From Membranipora membranacea (taxonomy: Eukaryota > Bryozoa > Gymnolaemata > Cheilostomatida > Membraniporidae): a DNA stretch of 64,000 nt. Below are positions 1 to 64,000 of the stretch, one piece after another. A program made the translations under genes and the position numbers. Where the stretch lies: the NCBI GenBank assembly GCA_914767715.1, contig OU612071.1:21573681-21637680 (forward strand). The letters are read 5' to 3'. The notes under the pieces were generated by a model, which was not told the origin of the DNA, made no database searches, and worked only from the letters and a program-made list of their open reading frames with translations. How positions within the stretch are numbered: position 1 is the first letter of the stretch; every line of letters begins with the position of its first letter.

Positions 1-3000
1 CGCTGCGAAGGGCTGGGGCCCTCCTTGCGCGTTCAGCTTCCCCCGCATCGAATCTGGGCCACGCTGCGAAGGGCTGGGGCCCTCCTTGCGCGTTCAGCTT
101 CCCCCGCATCGAATCTGGGCCACGCTGCGAAGGGCTGGGGCCCTCCTTGCGCGTTCAGCTTCCCCCGCATCGAATCTGGGCCACGCTGCGAAGGGCTGGG
201 GCCCTCCTTGCGCGTTCAGCTTCCCCCGCATCGAATCTGGGCCACGCTGCGAAGGGCTGGGGCCCTCCTTGCGCGTTCAGCTTCCCCCGCATCGAATCTG
301 GGCCACGCTGCGAAGGGCTGGGGCCCTCCTTGCGCGTTCAGCTTCCCCCGCATCGAATCTGGGCCACGCTGCGAAGGGCTGGGGCCCTCCTTGCGCGTTC
401 AGCTTCCCCCGCATCGAATCTGGGCCACGCTGCGAAGGGCTGGGGCCCTCCTTGCGCGTTCAGCTTCCCCCGCATCGAATCTGGGCCACGCTGCGAAGGG
501 CTGGGGCCCTCCTTGCGCGTTCAGCTTCCCCCGCATCGAATCTGGGCCACGCTGCGAAGGGCTGGGGCCCTCCTTGCGCGTTCAGCTTCCCCCGCATCGA
601 ATCTGGGCCACGCTGCGAAGGGCTGGGGCCCTCCTTGCGCGTTCAGCTTCCCCCGCATCGAATCTGGGCCACGCTGCGAAGGGCTGGGGCCCTCCTTGCG
701 CGTTCAGCTTCCCCCGCATCGAATCTGGGCCACGCTGCGAAGGGCTGGGGCCCTCCTTGCGCGTTCAGCTTCCCCCGCATCGAATCTGGGCCACGCTGCG
801 AAGGGCTGGGGCCCTCCTTGCGCGTTCAGCTTCCCCCGCATCGAATCTGGGCCACGCTGCGAAGGGCTGGGGCCCTCCTTGCGCGTTCAGCTTCCCCCGC
901 ATCGAATCTGGGCCACGCTGCGAAGGGCTGGGGCCCTCCTTGCGCGTTCAGCTTCCCCCGCATCGAATCTGGGCCACGCTGCGAAGGGCTGGGGCCCTCC
1001 TTGCGCGTTCAGCTTCCCCCGCATCGAATCTGGGCCACGCTGCGAAGGGCTGGGGCCCTCCTTGCGCGTTCAGCTTCCCCCGCATCGAATCTGGGCCACG
1101 CTGCGAAGGGCTGGGGCCCTCCTTGCGCGTTCAGCTTCCCCCGCATCGAATCTGGGCCACGCTGCGAAGGGCTGGGGCCCTCCTTGCGCGTTCAGCTTCC
1201 CCCGCATCGAATCTGGGCCACGCTGCGAAGGGCTGGGGCCCTCCTTGCGCGTTCAGCTTCCCCCGCATCGAATCTGGGCCACGCTGCGAAGGGCTGGGGC
1301 CCTCCTTGCGCGTTCAGCTTCCCCCGCATCGAATCTGGGCCACGCTGCGAAGGGCTGGGGCCCTCCTTGCGCGTTCAGCTTCCCCCGCATCGAATCTGGG
1401 CCACGCTGCGAAGGGCTGGGGCCCTCCTTGCGCGTTCAGCTTCCCCCGCATCGAATCTGGGCCACGCTGCGAAGGGCTGGGGCCCTCCTTGCGCGTTCAG
1501 CTTCCCCCGCATCGAATCTGGGCCACGCTGCGAAGGGCTGGGGCCCTCCTTGCGCGTTCAGTATTCGCATCGAATCTGGGCCACGCTGCGAAGGGCTGGG
1601 GCCCTCCTTGCGCGTTCAGCTTCCCCCGCATCGAATCTGGGCCACGCTGCGAAGGGCTGGGGCCCTCCTTGCGCGTTCAGCTTCCCCCGCATCGAATCTG
1701 GGCCACGCTGCGAAGGGCTGGGGCCCTCCTTGCGCGTTTCAGCTTCCCCCGCATCGAATCTGGGCCACGCTGCGAAGGGCTGGGGCCCTCCTTGCGCGTT
1801 CAGCTTCCCCCGCATCGAATCTGGGCCACGCTGCGAAGGGCTGGGGCCCTCCTTGCGCGTTCAGCTTCCCCCCGCATCGAATCTGGGCCACGCTGCGAAG
1901 GGCTGGGGCCCTCCTTGCGCGTTCAGCTTCCCCCGCATCGAATCTGGGCCACGCTGCGAAGGGCTGGGGCCCTCCTTGCGCGTTCAGCTTCCCCCGCATC
2001 GAATCTGGGCCACGCTGCGAAGGGCTGGGGCCCTCCTTGCGCGTTCAGCTTCCCCCGCATCGAATCTGGGCCACGCTGCGAAGGGCTGGGGCCCTCCTTG
2101 CGCGTTCAGCTTCCCCCGCATCGAATCTGGGCCACGCTGCGAAGGGCTGGGGCCCTCCTTGCGCGTTCAGCTTCCCCCGCATCGAATCTGGGCCACGCTG
2201 CGAAGGGCTGGGGCCCTCCTTGCGCGTTCAGCTTCCCCCGCATCGAATCTGGGCCACGCTGCGAAGGGCTGGGGCCCTCCTTGCGCGTTCAGCTTCCCCC
2301 GCATCGAATCTGGGCCACGCTGCGAAGGGCTGGGGCCCTCCTTGCGCGTTCAGCTTCCCCCGCATCGAATCTGGGCCACGCTGCGAAGGGCTGGGGCCCT
2401 CCTTGCGCGTTCAGCTTCCCCCGCATCGAATCTGGGCCACGCTGCGAAGGGCTGGGGCCCTCCTTGCGCGTTCAGCTTCCCCCGCATCGAATCTGGGCCA
2501 CGCTGCGAAGGGCTGGGGCCCTCCTTGCGCGTTCAGCTTCCCCCGCATCGAATCTGGGCCACGCTGCGAAGGGCTGGGGCCCTCCTTGCGCGTTCAGCTT
2601 CCCCCGCATCGAATCTGGGCCACGCTGCGAAGGGCTGGGGCCCTCCTTGCGCGTTCAGCTTCCCCCGCATCGAATCTGGGCCACGCTGCGAAGGGCTGGG
2701 GCCCTCCTTGCGCGTTCAGCTTCCCCCGCATCGAATCTGGGCCACGCTGCGAAGGGCTGGGGCCCTCCTTGCGCGTTCAGCTTCCCCCGCATCGAATCTG
2801 GGCCACGCTGCGAAGGGCTGGGGCCCTCCTTGCGCGTTCAGCTTCCCCCGCATCGAATCTGGGCCACGCTGCGAAGGGCTGGGGCCCTCCTTGCGCGTTC
2901 AGCTTCCCCCGCATCGAATCTGGGCCACGCTGCGAAGGGCTGGGGCCCTCCTTGCGCGTTCAGCTTCCCCCGCATCGAATCTGGGCCACGCTGCGAAGGG

Positions 3001-6000
3001 CTGGGGCCCTCCTTGCGCGTTCAGCTTCCCCCGCATCGAATCTGGGCCACGCTGCGAAGGGCTGGGGCCCTCCTTGCGCGTTCAGCTTCCCCCGCATCGA
3101 ATCTGGGCCACGCTGCGAAGGGCTGGGGCCCTCCTTGCGCGTTCAGCTTCCCCCGCATCGAATCTGGGCCACGCTGCGAAGGGCTGGGGCCCTCCTTGCG
3201 CGTTCAGCTTCCCCCGCATCGAATCTGGGCCACGCTGCGAAGGGCTGGGGCCCTCCTTGCGCGTTCAGCTTCCCCCGCATCGAATCTGGGCCACGCTGCG
3301 AAGGGCTGGGGCCCTCCTTGCGCGTTCAGCTTCCCCCGCATCGAATCTGGGCCACGCTGCGAAGGGCTGGGGCCCTCCTTGCGCGTTCAGCTTCCCCCGC
3401 ATCGAATCTGGGCCACGCTGCGAAGGGCTGGGGCCCTCCTTGCGCGTTCAGCTTCCCCCGCATCGAATCTGGGCCACGCTGCGAAGGGCTGGGGCCCTCC
3501 TTGCGCGTTCAGCTTCCCCCGCATCGAATCTGGGCCACGCTGCGAAGGGCTGGGGCCCTCCTTGCGCGTTCAGCTTCCCCCGCATCGAATCTGGGCCACG
3601 CTGCGAAGGGCTGGGGCCCTCCTTGCGCGTTCAGCTTCCCCCGCATCGAATCTGGGCCACGCTGCGAAGGGCTGGGGCCCTCCTTGCGCGTTCAGCTTCC
3701 CCCGCATCGAATCTGGGCCACGCTGCGAAGGGCTGGGGCCCTCCTTGCGCGTTCAGCTTCCCCCGCATCGAATCTGGGCCACGCTGCGAAGGGCTGGGGC
3801 CCTCCTTGCGCGTTCAGCTTCCCCCGCATCGAATCTGGGCCACGCTGCGAAGGGCTGGGGCCCTCCTTGCGCGTTCAGCTTCCCCCGCATCGAATCTGGG
3901 CCACGCTGCGAAGGGCTGGGGCCCTCCTTGCGCGTTCAGCTTCCCCCGCATCGAATCTGGGCCACGCTGCGAAGGGCTGGGGCCCTCCTTGCGCGTTCAG
4001 CTTCCCCCGCATCGAATCTGGGCCACGCTGCGAAGGGCTGGGGCCCTCCTTGCGCGTTCAGCTTCCCCCGCATCGAATCTGGGCCACGCTGCGAAGGGCT
4101 GGGGCCCTCCTTGCGCGTTCAGCTTCCCCCGCATCGAATCTGGGCCACGCTGCGAAGGGCTGGGGCCCTCCTTGCGCGTTCAGCTTCCCCCGCATCGAAT
4201 CTGGGCCACGCTGCGAAGGGCTGGGGCCCTCCTTGCGCGTTCAGCTTCCCCCGCATCGAATCTGGGCCACGCTGCGAAGGGCTGGGGCCCTCCTTGCGCG
4301 TTCAGCTTCCCCCGCATCGAATCTGGGCCACGCTGCGAAGGGCTGGGGCCCTCCTTGCGCGTTCAGCTTCCCCCGCATCGAATCTGGGCCACGCTGCGAA
4401 GGGCTGGGGCCCTCCTTGCGCGTTCAGCTTCCCCCGCATCGAATCTGGGCCACGCTGCGAAGGGCTGGGGCCCTCCTTGCGCGTTCAGCTTCCCCCGCAT
4501 CGAATCTGGGCCACGCTGCGAAGGGCTGGGGCCCTCCTTGCGCGTTCAGCTTCCCCCGCATCGAATCTGGGCCACGCTGCGAAGGGCTGGGGCCCTCCTT
4601 GCGCGTTCAGCTTCCCCCGCATCGAATCTGGGCCACGCTGCGAAGGGCTGGGGCCCTCCTTGCGCGTTCAGCTTCCCCCGCATCGAATCTGGGCCACGCT
4701 GCGAAGGGCTGGGGCCCTCCTTGCGCGTTCAGCTTCCCCCGCATCGAATCTGGGCCACGCTGCGAAGGGCGGGGGCCCTCCTTGCGCGTTCAGCTTCCCC
4801 CGCATCGAATCTGGGCCACGCTGCGAAGGGCTGGGGCCCTCCTTGCGCGTTCAGCTTCCCCCGCATCGAATCTGGGCCACGCTGCGAAGGGCTGGGGCCC
4901 TCCTTGCGCGTTCAGCTTCCCCCGCATCGAATCGGGGCCACGCTGCGAAGGGCTGGGGCCCTCCTTGCGCGTTCAGCTTCCCCCGCATCGAATCGGGGCC
5001 ACGCTGCGAAGGGCTGGGGCCCTCCTTGCGCGTTCAGCTTCCCCCGCATCGAATCGGGGCCACGCTGCGAAGGGCTGGGGCCCTCCTTGCGCGTTCAGCT
5101 TCCCCCGCATCGAATCGGGGCCACGCTGCGAAGGGCTGGGGCCCTCCTTGCGCGTTCAGCTTCCCCCGCATCGAATCGGGGCCACGCTGCGAAGGGCTGG
5201 GGCCCTCCTTGCGCGTTCAGCTTCCCCCGCATCGAATCGGGGCCACGCTGCGAAGGGCTGGGGCCCTCCTTGCGCGTTCAGCTTCCCCCGCATCGAATCG
5301 GGGCCACGCTGCGAAGGGCTGGGGCCCTCCTTGCGCGTTCAGCTTCCCCCGCATCGAATCGGGGCCACGCTGCGAAGGGCTGGGGCCCTCCTTGCGCGTT
5401 CAGCTTCCCCCGCATCGAATCGGGGCCACGCTGCGAAGGGCTGGGGCCCTCCTTGCGCGTTCAGCTTCCCCCGCATCGAATCGGGGCCACGCTGCGAAGG
5501 GCTGGGGCCCTCCTTGCGCGTTCAGCTTCCCCCGCATCGAATCGGGGCCACGCTGCGAAGGGCTGGGGCCCTCCTTGCGCGTTCAGCTTCCCCCGCATCG
5601 AATCGGGGCCACGCTGCGAAGGGCTGGGGCCCTCCTTGCGCGTTCAGCTTCCCCCGCATCGAATCGGGGCCACGCTGCGAAGGGCTGGGGCCCTCCTTGC
5701 GCGTTCAGCTTCCCCCGCATCGAATCGGGGCCACGCTGCGAAGGGCTGGGGCCCTCCTTGCGCGTTCAGCTTCCCCCGCATCGAATCGGGGCCACGCTGC
5801 GAAGGGCTGGGGCCCTCCTTGCGCGTTCAGCTTCCCCCGCATCGAATCGGGGCCACGCTGCGAAGGGCTGGGGCCCTCCTTGCGCGTTCAGCTTCCCCCG
5901 CATCGAATCGGGGCCACGCTGCGAAGGGCTGGGGCCCTCCTTGCGCGTTCAGCTTCCCCCGCATCGAATCGGGGCCACGCTGCGAAGGGCTGGGGCCCTC

Positions 6001-6173
6001 CTTGCGCGTTCAGCTTCCCCCGCATCGAATCGGGGCCACGCTGCGAAGGGCTGGGGCCCTCCTTGCGCGTTCAGCTTCCCCCGCATCGAATCGGGGCCAC
6101 GCTGCGAAGGGCTGGGGCCCTCCTTGCGCGTTCAGCTTCCCCCGCATCGAATCGGGGCCACGCTGCGAAGGCT
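1..6173. repeat. 61-bp satellite array, about 101 head-to-tail copies, truncated at left window edge
   Basis: A 61-bp monomer beginning CGCTGCGAAGGGCTGGGGCC repeats without interruption and ends at a partial unit near 6173. The monomer is about 69% G+C with six CpG sites, in sharp contrast to the AT-rich flank. Copies are almost identical. Exceptions are a damaged unit near 1561-1567 (net loss of 3 bases), single-base insertions near 1738 and 1868, a T-to-G change near 4770, and a block of 21 consecutive copies (4934-6154) with TCGGGG in place of TCTGGG. Each unit contains the short inverted repeat AGGGC-TGGG-GCCCT. The plus strand has no stop codon in any frame, which creates three overlapping 2,000-residue open frames. 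These are artefacts of the repeat: 61 is not a multiple of 3, so all three frames read the same 61-residue cycle. No ribosomal or other known satellite was recognised. Confidence 0.97.
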
Positions 6174-6550
6174 GCGAAGAGTACAAAATACTTTCTTGAA
6201 GGCACCTATAACCCTTAGACTCGTCTGCGCTGATATAGGCACAGCCACAATCCACTTACTATAAATGTCTACAAGAATGCAGTACAATTTATTTCCGAAC
6301 ACCATAACGTCAGATGTGATCTCAATCCAAGGCCCCATTGGCAGTGAGGTTTCATGACAAGGCTCATGTTTAACTCTGATGTCTTTGATACAAACATCAT
6401 ATTGAGCCACCAGACCACCTGTTGAGTGAGTGCATGTGCTCTATCAATATAGGCACTACGCAACCTAGCAGGTATGTAAAGTCTGTCAGCAAACATAAGA
6501 CAACCTTTGTGCACAGACAACATATGACGACAAGTATATAAACACCTCAA
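6174..6550 (-). pseudogene. Ty3/Gypsy-type retrotransposon integrase remnant, frameshifted
   Basis: Minus-strand conceptual reading shows two overlapping pieces. The upstream piece (6269-6550) has the integrase zinc-finger region signature GCLMFADRLYIPARLR, then loses its histidines and frame. The downstream piece (to about 6174) has a core-like stretch with a D in WIEITSD and a second in VDIYSKWIVAVPI, as in Gypsy integrase catalytic cores. The third acidic residue is missing because the satellite array begins immediately downstream. No LTRs, protease or reverse transcriptase are seen nearby. It is a dead fragment with at least one frame break, truncated at the satellite junction. Family assignment is from motif spacing only. 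Confidence 0.7.
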
Positions 6551-8707
6551 TTCACCTCTTAACTACTTGTATCTTGGCCAACCATCGACCAGATATTCTT
6601 TGCATTTAAATGTGAATTCATCAGTCACATTGGCTTCAAACAACTATACTTCATGTATATCAGGGACCAAGTCCTCAACCATACTATCAATATAATATTC
6701 AACAGCTGCACTGTTTTTTATAATGGAAAAAATCATTTTTTAAGACTCATCGTCATCTATTGATATACGAGATTCAAAAAACATAAATTTTCAGAGATAT
6801 GCTCTTTTGACTACAGTGATAGTCTGTTTTAATACAGATAACAATAATCTATGACACCCCTTTCTTGATATGTCTGCTTGCCTAAAAATTGTTGTGTTGT
6901 ATGTTGTGCACTTTGGATTGTATATCACTAGAGTTAAAACCAAGGAGTGATAAGTAATCAGCTGTTATAATCCTTGTCAAAACTGACACCAGCTGTTGTC
7001 GTTACTATAGCACTGATTAAGTCCATTGTGTGTGCAGTACGATTATTTGGACCCAACAGAACCCATGACACCGTCAAACATTAAAATGGGACGTTAATAA
7101 CATTTTTAATTTAATGAAAAACACAAAATGTAGGGAGCTGTAAAAATAGTATATTATTCAATAGGAATAACAAAGCATGGAACATCATAACTTCATAATT
7201 GAAGGAAAACTCCAGGTAAGTCAATGCGAGATAATATGATACTTTCATCCATCCCTTCCTGCCTTGTGCGTGATCAGTCGACTTCTTAGCTTATATAGGT
7301 TGAATAGATAAAGTTTAAGAACGGTAACTTAACATGTGTGTACGCATACGACGGTAGAAGGTGTGTCTTAAATATGTTAGATGTAAATTGAGGGTCAATG
7401 GAGTTAGCCTTTTTCCGCAAATACTTTTTAGTGAGCGGGTGGCAATGCAAGCCTCGAGTATTGTGAAAAGTGACAAAAGTGAATTAAAAGTGGTTTAAAA
7501 TACACATACATCCATACACTATCTAAACAATATCTAAACCTGAAACAATGTAATAATGGGGTTGGGGACAAACTCCCTGATCTACAAAGAAGGGGCTCCC
7601 CGCGTATTTTACTGAATTTTGAAGATTAAGTGTTTTAAAATTGGAAAAAAGAATTAGTCAGATTAAATGAAAAATCAATAAAAGATTTTAGACTGAAATT
7701 CAGTCAAACAATTTGGAATTAGCTATTCAGATTAGGTGTTTTGGACGTACAACTCCAAGCAATAACAAACTTAAACTCGTCAGCCTATCAAAACAAAACC
7801 AAAACTCAAGCACATGGGTCATTCTAAGCAGAAATGAGCTTAGATAACACCACGGTCCAGTTGTTTTGAAGAATTAAGTCTGAAGATGGAAGTTTTAAAA
7901 TTGAAGATTGCGCTATTTTCTCTGAAGAAATTGAAGACAGCTTTGTGTGCAGGGAGCCCAAAAGAAGCAATACAATAAAGTGACAAAAAGTGAAAATCTG
8001 AAGAGTTGTCTGCACTCTGCCCTATATATTATTCTTGTGAAAATATTTTGACCAATCAGATAGATCAGAACATATCTGAACTTTAACCTGGCACATAGAT
8101 CAGTCAAGACAGGGAGTACTCCTTGGTCAAGATATGACTCGTTGGTGCAGGTGTGACTGGTGGTTGGAAGAAAGGGCCTAACAATGTATTCCGACCATGT
8201 TGATGACGAATGTCTAGTGCATGTGAGTATTTGCACAACTATATAGAGTGTGGAATTTAAGTAGATGGTATCTATTTTTGTTGTTCAAGCAGGGAGAGTT
8301 CTCCCTGGTTCAAGGAGAAAAGATTTTTTACTCCTTGGTTTGTCTATTTTTTTCATCTTCTATCTATAAATTATTTGCACACAAAGAAGTAGGCCTAATA
8401 CTTATGGGTTATCTGTTGCAAATAAATATTTTAACTGCTTTTTGTTGCTGCTTATAACAAATTGCTACTGGTGGTGTCGGTTCGAGGAAGGGCCTGGTTG
8501 GTAGGAGTGTGAAGAGGGTTTAGTGTTGACTGCTCATTGTCTAGGCACTACAAAGGATTTTTTCAAAATGTTCCAATCATGAAAATAAATACATGGTTGG
8601 AACCACATAGGTGTGAATTTTCCAAATATGTTTTCAAATTTGCTCTGAGAGCAATTTGAGGCAAGCAAATCCAAAATCTAATTTCATTTTAGCAGCCAAA
8701 AATATCA
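6551..8707. other. AT-rich non-coding stretch
   Basis: Only short open frames without splice signals or recognisable protein motifs are seen on either strand. No RNA gene was recognised. Confidence 0.6.
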
Positions 8708-8836
8708 TCTAGAATTTACAATATTTGATCCCAGGCAGAAGCAAAAAATAGTGTGTGTAACGTTGCGCTATGACTGCACAACGTTACACACACTCATTTT
8801 TGCTACTGCCTGAGATCAAATATTGTAAATTCTAGA
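8708..8836. repeat. Long hairpin: 58-nt inverted repeat with 13-nt loop
   Basis: The left arm (8708-8765) starts TCTAGAATTTACAATATTTG and the right arm (8779-8836) is its reverse complement with about five mismatches. The loop is 8766-8778. Both ends carry the palindrome TCTAGA. The shape fits a very small foldback or MITE-like element, or a precursor-like RNA hairpin. No target-site duplication is evident. Confidence 0.85.
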
Positions 8837-11800
8837 GTCTAGTTGATACCTGAAGTATCCATGTTCCATCTTCCCTGGCCGCATATATTCAAACATGTGT
8901 AACCCATTCCATCAAACATTATGCCAAAATTTATGTATTAAAATGCGATATTTTGTTAAGCGGTGAAGCAAACTCCATGCTTATTTGATATGTTTTTTTA
9001 AAGCTATACAGTAATATATATATATATGCTCATGTTTATAGTTTGATTTGATATAGATGATTCTCAGAAAGATCTAGACACTGGTCGGGGTCAAGAAAGA
9101 ACGACTAACAGCTACCTTGAACCTCACTAATACAATGCTCCTCACTACTCGTTGATAATGATAACAGCCAACTAACAGATACTCTCAGCTTACTAAATCT
9201 CTTGAGCATTGCACTACATTTTTTGACACCTCTTTTTAAGCCTTAGGACTATGTTTAGGACTGTAGGCACTCTCTGAAGTTCTAGATTTTCAACACTGTT
9301 TCGAACTCAATCCCTAAGTTGGCATTAGCTTTTTTAACATGCCGGGATTTACATGTCCGCCAATTATATATGTAATAAACATTGCAAAACTAGATATTTA
9401 TACATTTCTCTCACATTGATTATGAGACGAAACCATACCAATAGAACTACAACAGCGACCCTTGCGCCTTGGCCTACAACTGACTCAACTTGTTTATCAC
9501 AAGAAAAAGAACTCCCTTTTTACCCTGATTAGAGCGTCATGAGCAAAAATTGTTGACACCCATGCTTTACTAACTTAAAACATGTTCATTACATGCAAAA
9601 GCTCAACTATGTTATGGATTATGATCTGCTAGAGAAGAAGTGTCAACCAGCCTAAGCAAGCATATCCAGACACTAACAACAGGTGCTTGCAATGCAAGTG
9701 AAAATAGTTGTTCATCAAATTGGTCTGCACTGAATCTAGCTAAGATATCCCAGTAAAATTTTGGTGATCACTCCCTGATATCACTAGTGAAATAGGTTTA
9801 TGTACAGCTTAATTGGTACTTCAATCACACACAGTTGACACCACCATCTGTAGTAGTAACTGTGCAAAATCAATCTGAGGTGGGCCAACTACTATGCAAG
9901 TTGATGTTCAATCTTATATGAAATTAGAGAGGACATCACTTGAGTACATATAAATGATGAAATAGTGTGCAAACTTTGTCCATCATGCTCTCATTTTGTA
10001 CCAACACAGACAGTTATGGCCTTACCATACTCAGTGATGAATGGTATGAGGATACATGTGTCATTTACACTAAAAATCCATCAGCAACAAAACAACAAAA
10101 ATCATCGCTTTACTGTTGTGATATTTAGCAGAGTTTAGTATGACCTACTGTGATTGGTCTAATTTTGAAAGTTAGACCAATCACAGAGGCCATATTAATA
10201 CAGTGGCCATATTTTTTCCTCTTGAGTATTCTAACTTGCAACTGAAACATGAGATTTTAAAACAGAGAGTACAAGCACTTCTTCAGAGCTAAACCAAACA
10301 AAGTACACACCATCAGAATCAGAAACCTTCAATCTTATCAGATAATTGTATGTTTGGAGTGAAAATGGAGTTTTTTTGTGAAAATTCAGGCAGCAGTTTG
10401 ACACTAAATTTCAGTCTTGCCTACTTTAGTTTTCTAGGGTTTTCCATGGTTTTCTAACAATTGCGCTGGGTGCGCATGCTTCAGATCTATATCCTGAAAA
10501 AATTTCAAGGCTGTAGGAGGAATAGAAACTGAGATATCTGGGTTTAAAAAACTTGTGTTTTCGAAAATCTGCGCAGTTTTTAGGCCCTGTCGAGAGTATA
10601 AGAATTTGATGACACTTTTCTAAAACGGAAGTTGGTGCATTTGTAGTGCCTACATTGTCGCAGTGTTTCCAAAATTATATCGGTGTCGGAAATGATGTTT
10701 GTTCGTTTGCTCCAGTACCTCAAAACCCAGCTGCATGTCATTGACCCATTGTTGGCTTGGATTGTGTAGAGAACGTGTTCATGTTTGAAGCCTAAATAAC
10801 TCAGGTACGCTGCCTGTGTAACAAATTAGACCATATAGATGTGTGACTGGTTTTGATGTTTCTGTGTGAATGTTGTTTGATCCTGGTTTAATTTGGCAGC
10901 AATGTACAAGAGATAATCAGACTACAGGCAGACTTAAACCGCTCTGTCGCTTTAGACATACATGACAAGATGGCTGGGCTCTATATCTGGTTGTGCATCA
11001 CCTTGCACGCTGGGTTGGACTGGGGGACCCTGAAAGTCTCCTGCCGGCGTCACACTGCCGCACCCAACTCGCTGAAGCTCTTAAAATTTTGTTTTTGTTG
11101 TTAATTATTATGTGATAAGTGTAATTTTCCCCATTCTAGCTAGTGTTTCACAGAGTGTGACTTTGTAATACAGTTAAAAATGAATGCAATTGGTTTAAAT
11201 AGGTTGAAAACTAGACCTCATGACAAGCTGTGTTATGAGGTATTGAAGTAGCCCCTTTCAATAATTGCTCCTTATATCGCAAAGCCTGGGTGTAAGGTCA
11301 CATCAGGGTTTTTGAGCAATATTCGTTATTTTTATGTATATGGAACTGTCAAATATCCTTCGGCTTTTTGCTTTGAGTTAATCTCTATTTAATCTCTAAT
11401 TACTCAGGAGCTATTGTGGATTTCAACTGGTTTCCAAAGTTTCTAATGCTAGGCATATATGCAAAATGTATGTCTATGACATCACACCAATGAACTAAAC
11501 CTAGTTCATTGATCAAACCCCCTGCGCAAGGTCCTCGAGGGAGCGTCACCAAGGCCTTACTTGGATAAGTTACAACTTCAGTCCTGATTGACCAATTGAG
11601 CTTTTCTTGGACTCATTTTGAAGCTTACAAGCCGGAGCAGTTCCTCTGATTATTTAAATGTTTATTTCATGCATGCTCTTATATAAGATTTGTAATCACA
11701 GTTAACAAGAAAATCACAGTATTTTGATTGCTTCCGAGCCCTGTCTAGGTTTTCATCAGTAGGATACTGCTAGGTTTTGCCTATGTGATATCTCCCAAAC

Positions 11801-12668
11801 CGTTTCTCTGCATGGATATCCAAGTGGATGGTTTGAGTTTTCTATCTCATCTCAGAAATTTTTGCATTTTTGAATATATGATATGGGAGGGTGTTGTTGT
11901 TACTTATAGCGTGAGAACCAGGGGCTTTGGCGTAGAGTTCGAAGGTTATAAGGTGGTGGTCTGAGTAGCCAGATTGGTCAGGACTAGATCTAGCGTATTG
12001 CCATGTCTGTCAGTTGATCCTCAGACATTTGTTCTAAGTCAGAGGAATCTACAAGGTTAAGCAAAGATTTGTGTAATGCAGGATCTTGGAGAATGGTTAC
12101 TCCAGTCAATATCTGGAAGATTGAAGTTGCCGACAATTAGATTGTTACAAGAAGGCTGATATAAAATTAGCAGAAAGAAGAGTGGGAAAACTGAGCTGAT
12201 TTCCCTCCAAATGAACAGAGCCTGAAGCTAGTAAAATTATAAAGGTATGGTGTGGCTTTGGCTTTGGGGTATAGGCCTACATTAGATAGGGTAGAATAGG
12301 CTCAGATATAACTGAATACTTCAATCATACTATAGATATTTTGAAGCTGCACAAATCTCCAGCATGTTTTTTATGTTGACATCAACAACATGAGTCTTTT
12401 GTTTTCAACTTACTTGTCAGTGGTTGGTTTTCTATGAAAAAGAGTAGAGCTTGTTGGGATTTCGATGAATATTGGCCTAACATCTCATGAATTGGCTTTT
12501 GTCATCGTCAGAATGTTACATAATCTTGTCTTTCATTCATTACACCAAAGATTATTAATACTTTGATTACACTATAGCAAATATTATTGACTACTGTTTA
12601 GATGTGAATAGTGTTGTTCAAATAGCGTAACAATTAAACTGTGAATGTCTGTTTTCTCCTACACACAG
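8837..12668. other. Non-coding stretch with AT microsatellite and a short hairpin
   Basis: No open frame with coding character and no splice-bounded exon was found. A short (TA)n tract lies near 9014-9028, and a 15-bp perfect hairpin at 10148-10186 is listed separately. Confidence 0.55.
10148..10186. repeat. Perfect 15-bp hairpin
   Basis: Arms 10148-10162 (CTGTGATTGGTCTAA) and 10172-10186 are exact reverse complements around a 9-nt loop. The stem contains ATTGG/CCAAT. The flanks look non-coding. The function is unknown. Confidence 0.8.
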
Positions 12669-12781
12669 AGAAGAACATGACAGGAGAGCCAGGCATAGGT
12701 GGATTTTTTCATCCAGCAGTCATTGATGGTTGTGTGTTTAACAGGATGTGTACGAAGAAATACATCGCTGTAGGACAGCAG
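12669..12781 (+). CDS. Putative internal exon of an unidentified gene (exon a)
   Basis: This open segment is bounded by a pyrimidine-rich acceptor ending CACACAG and a donor GTAGGA. It reads 37 full codons, including GEPGIGGFFHPAVIDGCVFN and ending KKYIAVGQQ, entering with two bases and leaving in phase 0. Composition and splice signals look genuine, but I do not recognise the protein family. The possible next exon at 17273 starts in phase 0 and would join in frame. The 4.5-kb intron between them is plausible for an animal gene. The ORF extending upstream to an ATG at 12641 is probably just intron read-through. Confidence 0.5.
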
Positions 12782-14529
12782 GTAGGAGAAACTATTGTTA
12801 TTATTCTCATACCTAAAATATGTTAAACAAAACAGCTCAAGGCTGACTCTTTTGGGGGGGGGGATGCATAGCACTGAATTTGAATTGATTTCGCAGCTAA
12901 TCTCACCTGTAATTTTATAGAGAAGTAGTAACACCATTATCTAGACCAAATTGTAAGGTAGCTTGATGCTCAGCATCAGGCCACCCACTAAGATGAGGAT
13001 AAAATCTAGCTGTCACCTGGTGATGACCACAGCTGTCAACTAGTGGTGTCTAACATCAGCAGCTAGGCAGAATTATGGCTGATTGGGTACTAACTAAACT
13101 GTCGTACTTGTTTGTTTGCTGTCGATACCGTAGATGAATATTGCTGCTGTAGAAGTCTAAAATCCATGTTCACAAGTTTTGAGAACTGTTTGACTAGTAT
13201 TTCAACTAAGACAAACCACTTTGATATTTGTAGATTGCAGTAGGCCTACTTGAAGGTACACTGAAGATTAGGGTCTGATATCCATAGTTGAGAGCTTAGA
13301 ACATGTGACTGACTGCAGGCTATACCTACAGATAATTCCATAGTATGACTCATCTTCACTGAGCTGTGAGTTTGATTTCAGTTCAAATATTGAGATGTAG
13401 TTGAGTAATTTCATAGTATTTCCCCAACCTTGCCACCATTTGTTTTAGACCAGTGCTTGATTGTTAGCAGCTAGTTATTTTTTAGGATGTAATATTTTGA
13501 TCAACTAGAATGTTCCTCATGCTGCATAACCTCAAATTACCAGCTATATTTACCCTAGACTGTCTATGCTTATCGAACTAGATTTACAGCGCTTTATTCG
13601 GTGCTAGGCAGGTGCTATTGTACCATATTAGTCACACGGTTAGGCGGGTACCAAATTTTCCCTGTTAGAATTTCTCAAGCTGATCAAAGTGGTGATCATT
13701 TACCTTACGTTACGTTTACCTTAAGATGTTGGATGGAGGGATTTATTGCTATCACTGACAATAAATCCGTGAAATTCGGTGTATACACTGGCAGAAGACA
13801 ATACATAGAAAAATCAGGTCTCTGTGGTACAAGTCAAACAAGAATATTGTTTAGTGTGTGAGTCAGATGTCATAAAAGCAGTCTCGACCCCAGGCAACTC
13901 TGTACTTAAAGTGGAGTGCGGGCAAGGGGGTGCACGGGGATTAATCATGTGTAGTGACAGGCAACACCATTGGCTGATCAGTGTAATTAGAGGCGGAGAC
14001 TGGCCAGTTGACGTTGCATTTGGGTTTTACATGTCAAGCACTTGATATTTTTCTCAAGTGGTCAAGTGCCTTATATAAGAAATTGTGATTTGCAGACACC
14101 TATAAATAAAGTTGAATAGCAGCGAATGATATAGCTATTGTTATGTTGGCTCATCACACCTGGGATTATAGGATTTTATTACAACGGCCAATTTCAATCA
14201 TGACAACGGTATCTAGGCAACCTCTGACTCATCAATCATAGACGTCAAAATTGACCAATAAGAGCCCGTATAATTTGAAGCGGTTGATTTGAAATTATTG
14301 GGACTGGGCAGTTTTGATGTATTTTCACCACTTTCCAATGTGATTTTTGGAATAAAACTTTATTGGGCAAGTGTATCACACAATTCCGCATTAGTACATC
14401 CGATTCCCATTAAAAAAAATCACTACTGCTCCTCTTATTTCCGAAAAAGCCGGAGGAATTTGAATGCTGCTAACCCGATTTGAATTTGATATGGCTGGGT
14501 GATCGCTTTACATTGACTGGGCCTTATAT
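12782..14529. other. Intron-like or intergenic sequence; G10 tract
   Basis: No recognisable gene. It contains a run of ten G at 12854-12863. Two overlapping plus-strand open frames (13601-14045) lack splice context and family motifs and are not called. Confidence 0.5.
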
Positions 14530-14975
14530 ACCCGTCAAGCCACTTTAATGGAACTCATTTATAAAGTGGTCTTCATCGTGTATGTATCTGAGTGCGAGTG
14601 TCTTAGTTTGAGTGGTCATCAGAGCATCGACATCAGGGTGCTCGATACCTAGCTTAATAGCGCCTTTAACAAGTTTACATATGTGCTTCTTATCGCTTGC
14701 ATAGATTGATGTAAGTAAGTATTGAGAGTATTTTAGAGATACAATATAACTTTTAAATAACATATTAGAAAAACTTTTATACAATATACCTCATTTGCGA
14801 GGCTGTTGCCATCATTGATTGCACATGTTCTTGAAAGCGTAAATTTTCATCAACTGTGATGCCAAGATATCTCACTTTTTCACAATAGTAATATCGGTAC
14901 CATTAAAAAGCAGCTGCTGTAGTATTAGGTTTGACAAGCTGAGTTGAAAACATCATTTCTTGTGTCTTAGTATAG
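14530..14975 (-). mobile_element. Decayed LINE fragment, 3' part of the reverse-transcriptase ORF
   Basis: Minus-strand reading (14545-14784) matches the C-terminal region of the intact LINE at 46.6-48.5 kb. Shared segments include KLGIEHPD, LRYIHDE and ASDKK in the same order. Nucleotide similarity continues to about 14975, including a block equivalent to the one around 47270-47305. It has no intact frame. A second small piece of the same copy lies at 15668-15760, about 690 bp away. The intervening sequence is absent from the 46.6-kb copy, so this copy was split by an insertion or diverged. Confidence 0.8.
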
Positions 14976-15667
14976 GGTTTAAAGTGTTTGTAAAGGGAAC
15001 AGGTATCTTGGTATCATTTTTGAGCTTGAAATCAGATTAAGACAGCTATCACACTTGCATTTGCAAGAAAATAAGTCTTCAGGGTTACTTGGTCTGTTAG
15101 GTTTGGGGGTTATAAGTTAACATTATTGAGTTGCCTACTCATGCACAGCACAACTAGTCCAGTCGATTTGTGATGAGCCTGTTGTTAGGGAAATACAGTA
15201 GTATTAGTGACTATTGTGGTTAGATGACAAATCTTGCAAGTAAATTACTATGTCACTAAGTCTGTTGATGACATAAAAGTTCAAAGAAAGTTTAATAATT
15301 TGAATGCACACTATCTGATGAGTTCAGACCGCTAATCAAAACAACCATTATTTCTGTTATGAGCCCATGTCAAAGAAAATATTATAAGAACCGCTTTACA
15401 ACACAATCTATGACGTGAAAACGAGTGATTTTCATTTCAGGCAGCTGTGCTTGTTTGCTCTGTTTAAATAAGATTACAATGGAGCAATGGTCTCTTCCTG
15501 CCGACAAAGCCTTGCTCATTTCAGATTTACCCAAAAATGGTCCATGCAATGCTTTATAGTTTGTGCAAAATGTTGCGAGAATATCCAAACGCTAGCCTCC
15601 AAAATAAGATCCATACTGACGAAATAACTCAAAAACTTGACAATTTAATTTCAAGATTCAAGATTCA

Positions 15668-15760
15668 AATCACTGCATAGCTTGGATATTCTACTAATCT
15701 CATCAAAATAGGAATGAAGATCTGACTGATTGCCTATGCAGCCAGTGTCAGAATTAGTGG
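15668..15760 (-). mobile_element. Second piece of the decayed LINE copy
   Basis: This segment aligns with the part of the 46.6-48.5 kb LINE around 47325-47425, which encodes the helical region after the YADDT motif. It lies in the same orientation as the 14.5-kb piece and in the order expected for one interrupted element. Confidence 0.65.
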
Positions 15761-17272
15761 ACGTACAAATCATAAATGGTTGCAATAAACCCATGTTTAT
15801 CGCCCTTATAGAACTTTCATAGAAACAAAACTAAAGTTGTAGCTACACAGGGCGATTTTTACATCAATTTGGGGTCACGAGTGGTTAATCGGTAGATCTG
15901 CACGAGTGAGTGATTACTCGAGTTGAGTTGACATCGAACTTGTCGGTCTTTTGCCTGAGTGATCTGGACGATCCTCTATGCTGATTGGTTGTTGATTGCT
16001 TGCTTCAACAATTACGCGGTTAAACACGTCATCTATCAAATTGTGACAGGCTATCAAAAATGGAGGAGTTGATAATATCTGTAGTAAAATCACATCCTCC
16101 TATTTATGATAAAAAAGACCATAACTACAAAGATAGGAGTGGTGCTGTAGTGAAAATATGGAAGGTAATAGCTGTATCACTTGGAAATGGAAGCTGTCCT
16201 GACATGACATCCATAGTATAGCATAGGAAAATCAATTTTACAGAAGACTGAAATTTTATTTGGTGAAGATTCAAAGTGACAAAGACCCGGATTTAATATG
16301 ACATCTATATCCAGTCATTTGTTAACACGCCCATTAAATATCATTGGTCAACCGATTGAACTGAGGGAGTTCATTGGTCAATCTAGGCACCTGATTTATG
16401 ACCCCACTATGACTCACTAGACCATCGTGTACTAACTCATAGGCCTGTATAGCAGTGTGAGATCGGCTGAGCATGTCTAGACATGTCATCGGCCTGTGAT
16501 TACATCGCTCTGTATACCCACAGCTTAATTCTTCGATTCTGGTACATGAAAATCAAGCTTTGGATATTTGTAATGAGTCAATTGATATGAATAGGGCTTT
16601 TTGGCAATACAAACGGTTCGAGGATATTTTCAGATATTAAGATTTGCTTTATGTGTTGTATAACATTAAAGTCTCTTTTATGAAACAACAAGGATAACTA
16701 ATAAATTCTTCCAATAGCAACAGCAAATGATTGTGTATGTGATGGTATGGTATGTCTAGTTAAATCACATTTTGCAAAGTTTGAAACAAAATCGTTATCC
16801 AATCGCCAGTCTGCTGATCAGAACACACAAACAACTTGGACCTATAAAAACCCAAATGAAGCCATTTTAATCTGACTGTTCCCTACTGGTAGAGTTGGTC
16901 TTAAATTGAAGTATATATTCTGTACTGTTACTGTAAGCGCACATGTAGGGAGTGCCAAGAGGTTTGCAAACACTGTAAGCTCCCCACCTGGCTCCATGTT
17001 GTGGTAAAGGCCTACATCCAGATGCTTTGACTATAGGCCTACAGCAGTTCGACCAAATCATTTAAAATCCTCTCTTCCACCCTCCCTAATTCCACTCCAT
17101 TACTTGTTGTTACTAAGTTATTCCAACATGAGAAAATAGAAGACAACTTGCAAAGATCAATTCCACTTATTTCATTGCATGAGTGCTGTCAAAACTAGTG
17201 ACCTCAAACATGCTTTGAATCATTATAATAAAAGAAAGCTTCAGCTTCATTCATATTTCTTGTCTTTTGCAG
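15761..17272. other. Non-coding stretch
   Basis: No exon-like or transposon-like coding block was recognised. The minus-strand 64-codon frame at 16867-17061 has no family motif or splice context. Confidence 0.5.
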
Positions 17273-17327
17273 GTGGAGGCACATGTTAGTATTGCACAAT
17301 CCCCCAGTAAGACCCGTATTCTCGTTG
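17273..17327 (+). CDS. Putative internal exon (exon b), unidentified gene
   Basis: The segment is flanked by a strong acceptor (TGTCTTTTGCAG) and a donor GTAAAT. It encodes VEAHVSIAQSPSKTRILV, entering phase 0 and leaving phase 1. It joins in frame with the exon ending at 12781. The next plausible exon (17899) begins in phase 0, so direct joining of this exon to that one fails. Either a short exon is missing or one of the two is wrong. Protein family not recognised. Confidence 0.4.
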
Positions 17328-17898
17328 GTAAATGAAACTCTACATCGTCCTATGGAGACTGATTATGTAGATCAGCTATAAAATATGTATTGTCAATGGT
17401 TCACAAACAGTCAGTAGGTCTGAGGTGATAGGAATATTACTTTGAGCCTCAAGCTCTAAACCAACACCCTTCTCTGCCTAGTTCAAACGATTCTATGTCA
17501 ATTTTTGCAGATTAGTCAATTGACCTTGTCCCTAAACACTCATTAGCCTATATGGTAAAAGAATGTTGCACCTCTATATAATACTGTTTTACGGTTTATA
17601 AAAACATTCAACTGTCGTTGCCTGTCTCCCCCATCTTGTCCTCCTGCGGAGACTATCGTTAGATACAACAAGTATATGATGACCAACCTGGATAGTTAAA
17701 CTCATGATTTACAGTTTTTACACATATCAGGTTGTGCAGTGTTGCATAAACAATTAAGAGTCTACCTGAAATATTCAGTAAATGGACTTGTGGATCTGAA
17801 CCTGACACAATATAAAATTACTGGGTCAGGATCACAACTACAACTTCTAAATCAAGATATTTTCCACAATAATGGTGTGATAATGTTTTTATTTACAG

Positions 17899-17994
17899 CA
17901 AGTAATCAAGTGTGACGACTATGCGATGTCAACGAAAAAAGATGTGTTGATTTTATACAGAGTTACCGTCACGGCTCAGTATCATGAAATACTG
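17899..17994 (+). CDS. Putative internal exon (exon c), unidentified gene
   Basis: The acceptor is TTTATTTACAG and the donor GTGAGT is close to consensus. The 96 bases read 32 codons in phase 0 containing QVIKCDDYAMSTKKD and VLILYRVTVTAQYHEIL. Together with the exons at 12669 and 17273 it suggests one plus-strand gene running off this region, but the phase does not match exon b. No domain was recognised. The codon content and splice sites are the only evidence. Confidence 0.45.
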
Positions 17995-18699
17995 GTGAGT
18001 TATGTGCAGTAAGACCAGAGACCATAGAAAGTATACGTTCTCTGGTCAGACTGGTATCGCTGTCATTGCAGGCAGTTTACATCTAATCTATTTAAACAAT
18101 TAGCAATTAGTTTCAATTTTATTTCTGCGAACAGCTTTGGAAACAAACATAACAGCTTAGAGGGCTTTCCATCGCTGAGGTCATCATAGCAAAGATCTTA
18201 AAGGTTTTGCAACAAGTGTGTCATGGTGAACTGCTGTTACTTATGGAGAGCGCTCTCATTCAATTCTGTATAGCTCAATGATGATAAACTGAGGCTTCAT
18301 ATCAGCACTGTCACCTAATGGGCTAAGTGTTTACTGCTTAAACTCATCATCACCATCATTGAGTCAATGCTTTCTCCCTCCGATATTGACACTCCATTTT
18401 GGCGAACACCCCCCCCCCCCCCTCAATTATAGGTGATAGTGTTAAGATTTAAACCTCTTTTCTACTTTGCTCCGAAGTAAAAGTCAGGTTCGCCAAGGGT
18501 TATCCTCTCATTTAATAGTGGAGGACAACTCTATATTGCACTTCTAAACAATAGAATTGAGTTCTATTTTGATAAGCTTGCACAAATTGGCCACAACGGT
18601 GTGACTATCAGCGTTTCCCCTTTGAGCAGGCCACCCTCCACCCTACTCCGAGATTTTTGGTCTGCTTTTTTCTGTATTAAACTAATCCCGGTTTTGATT
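17995..18699. other. Intron-like sequence with C14 tract
   Basis: No coding block was seen. A run of 14 C lies at 18409-18422. Confidence 0.5.
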
Positions 18700-19450
18700 C
18701 AAGTTTTGATTTTTTTTCCACACCTGAAATATCTCTGCTGTGACCATTGAGGGGGCTTTTAAGGTTGATTGCTCCATCCTAAAGCACCCTCGACTGTATA
18801 CCTCTTCTGACAGTGAAGCTATTCTGTCTGGCTGATGATAAGTAGGCACCAGCTGTTTTTATATTGATGCAGTCTCTTTTTTTTCTCATCGGTTCATGTT
18901 GATGATCAACAAAGCTTTTTTTATTCCCGGAAACTCAGTACATCTCGGACTTAATTCATTATTATTACACATCAGTTCATTTTTGGCAACTTGAATATCC
19001 TTCAGCATGGAGTCGATCCCCAACCTCACCTCATAAATCCTTGAGAGGCCACCGTCATCATAACGCCAGTTCTACTCTCACATTATTGTTGTATTTGCTG
19101 ATCATCTCCTTGATTGTTGTGTTATACAGTCTAGATCTCTCAGCTTTTATTGCAGGTTTTTTTACAAGTTTGAGCGAGAGCACTCTAACCTCATTTGCCG
19201 TGTTTAATGTTGTATTTTTTCTAACTGAGCATGATACTCCCAAGTAGGCGGGAAGTTTAAGTTTCGTTTTACACTATTTTTTACGCTCATTAACAAAGGA
19301 GTAAGAACTAATCCATAAGATCAGTACAAGAGGCTGCAATTATATACCTGGCACTGGTTGTTACTGAGAAGAAAAAAGAGTTGTCATCTCAATGCTTCAA
19401 ACAAGGTCTAGACTTCAATGTTAGCTTGTTTGATGGCCTTGATCAGATGG
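18700..19450. repeat. Dispersed repeat copy A
   Basis: Several blocks recur in the same order at 22028-22575 and 31822-32990. They include GAGGCCACCGTCATCAT near 19045, TCAGTACAAGAG near 19321 and GATGTTAGCTTGT-like sequence near 19420. The copy is about 750 bp with no evident terminal inverted repeats or coding capacity. The 68-codon open frames on both strands inside it are not conserved between copies. Confidence 0.75.
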
Positions 19451-19617
19451 ATTGATCCTACTCCTGCTTCTTCTATGTTGTATGGGCGTCATCAGTAGAC
19501 GATCAAACAGTCCAGCTATGCAGCTAGGAGAATTTCGATTTGTGACTTTTTGTTTGCTGTATTCATTGAGCTGAATGACTTTCACTTAATAGCCTTTATA
19601 TGTGTGCTGAAACTTAC

Positions 19618-19838
19618 TTCTCGGCTCTGAAATCGCTTGGCGACAAAATCGTCCTGCTCCTTTTCACCAACTTCTTTCGCTTTCTGGATATCTGTCTGGG
19701 TATTTTTTGGTGCTTGAGTTCCACTGACAATGTGAACAATATTTTCTGAATCATAGCTCAATAGATTGATGCATAGGCCTACCTCAATTGCCTCGTTCAT
19801 CTGCAGCCGTGATACCAATGATGCCAATTCTACCACAT
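19618..19838 (-). CDS. Exon of a mobile-element-associated protein of unknown function
   Basis: This clean minus-strand exon lies between an acceptor ending ATAACACAG and a consensus donor GTAAGT. It reads 73 codons with no stop, entering with two bases and leaving in phase 0. Notable segments are VVELASLVSRLQMNEAIE, TQAPKNTQTDIQKAKEVGE and EQDDFVAKRFQSRE. The charged helix followed by F-V-x-x-R-F-x-S-R resembles, from memory, an uncharacterised protein family found repeatedly in invertebrate genomes next to transposon genes. The function is unknown. It lies downstream of the degenerate block at 20.2-21.5 kb on the same strand, but no phase-consistent link was established. Confidence 0.55.
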
Positions 19839-20199
19839 CTGTGTTATAGTCTGCAGTAAAACGAAAACAAGATAGTTAACCATGAAAAATACAGGATAAC
19901 AATTTATTACAACAGCAAGTAACTTTCAGTTTAAAATATTAAATAAAATTAGGCTTTTTAAATAGGCAATTATTTTGCAATTTTTTTTTCCTCATTATGT
20001 TTACTGATGGTAGGGATGGGAAGCTTTTGTAGAATAAACAAACCATTGAGTCAACTGCTGAATCTTCTACTAATGAAACCAGGGGTAGTGAGTGGGTTGT
20101 TAGTTGTCTGCTTATTGATACTCAACAGAATAATTTGATAAAATAATGCTTCACAAGCTTCAGAATTCATCTCGTCCAAAGATGTTCACCACATATCAT
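19839..20199. other. Non-coding gap
   Basis: AT-rich, with a T9 run near 19981. Nothing recognisable. Confidence 0.5.
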
Positions 20200-21493
20200 A
20201 AGCGGCGATTACCTATGTGATGGCCTGAGTAAGAAACAGCTAGCATACAGTTGACAAAAGCTCTATGGAACTTTTTTGTACTACCATTAGGATTCTTCAG
20301 GCAGAATTTTGCATGTACTCTGAAAGCATGGGGCTTGTCATCAAGCTCATTGTGTCATGTCCATCCATGGTCTCTTTTTGGCTCCTTAGGCATGTTCTGT
20401 AAGGATTTTTTTCTAGCTGTTTTAATTCATGCCAGTTGTTTTGCTAGATTAGGGTCTCTGGGTGTTCCTCTCTTACATACTTGCTGATGCTAGCGTTAAT
20501 GTCATGGCAGTGCTTGGCGATCGAGATATATACTTTTAGCGTGTTATAATGCTAACTGTTCCTAGTTTCTCGTGTCTCTGGGCTACACGGTCCTTCTCAG
20601 ATGTTACAGTCTTGAAGCGACAACCTTTTTGGTTTTATTACCAATACATATAATGTCCGTTTGTCTAGAGTTTTTCCATGTCCCGTGCGCGCATCAGACA
20701 AGATATCTATTGCTTGGTTCCTTTCTCGCTCCTTGGTAAGAGCACTGCTCACAGATTTATCAGTCGCCTGAAGAATGAAATATTAAAGTTATTATCAAAC
20801 AGATTATTATCATTTATGGTATATAATTGTATATAATTGGACTTACTCTCTGAACATTAAGTTTTATCAATTTTGATAATACTCGAGAAACTGAATAACA
20901 AATTTTTAAAACCAGAATATACTTACGTAGTAGATGGAGTGGTTGTTAAAGCCTCCCCAAATGACTGAATGTAAGCATGGAGCACAAAACCATTCTTTGT
21001 TGTAAATTCATCATAATGTATCTTTGTAACAGTAACAGTAACAGTAAAGATAGCCATGGTAACGATCAGTGAAATAGAAAACAATATTATTGTACTTGAC
21101 TGCTTACATGGGCTGTCAATTTGAAACGCAGTGGAATCACAGTCTTTCCCGACAGGGTATATTGATGGGGCATTACAGTCAGATTCAGAGCCTGGTACTA
21201 TCAGCTTGTAGTGAGATTTAGACTCGGTGACTTCAAAGGCGAGAAGGGAATAATCGAAAGATTAGGTCTCTAAAAGTTTTCCAAATATAACCCACTGCGA
21301 TCGTAGTCCTAATATCTTGAGGATTTTTACAAACTCTGGTAATTCCAGGTACCCTCCACTCAACTTCCATGCGAGGACATGGTTTTCTTGTGCTTAGCAC
21401 CCTCAATTTCCACATTTTCAATGCAGTAAATAATCTCGTCATCATCAAGTACTGGGTACTGCTGCTTAACTAGCACTTTAAGTTGGCGAAATA
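20200..21493 (-). pseudogene. Degenerate transposase-like gene, several frame breaks
   Basis: Minus-strand coding character is strong but switches frame repeatedly. From high to low coordinate: VLDDDEIIYCIENVEIEG (about 21490-21400); LPEFVKILKILGLRSQW and, after an in-frame stop, DYSLLAFEVTESKSHYKL (about 21350-21150); KEWFCAPCLHSVIWGG ending at a donor near 20925; then an exon opening after TTCTTCAG at 20786 with TDKSVSSALTKERERNQ, DARTGHGKTLDKRTLYVL and GNKTKKVVAS in another frame; HDINASISKYVREEHPET, a stop, then NNWHELKQLEKN; and finally NPNGSTKKFHRAFVNC. The order of an acidic D-A-R segment, an H-D segment and a W-H-x-x-K segment resembles, from memory, a DDE-type transposase family common in aquatic animals. 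At least four frame breaks or stops make it a pseudogene unless the assembly is faulty. Confidence 0.55.
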
Positions 21494-22027
21494 AAAAAAA
21501 GTCTTGAATTGCAATTAGCTTACCTTAGGACTGTAAGTGATGTCCTATACCAGACATGAAAGCTAAATATGACGCCCAACGCAATGATGTCTACAGGTTT
21601 CACATTGTTGACACGAACTCCCACTCTACGCACAAGTTTAGAAAGCTCCCAAACCTGTGTAAGAAAATGATAATAATGTGTATCCGTACATTAATAGAAA
21701 AATTATGTATATATGAATTCTGTTTATTTACTAATTAGTAACTTATTATTGCTGTCAGGCTTTGAAAACTGTACTAAAAATCAATGATTGGGTTTCTCCA
21801 ACATAGGAAACAACTTGCTCAGCACCTAATTGGCCAGAAAGAAATCTACGCCTAGCTCGCAACAAATTTTGGTGGTTTCTCTTATGAGGACATACCACAT
21901 GAAATCTAACATGATGAGTGAATGGGTTATTGACGGATATCCAACACTGCTAACGTGTTCAGCCAGCAGAGGGAAATGACACAGCTCTGATAAGTTGTTC
22001 AACCTGTAGTTATTCGAAGTTAATTTA
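21494..22027. other. Non-coding gap
   Basis: Only short open frames without splice context are present on both strands. Confidence 0.5.
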
Positions 22028-22575
22028 ATTGGATACAACTATATCAATATTACACATCGGTTTGATATCATCATTTTGAGCCAACGCAAATCCTGGCGAT
22101 CGATCCATATCCTCTACTCATAAGTCATTTTGACGCCACCATCATCATAACACCAGTTCTACATTCACACTGTTGTATTTTTCCGTTTTGTTGCTGTTCA
22201 TCTCAGTGATTGCAGTGATTGTTGAGTTCTGCAGTCTTGATCTCACTTGCCTTATTTTATGTATTTTTGTTCCCAGCTGATCATGACACTCCCCAGCAGG
22301 CGGGATCTTTAGAGTTTTTTTTACACTGATTAATGAAGTAGTGAGACCTATATCATTAGCTCAGTACAAGAGACCGCGATTATATACCAGGGCACTGCTG
22401 GTTGCTAAGAAGAAAAAAGATCAGAGTTGAGTTTCAAATATATATTTGATTAGTCAGCTGTGAAATTATATGTGTCCTTGTGCTCAAAAAAGTCGTCATC
22501 ACAATGCTTAGACCATTATCTATATTCTAGACTTTGATGTTAGCTTGTACAATGGCCTTGTCAGAGCTACATTAG
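22028..22575. repeat. Dispersed repeat copy B
   Basis: This is the same repeat as at 18700 and 31822. The block near 22125 (GCCACCATCATCATAACACC), the AT-rich centre and the TCAGTACAAGAG block near 22360 match in order and orientation. About 60 bp near 22430-22490 is extra relative to copy A. Confidence 0.75.
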
Positions 22576-22779
22576 CTATAGATTTGTTTAGATTTGCATC
22601 CTCTTTCAGGTAATAAATTGCGTCACACCAATCGTCCCAATTTCAAGGCCTAGTTTATGATGATTTTGGTGTACCAGTTGTAAGTAATGACATGCATAAA
22701 AAAAACTTTGGGCCGGAAAAAAAATTGCACAAAGATTTGACCGCAGCTACTCTGTCCTATCAAGAAAAATTCAACATAC

Positions 22780-23385
22780 CATTAATTTGACCCGCATGCT
22801 CAGCCCCAGCCTCTCCACTGACATTCCCAACATCAACAGCAGGTTTAGTATCATTACGAACAAAGCATCATGATCTGATCTAGCCTCAGGGTTAGCCACT
22901 GCTGGTATTGTCACAACTGTATGTTGTATCTCTGTAGTCGAAGGCTTGGACACGATCATAGGAGGTGGACACTTGTCGACAGGTTTGTTCTCAGAAGATG
23001 GAGGGTTCGGCTTCTCGGTTTGGAACTCCTCATACTTGGACATCTGTAAACAGATACCATGTAAAAGGTTTGACAATTGTGACCGACAACAATTCCAAGT
23101 TTGAGGGGCTGCAGAGAGTTCTCGTTGATAGATGAGACCATGTAACCATAGTTAACCACAGGCCAGCCTTGTCCCACAGCTTCTATACTGATGCATGGAG
23201 CGACTTTCCTAGTTGGGGCAGTCTCTGTGGCCATCACTATCACTGTAATCCGACCTTGGCAGCTTCTCGCCTCGCTTGTATCTAGCATGGTCACACTGGT
23301 AGCTGTTAGAAACTCTTCTCTTGTGATGTGTTTGTATTTTGCAGGAGTCTGCCCAGTTGTTCTTTGGCCAATGCAAGTTGATATC
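22780..23385 (-). pseudogene. Degenerate coding block, possibly N-terminal DNA-binding part of a MULE-like transposase
   Basis: Minus-strand reading begins with WADSCKIQTHHKRRVS, NSYQCDHARYKRGEKLP and SDSDGHRDCP, a Cys/His pattern reminiscent of FAR1/FLYWCH-type zinc fingers of MULE proteins. After a one-base frame change near 23220 it continues CISIEAVGQGWPVVNYGYMV and INENSLQPLKLGIV. A last segment starts MSKYEEFQTEKPNPPSS and shifts again to TKPAVDVGNVSGEAGAEH before a possible donor GTATGT at 22779. Three frames are used without credible introns, so it is called a pseudogene. The domain assignment is tentative. Confidence 0.45.
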
Positions 23386-25305
23386 TAACCTGGTAGAGAC
23401 TCTTTAATCCAGACATAGTTTTCCTGCCATGGCATGCCAGTTGATGATCTGAATGTCCTAAGACAGAACCATATTGATTGTTATTTCGTGTCGAATCTGA
23501 TCGGGATGTTAAACGAGATTATCTCACCTTTTATTCAACTCATGTCATTCCAATCAGCTGCCATTTCTCCTTGTTTATTCCATCCATAATGGCTATTGAC
23601 TATTTACTGCGCACTCCTCCACATAATGCCCATTGGCAGGCTCCACTGGAATATCAACTGCGTTCTTAGCTCCCTGGAGAACCATGACAAGCCAAAGAAC
23701 CTGACCCGGTAACGATCGAGATATTCAATTGCGTATAACATAGTCAGCTGTTGTTGATGTTATCACTGTCTTGTGGAGTTGAATCAGGCAGACCAACACT
23801 GAATTTTTTTTGTTTATTTAGGTCTTAGACTTGAAATGTATTTGCTGTCATAATTAGTTGTTGTCTCCACTGCGACAGTGTCTAACACTTTTAGAACTTG
23901 AGAAACGAAACTTCATTAAACCTGTTTTCATGAAGGTCTGCTCAGTTGGATGGTATATGAACACTTGTCCCGAACAAAACTTTTGAAATTAATATCCAAT
24001 AATTTAAAATCTAAGTAGAATCAGACCTCAAGCAGCTGCAAAACCCACAAGAATTGACAGAAACATCCACGCGATCATGCACACATCAATGCTAGAAAAT
24101 GTCTGTTCAAATGGCACGAGTGTAATTGACCATGAGCCATACGATATAGATCTCAACCCGAAAACACACGCCGCCGACTTTCCTACCAATCCGAGAAGGT
24201 TGCCTTCTCCTGGTAGTCTCTTCATACAGGTCCTCATTCCAATCCTAGTATGAAGCATATCTCCATTCAGCCTCCATTGTCAGTGTAACTTTCCCTCCCC
24301 ATATTGGTGCCTATGTAATCGAACTGACGCTGAGATTGTTGGTATTATTGTTGGCGACGTGAAAACTAAAATGGTAAAATTGTTGCAATGTTAATGGTCT
24401 GAAAACTTCTTAATAAAATGAATGAAATTGATGACATTAGAATAACGAGCATGAGTAATTACATAAAACAAATAATATCAGTGTCACAATAATATCAAAA
24501 CGACTATGGAATCAAGAGTAAAGTTGTTAAAAAATACCTTGTTTAGCTTCCAGGGATGGAGTTAGATATATTTAATATTGATAATGTTACTGTAGTCTGT
24601 TTCTGATCGTTTTATGCTGTTTGACTTATTAAATAATAAAGTCACAGCGAGCTTAATGCTACATGTTGCTCCGTAGCTGATAATATTGAATGTGAATTCA
24701 GGTTAAATGTACCAAAAACAGCATGATATTGATATTGATACTGTGTAACATGTACTAAATCAAGGATGGCCAAGGATTATGATTCAAGATAAATGATTGT
24801 TGCAAAACAATTTCATAAAGGCAACCGAAAAAACAGCTTGGAGCGATGATGATTAGTATGGCTGAATGTTGTTTTAGTGATGATATTAAACCCAAGCTGT
24901 TGCAATAATAATCAGTTCAATTGTGATTGTAAACAATGAGACAGAGATTTATAGCTATTGCGAGAGCAGTTGGATTCCACAAACAGGCCAAAATCTTACA
25001 GTCAGTGCGTATGTCACAGTCTAAAATATTTTGATATAATTATGACATTTTCCATATTTTCTCGCTACTTTTTGAAGGGAACATATCATTCAAGACATAA
25101 TGCTAAATTTAGAAAAGCTACAAGTGTCAAAATCTGATTTTCGTGGGTATGTACAACCAAGGGGAAAACAGCCACCCAGCACGAGACTGACCAAGGACCA
25201 ACAAGCATTCGAAATAAAATAACGCATTGAAGATTAGAGTAGGTTTGAGTGGACAACGCCCAATCGCGAGATGTGTAAATATCACATGACATGGTTGTTA
25301 CTCAC
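23386..25305. other. Mostly non-coding; possible coding trace near 24.0-24.3 kb
   Basis: A minus-strand segment near 24080-24290 reads WNEDLYEETTRRRQPSR and GRKVGGVCFRVEIYIVW in one frame but carries stops on both sides. It could be another decayed exon. The rest shows nothing recognisable. Confidence 0.35.
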
Positions 25306-26763
25306 CACAAATTGAAGACTCCTGCAGCGTTTTTCCCTCGGACAGTCAGAGGGAGCTTAGCCAGGATATCTTCCTCGTCTGTCGTTTTAAGCTTACTTCT
25401 CAGTTGTACTGTTGGTATAGTTATCAACTTCCCATCCATAGTCACAAACACACAAAAGGTGTCTCCCAGCATGTTGATGCCGTCAAGGGTGATGTTGCGC
25501 GAATCCGGTGAAGGAGGTGTGTACTGTAATAAAAAATAAGCTGTGTCAATGTGCAACCTATTTTAGTGTACTTGTTTTTAAGATGTTGTACTTTTAGATA
25601 TGGTACTGCGAATTGCACGTTGCCTGAGTCGGACGTATTACTCAAAAACCAACTGATTTTTAAGTATCACAAATTGTTTATCATCACAATTTGTAAGTTA
25701 ATGCCTCGCCAAAATGTTGCTTGGGGTTTCTTTATCCATATGATAAAAGAAGTCTAAAGTCAAATTTGACGTTATGCCATGATGTAAAGTTATAGCGCGA
25801 CACTGAGTTTCCAAAACATGTCAAAACCTATTGTCACTATTGTCCATATAAAAAGACATTGCAAGTTCTTGTAGCAAAAATGCAGTTAATACATAGAGAC
25901 TACCCTTATATCATGCAGCCATAGCAACAATAATGTTTGGTGTTTGATTCGACTTGACAAAAACTGCTTTCAAATTCACATAGTGATAGCTAAACCATCA
26001 GTGTTGGCAATGCTTTGCCCGCACTAACCTGGTTCTGACCAATATTGATGAAAAAAAATGGCGTGCCAGTTGGCAATTTTTAATTATCTCATTCCTAAAT
26101 TAGTCAAAATTTTGACAAAATTGCACTTGTACCTGACGAAACGAGACGTAAAAATATGTGAAACCGTACCGAGACTGAAATATTTTTTTCTGTTAGGGAT
26201 ATCCTCCAAAGCCTTGGTGAGGGCACTGCTTTGGGAAAAAACTGCTTTGTGAGACATTTATGTGTACCTATATTAAAAACACCATTGCTTACCCTATTTT
26301 AGCATGCAAGGCAATTTGTTATTTTTTAGCAGAATACGTGTACCAGCAAGCCTTTTGTTACAACTTTTACAGTATATGATAGAAATTCAAACAATCAATC
26401 GACTGGAGTTTTTTAAGTTACTTACAGTTAAGATTTTTCCCATAGCTGAATATTTTCTGTCAATGTGTTTAGTTTCGTAAGCACTTGAGTTTATCATCGG
26501 AAATAATCCATTGCCTGTTTCTGGTACCTCCTTGCCGGTCGGCGGTACCGTCGATTGAACAGGATAAGATCTGGAGATCACTGTTTTACTGTGGAGCCTC
26601 ATGTGTTGCCCTTCAGCGTTGTAATTGGATAATACATAAATTTTAAGAGGTGTCCAGTTTTTTATTTACGTTGGTTAACTCCATTTTGATGTACCCATTG
26701 GCGTGTACTACAACGTCAAATTGCCTTGTCGCCGGTCCTTTCGGTGTGTCAATTTCTTTCTTT
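25306..26763 (-). CDS. Two- or three-exon coding block, unidentified protein
   Basis: The upstream exon (26426-26763) lies between acceptor CTTAGCAG and donor GTAAGT. It contains RQFDVVVHANGYIKMELTN, then in another frame NWTPLKIYVLSNYNAEGQ, PVQSTVPPTGKEVPETG and AYETKHIDRKYSAMGK. The frame change falls in a run of six A (minus strand; 26658-26663). The downstream exon (25306-25523) has acceptor TTTTTTATTACAG and donor GTGAGT and joins phase 0 to phase 0. It reads YTPPSPDSRNITLDGIN, GDTFCVFVTMDGKLITIP, LRSKLKTTDEEDILAKLP and GKNAAGVFNL. The intron is 902 bp. Splicing and composition are convincing, but I do not recognise the family. The homopolymer indel is either a sequencing error or the lesion that killed the gene. 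Confidence 0.55.
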
Positions 26764-29164
26764 CTGCTAAGAAAAATAACTTTAACTTTAGCGACTCATC
26801 TTCTTGCAGTATTCATGATGAATTGAGTGTTTGTCGATATCTGATCTGATCTGATTTGATTCAGAGACCAATTTGATAGCGCTTTTTATAGGTTTTTTTG
26901 GCAGCCATCAAGGCCTTTGATTGGTCAACACAGTGAGTTTTATTTTACATCTGCTTATTCACTATGTTTTAATATTATGTAATATTATATTACATATCAA
27001 CCTGAAAGCTCTCTTTTGGAGTAAAAATAAGTCCTATAGTAAATAATTTGGTGATAGATTATAGTAAATATGGATACCACTTATGATGTGGAAAAAAATA
27101 AAATGTTGGTAAAATATAGTAGATGTTTTATAATATAATAGATATTGAAGTTAACATACGATAGTATATAAGCATTTTTCAATGAATTTTGAGTGACTTG
27201 CACAGTATGAGCAGAATAAGATTTTGGTATTTGCGCAGTCCTTAAATCAGGAAAAATCAATAAATAACATTTGAACATATTAAGACATTTTATTTGAAAA
27301 GTCCCCTTCAAGAAGAAGTGGCTGGGAAGGTTTGGTCAAATGTTGGTGTGCCTAGCTGAGGCAGGACTCTCTATATTGGAAGAAAAAATCTAAAGAATAT
27401 GTCAATCATTGCAATGGTAGCACATTTAATTCGTTGTGATTAAAGTTGTAAGCACTCTTCATTCGATTTGGGAGCGGACAACTCATTCAAAGCACGATTA
27501 GTCTGCTGGTTTCCCGCTGATGGTTTTGATATTTCTTATCTAAAAAAATACAGACAAAAGACCTATTAAACTAACTAAGTGCTCGCTTGTTTACATATAC
27601 TGTCTTTGACAAATTACCAAAATAGAATATCAAACTATTTGAATAGGAAAATGGGCATTAACTTATTCTTAATCAAATTTGATATAAGTGTTGTCCTTGC
27701 ATCTATCATAGGCCAAAATAGGCTAATTGGAACATACCTGTGAACAGAGAGAATGGAAGGGGGAGGAGCCTGCACTCGAAAGGTCACACCTCTTATTATA
27801 ACATGATCTTACTTACGTTTTGGAGTTGTGCCCTCATAACGAAACCACGATTAGTGAATGGAAAAGTGTGGGTTGAAAACTTCTCAAGTGACAAATCTAT
27901 GACTTTCCAATGGAAAGTTCAAAAATAAAATATCATTTTTGTTGTATTGTAGAATGAAATTATTCTTTATTATTCTTCTTATGGCTGAAGAACACATGTG
28001 AAAGGGTAGTAAAACAATTCTTAGAGCTAAAAACAATCATCTTGATAGACAAATCTTACAGGGCAGGTACCCATGATAATATCAATTTTTCGAGTTGTTT
28101 CATTGAGGAAAAGAAACTTAGCTTCTGAATCTGAATATTATTTCAGCACATGTGGTTAGGGGGTGTTGAGAGCTGTCCAACAATATCCTATTTACATACC
28201 TACTGTCACTAGCGAGCTGGGAATCTTACAGAATGTGGCAGTTTAAGGAGCGAAATATGTCGGCATGGGCCTTTCATTGATGATTAATGAGTGTTATTAG
28301 CACAATTGTGTTGTAATAACTTGTCCAGTACATAATTCAAGTGTTCTGGATTAGTTGGTGACAATAATTCTTAATGGATTGGTATATTTCATGGCTAGAA
28401 CATAAAAAATGAGTGTGATGTATCTATCAAAATACTTATTTCAGCCGTAATCAACATCTATTCACCAGTACTTGTCTGTGATTGGCCAATACTACTAGAT
28501 CAAGCTCCTCCCCCTTCCATTCTCCCTGCTGTGAAGCATTCAGTGTTTTCCCGTCTTTCGCTTTCAACCCAGCATCTCTCGCTAACACTTACTTTAGTAG
28601 ATTGGTTAAGTTGTATTCTCAGAGATTTTATTGGGTTACTGACTAGAAGAGTTTAACAGATGTGTCCTGTTTGATTGCCAAAAGCTACTGTCCGAATATA
28701 CTATTGCTCAGTTATTAAAACTATGAAAGAAACATGCCACTAGCTGCGGAAAATTACAAAAATACATCATGGAATATAACCAGAATAGTTGCCATGCCAA
28801 CAATACTGTAGACCTGAAGGTGTAAAAATAAGTGTCGTTAAAGATTGAAAAGTTACTACTGATTGCTGATATTATTATGTGTGTGGACTCGTGGAGGTAG
28901 GAAAGGTAGTTATGACAACAAGTGTAAACCAAAATAATGGATGGATTCTAAAAATGGTGAGTAATGTTTGTTCATGATAATTCAGCTGCTGCTGTAGTCA
29001 GTTAGATCCATCACAAAGGCAAGTAAAATTGTTTCAATGTAAACACTGGCATATTATATTGAATGATAATTTTATGACAACACCAAATATTTATTAGGTA
29101 AGTCAGAGCAATGATACACATTTTCTATGTATTCAGATTGATTAATAAAATAATCATCAATCAA
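26764..29164. other. AT-rich non-coding stretch with a distant inverted-repeat pair
   Basis: No gene was recognised. A roughly 35-bp segment around 27736-27776, core GAGAATGGAAGGGGGAGGAG, recurs inverted at about 28494-28533. The two may mark the ends of an ~800-bp insertion. Confidence 0.5.
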
Positions 29165-29370
29165 TAATTATTTACCTGGATAGAGTTGTTTTTAGCAGCC
29201 TGTTGTGCATCAGAATCATCTGACATCCAGTATGGCGGCTGAAAACCTCTAGCATCCTTCAAATGCTTAAGGAAAGCTGATATGGTAACATTTTCTTCCT
29301 TGCTGGTTAACCAGCAGAAATGGTCACCTCTTTTTTTCAAATGTGTACTGGTTTGTATCGTTTATTTGAG
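29165..29370 (-). CDS. MULE-type transposase exon (fragment)
   Basis: Minus-strand exon with donor GTAAAT after 29177. It reads HLKKRGDHFCWLTSKEEN, VTISAFLKHLKDARGFQP and PYWMSDDSDAQQAAKNNS. The order of an FCWL segment, a helix and P-x-W-M-S-D-D matches the region of MULE/SWIM-type transposases just before and at a catalytic aspartate (the D in a P-x-x-x-x-D-x-x-x-A context). The upstream limit is unclear, because a stop lies before 29370 and a 19-C tract at 29387-29405 follows. No other exons of this protein were identified nearby. It could equally be a domesticated host gene or a fragment. Confidence 0.5.
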
Positions 29371-30760
29371 TGATTGCGAGGATTAGCCCCCCCCCCCCCC
29401 CCCCCAGCCAGACCAATCACCTCGTGAGTAAGGGAGCAGTGCACCCCTTCGAGGAGGTGTTTGAAACTTTAGGCTCATAAGTGAGGTTGGTTTCGATTTA
29501 GGACTATTAATAGGTGTTTTGTGGGTTATTGGGGCGGGGGAATTTCTGCTTGTTTGATTATGATGGTTTCTGTTTTGAATTGGGTTAGGCCGTGTGGATT
29601 GGTTGTTTTGAGTTGACAGATGTTTGTTTGTTGTTCTTTGCCTGTATGACTTATTGGCAGAGCTTTCCCTATTGTTTTGGATCAGGGGCTCTGCTGTTTG
29701 CCTTGTTGTTGGGTGTGTGATTTCTGATCTTGGGTTGTTTGGGGGTTGATTTGCCGGTAGGTTTTTAACGCCTTGGTATCCTACTCGGCCGGGTGGGGCA
29801 TTGGTGTACCTGGCATGATTGCAATCGACAGTGGAAAGCCCAAAGAAGGCTGAATATTCAGCCTCCCTGAGCTTCTTCTCTTCACTTTCAGGAATCCATT
29901 ATAACATTTGTAGAGTGTTCTCTTTTTGGAAACCCCAATAGACTTTCCATGAGCTGATGTTTAGATATGGGTTTGATCTTTGGAGTATATGCCTAGTTGA
30001 ACCAAAGTCTCTACTAGCTTTTCGTGGGCAGTGGGTGGTCATGGTGAGTAGCTTTGGCAGCTCATTCCCTCTATGTGCACAGTAAGTTCTGCCTTCAAGA
30101 GGTGGAATTTTGTTAGTAACTTCTATGATCCATTCCACAGATTTTTAGTCAGAACAGGTCATTTTGAACATGGCTTGGGTAAGGCTGTACCTCAAGAATT
30201 TGGCTGGGGTTGGTTCATTTGATTTAGCAGTTGGTGGATGAAGAAGGTTTATTAATAAACAGAATGTACCTCAAGTAGCACACACTACATACAGCAATGT
30301 TAAGAGTTGAAACAGAACAATTTAAGTTGAGACCACAAAAACTAATGCTTACATCTACACGAGTGCCCACCAGTATAAAATAATAAACATTGGAAAAAAA
30401 AATATTTGACTAAAAACCTACCCTTCCCCACCTAAGCTTACCTAACAACCATGCTATTTAGACCTTTACAGCTAAGTCATTAAGTTATCCTGCTAAACAA
30501 TAAAGGCAAATAAGTCTAAGGGCAATGAGCAAATGTCTGCTCAAAAATTCACAGATAAAAACGTATTCCAGGTAGGAAATCTCAAGATTTTTACCCCACA
30601 TAGCATCAGTGAGTAATTGGGGATGGCGTAACTTAAAAACAAATATTACTAGTTGGGTATTGAAACCAGATTACTTGCTATACATTTCAGTTACAGACAC
30701 GATGTTATCAGACGTAGCTAAATAAAGAAAATATTTTTTGAAAAACTTTTGTTTGTAATA
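29371..30760. other. Non-coding stretch with C19 tract
   Basis: Begins with a run of 19 C at 29387-29405. Otherwise no exon or repeat was recognised. Confidence 0.5.
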
Positions 30761-31000
30761 TTAAGTAATATTAATCTCAGCATTTTTAACTTCTGTCATA
30801 TCCACCGCTTTCTTTGCCTTTTTGTTGGCTCTTGCAGCACTCAGGCCTACGCACCGTACCTCAGCCAGCATCTGAAACACAAGCTGAACATTAGAATATA
30901 TCATACCTCTCAGCTGTGTTATAGTGAATACAAAACCAATGACCAGTCGATCCACAAATTTCTTCTGGTATTCCCGAGGGTCGTCAAACCAAGTTAGCAT
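30761..31000 (-). CDS. Possible pair of small exons or one degenerate exon
   Basis: Minus-strand open frame in which WFDDPREYQKKFVDRLVI and FVFTITQLR end at a GTATGA donor. About 40 bases later an acceptor TGTTTCAG precedes MLAEVRCVGLSAARANKK and KAVDMTEVKNAE. The gap is too short for a typical animal intron, so this may be a single open exon of 79 codons. The family is not recognised. Confidence 0.3.
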   Translation of the reverse strand: MLTWFDDPREYQKKFVDRLVIGFVFTITQLRGMIYSNVQLVFQMLAEVRCVGLSAARANKKAKKAVDMTEVKNAEINIT

Positions 31001-31630
31001 TGCAATTTACTGCGTCACTGATTGTTCACTTTGTGTTTTCTTCAATGTTGACAAACAGCTACAAGAGTATTTTATACCCATACACAAACAATATTGTCCA
31101 GACATTTAGGTCATATTGGTCATAAATAAGATCAAGCCTAAAATCTCCACCCACATGTCCTTGCAACAATATATACGACAGAGCTAACAAATACAAAAAC
31201 TCCTCCCTGAATAAAAGTTACATTGTGTTTTGCACTTGGCAAATAGTATCAATTCTCTTGTCAGGGGAACTTCCCGAGGTGGTTTATTGTGGATCTTGTA
31301 TAGCCTTGTCATGCGGCAACTTTTTTGTAAAAGTAGCCGTGTAACAAAGTTGGTTCTTGTATACATCTGATATGATGACCAGGGCAGACAACAGCAATGT
31401 ATCAGCGTGGGAAGATTAAGCCTTGGTCATACTGTGTGAAATTGCAATTTCCTCCTGAGGCTGGCAATGAGATAACCAATATTTAAATCGTCTGAAAGTT
31501 TCGAGTGTACACCTACGTTATCGATATCACATTGAATTGAAGTAATACAAGTCAGTGATTCCATGAGAGCAGTCATGAATGTCACTTTATAGCAACATAA
31601 TTTGCTCTCAGTAATCACTATGCAACTCAC

Positions 31631-31788
31631 CAAATCCTTCTGCTTCTCAGTATCCGGACTGAATTCAATCAGCTCCTCTACAGTACCGAACTTTGGTGCA
31701 GGTCTCTCCACTACTGGCCTTTCTGCCTTGAGGTTGGCCACATCTTCCTTAAGTTCGAGAATAAGCCCACACAACATATGTATATCCT
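31631..31788 (-). CDS. Exon resembling the start of a DUF4806-type domain
   Basis: The exon is bounded by acceptor TTTATTTCAG and donor GTGAGT and reads 52 codons with two extra bases at the start. A short helical segment (LCGLILELKEDVANLKAE) precedes PKFGTVEELIEFSPDTEK. In animal DUF4806 proteins a coiled-coil or helical linker is followed by a P-x-x-T-x-E-E-x-x-x-L segment, which is the basis of the suggestion. The second half of the domain should lie on a downstream minus-strand exon but was not found. The function of DUF4806 is unknown; it is frequent in transposon-like invertebrate genes. Confidence 0.5.
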
Positions 31789-31861
31789 CTGAAATAAACA
31801 CAACAATTTTTTTGTAAGGTTCAATGTTTTTTTCCCACCTGAAATATCTCTGCTGTGAGAG

Positions 31862-32130
31862 TGTAGCCACTATAAGTTATGCATATAACTTACTTATGCA
31901 TATAGTGTAGTGTAGCCACTATATGTGAAGTGTGTAGCCACATATAGTGTAGTGTAGCCACTATATGTGTAGTGTGTAGCCACATATAGTGTAGTGTAGC
32001 CACTATATGTGTAGTGTGTAGCCACATATAGTGTAGTGTAGCCACTTTATGTGAAGTGTGTAGCCACATATAGTGTAGTGTAGCCACTATATGTGTAGTG
32101 TGTAGCCACATATAGTGTAGCCACTATACT
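31862..32130. repeat. 42-bp quasi-palindromic tandem repeat, about 6 copies
   Basis: The unit is GTGTAGCCACTATATGTGTA followed by 22 further bases including CCACATATAGTG. TAGCCACTATATGTG and CACATATAGTG alternate, so each unit contains near-inverted halves. Because 42 is divisible by 3, the minus strand reads a 14-residue periodic peptide (MWLHTTHIVATLHY). That is a by-product of the repeat, not evidence of a gene. TATGCATA motifs flank both ends. Confidence 0.9.
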
Positions 32131-32397
32131 TATGCATATGAAGACCTCAATAAAAACATTATAATATAAATATAAATATAAGTGGCTGATAATTTGGCTC
32201 AAACACCCGTTTTTGTTGTTTTCATATTGATGGACCCTCTGTTTTTCTCATATCCATTCACCGTGATGATCAAATATTTTTTGTCTGCCAGGAAGCTCAG
32301 TACGTCTCCGATGTTAATCATTAATGTTACACATCGGTTTGATATCATCATTTTGAGAAACTTGGGATTCTTTCAACACAGATTTCTATCCACAGCC

Positions 32398-32738
32398 TAA
32401 AGGTCTTGCTACATGAGCCCACGAAATATGCGTGGAATTGTCTTCCCACGCGTGGTAGGCGTGGCTTCATAGGCTAAACACACCCACGTTGTGTCAACGT
32501 TGCTAAGTGAGTGGCCAACGAGCCGTGACCAATGAGTAAGAGTAATGGCCAATTAAATCCGCTCTATTGTACCAACTGGCCAATGTCAGAAGCGTAGGTT
32601 CACAACGTGGTTAACAACACGACCATGCTGGTCTTTGAAAAGACGCATCGTTAGCATGGCCAACGGCGTGGTTTGGCATCAACAACGCGTGGAATTGCAT
32701 CCCCACGCGATTTTGTGGGCCTGTCTAGCTATACCTTT
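32398..32738. mobile_element. MITE-like element with imperfect ~55-bp terminal inverted repeats
   Basis: The left end TAAAGGTCTTGCTACATGAG and the right end (reverse complement TAAAGGTATAGCTAGACAGG) continue into similar GCCCAC and CGCGTGG blocks over about 55 bp. The element is about 340 bp, lacks coding capacity and sits inside dispersed repeat copy C. No certain target-site duplication was found. Confidence 0.65.
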
Positions 32739-32990
32739 ACCCCATGAATCATTTCGAGGCCACCGTCATCATATCACCAATGCTCTACACTCACATTGTT
32801 TTTTCCCGTATTGTTTTTCTCATCTCTGTGATTACAGTGTTTGTTGTGTTCTACAATCTTGATCTCAGCCTCGGCTCTAGTCCTTTTTTTTAAGATCAGC
32901 TTCCAGCGAGATCTTTGATGTGCCGCATTTAAATTTGTTTCTTAACTGAGCATGATGCTGCCCAATAGCTCTGGTTGTGTAACCTACAAT

Positions 32991-33911
32991 AGCAAGAAAA
33001 TGACAGCTTAAATAATGTGGACGATCAATAATTTATGCGACGCTCAACAAGCCCAAATAATATGTATGTTAGTGATAAATAATCAACAAATAATAATAAT
33101 TTAATATGTTATTTTACAGCAGGGAATCAATGTTCAACGATTACTAAACCACTGAGATATAGAAAATGGATGCGCTATGGATATAACAATAAGAATAATA
33201 ATAATAATGTAGTCAAAAGTTTACTCTGTGTAACAAGCCTAACTAAACAGTATGTCACAGGCAAAAACGGGCTATCTGCTGATTGAAATATTCCTGGTAA
33301 AACACGTTTTCCAAATTTCCAATTTTCTAATTAACATTAAAATTATTGCAAATATACTTTTATATGCGAAAAATTAGGGCGATTCCTTTGGCGTTAATTA
33401 ATTAATGATCAAACAAGCGGTTCAAAAGATATCGCAACAAAATTCAGATTTGGCTATTTCTTCGGGCAAAAACGGTCTATCTTCATCAATTGTCATTCAA
33501 AACGAGTCATTGTTAGCAAGTGCAGTCATTAGAATCGTAATTGCATTGTTCAAATGAATGCATTCACGGTCAATTGAGCATGGCTTTCATTGTCATTGAG
33601 AAAAAAAAAACTTATAGACCTTTTTTGCTCGAAGCTATCTGGCTATTTGTGAACAAAAGAAATTTCAAACAGGTTTTTTTTCAATTTCTGGTAGGAGTTT
33701 CAGAGAGTTTTTGATAGCGTTAGAAAGCCAAAAAATAGCTTAATTTGAATAACAAAGAAAAAGAAATTTTGAAAAAAATACATGAAGACCTTTTTTGCAT
33801 GTGATTACCTGACTACCCTCTTAGATGGAATTATTGTGACTGAGCTACTAGTGTTAGGGCCAAGCCAAAGCTTCTGGCTTAGCAAAGCCCTACTTATCCC
33901 CTCTCAACTTT
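32991..33911. other. AT-rich non-coding stretch
   Basis: Contains a short (AAT)n microsatellite near 33190. No coding block was recognised. Confidence 0.5.
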
Positions 33912-34091
33912 TTAAGTCTCATTCATTAGCCCCAAATATTCACCATCATTCTCCATGAGCCTGTCTGCCAGCTCTGGGGTTGTGAGTGTCTCATTAAGGC
34001 TTAATAGATTCAAAGAACTGACTTTCGTCTCGCTCCCAGCAATTGCTAAGTCTGCTGCTGGTGTATCTGCCACATCCACATCTACCTCAGT
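33912..34091 (-). CDS. Putative terminal exon, unidentified protein
   Basis: Minus-strand open segment ending in a TAA at 33912. It reads EVDVDVADTPAADLAIAG, SETKVSSLNLLSLNETLT and TPELADRLMENDGEYLGL, ending MNET. The acidic, serine/threonine-rich composition followed by a helical tail looks like a real C-terminus. The acceptor near 34088-34100 is weak. The family was not recognised. It lies downstream, on the same strand, of the Ulp1-like remnant at 35.2 kb, but no link is shown. Confidence 0.4.
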   Translation of the reverse strand, partial: TEVDVDVADTPAADLAIAGSETKVSSLNLLSLNETLTTPELADRLMENDGEYLGLMNET

Positions 34092-35139
34092 TCAAACTTT
34101 TCCAAAGTTTCAACTTTTATTCTCGGAGTGCTGCTGTTATGCACTATAGAACAAGAGATGTTTTGAATGCTACAAAATCTAAACAGATGTTATGGGTCCA
34201 GCAGAATATTGTTTTGTGATGGTAGATTTTAGAAGTTTTACTTCTCAATTTCTGCCTGTAATGTTTTGAAATGATTTGAAACAGTATTGCAATATTTCCA
34301 AATATTAACATACGGTCGTTGAATCCTGTGGAATGGGATACATTTTAACATTATTTTCCTATGTTAAGCAGCGTGTATAGACGGATCAAGACAGCATTAA
34401 GAGCAGATCAAGACAGCATTAAATCATGTCGCCAAAGGCCAGTACAATATATCACATCATTTGACACTTAATGACTCCAGGCAGCCTCTCTCTATTGCAA
34501 CAAGTTATAGACTGGTTAAAGTACAACCTCCATCAGGTTTTTATTTCTCTGTCCTTACCCTCCTAGTTTGCTTGTTGAGGATATTAGTCCGTAACTGTAA
34601 CTCAAAATGAGTCAACCTTTTTTTTAGGTGGTTTATGATTCAGCATTGGCAAGTGTTTTCCGGTCCTCTACAAATGTAAGGGTCCCCATGATCATACTTT
34701 CATACCAATAGCTTAAGAGTCTGCTATTTTTTCCACCCATGATTTAGCACCTTGATACAATGGAGCACCTCTAGTTTGTCGTATGGTGGGTATGGTAGTA
34801 GGTAAAAGGAGACAACAGCTTGTAAAAGGCAGCCTGACAGGACAGTTGAAGGCTAGGAATATGACCATCTAGGCTGTTTTTCTACCAGGCACTCTCATTA
34901 AATATATCTCCGCCCTAATTCATATGAGAGAGTGAATTAATTGAACATCGTACTACGGAAATAAAGGGGAGGGAAGAGAAATTTCAAATGTTTAACATTT
35001 TTATGCCTCACATCACATGACCTGTTTAAATTAGTCAACATATTTGCTTGGTCGATGAAGATCATACTCCAAAAAAGTTAGCTAAGATTTCTACTCATTG
35101 TCATTTTACCTCTGTGGAAGAGTTTGGTTTCTTGACTTC
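34092..35139. other. Non-coding stretch
   Basis: No exon-like block, inverted repeat or RNA gene was recognised. Confidence 0.5.
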
Positions 35140-35340
35140 TTAGAGGAAAGGGCCCCAGCGCTGACGAACGAGACAGTCATACAGATTATTCCGCATCTCT
35201 GACTGTATGAATGAAGATGTCGGGTCGCCTTAAACGAGAAACCCTATACAGTATGCCACTTCAAACAATCCGCAGTCATCACTGCCCATCTGCTGCTGCA
35301 CGGGGACGTGGCTTACTGTCAATGATTTGGACTGACACCT
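35140..35340 (-). pseudogene. Ulp1/SENP-like cysteine protease (C48-type) remnant
   Basis: Minus-strand reading shows VQIIDSKPRPRAAADG and then, after a one-base frame change, SDCGLFEVAYCIGFL. This is the catalytic-cysteine motif (D-C-G-L-F) of Ulp1-type proteases. After an in-frame TAA the same frame continues GDPTSSFIQSEMRNNLYDC and LVRQRWGPF, matching the conserved D-P and M-R-x-x-L tail seen after the motif in transposon-encoded Ulp1-like proteins. The catalytic His and Asp would lie upstream and were not found. Ulp1-like domains are known passengers of some MULE and other DNA transposons. This copy has at least one frameshift and one stop. Confidence 0.6.
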
Positions 35341-36013
35341 TGAAGACCTAAAATGAAGTCAAATTGAGAAATAAACTCAATGACAGTTCACATTAAATTT
35401 GATAAATTTATGTTATGTAGCCTTCATAAACCCTTGACAAAGCTCACTCTTTGGTTATTTGTTTTCATGAGAAGTTGCGGAGGCCTTATACTTAAGATCA
35501 CCCTATGTATAGGCTCTGGTATGATCTTTGACTTGTGTAAGCATTCAAGTAGCTTACTGTCCTATATTTGTTAAAAAAAGATTTAAACTTGACTGCCACC
35601 TTCAGCGTAAATACGCAAGGAATGTATTGGTTTGTCTTCCACTGTCTACAACTTGGAATACAGAGAAATTGATTGAAATTGATCAATGAACTAAGCTATT
35701 ATCTGTCCAATTAAGCCGAAGAGTTTTGCTTCCTTTCAGTGGTCACTGATCTTATCAGTTCAGTTCAGGCATTCAGCGAGAGTTTTGATGTGCACTTATA
35801 CCTCATTTTCATATTGTATTGTTTGTTAAATGCCAAACAAGAAATTTTCCCATCAGAGTCGATCAACCAACATCTTTATAAATATTTTCTACATAAATGT
35901 GATGTCAAATCCTGTGCATCTAAACCAAATTGAAATATAAAATAAGAACTGAGACACGCCACGGCAAAAGTTGAAGAGAGAATATTCCCAATGATAACAT
36001 CAATGCCAATTAC

Positions 36014-36425
36014 CTCAGACCTTGTACGGTGCCGTTTGTTTTAACGTTGGTAAAAATTTTGCCCAGGTCATATTCCTCTGAGCGATCTCTCCAATATCTT
36101 TAAAATATGTCTTTTTCCTCGTGGTTAGTGTGACCCAGTGGTGATCAACATATTCATGTGCAGTTGTTTTTTGACATAGTAAAAATTCAACTGGCATATT
36201 GACTCAGTTATTGTGTTGATTTGAATGTTACCTGTTATATGGCTGTCGCCGTTTGGTTCTATGCGGCTCAGCAACCCTGGGTTTTTATCAGGAATATAGT
36301 TGTTATGGTGTCATCATCCCATGTAGTTCTGCTCTGAGGATAGTGTATTCCATGCACTGTGTCTATAAACAAGCACAGCAATGTATCTGTTGAGATTTGC
36401 ATGTTTGTGTTATGGCCTGAATCAT
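36014..36425 (-). pseudogene. Degenerate coding block, unidentified
   Basis: Starting after an acceptor CTCCCTTAG at 36426, the minus strand reads DDSGHNTNMQISTDTLLC and HGIHYPQSRTTWDDDTIT. It then shifts to PDKNPGLLSRIEPNGDSHIT and shifts again to MPVEFLLCQKTTAHEYVD and YFKDIGEIAQRNMTWAK, ending APYKV and a TGA near 36014. Possible splice sites between the second and third segments would give a 29-bp intron, which is too short, so frameshifts are the better explanation. No family was recognised. Confidence 0.4.
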
Positions 36426-37436
36426 CTAAGGGAGTCGACAAACAAATACCCAAGCACCTTGGTTTTAATCACAAACTACTTTTTAGCAATGATGAACACC
36501 TCCAATGGCTTTTCAGTAACGATAAGTGAGGCATTTGGAGCTACGATCTGACATGAAAGTGCTCGAAATGGTATTCAAGCTAGGCCAATTCTTCCCAAGC
36601 CAATCACTGCAAAGCTTCTAATGCATAACGAAACCTCAAAGGTGATAAAAGTGCTTTAATCAAAAGACTATGCTTCTGCTTATATCCACTCATATTACAT
36701 TACATATTACATACTTTCTGCTGTGAACGCTGCACTGTGGGACATTCTGGATAATTCCACCTGGGTCGCAGTGTCTCTGGCCCGTCTCTGGCCAAATTAA
36801 ATGAGCCGAAAAAGAAGAAAGGATAACCCTGATATCTACATCCTTGAAACCATTGTAAGTGGGAGTTACGCTTTACTCCCACCTTCCTGTGAGAAATACC
36901 CCTACATCGATACATTGTCAGTAGCTTTCGATAGTAGAAGGCCTTGTGTGCTGGCCGGCTGTTCAGTCAATGCAGAAGTACACATATATGGTTATCTCTT
37001 TCAAACAGCAAGTTGGCAGTCAGACATTCATTGAACTGATATGGCGGTACTAGACCTGTCATGCCCCTGGCAGGTAGTAATTGACTCAACTCATCACGGA
37101 ATGAATTTGCAAGCAAATTTGAAAACATGCTATCAACATTTGATTAGTATTGTATTTACTATAAACCTGCAACTAATCTATAAAAGTCAATGCGTACTTC
37201 TATTATCACAAAACAGTCGGATACATAAACAATAAAAAAAAATCAAACCATGAGTTTACAATGTACAAACATACTTACAAACAGATACAACAATATACAA
37301 AACATTTCCTACCCTGTTAACCTGGGTATAAATGTGACATTGCGATGATGAACGCTTTACTTTTCAACTAAGGATATGTGCTGTACTTGCAGATACATAT
37401 GAATACAATCACTACCACTAATAGTCAAACACACAC
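36426..37436. other. Non-coding gap
   Basis: Short overlapping open frames on both strands (36700-37034) show no motif. No gene is called. Confidence 0.45.
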
Positions 37437-39010
37437 CTTGACAGAGTACACCGTAATTCGCTCCACCATATTAGCCCTATCTCCGTCAGGGAATTTCCAT
37501 GCTTCTCAATTTCAGCTAAATGATCCAGAGACACAGATATATTAAGGTAGTTACACATGTGGTAAGGTTTTCTGAAATCCTCACGCCAGTCCAGGCATTT
37601 AAGATGGCAGTAGGTATTCTGGGAGTCTTTGGTATGGTTATAGTGCCAGAATCTTTCGCCCTGTATTTTCGATAAGGCATCACCACCCCTAACAGCTCAT
37701 TTCCCTCTTTTTTGAACAGCTCGTCACAGACATAACATTTTTTGGCACGGCAATCAGTACTAAATCTGAAGAAGACATGTGACTGGTGTTTGCTCTCAAA
37801 TGTGCAGAATTGAGAAGCATGGCTTGCTTTCTTTCTCTTCCTCCTTCCTTCCATCACTTGTCATTGAGGGGTATTTAAATACGGATGCTAGAATTCTTTT
37901 TCTCTTTTCACTACTGAGCTTGCAAAACTCCTGAGGATCATATGACATTCTACTGTACTTCGATTTAAGCTTGAACAAACCCTTACTCAAAACTGCTCTT
38001 TCACAATTGTTTTTTTGGTTATTTCCCTGCTTTTCCCACTCCTCTATTATTACCTTTGGAGACGATTTTCTGGTGAGATTTCGTTTGAGCTCCTTGTTTA
38101 CTGATTCATTGCTGTTATTAGTTGTCATTAAGCCCAGCAGCCTGTCTATTCTCCCTAACCAAGCTTTTGAATGATTTTGCTTGATATCTAATAAACCATT
38201 TAGTAATATCGGGGTTTATGGAGTTCCATGATGACAGCAGAGCTTCCAACACCTCTTCAAACTCTGTTTCAGTGTTACTGTCTAGAAGGGTGGTGAACAT
38301 GTCATAATGAATTTTGTTATATTCAGCGTCACATAACTTTGATTTTAAGTACGACTCTACATTGTCTTTGAGGTGTTAAAAACATACAATGTGCTGTAGT
38401 AAAGGCATGTGAATTTTGAACCCATTCACAGTCTCAAGTGCCCTATCTGATCCCAAGAAACGGATATGCTTTAATTTAGAGTTCAAGTTCACAATGCTAC
38501 TAGCAAAATGACGATAACTATGCTCGTTGTGTTCAGTGTGAATCAATGTGGGACCCAAGAGAGTTGGTTCAACCTTAGTTACCGTGTGTATGAGCAGAGG
38601 GTGACGTATTGTAGTGGGTGTAACAAAGTACTGTCCAATATTGTACGTCATGTCAATTCCGAGGATGCCAGCAGATTCTCCAGTGCAAAATGTTCAATCA
38701 AATGAATTTGTGTATCAGTGGCATGAGTAATGGCCAACTGACACTTTCCTGTCATGCATATGTTAGCTATAGGACTGCCCTCTCTTTCTTTTTGATCGTT
38801 TATGGCCCATAGTAGCTCATCAACCCACAGCTTATCTTTCACAGAACATTTCAAGTTATATATTAGTGTACAGTTTTTAAACTCCCCAGATGTATCGGTC
38901 ATAGTGAGAAGGTTATTATTGTTCATATTTTGTTGAATGATTTCCCTCGGGGCCATGTTACTCTCAATTCCCATCCTCCCCTTATCCAGCAAACTAGGCC
39001 TAGTTCGGGC
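37437..39010 (-). pseudogene. MULE-type transposase, C-terminal two thirds, disrupted
   Basis: This is the downstream part of a gene whose upstream part lies at 44648-45131. Reading from 39010 down: SLLDKGRMGIESNMAP; NLKCSVKDKLWVDELLWA; ILGIDMTYNIGQYFVTPTT (first catalytic D); FLGSDRALETVNGFKIH (second D); HLKDNVESYLKSKLCDAEY; TNNSNESVNKELKRNL (catalytic E); KKCYVCDELFKKEGNELL; and a tail near SLDHLAEIEKHGNS ending at a possible donor at 37436. All three DDE-type residues are present. Lesions are a frameshift near 38655-38670, an in-frame TAA at 38376-38378 (probably CAA to TAA), and frameshifts near 38155, 37850 and 37555. The family resembles MULE-superfamily transposases abundant in cnidarians, molluscs and lancelets. 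The gene was also split by a 5.6-kb insertion. Confidence 0.8.
39002..39010. repeat. Left target-site duplication (9 bp)
   Basis: AGTTCGGGC directly precedes the left terminal inverted repeat and recurs exactly at 44648-44656, directly after the right one. Confidence 0.93.
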
Positions 39011-39478
39011 TAGTCTAAGTGCTCAGACTCCAAGGCGCAGGGAGTTACTTGCGCAAGCTATCAAACTCCTCTCCCCTTCTCCGTCTGAGCAAAAACCTAT
39101 TATCTCAACAGGCTCACAATTCAGAGTTGCCTCCTCAATTTCACAAAATCATCAAGAAGCAACTCTGAAAATTAAAAATAGCCTTAGGCACATAACTTGC
39201 AGCAAACTTAAGTTGTAGAACTTAAATTATTTTTGAGTGCACTCAACCGTGCAAAGATATGATTGCTATATGGATCACAGTTATACAAGACAGTAACATA
39301 TTCTTTGATAACATACACATCACAGAGTATAAGGATATATAGGATATAGGGATATACAGAGGGGATGCTTCAATGATAGTCAAAGTGTCTATGGTCTATG
39401 GCACAATTTTCCCCCACCAAATCATCTCTATATGTTATGGTGTCATTTTTCTCGCAGACATCCGTACCTTTGATGGGC

Positions 39479-39856
39479 CATAATTCAGTCTGTATTTATC
39501 CTAAAGACTGATTTCCAACTTTGTTGAAATGTCCAACTTTCAAGCTATACACCATATTATTGTCATTTTTTGCAAAGATACATAGGCTAAGAGCTATCTG
39601 CATTTGTAAAATGAGTTTTATCATATAGATTATCATGTGACAATTGATAAACTTCTGGTCATCAAAATTAGGAAATTTCCGTGTATTGACCCAAGCCACA
39701 TGTAAGTCTATATGATATAACTCATTTTAAAAACACAGATAGCTCATAGCCTATGTATCCTAGCAAAAAATTACAACAATATGGTGTATAGCTTGAAGGT
39801 TGGACATTCCAACAAGTTGGAAATCAGTATTTAGGATTAATACAGAATGAATTATG
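39479..39856. repeat. Foldback element with ~150-bp arms
   Basis: The sequence from 39479 (CATAATTCAGTCTGTATTTA) to about 39630 is the imperfect reverse complement of about 39707-39856, around a loop of roughly 75 bp. The arms differ by scattered substitutions, so the insertion is older than the enclosing transposon's identical TIRs would suggest. No coding capacity. Confidence 0.85.
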
Positions 39857-40257
39857 AAGATGAAGTTTTTGAATACATATCAATCAACCTCTCAATCTGA
39901 TGACCCAAGATATGCTTGCTTCATAAATAAAGGAAATATATTGCAAACATGCACATTGTCATACATGTACATCAGCAAGTTTTGATATATATGACAATAT
40001 GTGAGTTTATTTAGCACAGCCTGTAACCAGATAGCTCTATTGTGAAGTATTCAAATGGTATTCCAAAACAAGGGCAAATGACTTATAAATATTAAGAAGC
40101 GCAGTATGTCCAGTAGTCAAAATAGGCGTATGCACAAGGCCGAGTACCAAATAAAAAAAAATGTTCAGAGTAAAGTCTTTCTTGAGACAGTAATAAAAAA
40201 CATGGAGAATATGGCCCTGGAATGGTATGCATATACCTGACCTAGTAATGTAAATCA

Positions 40258-40330
40258 TAGTCTAAGTGCTCAGTCTCCAAGGTGTAGGGAGTGTAACTCC
40301 CTGCACCTTGTAGTCTGAGCACTTAGACAA
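40258..40330. mobile_element. 73-bp palindromic mini-element (MITE) sharing the large transposon's ends
   Basis: It starts TAGTCTAAGTGCTCAG and is a near-perfect palindrome (arms 40260-40292 and 40296-40328, 3-nt loop). The arms match the first ~36 bases of the 88-bp TIR. The flanks TGTAAATCA (40249-40257) and TATGAATCA (40331-40339) agree at 7 of 9 positions, consistent with an eroded 9-bp target-site duplication. It is most simply an internal-deletion derivative mobilised by the same machinery. Confidence 0.75.
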
Positions 40331-41727
40331 TATGAATCAATGTTCTGAGCAAGGGCACTCGAGACAATAACTTAACACAGAGGATAGGGCACTGGATTGG
40401 TACCACCTTGGTACGCATCTACATGACTGAGTAATATTAGTCTATGCACTATACAGGATATGCTTAGATTTTTCCTCTCATTACTTCTACATTAATCTTG
40501 CTTCGTATAGCCTAGGATCCAATAATGCACATTGTATGACCTTTTGTCAATGTCATGAATGACCGCCCTTATTCAAAATGAATGAAATTCTGGCTGACAT
40601 TTTCTTCACTACTTGGCAGTGAATATCTCTGCTCATGGGTATTTCCCAAACATGAGGCTACTTTTCCCGGAGTCTGACTGGAAAACTCTCATACCTAGAG
40701 CAATATAGTAGGTGGCATGAATAGAAATCAATAGATATTGCAGTTTTAGTGCTCCACTTGATTAACTTATAACACTCAAGGGCAGACAACTCCAGCAAGA
40801 TCCTGCATTGTTCTCAGACTTTCTCTCGCCCGGTGGGCCGTCGGACGAGGGGCAAAAGTCTGGTGGGCTCAGACTAGAGTAATATAAGTCAATGTTCTTA
40901 GTAAGGGCACTTGATACTAAACATCCTCTGAATTGGAGCAGCTGATATCTCCAAATGATGCTACTGATAGCGAGTCACTTAAACTGTCTGTCATAAGACT
41001 ACTATCTGGGTTTTTACATGGCATGAGATATCAGGGTCACAAACATCACAGCAAGCGCATAGCTCTTCATGGTCTGATCTAATTTACGTCCATTTGCCAT
41101 TCTAGGATATGTTAATATAAAAGAATGTGCAACAACTTCGCACTCCCTAGAAGCACGCCCAGATTCCTGGAAACGCACCAGCAGTGGTGGGAACCACGTA
41201 ATGAATGACATATTCAATGTTTCTCAAATTGAGCCCCATTGATAGACTGCTAGAACAGAGAGATACTTTAACATGACCAGATGAATTGCCAAGGTCAGCC
41301 AATATTCTTGACTTGATGTTGCTGTCTGTTATCAAGTGGTACATAACCACTCTGGCGGTGGTAGAACCTACAGGTTGATGCGTGTTAAGTGTGATGTACT
41401 GGTAAGCATCCACTAAGGTGTTGATGTTTGTGAAGAATATCATAATTCTAGGAAGGTCTAGCAGTCTAGAATTAATCAGGTCACACAACCATTTAAAATC
41501 TGCAAGAATGTTCCCTGTAACTCTCACTGTGTGATAGCTACAAATGAAACAAAAAATCTAGAATGAATAAGACATAACTTGTATTTTTTTTATGAAAATG
41601 AAGCTGAATTGAGACGTTGACAACCGCAAGGTTGACACCATCACCAGCTGAACTGAGAGTAACTGCAAGTGTTGGCCAATGTCAGCACTTAAAAATTGAA
41701 CAGGAAAACATTGCGACACACTGGGAA

Positions 41728-41845
41728 TAGTCTAAGAGCTCAGACTCCAAGGCGCAGGGAGTTACCTGCGCCAGCTATCAAACTCCTCTGTTTGATAGTT
41801 TGATAGATGGCACAGGTAACTCCCTGCATCTTGGAGTCTGAGCAG
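41728..41845. repeat. Hairpin related to the transposon TIR
   Basis: The left arm (41728 onward, TAGTCTAAGAGCTCAGACTC) matches the first ~60 bases of the 88-bp TIR. The right arm (about 41793-41845) is its inverted partner but lacks the last ~10 terminal bases. It probably represents a decayed mini-element inside a RecQ intron. Confidence 0.7.
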
Positions 41846-42345
41846 ATATTAACATCCACGTGTGGAACTAGCTAGATGCTCCCGACTTTAAGCATTAAAA
41901 ATTATACACACTTAAAATAATATGACTTACATCATATTCTTCTTATTGATAGAAACTTGACATAGTCTATGGTATCATCAGAGGCAGTGGCTGACATACA
42001 CACGAAAGGCACCCTCCTCAGAAAGGAGTGCAAGCTGTAGAGTCTGCCATATGCACTCCGAAATGTGTCGTCCTTTCCTTTCTCAGCACCCCTAAAATAG
42101 CATGAAATATGAATGTAAGCACATGTCTTTATTTACTTTGAGTGTCTGGCTAGGGGAAAGTACTATTGGTATTGAAATTTAATCCAAGTGGTGTATATTT
42201 AAAATGGTCCCAGTAATATTAGTTTTCCACTTTAAACCAGATGAAATGTCATCAGTTGCCTATGTATGGTCTTTCTCAGCTCCATTGACCCCCATAGCTG
42301 CCATCATCTACATTTACATTTGAGAGATCATATTGAATATGGGGA

Positions 42346-42402
42346 TAGGAGTTTGATAGCCTGGTGCCACTAACTTCCTGTGCCTTGGAGTCCGAGCACT
42401 TA
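42346..42402. repeat. Partial TIR-related copy
   Basis: GGAGTTTGATAGC followed by CTTGGAGTCCGAGCACTTAA corresponds to the inner-to-outer half of the right TIR with several substitutions. There is no paired arm. Confidence 0.6.
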
Positions 42403-44647
42403 ATTAGGCCTGATAATTGTCAGTTATTATGATTTAATTATGGCCCTTTGTGTTTTCTTCTCAATTTACAAAATCTAAATATGTGAATATTTCAATGCCT
42501 GTTATAGCTGGCTTCTGTCTGGATTTTCATTATTTTCACTCCCGAAGCAGAAGGATCAAGGAGGTCATATAGATTTGCTTATTTACAATGTATCATGGGC
42601 ATAATATTTGAATACTGCATGATGAGAAAGAATAACTACCTTTGCTCAACGATATGGAATTCGTCGATGAACACAGTCTTCACATTCAAACCCTCCTGTA
42701 ACGCCTTTCTCCCACTGCCATCGAGAATACTCTTCGGGCTCGTAAATATGAACACCGCGGCGGCAGAGAGATGAATTGCCGAGAGCTTGGGTAGATTCTT
42801 AATCATTGACACCAATGGCATTACAATTGGGAATTGGGATGGAGCATTCTGGAAAAAAAATGGGGATATGGATCACAAGATTAAGTGAACAATATCCAAC
42901 CAAAAATTCAAATGCTTTAAATGCTCATCAACAAAATATGCGAGGGTGGCCAAGGGTTCAAATTTCATTTCTGGTTTCAGACGTTGGGCCCATCAAGCTG
43001 TGAAGGTTCAAACTGGTGTCATCACTGTAATATAAGGGGCAACAGTATCTTAACCCAACAGTATTAATATTAACCTATCACTTCGATTTGAATCATCAAC
43101 AGCTGACAACCATCTGAGCCCTAGCAAGTAAACATGCCTATGTTCAGACTAAATTAATACCTTATTCAGACATCGAAAATGAGACATAAAAAAAACGCCT
43201 CCACCCTGCATACAAAGATGACTAAAATAAAATATTTGGAATTTATTCATCTTTTAGTCCTTTGTTATCATTAAAATGAAGCATCCTGAGCAAAAAATGG
43301 CAATGAAATGGTGCTGCTACAAAATCAGTTTTGGTGTAAAATTTAAAGTAATGAACCTCTGAACCAAAAATATTGAAGGAGTTTGTCATCTAGAACAAAG
43401 TATTAATTTGGTGTGGCCTAACCTTGACTAAACCATTATAACCATAACTAACCTTCTGAACAGTTGAGCTTAACGCATGAGTCAATCTCCTCACACATGA
43501 GCCCACAGAATCCTATGAAACAAAAATGGTGGTTCAAATCAAGATCGATGCGGACAACAACTATTTGAACAAGGTGTCTGTATGATGGAATTTTGAGCAC
43601 TGAGGTGAGGTTGTCGTGGGACTTGGATACAAATGAAATGATGATGTAGTCCATCTCACTTGCATATGTATAGTACGCTAGAGTACAAATTCTACACAAA
43701 GTCAAAAGCTATGTTATTCTGGGAGCAATGAAATGGATCGTATCTAGGTAGGAGAGATGATAGTATTAGTAAGCTAGGTGCCAAGGCACCAAGAATTCAA
43801 CATATGTAGACTATTGTATGTATTGGATGAGCGAGAGAGACTAAAAAAAACTAAAAATAAATATGTTATTTATTGTTAACATTCAGGGAAAGCTGGTTCT
43901 TGTCACTTACCTCCTTGTTTGATTGTGACTGCTGGGGTTTGTACAACTGAGTATCATGGTCATACAGGAAGGGTGCTGCTAGGTATAGAAGAGATTTCCC
44001 AAACCGGTTGGAGCAATGAATATGGGATCCATTCCTTAGTTAGGCTTTTGTTTAAAAAATATGAATTGATATGTTTAAGTTTGTTTGAATAATGTCACTT
44101 ATTTCAGAACTATCCATCTTCCTTCATATCATTATATTACTGTTCAGATTTTCCATATCAGTGAGTGTAAAACAACAAAATAAAGGTAAAATGACCCTGT
44201 AATAATTGTCACAGTTAAATTGTTCCTGACCCTCCTGCATTCTTGGCCAGAAAGTGGGCCCTGCTGCTGTAAATAAGAAAAGGTCAAGGTTGTCATATGT
44301 AAATACTGGATTGTCTCCCTTGACTATTTACACTAGAAGCTGTCACAATATGGGAGTTATCTTCTCTCAGTAGCTTTAAAACTCAATAACTGGTTTTCCT
44401 TGATCTTCCGCAAAAAGAGAGGTATCCCATGTTGTTCAGAGGGGACTAATCTCTATGAATACATGCAAGTTTTATTGGGGAAGATCAAAGTTTCAGAGTT
44501 GTCATTGCTTACAGTGCAAATTGCTCTGAACAAAGGGAAGACAATCCCACTATATCCCCAGGTTTTTGCTCAGACGGAGAAGGGGAGAGGAGTTTGATAG
44601 CTTGCGCAAGTAACTCCCTGCGCCTTGGAGTCTGAGCACTTAGACTA

Positions 44648-44656
44648 AGTTCGGGC
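44648..44656. repeat. Right target-site duplication (9 bp)
   Basis: AGTTCGGGC, identical to 39002-39010, starts at the first base after the right TIR. Confidence 0.93.
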
Positions 44657-45131
44657 ATACATTTCTGATTTTTTGCTGTTCCCATGGGGCTGTTCAACAA
44701 ATTTTTCCCCATTAAACATATAGCAGATCATAGCCATATCTCCAGAAGAATGAGTAAGACGCATTATGGGTCGTGTCATTTTGATGTTACTTTTTTGAGC
44801 GTAATATGTTGTGCGAAACAGTAATGGCCCAGTGTCACACTCCTTGATACAGCCAACTTTCCCGATAGCATATCCATAGTCTTTGTTAGAACAATTCAAC
44901 CAGGTGGGTAAACCATTAGCAGCAAGGTCCTTTGCGGAATCTAAACGAGCTACATCAATTATAAAGGATGAATTACTGACGCATCGATATGGTACAGTGC
45001 TACAAACTTTTTCTCTGTTGACTCCTCGACTTGCATTATATAATATATCGACTTGGCTCATCCGATCTGTAATGGCTGATGCTTTGTAAATGGGTGTAGC
45101 TGGATCATCATTTAGATACGTCTCAGCATCA
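44657..45131 (-). pseudogene. MULE-type transposase, N-terminal part, split from its C-terminus by the RecQ element
   Basis: The minus-strand exon opens after an acceptor CTCATTATTGCAG at 45132. An ATG at 45181 lies in the preceding intron frame and is less likely to be the start. It reads DDAETYLNDDPATPIYKAS, DILYNASRGVNREKV, FIIDVARLDSAKDLAANG, NKDYGYAIGKVGCIKE, TGPLLFRTTYYAQKSN, HSSGDMAMICYMFNGE and HGNSKKSEMYART. The apparent stop is supplied by the transposon end (ACT-TAG). Without the insertion the frame runs through the 9-bp duplication into the block at 39001 (ART then RPSLLDKG). The H-G-N-S-K followed by R-T-x-P-S-L pattern is what I recall from this transposase family between the N-terminal region and the catalytic core. 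Confidence 0.75.
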
Positions 45132-45181
45132 TCTGCAATAATGAGACATCCAGTTATAATCAGCTGGATTGTCCGGATCAT

Positions 45182-46084
45182 GCGCTTTTGTATTGACGAC
45201 CAGGGTATGACAAGTCACTCAAAGTGCTGTAACCATACACGTATCATAAATCAATATCTATATTTATTATTGCTAAAACTATGGCCGTTGCCGAAATCAT
45301 TATAGCAATCAGTGATATATACTGCAGAAATTGGACCTTGGAAAAATTTATTTGATCAAACCATTAAGTGCTCAAAACACATTGAAGGAGTGGAGCTAGC
45401 TTTAAATAGATCCAAAACTTGGATTTAGGCAATGGTCATATTCATCCCTGTTCACGATATTCACATAATTGAAGGCTCGCTTACCGGTAACTGATTTTGT
45501 ATCACTATTTAATGTTATGTCAATACAGCCATCCATTGACACCGATCTGACGCAAACACAATCGTGCATGTCACACATTGTAAAAAAAAGCCAGGTGATG
45601 GTGAGAACCGTTCAAATGGACTACAACAAAACCTATGTCTACTTAAAATGTGCAATCGGCTGCGGGCAGCATTAAAGCATTTTAGGTCGGTAAAGTATAT
45701 GCATAAGATTTTTTATGCCACACCCATCTAGAATATGCACATGTGTTCAAAGCAAAGCATATCTGGCAGCTTTCTTTGGTACTGCGTTATAGTGTCCTGA
45801 CCTTCCCTACTCGACTGCCGTATATGCCCATTTCTTATGAGCGCTGGAAAAAACGCTGTTAATAATATATATATTATTATATTCTGATAATTTATTCGTG
45901 AACATGTAGGAACATAGAGCATTGGTTAAGCATTATGATGTTGCATCATGAATTGTCCAGAGGTGCCTTTCATGAATGGTCAAGTATTCATGTAATCACA
46001 ACTGTTTTGATTTGATCAAGTCAAACTATTTTGTCTTTAGTTAAAATCTCAACACTAAATTGTAAAAATAATCCCTTGGTTTAC
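45182..46084. other. Non-coding gap
   Basis: No exon was recognised. Further exons of the zinc-finger gene whose donor is at 46084 are expected downstream of it but were not found here. Confidence 0.45.
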
Positions 46085-46632
46085 CTAGCTGCACACGATT
46101 TGACGGCATGCCCAAGCTTCATGGCCAGGCTCGGTATAGACTCTTTCTTTTCTGAGTTGAATTTGCAGAGATTCCGTACTCCTTTGACAACTGAATGGAA
46201 GTTTTCTGGTCGAATGAGCTCTATCATGGTTGTCCTGGTCTCATTTCTGTCAATTCGGACCTGGTTTAGGAGCTTTGCCAGCTGCCTCGTGGGGTTTGAT
46301 GCTAGATGAGGTTTCTTGTAGTTATGTCGCTCGTATTTCTCCTGCCCATGCTGGAGTATTATGGCATGTTGTTTTACATTGTCTGTGAACTTGTCTGGTT
46401 CAAAAGAATCTTGGATATCTCTTGCAAACACAGCATGGTACATGTCATCGCTGCTTCTTTTATCAAATTTGCCTTCGCCGATACATTTATTGGCATGTTT
46501 CTTCAGAGTGTTGTGATGATACCAACCACGGCAACCGTAACATGGACGATAGTTTTCCGGCTGGTAACTGTGAGATGAGCTTCGTCGCTCCACAATGAGG
46601 CCCCCTTCCCCTCCTTCAATGACCTTCTGGTT

Positions 46633-48517
46633 GGATGGATGGATTTATTACTATCATAGACAAAATTTGTCACGAAATACGTTGTTAATACTGACAAGAA
46701 AGAAAAACATGGAAAAATCAGATCTCTGTTGTATAAAAAGTTTTTTAGAATAGTATATTATTAAGTGTATGTATGAGATGTCTTAAAAAGCTGTCTCTAC
46801 CCCATGTACCCCGATATTTAACGGTGCGGTAGCGACCTGAGGGGCATTTAGTTAGAAAGTCATTGATAAAGTGCTCTTCATCGTGTATGTACCGTAGTCC
46901 AAGTGTCTTGATCTGGTTGGCCACCAGAGCATCTATATCGGGGTGCTCAATCCCTAACTTGGCGGCATCTTTAAATATTTTGCGTAAGGACTTCTTGTCG
47001 CTTGCATGGATGCTTGTAAAAAGTATGGGGAGACAGTAAGTGATGAGGGATACAATAAAACTCTTGAATAACATATGAGAAAGGGGCTTTGAGCTATAGT
47101 ATGCAAAATTTTTCACAATATACATGCGTTGAGATGCAGTAGTCACTATGGATTGCACATGATCATGATAGCGGAGTTTATCGTCAACAGTAGGCCTAAC
47201 ACCAAGGTATTTTACTTCGTCACAAAAATCAACTTCCGTGCCGTTAAGGATAAGAGTAGGGGTAATGGGCCTAACAAGCTGAGTAGAAAACATCATTTCT
47301 TGACTCTTGGAGGCGTTTAACAATAGGCTTAAATCACAACATTGCTTTGAAATTCTACTAATTTCATCAAGATAGGCACTAAGATCTGATTGATTTGATA
47401 TGCATCCAATTATACAGGTGTCGTCTGCGTATTTAATGACAGTTATATTGCTCAAGTCTGAGGTAATCCTATTGGTATATATTGAAAACAAAAGTGGAGA
47501 TAAACAGCAACCCTGGGGAGTGCCAGTGTTGGTTATGATGGGTTTTGAGATATTGCCATCTACTATTGTTCTTTGGGTGCGATTCGTTAGGAAGCTGTAT
47601 ATCCATTCAGTGACATTGGAGTCGAGATGTGATAGTTGCGAGATTAAGTCTGGAACATGTAATGTGTTGAATGCAGAAGAAAAGTCAAGGAACAGACACC
47701 TGGCATAATTTGAAGCTTTCTTGTCAATGAAATCTGTGATGGTAGTAGTGAGGCATAAAAGAGCATCTTGAGTTGAGCGGTTTGCACGATAAGCAAACTG
47801 AAGGTGGTCCATAGCTGTATGAGTAATAATGTAATGTTTAACAAGTCTCTCCATCATTTTGCACAGGCTACTGGTGAGCGCTATTGGTCTGTATTGTTTA
47901 AGTTGATTGGGATTCTTAACTTTGGGTAGGGGTTTGATAATGGCCGATTTCCAGGAAGTAGGGGTTGACTTAGACGTGATAGATAAATTGAACAGTTTCG
48001 TTATGACAGGCGCCAGTTGATAGGCACATAGCTTAAGTACTTTGGGGATGAGGCCATCAGGGCCTGGACCTTTCCTCGAGCTCAACGATTTCAACTGCTT
48101 TAAGACAGTAGCCTCTTCTATTTCTAAAGGTGGTGCTATGGTGGCGTTGTTATTGATGTCAGGACGGTCAGCGAGAGGCTTCTCAAATCTTGTGAAGAAG
48201 GTGTTTAGGTCATCTGAGTTGAATGGATTTTGTTGAGTTGGTTTTGGGCTATTAGTAGGTAATCCACTAATCTTTTTAATGTCAGTCCAGGCTTTAGCAG
48301 GTTCTTTTGCTAGGTTATGCTGTATTTTCCGAGAGTATTCTTGTTTGGCTTGTTTAATAGATTTAGTGATGTCGCGTTTGAGTTTGTTGTAGAGTTTACG
48401 GTTACCAGTTTTGTGGGCCTGTTGTTTCTCATCGATCATCTCCGATATTTGTTTATTGATCCATGGTTTTTGATTTGTGCAAACTCTGACGCTCTTCTCT
48501 GGTATACTTGTGGATAC
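46633..48517 (-). mobile_element. 5'-truncated non-LTR retrotransposon (CR1/Jockey-Rex-like)
   Basis: The insertion lies between the two halves of a single exon of the flanking zinc-finger gene. Its 3' end carries a short (ATCC)3 tail near 46633-46645, as in LINEs that end in simple repeats. The 5' end falls in the linker just before reverse transcriptase (VRVCTNQKPWINKQISE), so endonuclease and ORF1 are missing. At most a 2-base overlap (AA) of target sequence is seen, so no long target-site duplication can be claimed. Confidence 0.85.
46745..48439 (-). CDS. LINE reverse transcriptase, intact 564-codon open frame
   Basis: One uninterrupted frame encodes a complete reverse-transcriptase domain of a non-LTR retrotransposon. 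It polymerises cDNA from element RNA at a nicked target. Blocks in order are KGPGPDGLIPKVLK; YRPIALTSSLCKMMERLV; FAYRANRSTQDALL; CLFLDFSSAFNTL with the first catalytic Asp; GTPQGCCLSPLLFSIYT; KYADDTCIIG, the Y-A-D-D catalytic pair; LLLNASKSQEMMF; and VKYLGV, followed by a C-terminal helical region (ASDKKSLRKIFKDAAKLG). The open frame continues upstream of the first Met (48439) to the truncation at 48517. The lack of lesions contrasts with most coding blocks in the window and implies a young insertion. The clade call (CR1/Rex/Jockey group) rests on motif wording only. The missing 5' half means it cannot move on its own. Confidence 0.93.
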   Translation of the reverse strand: MIDEKQQAHKTGNRKLYNKLKRDITKSIKQAKQEYSRKIQHNLAKEPAKAWTDIKKISGLPTNSPKPTQQNPFNSDDLNTFFTRFEKPLADRPDINNNATIAPPLEIEEATVLKQLKSLSSRKGPGPDGLIPKVLKLCAYQLAPVITKLFNLSITSKSTPTSWKSAIIKPLPKVKNPNQLKQYRPIALTSSLCKMMERLVKHYIITHTAMDHLQFAYRANRSTQDALLCLTTTITDFIDKKASNYARCLFLDFSSAFNTLHVPDLISQLSHLDSNVTEWIYSFLTNRTQRTIVDGNISKPIITNTGTPQGCCLSPLLFSIYTNRITSDLSNITVIKYADDTCIIGCISNQSDLSAYLDEISRISKQCCDLSLLLNASKSQEMMFSTQLVRPITPTLILNGTEVDFCDEVKYLGVRPTVDDKLRYHDHVQSIVTTASQRMYIVKNFAYYSSKPLSHMLFKSFIVSLITYCLPILFTSIHASDKKSLRKIFKDAAKLGIEHPDIDALVANQIKTLGLRYIHDEEHFINDFLTKCPSGRYRTVKYRGTWGRDSFLRHLIHTLNNILF

Positions 48518-50090
48518 TTGTGCTTGAAGTATCCATCCTTTCTCAATCCATCAAGTAGATCATCCCGTTGTCGACTTATAATACATAATAACACTTACAA
48601 ATACTTAATTGAAACATATTATGCTGATAGGTTATTCCCCTAAAGAACTGCATGTGGCAGACCTAAATTCTAATCTAATAACTCTGTGTACTGAATATAT
48701 GGGGCTAAACAACCATTATTTTACCTAGTATTTGGTTGCACGTTACTGGTCAATCAGCAACAGCAAAGCATGGTACTTAGGGTTACAAACTATGCATACA
48801 CACACAGAGATTTATTTTCCTTCTCTTTTGTACACTTCACTGAGTTATTAACCTCAATTTCATCGACTTCAGGCGTCACCTCTTGTTCCCCTTCAGATTT
48901 ATCTTCTTTGCGCTCTTTAGCCTTCACTGTACCTTTCGCTGGCAGCTTCTAAATGATATAAATTGATAAAATAAAATGAGTTCTCAATTGCATAATCAAC
49001 TCATTGCCGATGAATCTCCACCCTTCAGCAAAGTTAATCCAACCAAATTCAACATTGTCAAAAAGAATTCAGACCTAAGACAATGAGATCAGATCAACAA
49101 ACCTACCTCCGCTGTTTACTTCCACCATCGCTGTAGTATTTGTCGCTACCATCTGATGGCTCTGCCATTTCATATTCAGAATAATCTGAGTCAATGTCTG
49201 AATCATCGGACACTTAGAGAAAATGTACAGTTTGGCTTGCTTGATTAGGTAAGAAGTATGATTTTACTACATGATGGTTATCTTGGAAAAAAACTCATGT
49301 TAAAACTTACAACAGACTCTTTCAGGTTCATGGACTGAAAGCCAATAATATACCAATCCGAACCAAGTATATGTTCGTGATTGCTACCTCCAGATCTATT
49401 TTCCAGCGTCTCAAACGCGTCTCTGATGGTTGCTGACAGATCTTCAAGTTCATCCTGTTCTTCGAAGTCGAAAAGTGATAGTGAACCTAAAACAAATTGT
49501 CAAAGGTCTTTTTATTCTGCATTTCTTCAAATTGTCAGAATAGTCTAGTTTGAATTTTTGTTGTAACAAAAATTATCCACAGGAATTATAATTTTTGAGG
49601 AGGCTTATTCAAACCTACCGGGTGAAGGCAGTCCCGCTGCTTCAACATCATCGAATTCACAAGCTAATGACTGGCCTAAAATAGATGACATTGTTATGGG
49701 ATCAACTAAGTATAGTTGTTTGAATCCACGCCAACTAACGTAAAAGTGTACACATGATAGAGATATTATGTAAAATTTAAACTTTAGTATGCATTTTTTT
49801 GAGATACGGTAGTAATACTGATTTTATACAGCTACCTGTTTTGCTGCTCTGGATGGGTTCAAGTTGAGGCCCCTGGAAAGGCTGACATAAAGTATTGAAG
49901 CCTGTAAAAATTAACACCATGGATTAAGAGAATTTATTTACAAAACTCTACTTGGGAACTCATGCAACACACATGCATTCTTAGCCTAGGCTTGAAGCCA
50001 ACCAGTGATTTATGTTTGTGGTGGTTGGCTTAGGATAGAACAGGTGAAAATGAAAAATGTGTCACACTACAAGTCCATTAATGGATTGGA

Positions 50091-50133
50091 ATGGAAAAAT
50101 TACAAGGCTATTACAGCCCTGTAATTTTTCCAT
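50091..50133. repeat. Hairpin in intron of the zinc-finger gene
   Basis: Arms 50091-50109 (ATGGAAAAATTACAAGGCT) and 50115-50133 pair with one mismatch around a 5-nt loop. Confidence 0.75.
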
Positions 50134-50876
50134 TCAAAAAAAGTGCTGCCTGTTAAATAAAATTACAATATTCTGAATTATCTAGTGTGGTTTTGGAGCT
50201 TAAACGCTGGAATTCCACTCCTATGTGCCGAATCCACCCCAACCCCAAAACAAAAACATTCCCGCCCACTTGCACACTTTGTTGGCTTAGTACATAGGCT
50301 AATACTTCCTTATTCATCGAGTTGCTTGTTGCAGTGAACAAGTGGTGCGGTTTAAATGTGACGAATGGGAAAACGATTTTACTAGAGTATCATTGCTTCA
50401 AACACGGCTTACCCGGTAGAGTGTTGGTCCCAGACACAGAGTGTTCAGGCTCCTCTCTAGTCTGGCTGTCATCTCTCATGGCTGAGGAAGTTGAGTAGAC
50501 GTTGATGTCATTTCCAGGCGTCTGGCGGTTCTCTCCTAAGGCTGAGGAGGTCGAACGGTTATTGATGTCATCTGCATGGCCTGGACAATGTCCCGACTCA
50601 CCATGCCTGGTGTGCGTGTCGACCTACAGACTAGATAATGATGATAATTAGATGTACATCTTCAAGCTACTACCCTCACAAGCTGATAAATTCATGCTGA
50701 TGATTTATGCTCTTGTTTCAAAAGCCCAATCATTGTAATTATAAATTTTTTTAAGGGCAAAAATTAAATGTCAAACTCACTTCATTGGCAGATTGTTTCC
50801 GGCTCGGTCTACTCATGTTTAGGTACCTTCTAATATATACAACTGCAAGATAGGAAAGGCACCGGATTGATGGTTG

Positions 50877-50910
50877 AATCCACGGATTCCCATGCTGGAA
50901 TCCGCGGTTT
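50877..50910. repeat. Hairpin just upstream of the zinc-finger gene start
   Basis: AATCCACGGATTCC (50877-50890) and GGAATCCGCGGTTT (50897-50910) pair around a 6-nt loop with about two mismatches. The hairpin lies about 60 bp 5' of the ATG on the minus strand. A regulatory role is speculative. Confidence 0.65.
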
Positions 50911-51699
50911 GACTCCAGGTTTTTGCGCTGCTGATTAGAACAGTATTTCAGTGTGAAAGACTGATGATGACAAATATTCATGTTCTTATCTTAACGCAAG
51001 AACTAGGAGTTGGATTTCCAAGTTATATTTTTTAGATATTTTGGTGTCCTCCCCTAGGTGAATCCAGAAGCCCACGGTTGATTTCTTAAATATGGGCGTA
51101 CAGATTAGCCTTGTCCCACCTAAAGAATCTAAGCCTGCTCGAGAGATTAAGTTGTTGCATAACATCGCTCTATTGCGTGATATGAGCTTGTGGGACCGAG
51201 TGTATATGTTTGCTGGCTATTTCATCACAAAAGGTCGCTCAGGACAACAACAGTTGACGGACCAGGAATATTCAGGCTGCAATGGTGAGGGCCCTGGAAT
51301 GTACTTGGACTCAAGGGCTAAATCTAAATGCCAGTTATATGTTAGTCGACCATTAACGGCTTGCAGTTTTAACTGTATTACAAGGGTTGAAACTGTAAGC
51401 CTTTCAATGACAGGTTACTTGAAGTAACTGTATACAGTTATTGTTCCAAGTTAATTCAAGTAACCTGTGATCCAAAGCATGGTTGGCACAAACTACATGG
51501 CTACATGGCATGGCAAACTACAGAACTCGCACAATGTATATGGTACAAATGTTCTGACGGTAAATCTTATGGGTGGAAATAAATCCTACGTGAGTAACGT
51601 TACTGATAATTAAATCTCAGGTAGCTTTCTCCTTCTTCGGAATTTGAAGATATATTCTTAAGGAACTTTGTTAGATGGGGAGACGTGTTCAAGCAGCTG
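50911..51699. other. Upstream or intergenic region with a palindrome
   Basis: The arms CAGGTTACTTGAA at 51411-51423 and TTCAAGTAACCTG at 51455-51467 enclose a second palindrome, TAACTGTATACAGTTA (51425-51440). The plus-strand 111-codon frame at 51092-51427 overlaps this repeat and has no recognised family. Confidence 0.6.
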
Positions 51700-53230
51700 G
51701 CATAAACTTGTGAAACAAGGTATTACCAACTCTCGGTACTAGAGATATAAAAATTGGCAGAGGAAATGGCATGAACCTACAAAAACCAACTTAAACTGAT
51801 TAATACTAGTATACAATTCAGTGCAAAAACCTGTACTAAGTTATGCCATGTGATCATGTTTAAGATGAATAGTTATTGCCAAGCAAACATTGTGGGAACT
51901 TGTGAAGCAGTGTATTACCAACTGCTGAGTCTACTAGACAATTAATTACCAGGTATTTAGAGATGGCAGAGCAAAAGTCAAAAGTTAATGGACAATATTT
52001 TGCGTAATTAAACTGATGAGGACTACACTGGTAACAAAGCCTTTCGAAGAACATGGAATCGGAAATGGCATGATTGATACAATAACATAATTAATAATAA
52101 TACTGACTAATACTAGTATACAATTCAGTGTAAAACTTTCACATAGTTTTACCGCTTGATCCTATTGGAGATGAACATTTATTGAGAAAGTTACAATGAT
52201 AAAATCATGAAATAAAAAATTGAAATTGTGGGGACTTGCGAAGCAGTGTATTACCAACTGCGGGGAGTAATAGACAAACAACTATTAGTTGTTGAGAGAT
52301 GGCAGAGCAAAGGTCAAAAGTTAATTCTCAACATGTTGTGTAGTCATAACGATGAAACTACACAAGTAAAAAAGCTTGTGAAAGAACATGGATTAGGAAA
52401 TGGCATGATTGATATTTATATTACTAACCAACACTAGTATACAATGTATACTAATTGAATACTAATTTACCGTGTGATCCTGTTGGAGATGAACATGTAT
52501 TGCTAAGGTCACATTAATACAACCGTGGAATATAAAACTGAATGTGTGACATTGTGAAGCAGTGTATTACCAACTGCGGGGACTACTAGACAGTTACCAG
52601 GTATTTAGAGATGGCAGAGCAAAAGTCAAAAGTTAATGGACAATATTTTGCGTAATTAAACTGATGAGGACTACACAGGTAACAAAGCCTTTCGAAGAAC
52701 ATGGAATCGGAAATGGCATGATTGATACAATAACATATTAATAATATTGACTAACACTGGTATACAATTCAGTAAGTTTTACCGTGTGATCCTATTTGAG
52801 ATGAACATTTATTGACAAGGTTACAATGATACAATCACGAAATAAAAAAATTGAAATTGTGGGGACTTATGAAGCAGTGTATTACCAACTGCGGGGACTA
52901 ATAGACAACTATCAGTTGTTGAGAGATGGCAGATCAAAGGTCAAAAGTTAATGCTCAATGTGCTGTGTAGTCAAAACCATGAGACTACACAAGTAAAACA
53001 GCTTGTCAAAGAACATGGAATATGAAATGGCATGATTGATACTAATAATACTAATTAACATTACTATACAACGTATACTAATTGAATACTAATTTACAGT
53101 GTGATCCTGTTGGAGATGAAAAAACTGTAATTGTGGGGACTTGTGAAGCAGTGTATTACCAACTGCGGGGACAACTAGACAACTAGATAAATGTATTTAG
53201 AGACAAGGTCAAAGGTTAAATTCTCAATAT
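51700..53230. repeat. ~315-bp tandem repeat, five to six diverged copies
   Basis: The landmark GAAGCAGTGTATTACCAACT recurs near 51903, 52240, 52555, 52871 and 53143, with a diverged copy near 51711. Spacing is mostly 315-337 bp, the last shorter at ~272. Each unit also carries AAGGTCAAAAGTTAA and AACATGGAAT...AAATGGCATGATTGAT blocks. The copy at 52228-52437 has a 69-codon plus-strand open frame that the other copies break, so it is not called as a gene. Confidence 0.88.
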
Positions 53231-54149
53231 ATTATGCAGCAAAAAATGGTTGTGGCTGTGATGAAATTCTCGAGAAAGCGCAAAATTACTGAAAAAAATC
53301 AATCAGATTGACTTAATAATTTTCTGGTTATCTCACATTCACTCTCTAAAGGCAACATTGTGGTTCACAATCTAATTATCTTTTAACCACTTTTGGGCTT
53401 CTTATAGTTGATTGATTGCAAAGAGATTGGTAACTAACTACATAAATATTTCTTTTTGTAAACTTGCAATTTGAATTATGGGGTCAATTGGTATGGATAT
53501 GCATTCAATCTTACAACACACAGTGAGATGTTGATTCTTGGTAGTCTCAGACTGAAGATTTACTGCTATTGATGAAACATGAACGGAATGGTGTTGGTGT
53601 GGACGACAATAGGCTCTTTGGGTTCGAATAAATTGAAGTAAAGGAAAGTCTCTATATTTTCTCAGCCAGCCAATACAAAACTCAGATAGGGAAAAATTCT
53701 CAGTTATGAGGACGTTATTTCTTGACCAGATATATCACATCATTACAAAATTACAAACTATGGGACGAAACTGAGCTAAGCTAAGCTAATGACGTAACAT
53801 TGTATCTATAAAAGCTCAAACTATGGTGACTTGATCAAAGGAGTTTAGTAAATGAGCAAAATAAGTACTTATCTATGAATATAAACTTCCTTCTTATATT
53901 TTCGTTTTTCGATTTTGCAGGAGTATGAAAATAAAGCAATTAAAGACGAATGACTCCAGACGAATGACTCCAAATGATTATGTATGGCAATTCTCACGTT
54001 CCGAAAACAGTGAATCTGGAGGATCCCCACACTAAAACAAAGTAAACGATATATCGGTTCAGAGTCATAAATGTACAAATACAGTACATGTATAAATGTA
54101 CAAAATTGCACCACGACTCACCATCTTGAATATTTCATGCTGTGCTTAC
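53231..54149. other. Non-coding gap
   Basis: No exon recognised. The stretch carries a short iteration (GCTAAGCTAAGCTAA) near 53775. Confidence 0.45.
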
Positions 54150-56742
54150 CGAACCAAGTGTGACAAGGGTACAGGCTGCCTCGAGTTTGGCGTCTTCCTC
54201 CTCTTTGGCTTCTTCTTTAAGCCTACGCTGTAACAGCTCACTATCAACACCTGTTCCATAAAGATTGCTAAAATTGTTTTATCGATTACTCTTCATCAAT
54301 ATCATCTATCAATATTAAAGAATAAAGCACGTCGTTGTTGCAAACTGAAAAAGTAAACATTGACTTGCAGGTGGTTGGTGGGCCAATTTATATCTCAAAC
54401 AAAGCAGATTAGTGACAGGATGGTAATTTATACTTTTAATTTGTTTCCTAATCAGGATTATAGTTACATAATAAAATATTTTATTGACTATAAGGGTTTT
54501 GATGCTATCAACCTATTACAGGATGGATATTAGAAATTAGGCAATACACAATCTCAAACTCAAAATATTTTTACTCATACTTGTGTATGTATCTGACCAC
54601 TGTTTACCACTGCTATTTTTTGCATACAAACTGCTCATCTGTAAGTTCCAAGCACTTGTGACGGACCAGTTGGTACACCTAGGACACAGAATCAACCTGT
54701 CACCATCGTTATCACTTGAATCATCTTTCTGACATATTCCGCAGTTCTCATTATTTGAATTGGTTTTTTTCTGCGTTTCGTAGCAGCCCATACCTAAAGA
54801 AAAATATTATTAATATGAGAAAGGTTCTGGAGTACTAATGCTCAAACTTGTAATTTTTTTAACGATTGACTTTTTATTTACGCATAGTTATTTACCTCCA
54901 CTCTCCGTGATTTTTTCTTCTCCACATTTTCGTTGGTTGCTTTTCTGGATTCTCTTCCTGATGTATTTACGAAGGCATCGATCACCATACTATAGATCTC
55001 TGAAATGAATAGAACAGAACATGAAAATCAGACTTATGTAGCTGATTTCCTTCTAAAGGGGTTGCTCATGCAAAATGTGTAGCGGTTTCGAACATAATTT
55101 TCAAGAATACTAACCTCTCTTCTCGTGATTTGATAGTTTACCATGCAGGGCAGAGAACTTGGCTTCTGATTCTTTTGAGACGAGAAGTAGGTCTATAAAG
55201 AAAGTTAAGCATGGTTACAAGAATGAACTATTGCAATCCGGCTATCTGAGTCTACAAATACTTGGTGGGCACATTTTTTTGGCCCAAGCTTGCAGATACT
55301 ATGTAAGTAACCATTAGCATGTCATTTGTCAAAAAGTGTTCAGCTTAGAGTACGTATGGCAATGGACTGCGGTCAGGTCTAGTTGTACAGGTTGCCGTTT
55401 AACAAGAATTCTCGGAGGAGAGAAACCTACAGCGTGCTTCAGAATTCTCCATTTTTTAATTACCTTGCATAGCTTTTATTGAGTCAGTTCCAGTTGGTGA
55501 GGAGTTTAACCACCAGTACCGATCAACATCAACATAAATTTGTAGAATTCTACAGTGGTGTGAGTGAGCCCAAATCTTTGATTTTGGTGGTGTTCGACCT
55601 CTCGGATGCTTGGCTCATCAAGTACTTCCTCATTGCAACCAGTGTGGACATATCTTCCGCTCTTAATTTCTGCCTGATCTTCTATCTCAGCGTATCAACT
55701 ACTCTGATGAGCACATAACGTCCTATGGTGCGCTTGTGACATCAAACGAATCATACCTCAGACTGGAATGAATGGAATTCACATTATCCGATAGTTTAAA
55801 TTGAAGATAGATCGGGAAGTGTTGGTGAAATTTACACTTACATACATTTAATAAATAAAAATAAAATAACAAATAAGATGTTTGCTAGTTATGAATTTCA
55901 TTTTTTCAAGCTTGTGTGGAATGGTGAATTTTCTCTAGGATTTAAAATTAGATTTAAATTATAACATTACAGTAATGAGACTTGACTAATATACCTGAAT
56001 TTGCTGTCATTGGATTTGGACTTTGTACGCTGAAGTTGCAGAACTGCCAGGTGATGGTATGACCTTATGTACTGCTTCAAAATCCCTTCTAACCTTAAGA
56101 TACCGTCATACGCATCCACTCTTCCAACTTGTGCCACTATATCACTGAAGGTTTTAGTGTAGACGAATGTCTCCACACTAGAATGATGATAATTAATGAT
56201 GATCAAAGGACGAACAAAACTGGGTGTCAGGAGGTTTAATGGCATTGATCTGATAATGTACGGTTTCCATTACTTGGTCATTTTTCTTCGGAATAATTTT
56301 TTGTGTCATAAGTTAATTGTCACAGAATTTATACCACTCCAATTAAAAACATTATTTCAAAGCTGTAAATGAGGGTTAAAAAATGTTATTGGTCAAATAT
56401 TGCGTCAGAATAATGGAGAGTCTACTTGAGATGGGCAGCGTGACCCACCAATATACCTAACATAAAATGCAAACTTTCACAGTTTTTTCTATTTAATCTG
56501 CTGGGAGCAACAACGGACGGAATGTTCACTTGAAATCAGATTACATATTACAGACTCATTGCATGTTCTCTAAAATTAGCCAACCTGTTCCAAATGATTC
56601 TCACATGACTGTCTATACCCGGATATGGTGACCCAAGAACTGGCGTAATACAGCATTCTGGTTGGTTAGCTGGAGGCGTACTGACAGCTGGTGACATACG
56701 GCTAACTGTTACTGTTCTACGAGGTTCCGGCTGGACATATGG
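54150..56742 (-). CDS. Multi-exon gene with a PHD-type zinc finger, probably disrupted
   Basis: Exons on the minus strand: about 56545-56742 (acceptor TTAACTTACAG; RTVTVSRMSPAVSTPPANQ); 55995-56177 (ETFVYTKTFSDIVAQVGRVD); about 55464-55700 (EVEHHQNQRFGLTHTTVEF then, shifted by one base, DRYWWLNSSPTGTDSIKAM); 55115-55192 (LLLVSKESEAKFSALHGKL); 54896-54999 (YSMVIDAFVNTSGRESRK); 54613-54793; and 54150-54250 (LKEEAKEEEDAKLEAACT). Junctions 55464/55192 and 55115/54999 keep phase. The 54613-54793 exon has a PHD-like pattern, CGICQKDD...LILCPRCTNW, then in the next frame HKCLELTDEQF. One frame change falls in an A7 run and another inside the finger. PHD fingers read histone tails, and in invertebrates they also occur in transposon proteins. 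The whole-protein family is not recognised. Confidence 0.55.
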
Positions 56743-57517
56743 CTGTAAAGTTAATAACATTGTCTAAGCAAGAGGGGGTAGATCAAACGAGAACAGCTAA
56801 TTATTTTGAGGGATTACTATTACAGAATAAAGCATTATAATTATTATTTTTGTGATACAAATATAAACGGCATCAGATTGTATAATACACGATTATATGA
56901 GCAGTTTTTTTTTCATCTCTATCACAAGATGCCATATAGTGCCGCAAATTGTAGTGGCCTTGTCTTGGGGAGGTTGGGGTCTGCCGCGCAGAGTGGAGAG
57001 AAGCCCTTTTGTCTGTAACGACAGAATTCCTTTGGAGACTTCCCCGACTACCCTGTAATTCGAATTAGCATGGCAACATAACAAAATTGTTACTGTATTT
57101 TCCAGTGAATCAAACACGGTAAAATAGTTTACAATAGGAAAAATAGGACCAGGTTACCATTTCATATCGTATCACAAAATTTGCATTTGATCCTATATCC
57201 ATTGTAATGAGTGAGACGAGAGTGAAAGTGAGATTGGACTGCCTGAGCAGTGACCATATGAGGCTGAGGTATGAGCTGATCCCACAGCCCACTTCTTCTA
57301 GGGTAGCCAACCCCTACCAGCCTTACCTTAAGGCCCAAATATTTCCAAATTTTTACCCAATTTAGGTACTCGGTTTATGTTGATTAATTCAAGCCCTATG
57401 CTGCAGAGACGAACTTATACCTCAACAGTTCGCACATGCGCCGAGTGATTAATAGTGGGTGACATTACGACATTAAATTGTGTAGTAGCAATGGTGCTAT
57501 CATTTATTTGCAGTAAT
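56743..57517. other. Mostly non-coding; weak coding trace near 57.15-57.33 kb
   Basis: A minus-strand frame near 57160-57330 reads PQPHMVTAQAVQSHFHSR and YNGYRIKCKFCDTI and looks coding, but splice limits are unclear. It could be one more exon of the PHD gene or a separate fragment. Confidence 0.3.
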
Positions 57518-58522
57518 TTATTTGGATTGAAATTGACTAATTATAATTAAAAAGCCTGGTATCGGGACTGCAAATCGTTGATAACAACATTGTTCCAAAT
57601 AAGTTTTAACAACACTGCTCTCCTCACCTTCAGATTTTCCATACCGCGAGCCGTAGTAATTCCATGTAAACTTAAGTGGGACCTCGAAGGAAGTGGATAA
57701 GTTGAATAGGGGAATGTGAGATATATACTGTGCACTGCACCCGTCTGACCAGATGTGCACGTGTTTTATATGCTGTTATGCGCACAAATGAATCTCTCTT
57801 TACATCGGAACAGGGACTAAACACAATCACCATAGGGTGTATGGTAACAGAATTTCGAACATAGTACGCTGATTGGGCCTCCGAGGATTGTCTGCAAACA
57901 TAGTTCTCTGCAAAATCGATAACGCAGACAGCCTCATCTGCTGAGAGGTTCTCCTTACACCTTTTGTATGAAGGCAGTTATGCTACAGCATTTGAGATAT
58001 GCAAAGTAAAGTTTGCCATTCTAGTGACTAGTGATTTGATTACATCTGTCTGATTCTCGCACGTCACCACCACCACCACCACCACCATCATCGCATCTCG
58101 CTAACCAATCGCTGAAAACGTCCCTCAGCTGAGCATTTCTTACAACTTCTTCTGAGACACGCTTCATTTTTTAGATCACAAACCATCTTCGCTGCCAAGT
58201 CCATCTCCCTACCAGGAGAGCTAAGGTCAGAAGAATGTAGTCCAGTTCTTGCCATAGAAAGCCTGATTGACTTGCACATCATTGCTATCGAGTCGCATAT
58301 GTCACTAACGCTCTGTAGCCAGCGGGCGGCTTTCATTAACTTCACATGTTTAGGTCTCAGTTTGTAGAAAGTTGTTTTGCTCAGCTTTGCCTCTGGGTTT
58401 TCTGCTATATATCTTTTGTATGTGGACTTTTTGCTTTGTTGTAGAACACAGCACCTTGATTGTATGATGAGATAGATCGTAACAAACAAAATCCACAGCC
58501 AGTCATTAATGGCGTTTGCCAT
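57518..58522 (-). pseudogene. Transposase-like gene of an uncharacterised DDE-type family, disrupted
   Basis: Three minus-strand pieces follow each other. 58088-58522 reads NPEAKLSKTTFYKLRPKHV, LMKAARWLQSVSDICDS, IRLSMARTGLHS and a Cys-rich end (CLRRSCKKC). About 57770-57990, after a TAA, reads CKENLSADEAVCVIDFAEN and SAYYVRNSVTIHPMVIVF. 57518-57760, shifted by one base, reads HIWSDGCSAQYISHIPLFN, FTWNYYGSRYGKSEGEES and VVKTYLEQ. The D in VIDFAEN and the D in IWSDGC are conserved in a widespread invertebrate protein family that looks like a DDE-type transposase. This is recalled from similar genes, not from a search. The middle region is shorter than I expect, and an in-frame stop and at least two shifts, one at a (CAC)n microsatellite near 58067-58090, make it a pseudogene. 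Confidence 0.65.
58067..58090. repeat. (CAC)n microsatellite inside the transposase-like pseudogene
   Basis: About eight CAC units (CACCACCACCACCACCAC) separate the N-terminal piece from the continuation in another frame. Repeat-length change may have caused the frame break. Confidence 0.85.
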
Positions 58523-60677
58523 CCCGAAAGCCGATAAGGGATGGCTGCGTCAAGAGTTAACTGAGTGTTTTCAGGAATAACCTAATGTTGGCCAACAATT
58601 GTCATGTAAATTGTCAAGTGATCATTTTTATCAGTAATCACTTCTGTTGCGACAGCTCATGCCCACCTAATCAAAATGGCAGCTCTGACAGTATGTAGCC
58701 ATGCTGCATATATAGGTTGACTGCTTTATTCTTTTAGCTTGTTGACTTTCACCTAAGACACTCCTCCAAAACCTCTACCCCGAGCCCCGCTGGGGGGGCT
58801 AAGACCCGGCTGGGTTTTCTCGGGCGCTATGTGGCCTTGGTGCACAGCTACGCTGCACCGGACAGTAAAAAATGGCAGGGCCACAACTGAAGGCTAGAAA
58901 TCCCCCCTGGTCCATTCAACTGATATCCGAGAGTTTAGGTAAAACATTTCAGTACAAATTCCGTGCATAGGTGAGCTATGACCCATTACATACTAAAATT
59001 ATTACAATCCTGATCATAGTCAATGTTGTTTGAGTCTGAAATCAACAGTCAAACAGCGATGGTCTATCATGACAAACATAATTCTACTAATAAGCCTAGA
59101 GATTTGAGGATAGAACTCAAGAAAACAAATTTAGAGTGGAAATATGCTTCAATACCAGGCACCCTATGGTGAACCTCCACACAAAGATAATATTAGAAGC
59201 ACGATGGGCTCAGAATAAAATCATACTGCAACTTTAAAACACCACCTTCCTGCCCATGAATAGTATCAACATTTTAGTCGTCCTCAAATTTTTGATACAA
59301 CACATTTGAATGAAACATTATGGTATCATGTGCATCTAATCACATAGCTAAGCTAGTGCAGGTGTGGTGACAGTCCACAGCATGAAATTACACAATAATC
59401 AAACACATAGTTGAATAAATTTATGGAGTCACTACTGTGCTAGTCTGCTAGCAACAGAGGGTCATGTGCAACAAGTCTGTTACTTATCCTCATACAGATG
59501 CGGTCACATTCCAAAGCATGAAATTACACAATCATCAAACACATAGTAGAATTCATTTATAGAATCACTACTGTCCTAGCCTGCCAGCAACAGAGTGTCA
59601 TGTGCAAAAATTCCATTACTTAACCCCATTCAGTTTATCAATCAATCATTACTTTTCTAGTGCGCCTTTCCACTAGCAATGCCTACGAATCATATTTCTA
59701 ATATTATGCCAAATTGAAAGTGAATGAAATTCACGCGCCTACCAGTCAAGCTCTAAAAATCTCTTATATGAACATCTCTGTGGTCTTTGAGTTTGTTTCA
59801 TACTGAAGCTTGGAATCACCACCTTAGCTGCCAAAAAATCATTAATTAGATCATAATCTAGATCGATTCAATTATGAGTTCTTTTAGTAGCAATATGGAG
59901 CTCGAAAATGAAGACTACTTCATACCATCACCTTAGCTGGACTTAAATTGCATAATTGCGCCATTTACTGTTATCTTATGAGAATGGACATACCGTAAAT
60001 TAATGAAAATTACCTGAGTCCAGAGCAGATCTTGAAATATACTGGAGAAGAATAAAGTATCTGTTTAGAGAAGTATAAATATCCGATCACAGTAGAATTA
60101 TTTCTGGCTGTAGGTTTGTAAGTGATGAACTTCTTCATTGTCTGAGCACAAGGGTGGAAATGACTATGCTATTATTATTACTATTACTATTACTATTATA
60201 GCGTTGTTTTGATTCTGAGATAGTTCTCCTACTTCACCCTTGCAATGGATTATTTTGAAGCTAAAATGACCTGCTAATTGAAAAACAATCAGCTGTGATT
60301 TGATACTCTGAATTAACCAACTGTCTTTTGAAATTGGCCAAAGGTGATAAAAGAGTAAAATTAATTCTAAGGGTGAAGTGGGGGAACCATCTTGGAATCA
60401 AAACAACTTTTATTTGATGCTAATTTGCCTTTTGATTATGAGCTAGAATCATTCTGATTCTAAAATTTCTTTGTGTGTACCTATTGTCAAGCATTTTGGT
60501 ACTCAAATATGCACTCAAAATAATATTTTGTATGTGGGGATTACAACTTTCACTTTTATGTGATTAACAAATTTCAGAAATATCTCACCTTTGCCCTACT
60601 ATTTTATGACCTGTCCCCATTGTATGTTGCTGGGATGTTAAATCCTTAGGCTTGTTTACTCACTGTAATTGGAATTT
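58523..60677. other. Non-coding stretch with a 136-bp direct duplication
   Basis: A GC-rich patch lies at 58780-58870. No gene was recognised. The duplication at 59361-59632 is listed separately, and a (TAT/TAC)n tract lies near 60173-60200. Confidence 0.5.
59361..59632. repeat. Two-copy ~136-bp direct tandem duplication
   Basis: GCATGAAATTACACAATAAT at about 59380 recurs as GCATGAAATTACACAATCAT at about 59516. The blocks that follow (CAAACACATAGT, CAACAGAG, GTCATGTGCAA) keep the same spacing. The copies differ by roughly 15%. Confidence 0.8.
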
Positions 60678-60749
60678 ATGGGACCTTAAAAGTCATTTGG
60701 AACTTCAAATCTACAATTTAAAGTTCCAAATGACTGTTTTAGGTCCCAT
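60678..60749. repeat. Hairpin with ~29-bp arms
   Basis: The left arm 60678-60705 (ATGGGACCTTAAAAGTCATT...) and right arm 60720-60749 pair with few mismatches around a 14-nt loop. Part of the arm (CATTTGGAA) is repeated again just downstream near 60770. Confidence 0.8.
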
Positions 60750-60851
60750 ATGACATGTATGATGACCATTTGGAATGTTTTAGTCATTGGGAACGTTAAG
60801 TTGGAACCGTTTGGATAACAGTGTAGGAATTCTGGCAGATGAAACACTCAC

Positions 60852-60923
60852 GCACCTTTATAGTCTCGCTCCTTTTGTTTGAAACCTCGATATTACTTAT
60901 CTCTTTCATTTTTGCCCTACAGA
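60852..60923 (-). CDS. Candidate small exon, possibly of the EGF-domain gene
   Basis: Minus-strand segment between acceptor GTCGAATACAG and donor GTGAGTG, 72 bases, phase 1 in and phase 1 out, reading CRAKMKEISNIEVSNKRSET. The phase class matches the upstream EGF exon and micro-exon, so the three can be joined in frame. No domain is recognised. Confidence 0.35.
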
Positions 60924-61548
60924 CTGTATTCGACAAAGAAATTAAAGATGAGGCAGTATCATAAAATCGTAAAATGTTATGTTTCCTAAAGATATATTTA
61001 GGCGAAAACTGCTACAAAACATTCATTGAATTTACTTGTTTGTGAATAATTTGTGTTTAAAATTTTACTAGACATAATTGAGATTACTTGCTAATTCTTA
61101 AAAGTCAGTTAGTTTGTTTGAATATTTGATAAACAGTCAGGAAAAGAACACGGTAATCAATGGTGTTCAGATAAATGAAGGTAACAGGAAGTTAAAGCAG
61201 CAGCGAACATTAAGATTGAGAAGGTCTCACTCCTTGATGTGCCCATGCTCATCAGATGACCACCTTCATCAAAGGCTCCGAGTACAGGAAAAACTGCGCC
61301 TAGATAATTAAAATAGTTTACAGTCACATTTAACACCATTTAGAGGTCATGTTTGTATACAAATCCTCAAAATTTGCTTACAGACAGTATCATTGGGGTT
61401 CTGATACATGCAACACTTACAAATTTGAGTGGACAAATAATTTTGGATAAACAAGTTTCAGGTCCAAATTTGTTGTACTCCGGTTCTGATAAATATAGTA
61501 GAGACCCATTGTACTCCTAAGTACAGTAAGATTGTCATAAGCACTCAC

Positions 61549-61563
61549 CAGTTCTTGGAGAAT
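61549..61563 (-). CDS. Candidate 15-nt micro-exon
   Basis: ATTCTCCAAGAACTG on the minus strand is preceded by TTCTTTGGTTACAG and followed by GTGAGTGC, both near consensus. It is phase 1-1 and joins in frame to the EGF exon (adds Y-S-P-R-T). At this length only the splice sites support it. Confidence 0.4.
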
Positions 61564-61766
61564 CTGTAACCAAAGAAAATAGAACAATGATACAAATCAG
61601 GAGAACATGTAAACATGATGGTATGTGCTAATAAAGCACTAATATTTTGCCGACCATGTTTCGGGATGGCGAGTGATAAGACCCCTGAATTTTAATCAGC
61701 CATTAGATCTGCAGACACATGTTTTTGATTTGAACGCTCCAAGCATTGAGGAAAATTTGAACTCAC

Positions 61767-61892
61767 ATATTGAACATGTTGAGCCAGACCAGTCGTCATG
61801 ACATAAACATTCAAAGCCATTTCCTCGCCATGAGTCAGAACAAATTCCATGAGGACCACAAGGCGCGCTGGCACAGTCATCGGCACCAACCC
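61767..61892 (-). CDS. EGF-like domain exon (host gene)
   Basis: The exon lies between an acceptor CCTTTTAAATGCAG and a donor GTGAGT. Its 126 bases are phase 1 at both ends, the standard arrangement for shuffled EGF modules. It encodes one complete six-cysteine EGF-like domain (DDCASAPCGPHGIC, then GNGFECLCHDDWSGSTC) with spacing C-x4-C-x5-C-x10-C-x-C-x8-C. EGF domains are extracellular disulfide-linked modules of secreted or membrane proteins. The absence of lesions and the exon phasing make this the clearest ordinary gene in the window. Upstream exons would lie at higher coordinates or beyond the window. Protein identity cannot be stated from one domain. Confidence 0.85.
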
Positions 61893-64000
61893 CTGCATTT
61901 AAAAGGGAATGAAAAAACTCAATTTATCTGAATGTGTCAGCCTATATCTTGCTTATGTTGAAAGGATAATTTTTGATACAACCAATTTTAATTTCAATAG
62001 AGGGGAAAACCCTCTTGGCGATGAAGGCCTAGACTTACTACTAAATGGTAAATCAGAGCACTCTGGGCTTGTCTAGTGCTAACACTACGATTTTACGATG
62101 CGTTGTCTACACTAGATTATTACGAATTTAATTAGGAGTTGTCCCCACGTGAATAAACAAACATTAGAGCCTATTCAAGCTGATAAGGAGTCACAAAACC
62201 AAGCAAGTCCAGCATCAATCCAACAGTCAAACCACAACAGCACTCTGTCAAAGGAATTTTCAATTATTTAGTTTACCATTTACTGAAACACTCACAGTAA
62301 TTGTACGTATCAGCATTCAGTTGATTTGCAAAATAATTCATCGCAAACCATATTCTATCATGATGAGAGGGTGCTTTTTCTAGCTTTCAATTTGTTACCC
62401 TGCCAATCCTGACTGTCTTGAGGGCTTGAAGCGTCAAAGTAAAACCAGCTGGAAGGTTTTGTGGGGGGAGGCACTGTAAGCCTAGAGAGCAATTGAGGGC
62501 CATAAAAATTAAATTGTCTGGGTTTTAGATGAGTGTCTATGGTGAAAGTTCATAAGCAGATTACCAAAAGAATAAAATCGTCGCTACAATTTTGATCGAA
62601 TTACTTAGACGGGCATGAGCTATCTCAACAATTGATAACTTAAAAAAAGAATGACTTAACATTTTACATTACAGGTGAGGTCATTCTTGAATAGAAATCA
62701 GGGATTTTGTTGTTATGATCTATCTTATCATACAATCAAGGGCTTGTTGATTGAATTGAGCATGACATTAATATTCCACTTTAAATCCATGTGATAATCT
62801 GAGAGAAATCAATTATATTCAGCATTAGACGCAGCTAAATTTTATGGTGAAGAAACTATGAAGCTCTTCCTGATTTAGAACAAGAGAAAATCACAGATTA
62901 GCAGGTTCAATTTGTGTTAAAAAACGGATGGGTTGTTGACAACACCTTCGAATATTTTCGGCTGATACAACTCACCGGCGTGAGTTTCCGATCCCTATGA
63001 GTTGGATAGATTTGATGATTGTCTGTCTATTCATATAGGTACAAAATTGTCAATGTCAATACACACATCATCCTATGTTTCTCATTTACGTAATATTAAG
63101 AATGAGTGAAATAGGCCAGGTATTATGCAGCATTTGGGTGAGACTGGGCTGGTGTGACCGTATACTGTGATACCGCCCTGCACGACGATTTTAACATAAA
63201 TAGAGAGTCAAGTGGAATTTCTTTTTATGCATAGGTAGTAAATTGTTTTCAACACGATGTGCAAATTATGAGAAAAGTTCTGACCGCAAGGCATATTCTT
63301 CAGTGCCGCTTAGGGCCTCATACGCAGGTACCGATTTTGGTTTTCACTCAATAGCACTCCGTCAATGAAAAGGTAGCCCTCAAACAAGACTTCAGAAAAC
63401 TCAGGTGGGGTACTATGAATCACACTGCATATTTGAAGGACATGTGGTTTCCCCGATGGATCTTGATCGTCTTGCTGCCCCTAATCTTTTCTCCCATGGC
63501 AAAACTGCTGACATTACTTCATGCAGGGTTGTTAACTCATGTGAAGGAAGCTTGATTTTAAAAATGATTACATGAAATTTTGGACCAGACAACACCAAGG
63601 GCCGTAGAATAAGTTTCGGCAAAATCAGAATCCTTGAGGGTAAGAATTAAGACCAGGTGGGGTACTATAATTTAGTCAAACCAGGCAGTTTCTCTTTAAA
63701 TCCTTTACTCACTTAGAGGGCTAGCTTGGTAGCCTACTCGTATACAACATTAAATATTTAACTATTTATCAGTGTCACTTATTACTGAAGATATAAATAT
63801 CAAGTATCATATTTTTAGTAGTACAACCATCCAAATTTAATTCACTCAATCACAAACAGATACTTAGAGACGACACATTGCAAAAAGAAACTACTTAGCC
63901 TAATGAGTGATCTGCTTAGTAAATATTTTAAAATAAGTGCACGACAAAGATTTAGCTCAGAGTATGAGCTATTACTCACTCACATGCACAGAGTGTTCGG
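61893..64000. other. Intron-like or intergenic sequence
   Basis: No further EGF or other domain exon was recognised. AGGTGGGGTACTA occurs twice, near 63404 and 63654, in similar context, marking a small direct repeat. Confidence 0.45.

Follow-up and report, generated by a model that had tools for sequence, protein, structure and literature searches.

The window, the whole 64,000-nucleotide stretch of Membranipora membranacea DNA that was analysed, contains a DNA transposon of 5,637 bp (39011..44647) in which the remains of a RecQ-like helicase gene lie on the minus strand. The element is bounded by terminal inverted repeats (TIRs) that are identical over exactly 88 bp, with divergence setting in immediately beyond, and by a perfect 9-bp target-site duplication (TSD), AGTTCGGGC, present on both sides. 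A first-pass annotation had proposed these ends, and they are confirmed here. When the element is removed in silico together with one TSD, the two broken halves of an open reading frame join into a single open 306-aa minus-strand frame. The reading of the insertion as a DNA transposon is supported. The features are as follows.

38648..39001, minus strand: interrupted open reading frame, downstream half
39002..39010, no strand: left TSD copy, AGTTCGGGC
39011..44647, minus strand: RecQ-only transposon copy, 5,637 bp
39011..39098, plus strand: TIR, 88 bp, starting TAGTCTAAGTGCTCAGACTCC
39479..39856, no strand: imperfect palindrome, unrelated to the TIR
40258..40331, no strand: internal snap-back copy of the TIR
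40994..41536, minus strand: RecQ exon 4, with motifs IV to VI and the cysteine region; reading frame interrupted in motif VI, about 25 residues absent
41728..41844, no strand: internal snap-back copy of the TIR that has lost its right tip
41956..42090, minus strand: RecQ exon 3, motif III, SATA; 3' end out of frame
42341..42402, minus strand: internal TIR-like arm
42639..42848, minus strand: RecQ exon 2, motif II, DEFH
43911..44003, minus strand: RecQ exon 1 remnant with motif I, reading frame interrupted
44560..44647, minus strand: TIR, 88 bp, exact reverse complement of the opposite end, on the 5' side of RecQ
44648..44656, no strand: right TSD copy, AGTTCGGGC
44657..45214, minus strand: interrupted open reading frame, upstream half

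The first-pass annotation had missed the three TIR-like segments of the interior (40258-40331, 41728-41844 and 42341-42402), and the palindrome is probably a nested foldback element. If the right end of the first snap-back copy is set at 40330, its flanks form a degenerate 9-bp repeat (7/9, by eye).

The helicase assignment made in the first pass holds: a composite read across the frame breaks matches the Pfam families Helicase_C (1.3e-8) and DEAD (2.5e-5, just below the curated Pfam cut-off), and its best match among solved structures is E. coli RecQ (2.5e-9). The gene is nevertheless dead, with breaks in motifs I and VI and at the end of exon 3, so that the window copy would need helper proteins. 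Nine or more copies on chromosome 7 share its insertion site, the site having multiplied together with its surroundings, and the sister copies there are therefore not separate transpositions.

The TIR family and its full-length relatives

Genome-wide, a 25-nt TIR end finds 731 matches at two or fewer mismatches, against 0 for a reversed control. Small snap-back copies are common: the first 100 of the 731 places include 28 inverted pairs 84-142 bp long. Such copies are too small to contain RecQ. All 15 of the complete kb-scale TIR pairs listed (11 of the window family and four of a sister family) have RecQ inside, 40 of 432 and 40 of 86 TIR candidates having been scored, and the candidates that remain may include kb-scale copies lacking RecQ. 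The small snap-backs show that copies of the TIR do occur without the helicase, but the kb-scale pairs leave the association that the first-pass annotation had proposed unrefuted, and RecQ stands as the constant gene of the complete copies seen. The first ten pairs, that is, the window element and nine others, all contain RecQ and all have 9-bp TSDs (nine exact, one with a single mismatch); six of the ten occupy one site, so that they represent five independent sites. At the independent full-length sites that were read, 9-bp TSDs of varied sequence were found in seven of seven. At three 88-bp TIR ends (L042, L045 and L046) the stretch of roughly 8-10 kb that was read contained no RecQ, and a search of phages for the TIR gave none.

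No transposase was recognised within the window element, in agreement with the first pass; a likely answer lies outside the window, in a copy of 12,171 bp on chromosome 4 (C4:27834027-27846197) with the exact TSD CTGTATGTT and with TIRs identical to those of the window over 88/88 (left) and 64/64 (right) positions. In this copy RecQ is open in four predicted exons, with borders set by us, over 457 codons, and helicase motifs I-VI are present, TGFGKS, DEFH, SATA and QESGRAS having been recognised by eye. Exons matching DUF6589, the candidate for the transposase, lie on the opposite strand, convergent to RecQ. The chromosome 4 copy may itself be inactive, owing to an in-frame stop in the last DUF6589 exon, and it lacks right subterminal DNA, some 1 kb in length, that the RecQ-only family carries, so that this family did not arise by simple deletion from that very copy.

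The sister family, whose RecQ is about 50% identical to that of the window family and whose TIRs are homologous, includes a full-length copy of 11,846 bp with 101-bp perfect TIRs, the TSD AGACGGCTC, and both RecQ and DUF6589; its TIR yields three further complete pairs, with RecQ in all four, and one of its RecQ-bearing copies that lack a full DUF6589 gene arose by a 4.6-kb internal deletion (junction B1L 8458|13103). Copies of this kind are present in both families. Both genes have exon models at C4:7529492-7541337 and C2:21010010-21021947. At the ends of family C no convincing TIR was found. Two longer copies were considered separately: a 13-kb copy (C7:7.41) was rejected as the autonomous element because a Copia-like polyprotein, recognised by eye, lies in its additional DNA, and DUF6589 was looked for in a 15-kb copy (C7:24.97) and not found.

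DUF6589 and selection on the two genes

The match to DUF6589 (PF20231) has E = 9.5e-27, and all three composites assembled from full-length relatives match this family. In searches of Pfam, NCBIfam and solved structures, the composites gave no convincing match beyond DUF6589 except C2H2 fingers, and homologues of DUF6589 were found in none of the protein collection, the viral contigs and the genome contigs that were searched. The invariant motifs follow one another in the order DNVD, GD, ADFHxQM, C2H2 finger and LLE, with the finger between ADFH and LLE and with the invariant acids (D194, D375 and E577 in the numbering of alignment A2) as putative catalytic residues. A four-sequence fold prediction for the 318-aa DUF6589 exon was too poor to use (pLDDT 38, pTM 0.28). 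A genome scan placed eight of 15 DUF6589 loci within 6 kb of RecQ, all eight in convergent orientation, where chance would lead one to expect 0.05 (maximum 3 in 20,000 random placements); at the other seven the scan found no RecQ match nearby. Searches of CC-licensed literature turned up no description of a DUF6589-RecQ pairing. No transposase candidate other than DUF6589 came to light, and it is likely to be the transposase.

Among six RecQ-only copies, the dN/dS of RecQ exon 4 was 0.88-1.60 in 14 of 15 comparisons, the fifteenth having zero synonymous changes, and it was 0.20-0.43 in six comparisons of RecQ-only copies with a full-length copy; these comparisons are non-independent and based on few changes. 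Between the families, pS was 0.80 against a pN of 0.33 for RecQ and of 0.36 for DUF6589 exon 2. By these ratios RecQ drifts nearly neutrally in RecQ-only copies but is constrained between full-length lineages, so that the window copy is a passenger form. This contrast points to a RecQ that serves the transposon, and it makes a helicase role in cut-and-paste transposition testable.

Affiliation of the element

We consider it probable that the window holds a RecQ-only copy of a DNA transposon and that this copy is a shortened relative of the 12,171-bp element that carries RecQ and the likely transposase DUF6589. Its closest known kind is most likely AcademH, judged on helicase and TSD size. As far as the excerpted sources go, AcademH is a helicase-carrying lineage of Academ DNA transposons (PMC10045372, PMC10799480) with TSDs of 9 or 10 bp, a size tied there to the AcademH helicase (PMC10045372). 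The window family resembles it in both respects, with RecQ inside the complete kb-scale pairs listed and 9 bp duplicated at each independent full-length site read; AcademH enters this comparison by description, through these two traits. Judging by the title of a 2020 paper by Kojima, AcademH is said to occur in animals and fungi, and the window family, if it belongs there, would represent that lineage in bryozoans and add a RecQ-only form.

The elements could instead form a superfamily distinct from Academ, in which DUF6589 would be a separate lineage that acquired its own RecQ and shares the 9-bp TSD by coincidence, a reading that we regard as possible although unlikely. It draws on the DUF6589 motif order and on a zinc finger that excerpts of PMC9587614 report for Kolobok, located after the second acid and before the E, a likeness that holds if the invariant acids of DUF6589 are the catalytic ones; the CC-licensed literature searched, moreover, yielded no tie between DUF6589 and Academ and no occurrence of the word DUF6589. 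Against it stands the close fit to AcademH, which is said to have a helicase and a 9 or 10-bp TSD and, by that title, to occur in animals and fungi. Kolobok itself offers a further likeness in RecQ as a second gene, KolobokH of fungi being a RecQ-bearing Kolobok and Kolobok-1_CCri having RecQ on the complementary strand, but Kolobok TSDs are TTAA (4 bp), whereas those here are 9 bp and of varied sequence, and its termini are 5'-RR..YY-3', as against TAGT..ACTA here.

That both RecQ and DUF6589 are accessory and a third, unrecognised gene is the transposase seems improbable. The catalytic role of DUF6589 is indeed inferred, and the frame-by-frame comparison of the two full-length copies was confined to their right halves, on the minus strand; the frames compared, however, match in DUF6589 exons and their out-of-frame echoes, and the RecQ and DUF6589 exons fill most of the 12,171-bp and 11,846-bp copies.

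We think it very unlikely that the element is a MULE with a captured host RecQ, in the manner of Pack-MULEs, moved by a MULE transposase in trans. The MULE-type integration suggested in the first pass has some basis in the ends, since a 9-bp TSD and 88-bp TIRs fall inside the MULE ranges in excerpts of PMC6446971, the TSDs of 8-11 bp and long TIRs of MULE / MuDR elements resemble those here (9 bp; 88-101 bp), and Rehavkus combines a 9-bp TSD with TIRs of 26-400 bp. It is not upheld, and MULE membership is rejected: none of the three DUF6589 composites matches a MULE domain at E up to 10, nor is a match to a PHD finger, found in the Rehavkus transposase, listed for them up to that value, and the helicase with a 9-bp TSD fits AcademH. 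Two families with RecQ about 50% identical and homologous TIRs, moreover, both pair RecQ with DUF6589; RecQ is constrained between them, unlike a captured passenger; the ends start with TAG, whereas excerpts of PMC13359780 note G/C bases at that place in most arthropod MULEs; and the word helicase does not occur in the MULE survey PMC6446971. An accidental pairing of a host RecQ duplicate with two unrelated foldback repeats, for which the great abundance of the TIR family, often as small snap-back elements, might speak, is refuted by the counts (RecQ in 15/15 complete pairs listed, from two families; 9-bp TSDs at 7/7 sites), and its probability is negligible.

Proposed mechanism and the amplification of RecQ

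In the AcademH-like element that we favour, the DUF6589 protein would bind the TIRs, cut the element out and join it to a 9-bp staggered cut; RecQ, in the full-length element, would unwind the ends or the target, or aid repair; and RecQ-only copies and snap-back MITEs would be mobilised in trans. The pairing of RecQ with a likely transposase in the longer relatives would explain the numerous RecQ-like genes of this genome. The idea that a mobile carrier lies behind RecQ amplification gains support from the 37 RecQ-like loci, found using one exon, 27 of which have a mobile context; at the remaining ten none was found. A broader proposition, as likely as not in our view, is that DUF6589 is the transposase of a widespread class of DNA transposons assisted by a helicase, with RecQ as their obligatory partner and not cargo. 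In most 'RecQ gene family expansions' of marine invertebrates one would then be seeing half of such elements, whose TIRs would spawn perfect snap-back MITEs.

An odd RecQ fragment has thus led to a two-gene transposon system whose ends, target duplication, full-length and deletion forms and MITEs can be followed in one genome. A function is thereby proposed for DUF6589, a Pfam family of unknown function, together with a testable cause for the amplification of RecQ genes.

Ends, insertion site and helicase gene of the element

The terminal inverted repeats (TIRs) of the window element are identical over exactly 88 bp (arms 39011-39098 and 44560-44647), the identity ending beyond, and the 9-bp target duplication (TSD) AGTTCGGGC is present at both flanks, as the first-pass annotation had described. 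Removal of the element together with one AGTTCGGGC restores a single open frame of 306 amino acids on the minus strand, to which Pfam gave no match, and the window element is therefore an insertion into a pre-existing open frame.

Features of the window
39011-44647, gene orientation minus: RecQ-carrying element, 5,637 bp
38648-39001 and 44657-45214, minus strand: halves of the interrupted frame, without Pfam match
37796-38215 and 46081-46644: open reading frames that, with the interrupted frame, may belong to an older mobile element, possibly MULE-like
39479-39856: imperfect palindrome within the element, 378 bp, with 81% self-complementarity and no relation to the TIR; probably another foldback family
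46745-48550, minus strand: 601-aa open frame, RVT_1 E 4.7e-33; probably a non-LTR retrotransposon
1-6264: tandem array of about 6.2 kb, GC-rich (about 69%), all three plus-strand frames open; elsewhere the window has about 34-41% GC

Four exon remnants on the minus strand, with borders splice-site-like by eye, encode a RecQ-type helicase, and the RecQ-like content initially read from the sequence is upheld by Pfam (Helicase_C 1.3e-8, DEAD 2.5e-5) and by the top solved-structure match, E. coli RecQ (2.5e-9). A large protein collection yielded 14 proteins, eight of them close (P0001-P0008, 48-68% identity to the window exon 4 frame), with open frames and a serine-rich tail common to all eight. 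The window gene is broken in motifs I and VI and where exon 3 ends, with about 25 residues absent; the motif VI break is present in seven of nine copies of the chromosome-7 group and the remaining two are without that stretch, so that the break is most likely older than the multiplication of these copies.

Copies of the family in the genome

In the 339-Mb assembly of 18 contigs, where the window is G000:C7:21573681-21637680, the 88-bp TIR has at least 56 matches (40 of 432 candidates scored), and its 25-nt tip, with up to two mismatches, has 731 against none for the reversed control. Among the 100 tip matches listed, 56 make up 28 inverted pairs, snap-back elements (small MITEs made of TIR) of 84-142 bp; two more mark the termini of the C2:26.94 copy, and the other 42 have no partner. 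Five snap-back elements were checked for TSDs, the truncated L030 being left out: three have exact 9-bp duplications (L028, L029, L044:9316-9429), L044:8020-8102 matches at 7/9, and none was seen at L046. Snap-back copies of nearly equal size are clustered at G000:C2:20.8-22.5 Mb, which would fit repetition of a larger unit there.

The first-fetched complete pairs (the window and nine others) all have a 9-bp TSD, nine exact and one (C7:22.09) with a single mismatch, and all contain RecQ, the two features that the first-pass annotation had proposed to check in each copy. The AGTTCGGGC site is common to six of the ten pairs, all six on chromosome 7, and to three copies known by one end, and their flanks are 0.96-0.98 identical to those of the window over 400 bp, except for one side of C7:22.59 (0.86); a single AGTTCGGGC insertion has therefore been copied along with its surroundings, and the ten pairs are not ten insertions, with five independent sites among them (AGTTCGGGC, GCATTTTGT, TGCCTGTAT, CATGACAAG, TGTATGCGG). 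At G000:C7:21.6-25.0 Mb, a multiplied chromosome-7 segment, this nested insertion is present in at least nine copies, two in inverted orientation, and the flanks are nearly identical. Seven more single 88-bp ends were read about 8-10 kb inward, over which RecQ was found in four (L043, L044, L047, L048) and not in L042, L045 or L046.

Full-length and sister elements with DUF6589

A search for a longer relative encoding a transposase, also suggested at first pass, leads to a chromosome-4 copy with a candidate for that role, DUF6589 (PF20231), and to a sister family.

Elements with both genes
C4:27834027-27846197, 12,171 bp: full-length copy with TIRs, TSD, RecQ and DUF6589 exons
C4:7529492-7541337, 11,846 bp: sister-family element, 101-bp perfect TIRs, exact TSD AGACGGCTC

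The chromosome-4 full-length copy has an exact TSD (CTGTATGTT), a left TIR identical to that of the window at 88/88 positions and a right TIR whose identity extends over 64 bp. Its RecQ has four predicted open exons (457 codons, exon borders set by us), and the second-gene exons, found with the sister-family DUF6589 composite, are convergent to it, with one in-frame stop in the final exon. The RecQ half is common to this and the window copy (84-91% identity), and no DUF6589 match was found in the window copy. RecQ-only copies, the members resembling the window element, have, on the right, about 1 kb of subterminal DNA absent from the chromosome-4 copy and therefore stem from a related element, not from that copy itself. 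Behind RecQ in the chromosome-4 copy, L044:4347-5077 is an array of roughly 50-60-bp repeats matching a single part of the C6 RecQ-only copy.

The sister TIR (TAGTTAAAGAGCTCTAACTCC...CTCCGTTAGAG) is plainly related to that of the window (TAGTCTAAGTGCTCAGACTCC...CTCCGTCTGAG), and the sister RecQ is about 50% identical to the window-family RecQ, with DUF6589 (E = 9.5e-27) on the opposite strand; the host frame of the insertion is Gypsy-like by eye. With 40 of 86 candidates scored, the sister TIR search gave at least four complete kilobase-scale pairs (7,297-11,938 bp; TSD read for one of the four), each containing a RecQ match, along with numerous snap-back elements about 100-120 bp long. A chromosome-3 sister copy, 97% identical, lacks 4.6 kb including the upstream DUF6589 exons and keeps the downstream ones, and thus shows that internal deletion can yield a form without the full DUF6589 gene. 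Convergent RecQ and DUF6589 also occur in a third family (L054, L055; 98.9% identity across 7 kb), whose ends were looked for and not found.

Genome-wide, one RecQ exon gave 63 matches (69/69 candidates scored) at 37 merged loci: 15 inside complete TIR pairs, four within 8 kb of a single TIR, eight adjoining DUF6589, and ten where no such context was found. DUF6589 gave 19 matches (31/31 scored) at 15 merged loci, a lower bound since the Pfam scan missed the genes of both full-length copies, and none in 14 control genomes. It lies within 6 kb of RecQ at eight of the 15 loci, convergent in all eight; random placement on the same chromosomes (20,000 trials) put a mean of 0.05 loci near RecQ, maximum 3.

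Pairwise dN/dS of RecQ exon 4 among six RecQ-only copies is 0.88-1.60 in 14 of 15 pairs, the fifteenth having no synonymous change; with 0-3 synonymous changes per pair and non-independent pairs, neutral drift among them is a fit and no proof. The same six against the full-length chromosome-4 copy give 0.20-0.43. In comparisons across the two families, synonymous sites have reached saturation (pS 0.80), and pN is 0.33 in RecQ and 0.36 in DUF6589 exon 2.

Affinities and a possible mechanism

The closest known kind is AcademH, for which PMC10045372 gives a helicase and TSDs of 9 or 10 bp and ties the TSD difference inside Academ to helicase versus nuclease; with RecQ and 9 bp, the window element is probably an AcademH-type member. 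KolobokH likewise carries RecQ, and Kolobok is ruled out by its TTAA target and RR..YY termini, neither of which is found here. The MULE-type integration first proposed is not borne out, since no MULE transposase domain matched the three DUF6589 composites at E up to 10.

The ends, the 9-bp duplications, the RecQ-DUF6589 pair and the deletion form are observed directly; the roles of both proteins are inferred. DUF6589 would be the transposase, since no other gene besides RecQ was found common to both full-length copies and since DUF6589 has invariant acids (in DNVD, GD, ADFHxQM and LLE, around a C2H2 finger); RecQ might unwind the ends or target, or assist repair, and RecQ-only copies and MITEs would be mobilised in trans. 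What is new for this kind of element is the assignment of DUF6589 as candidate transposase, together with the dynamics of the RecQ-only copies.
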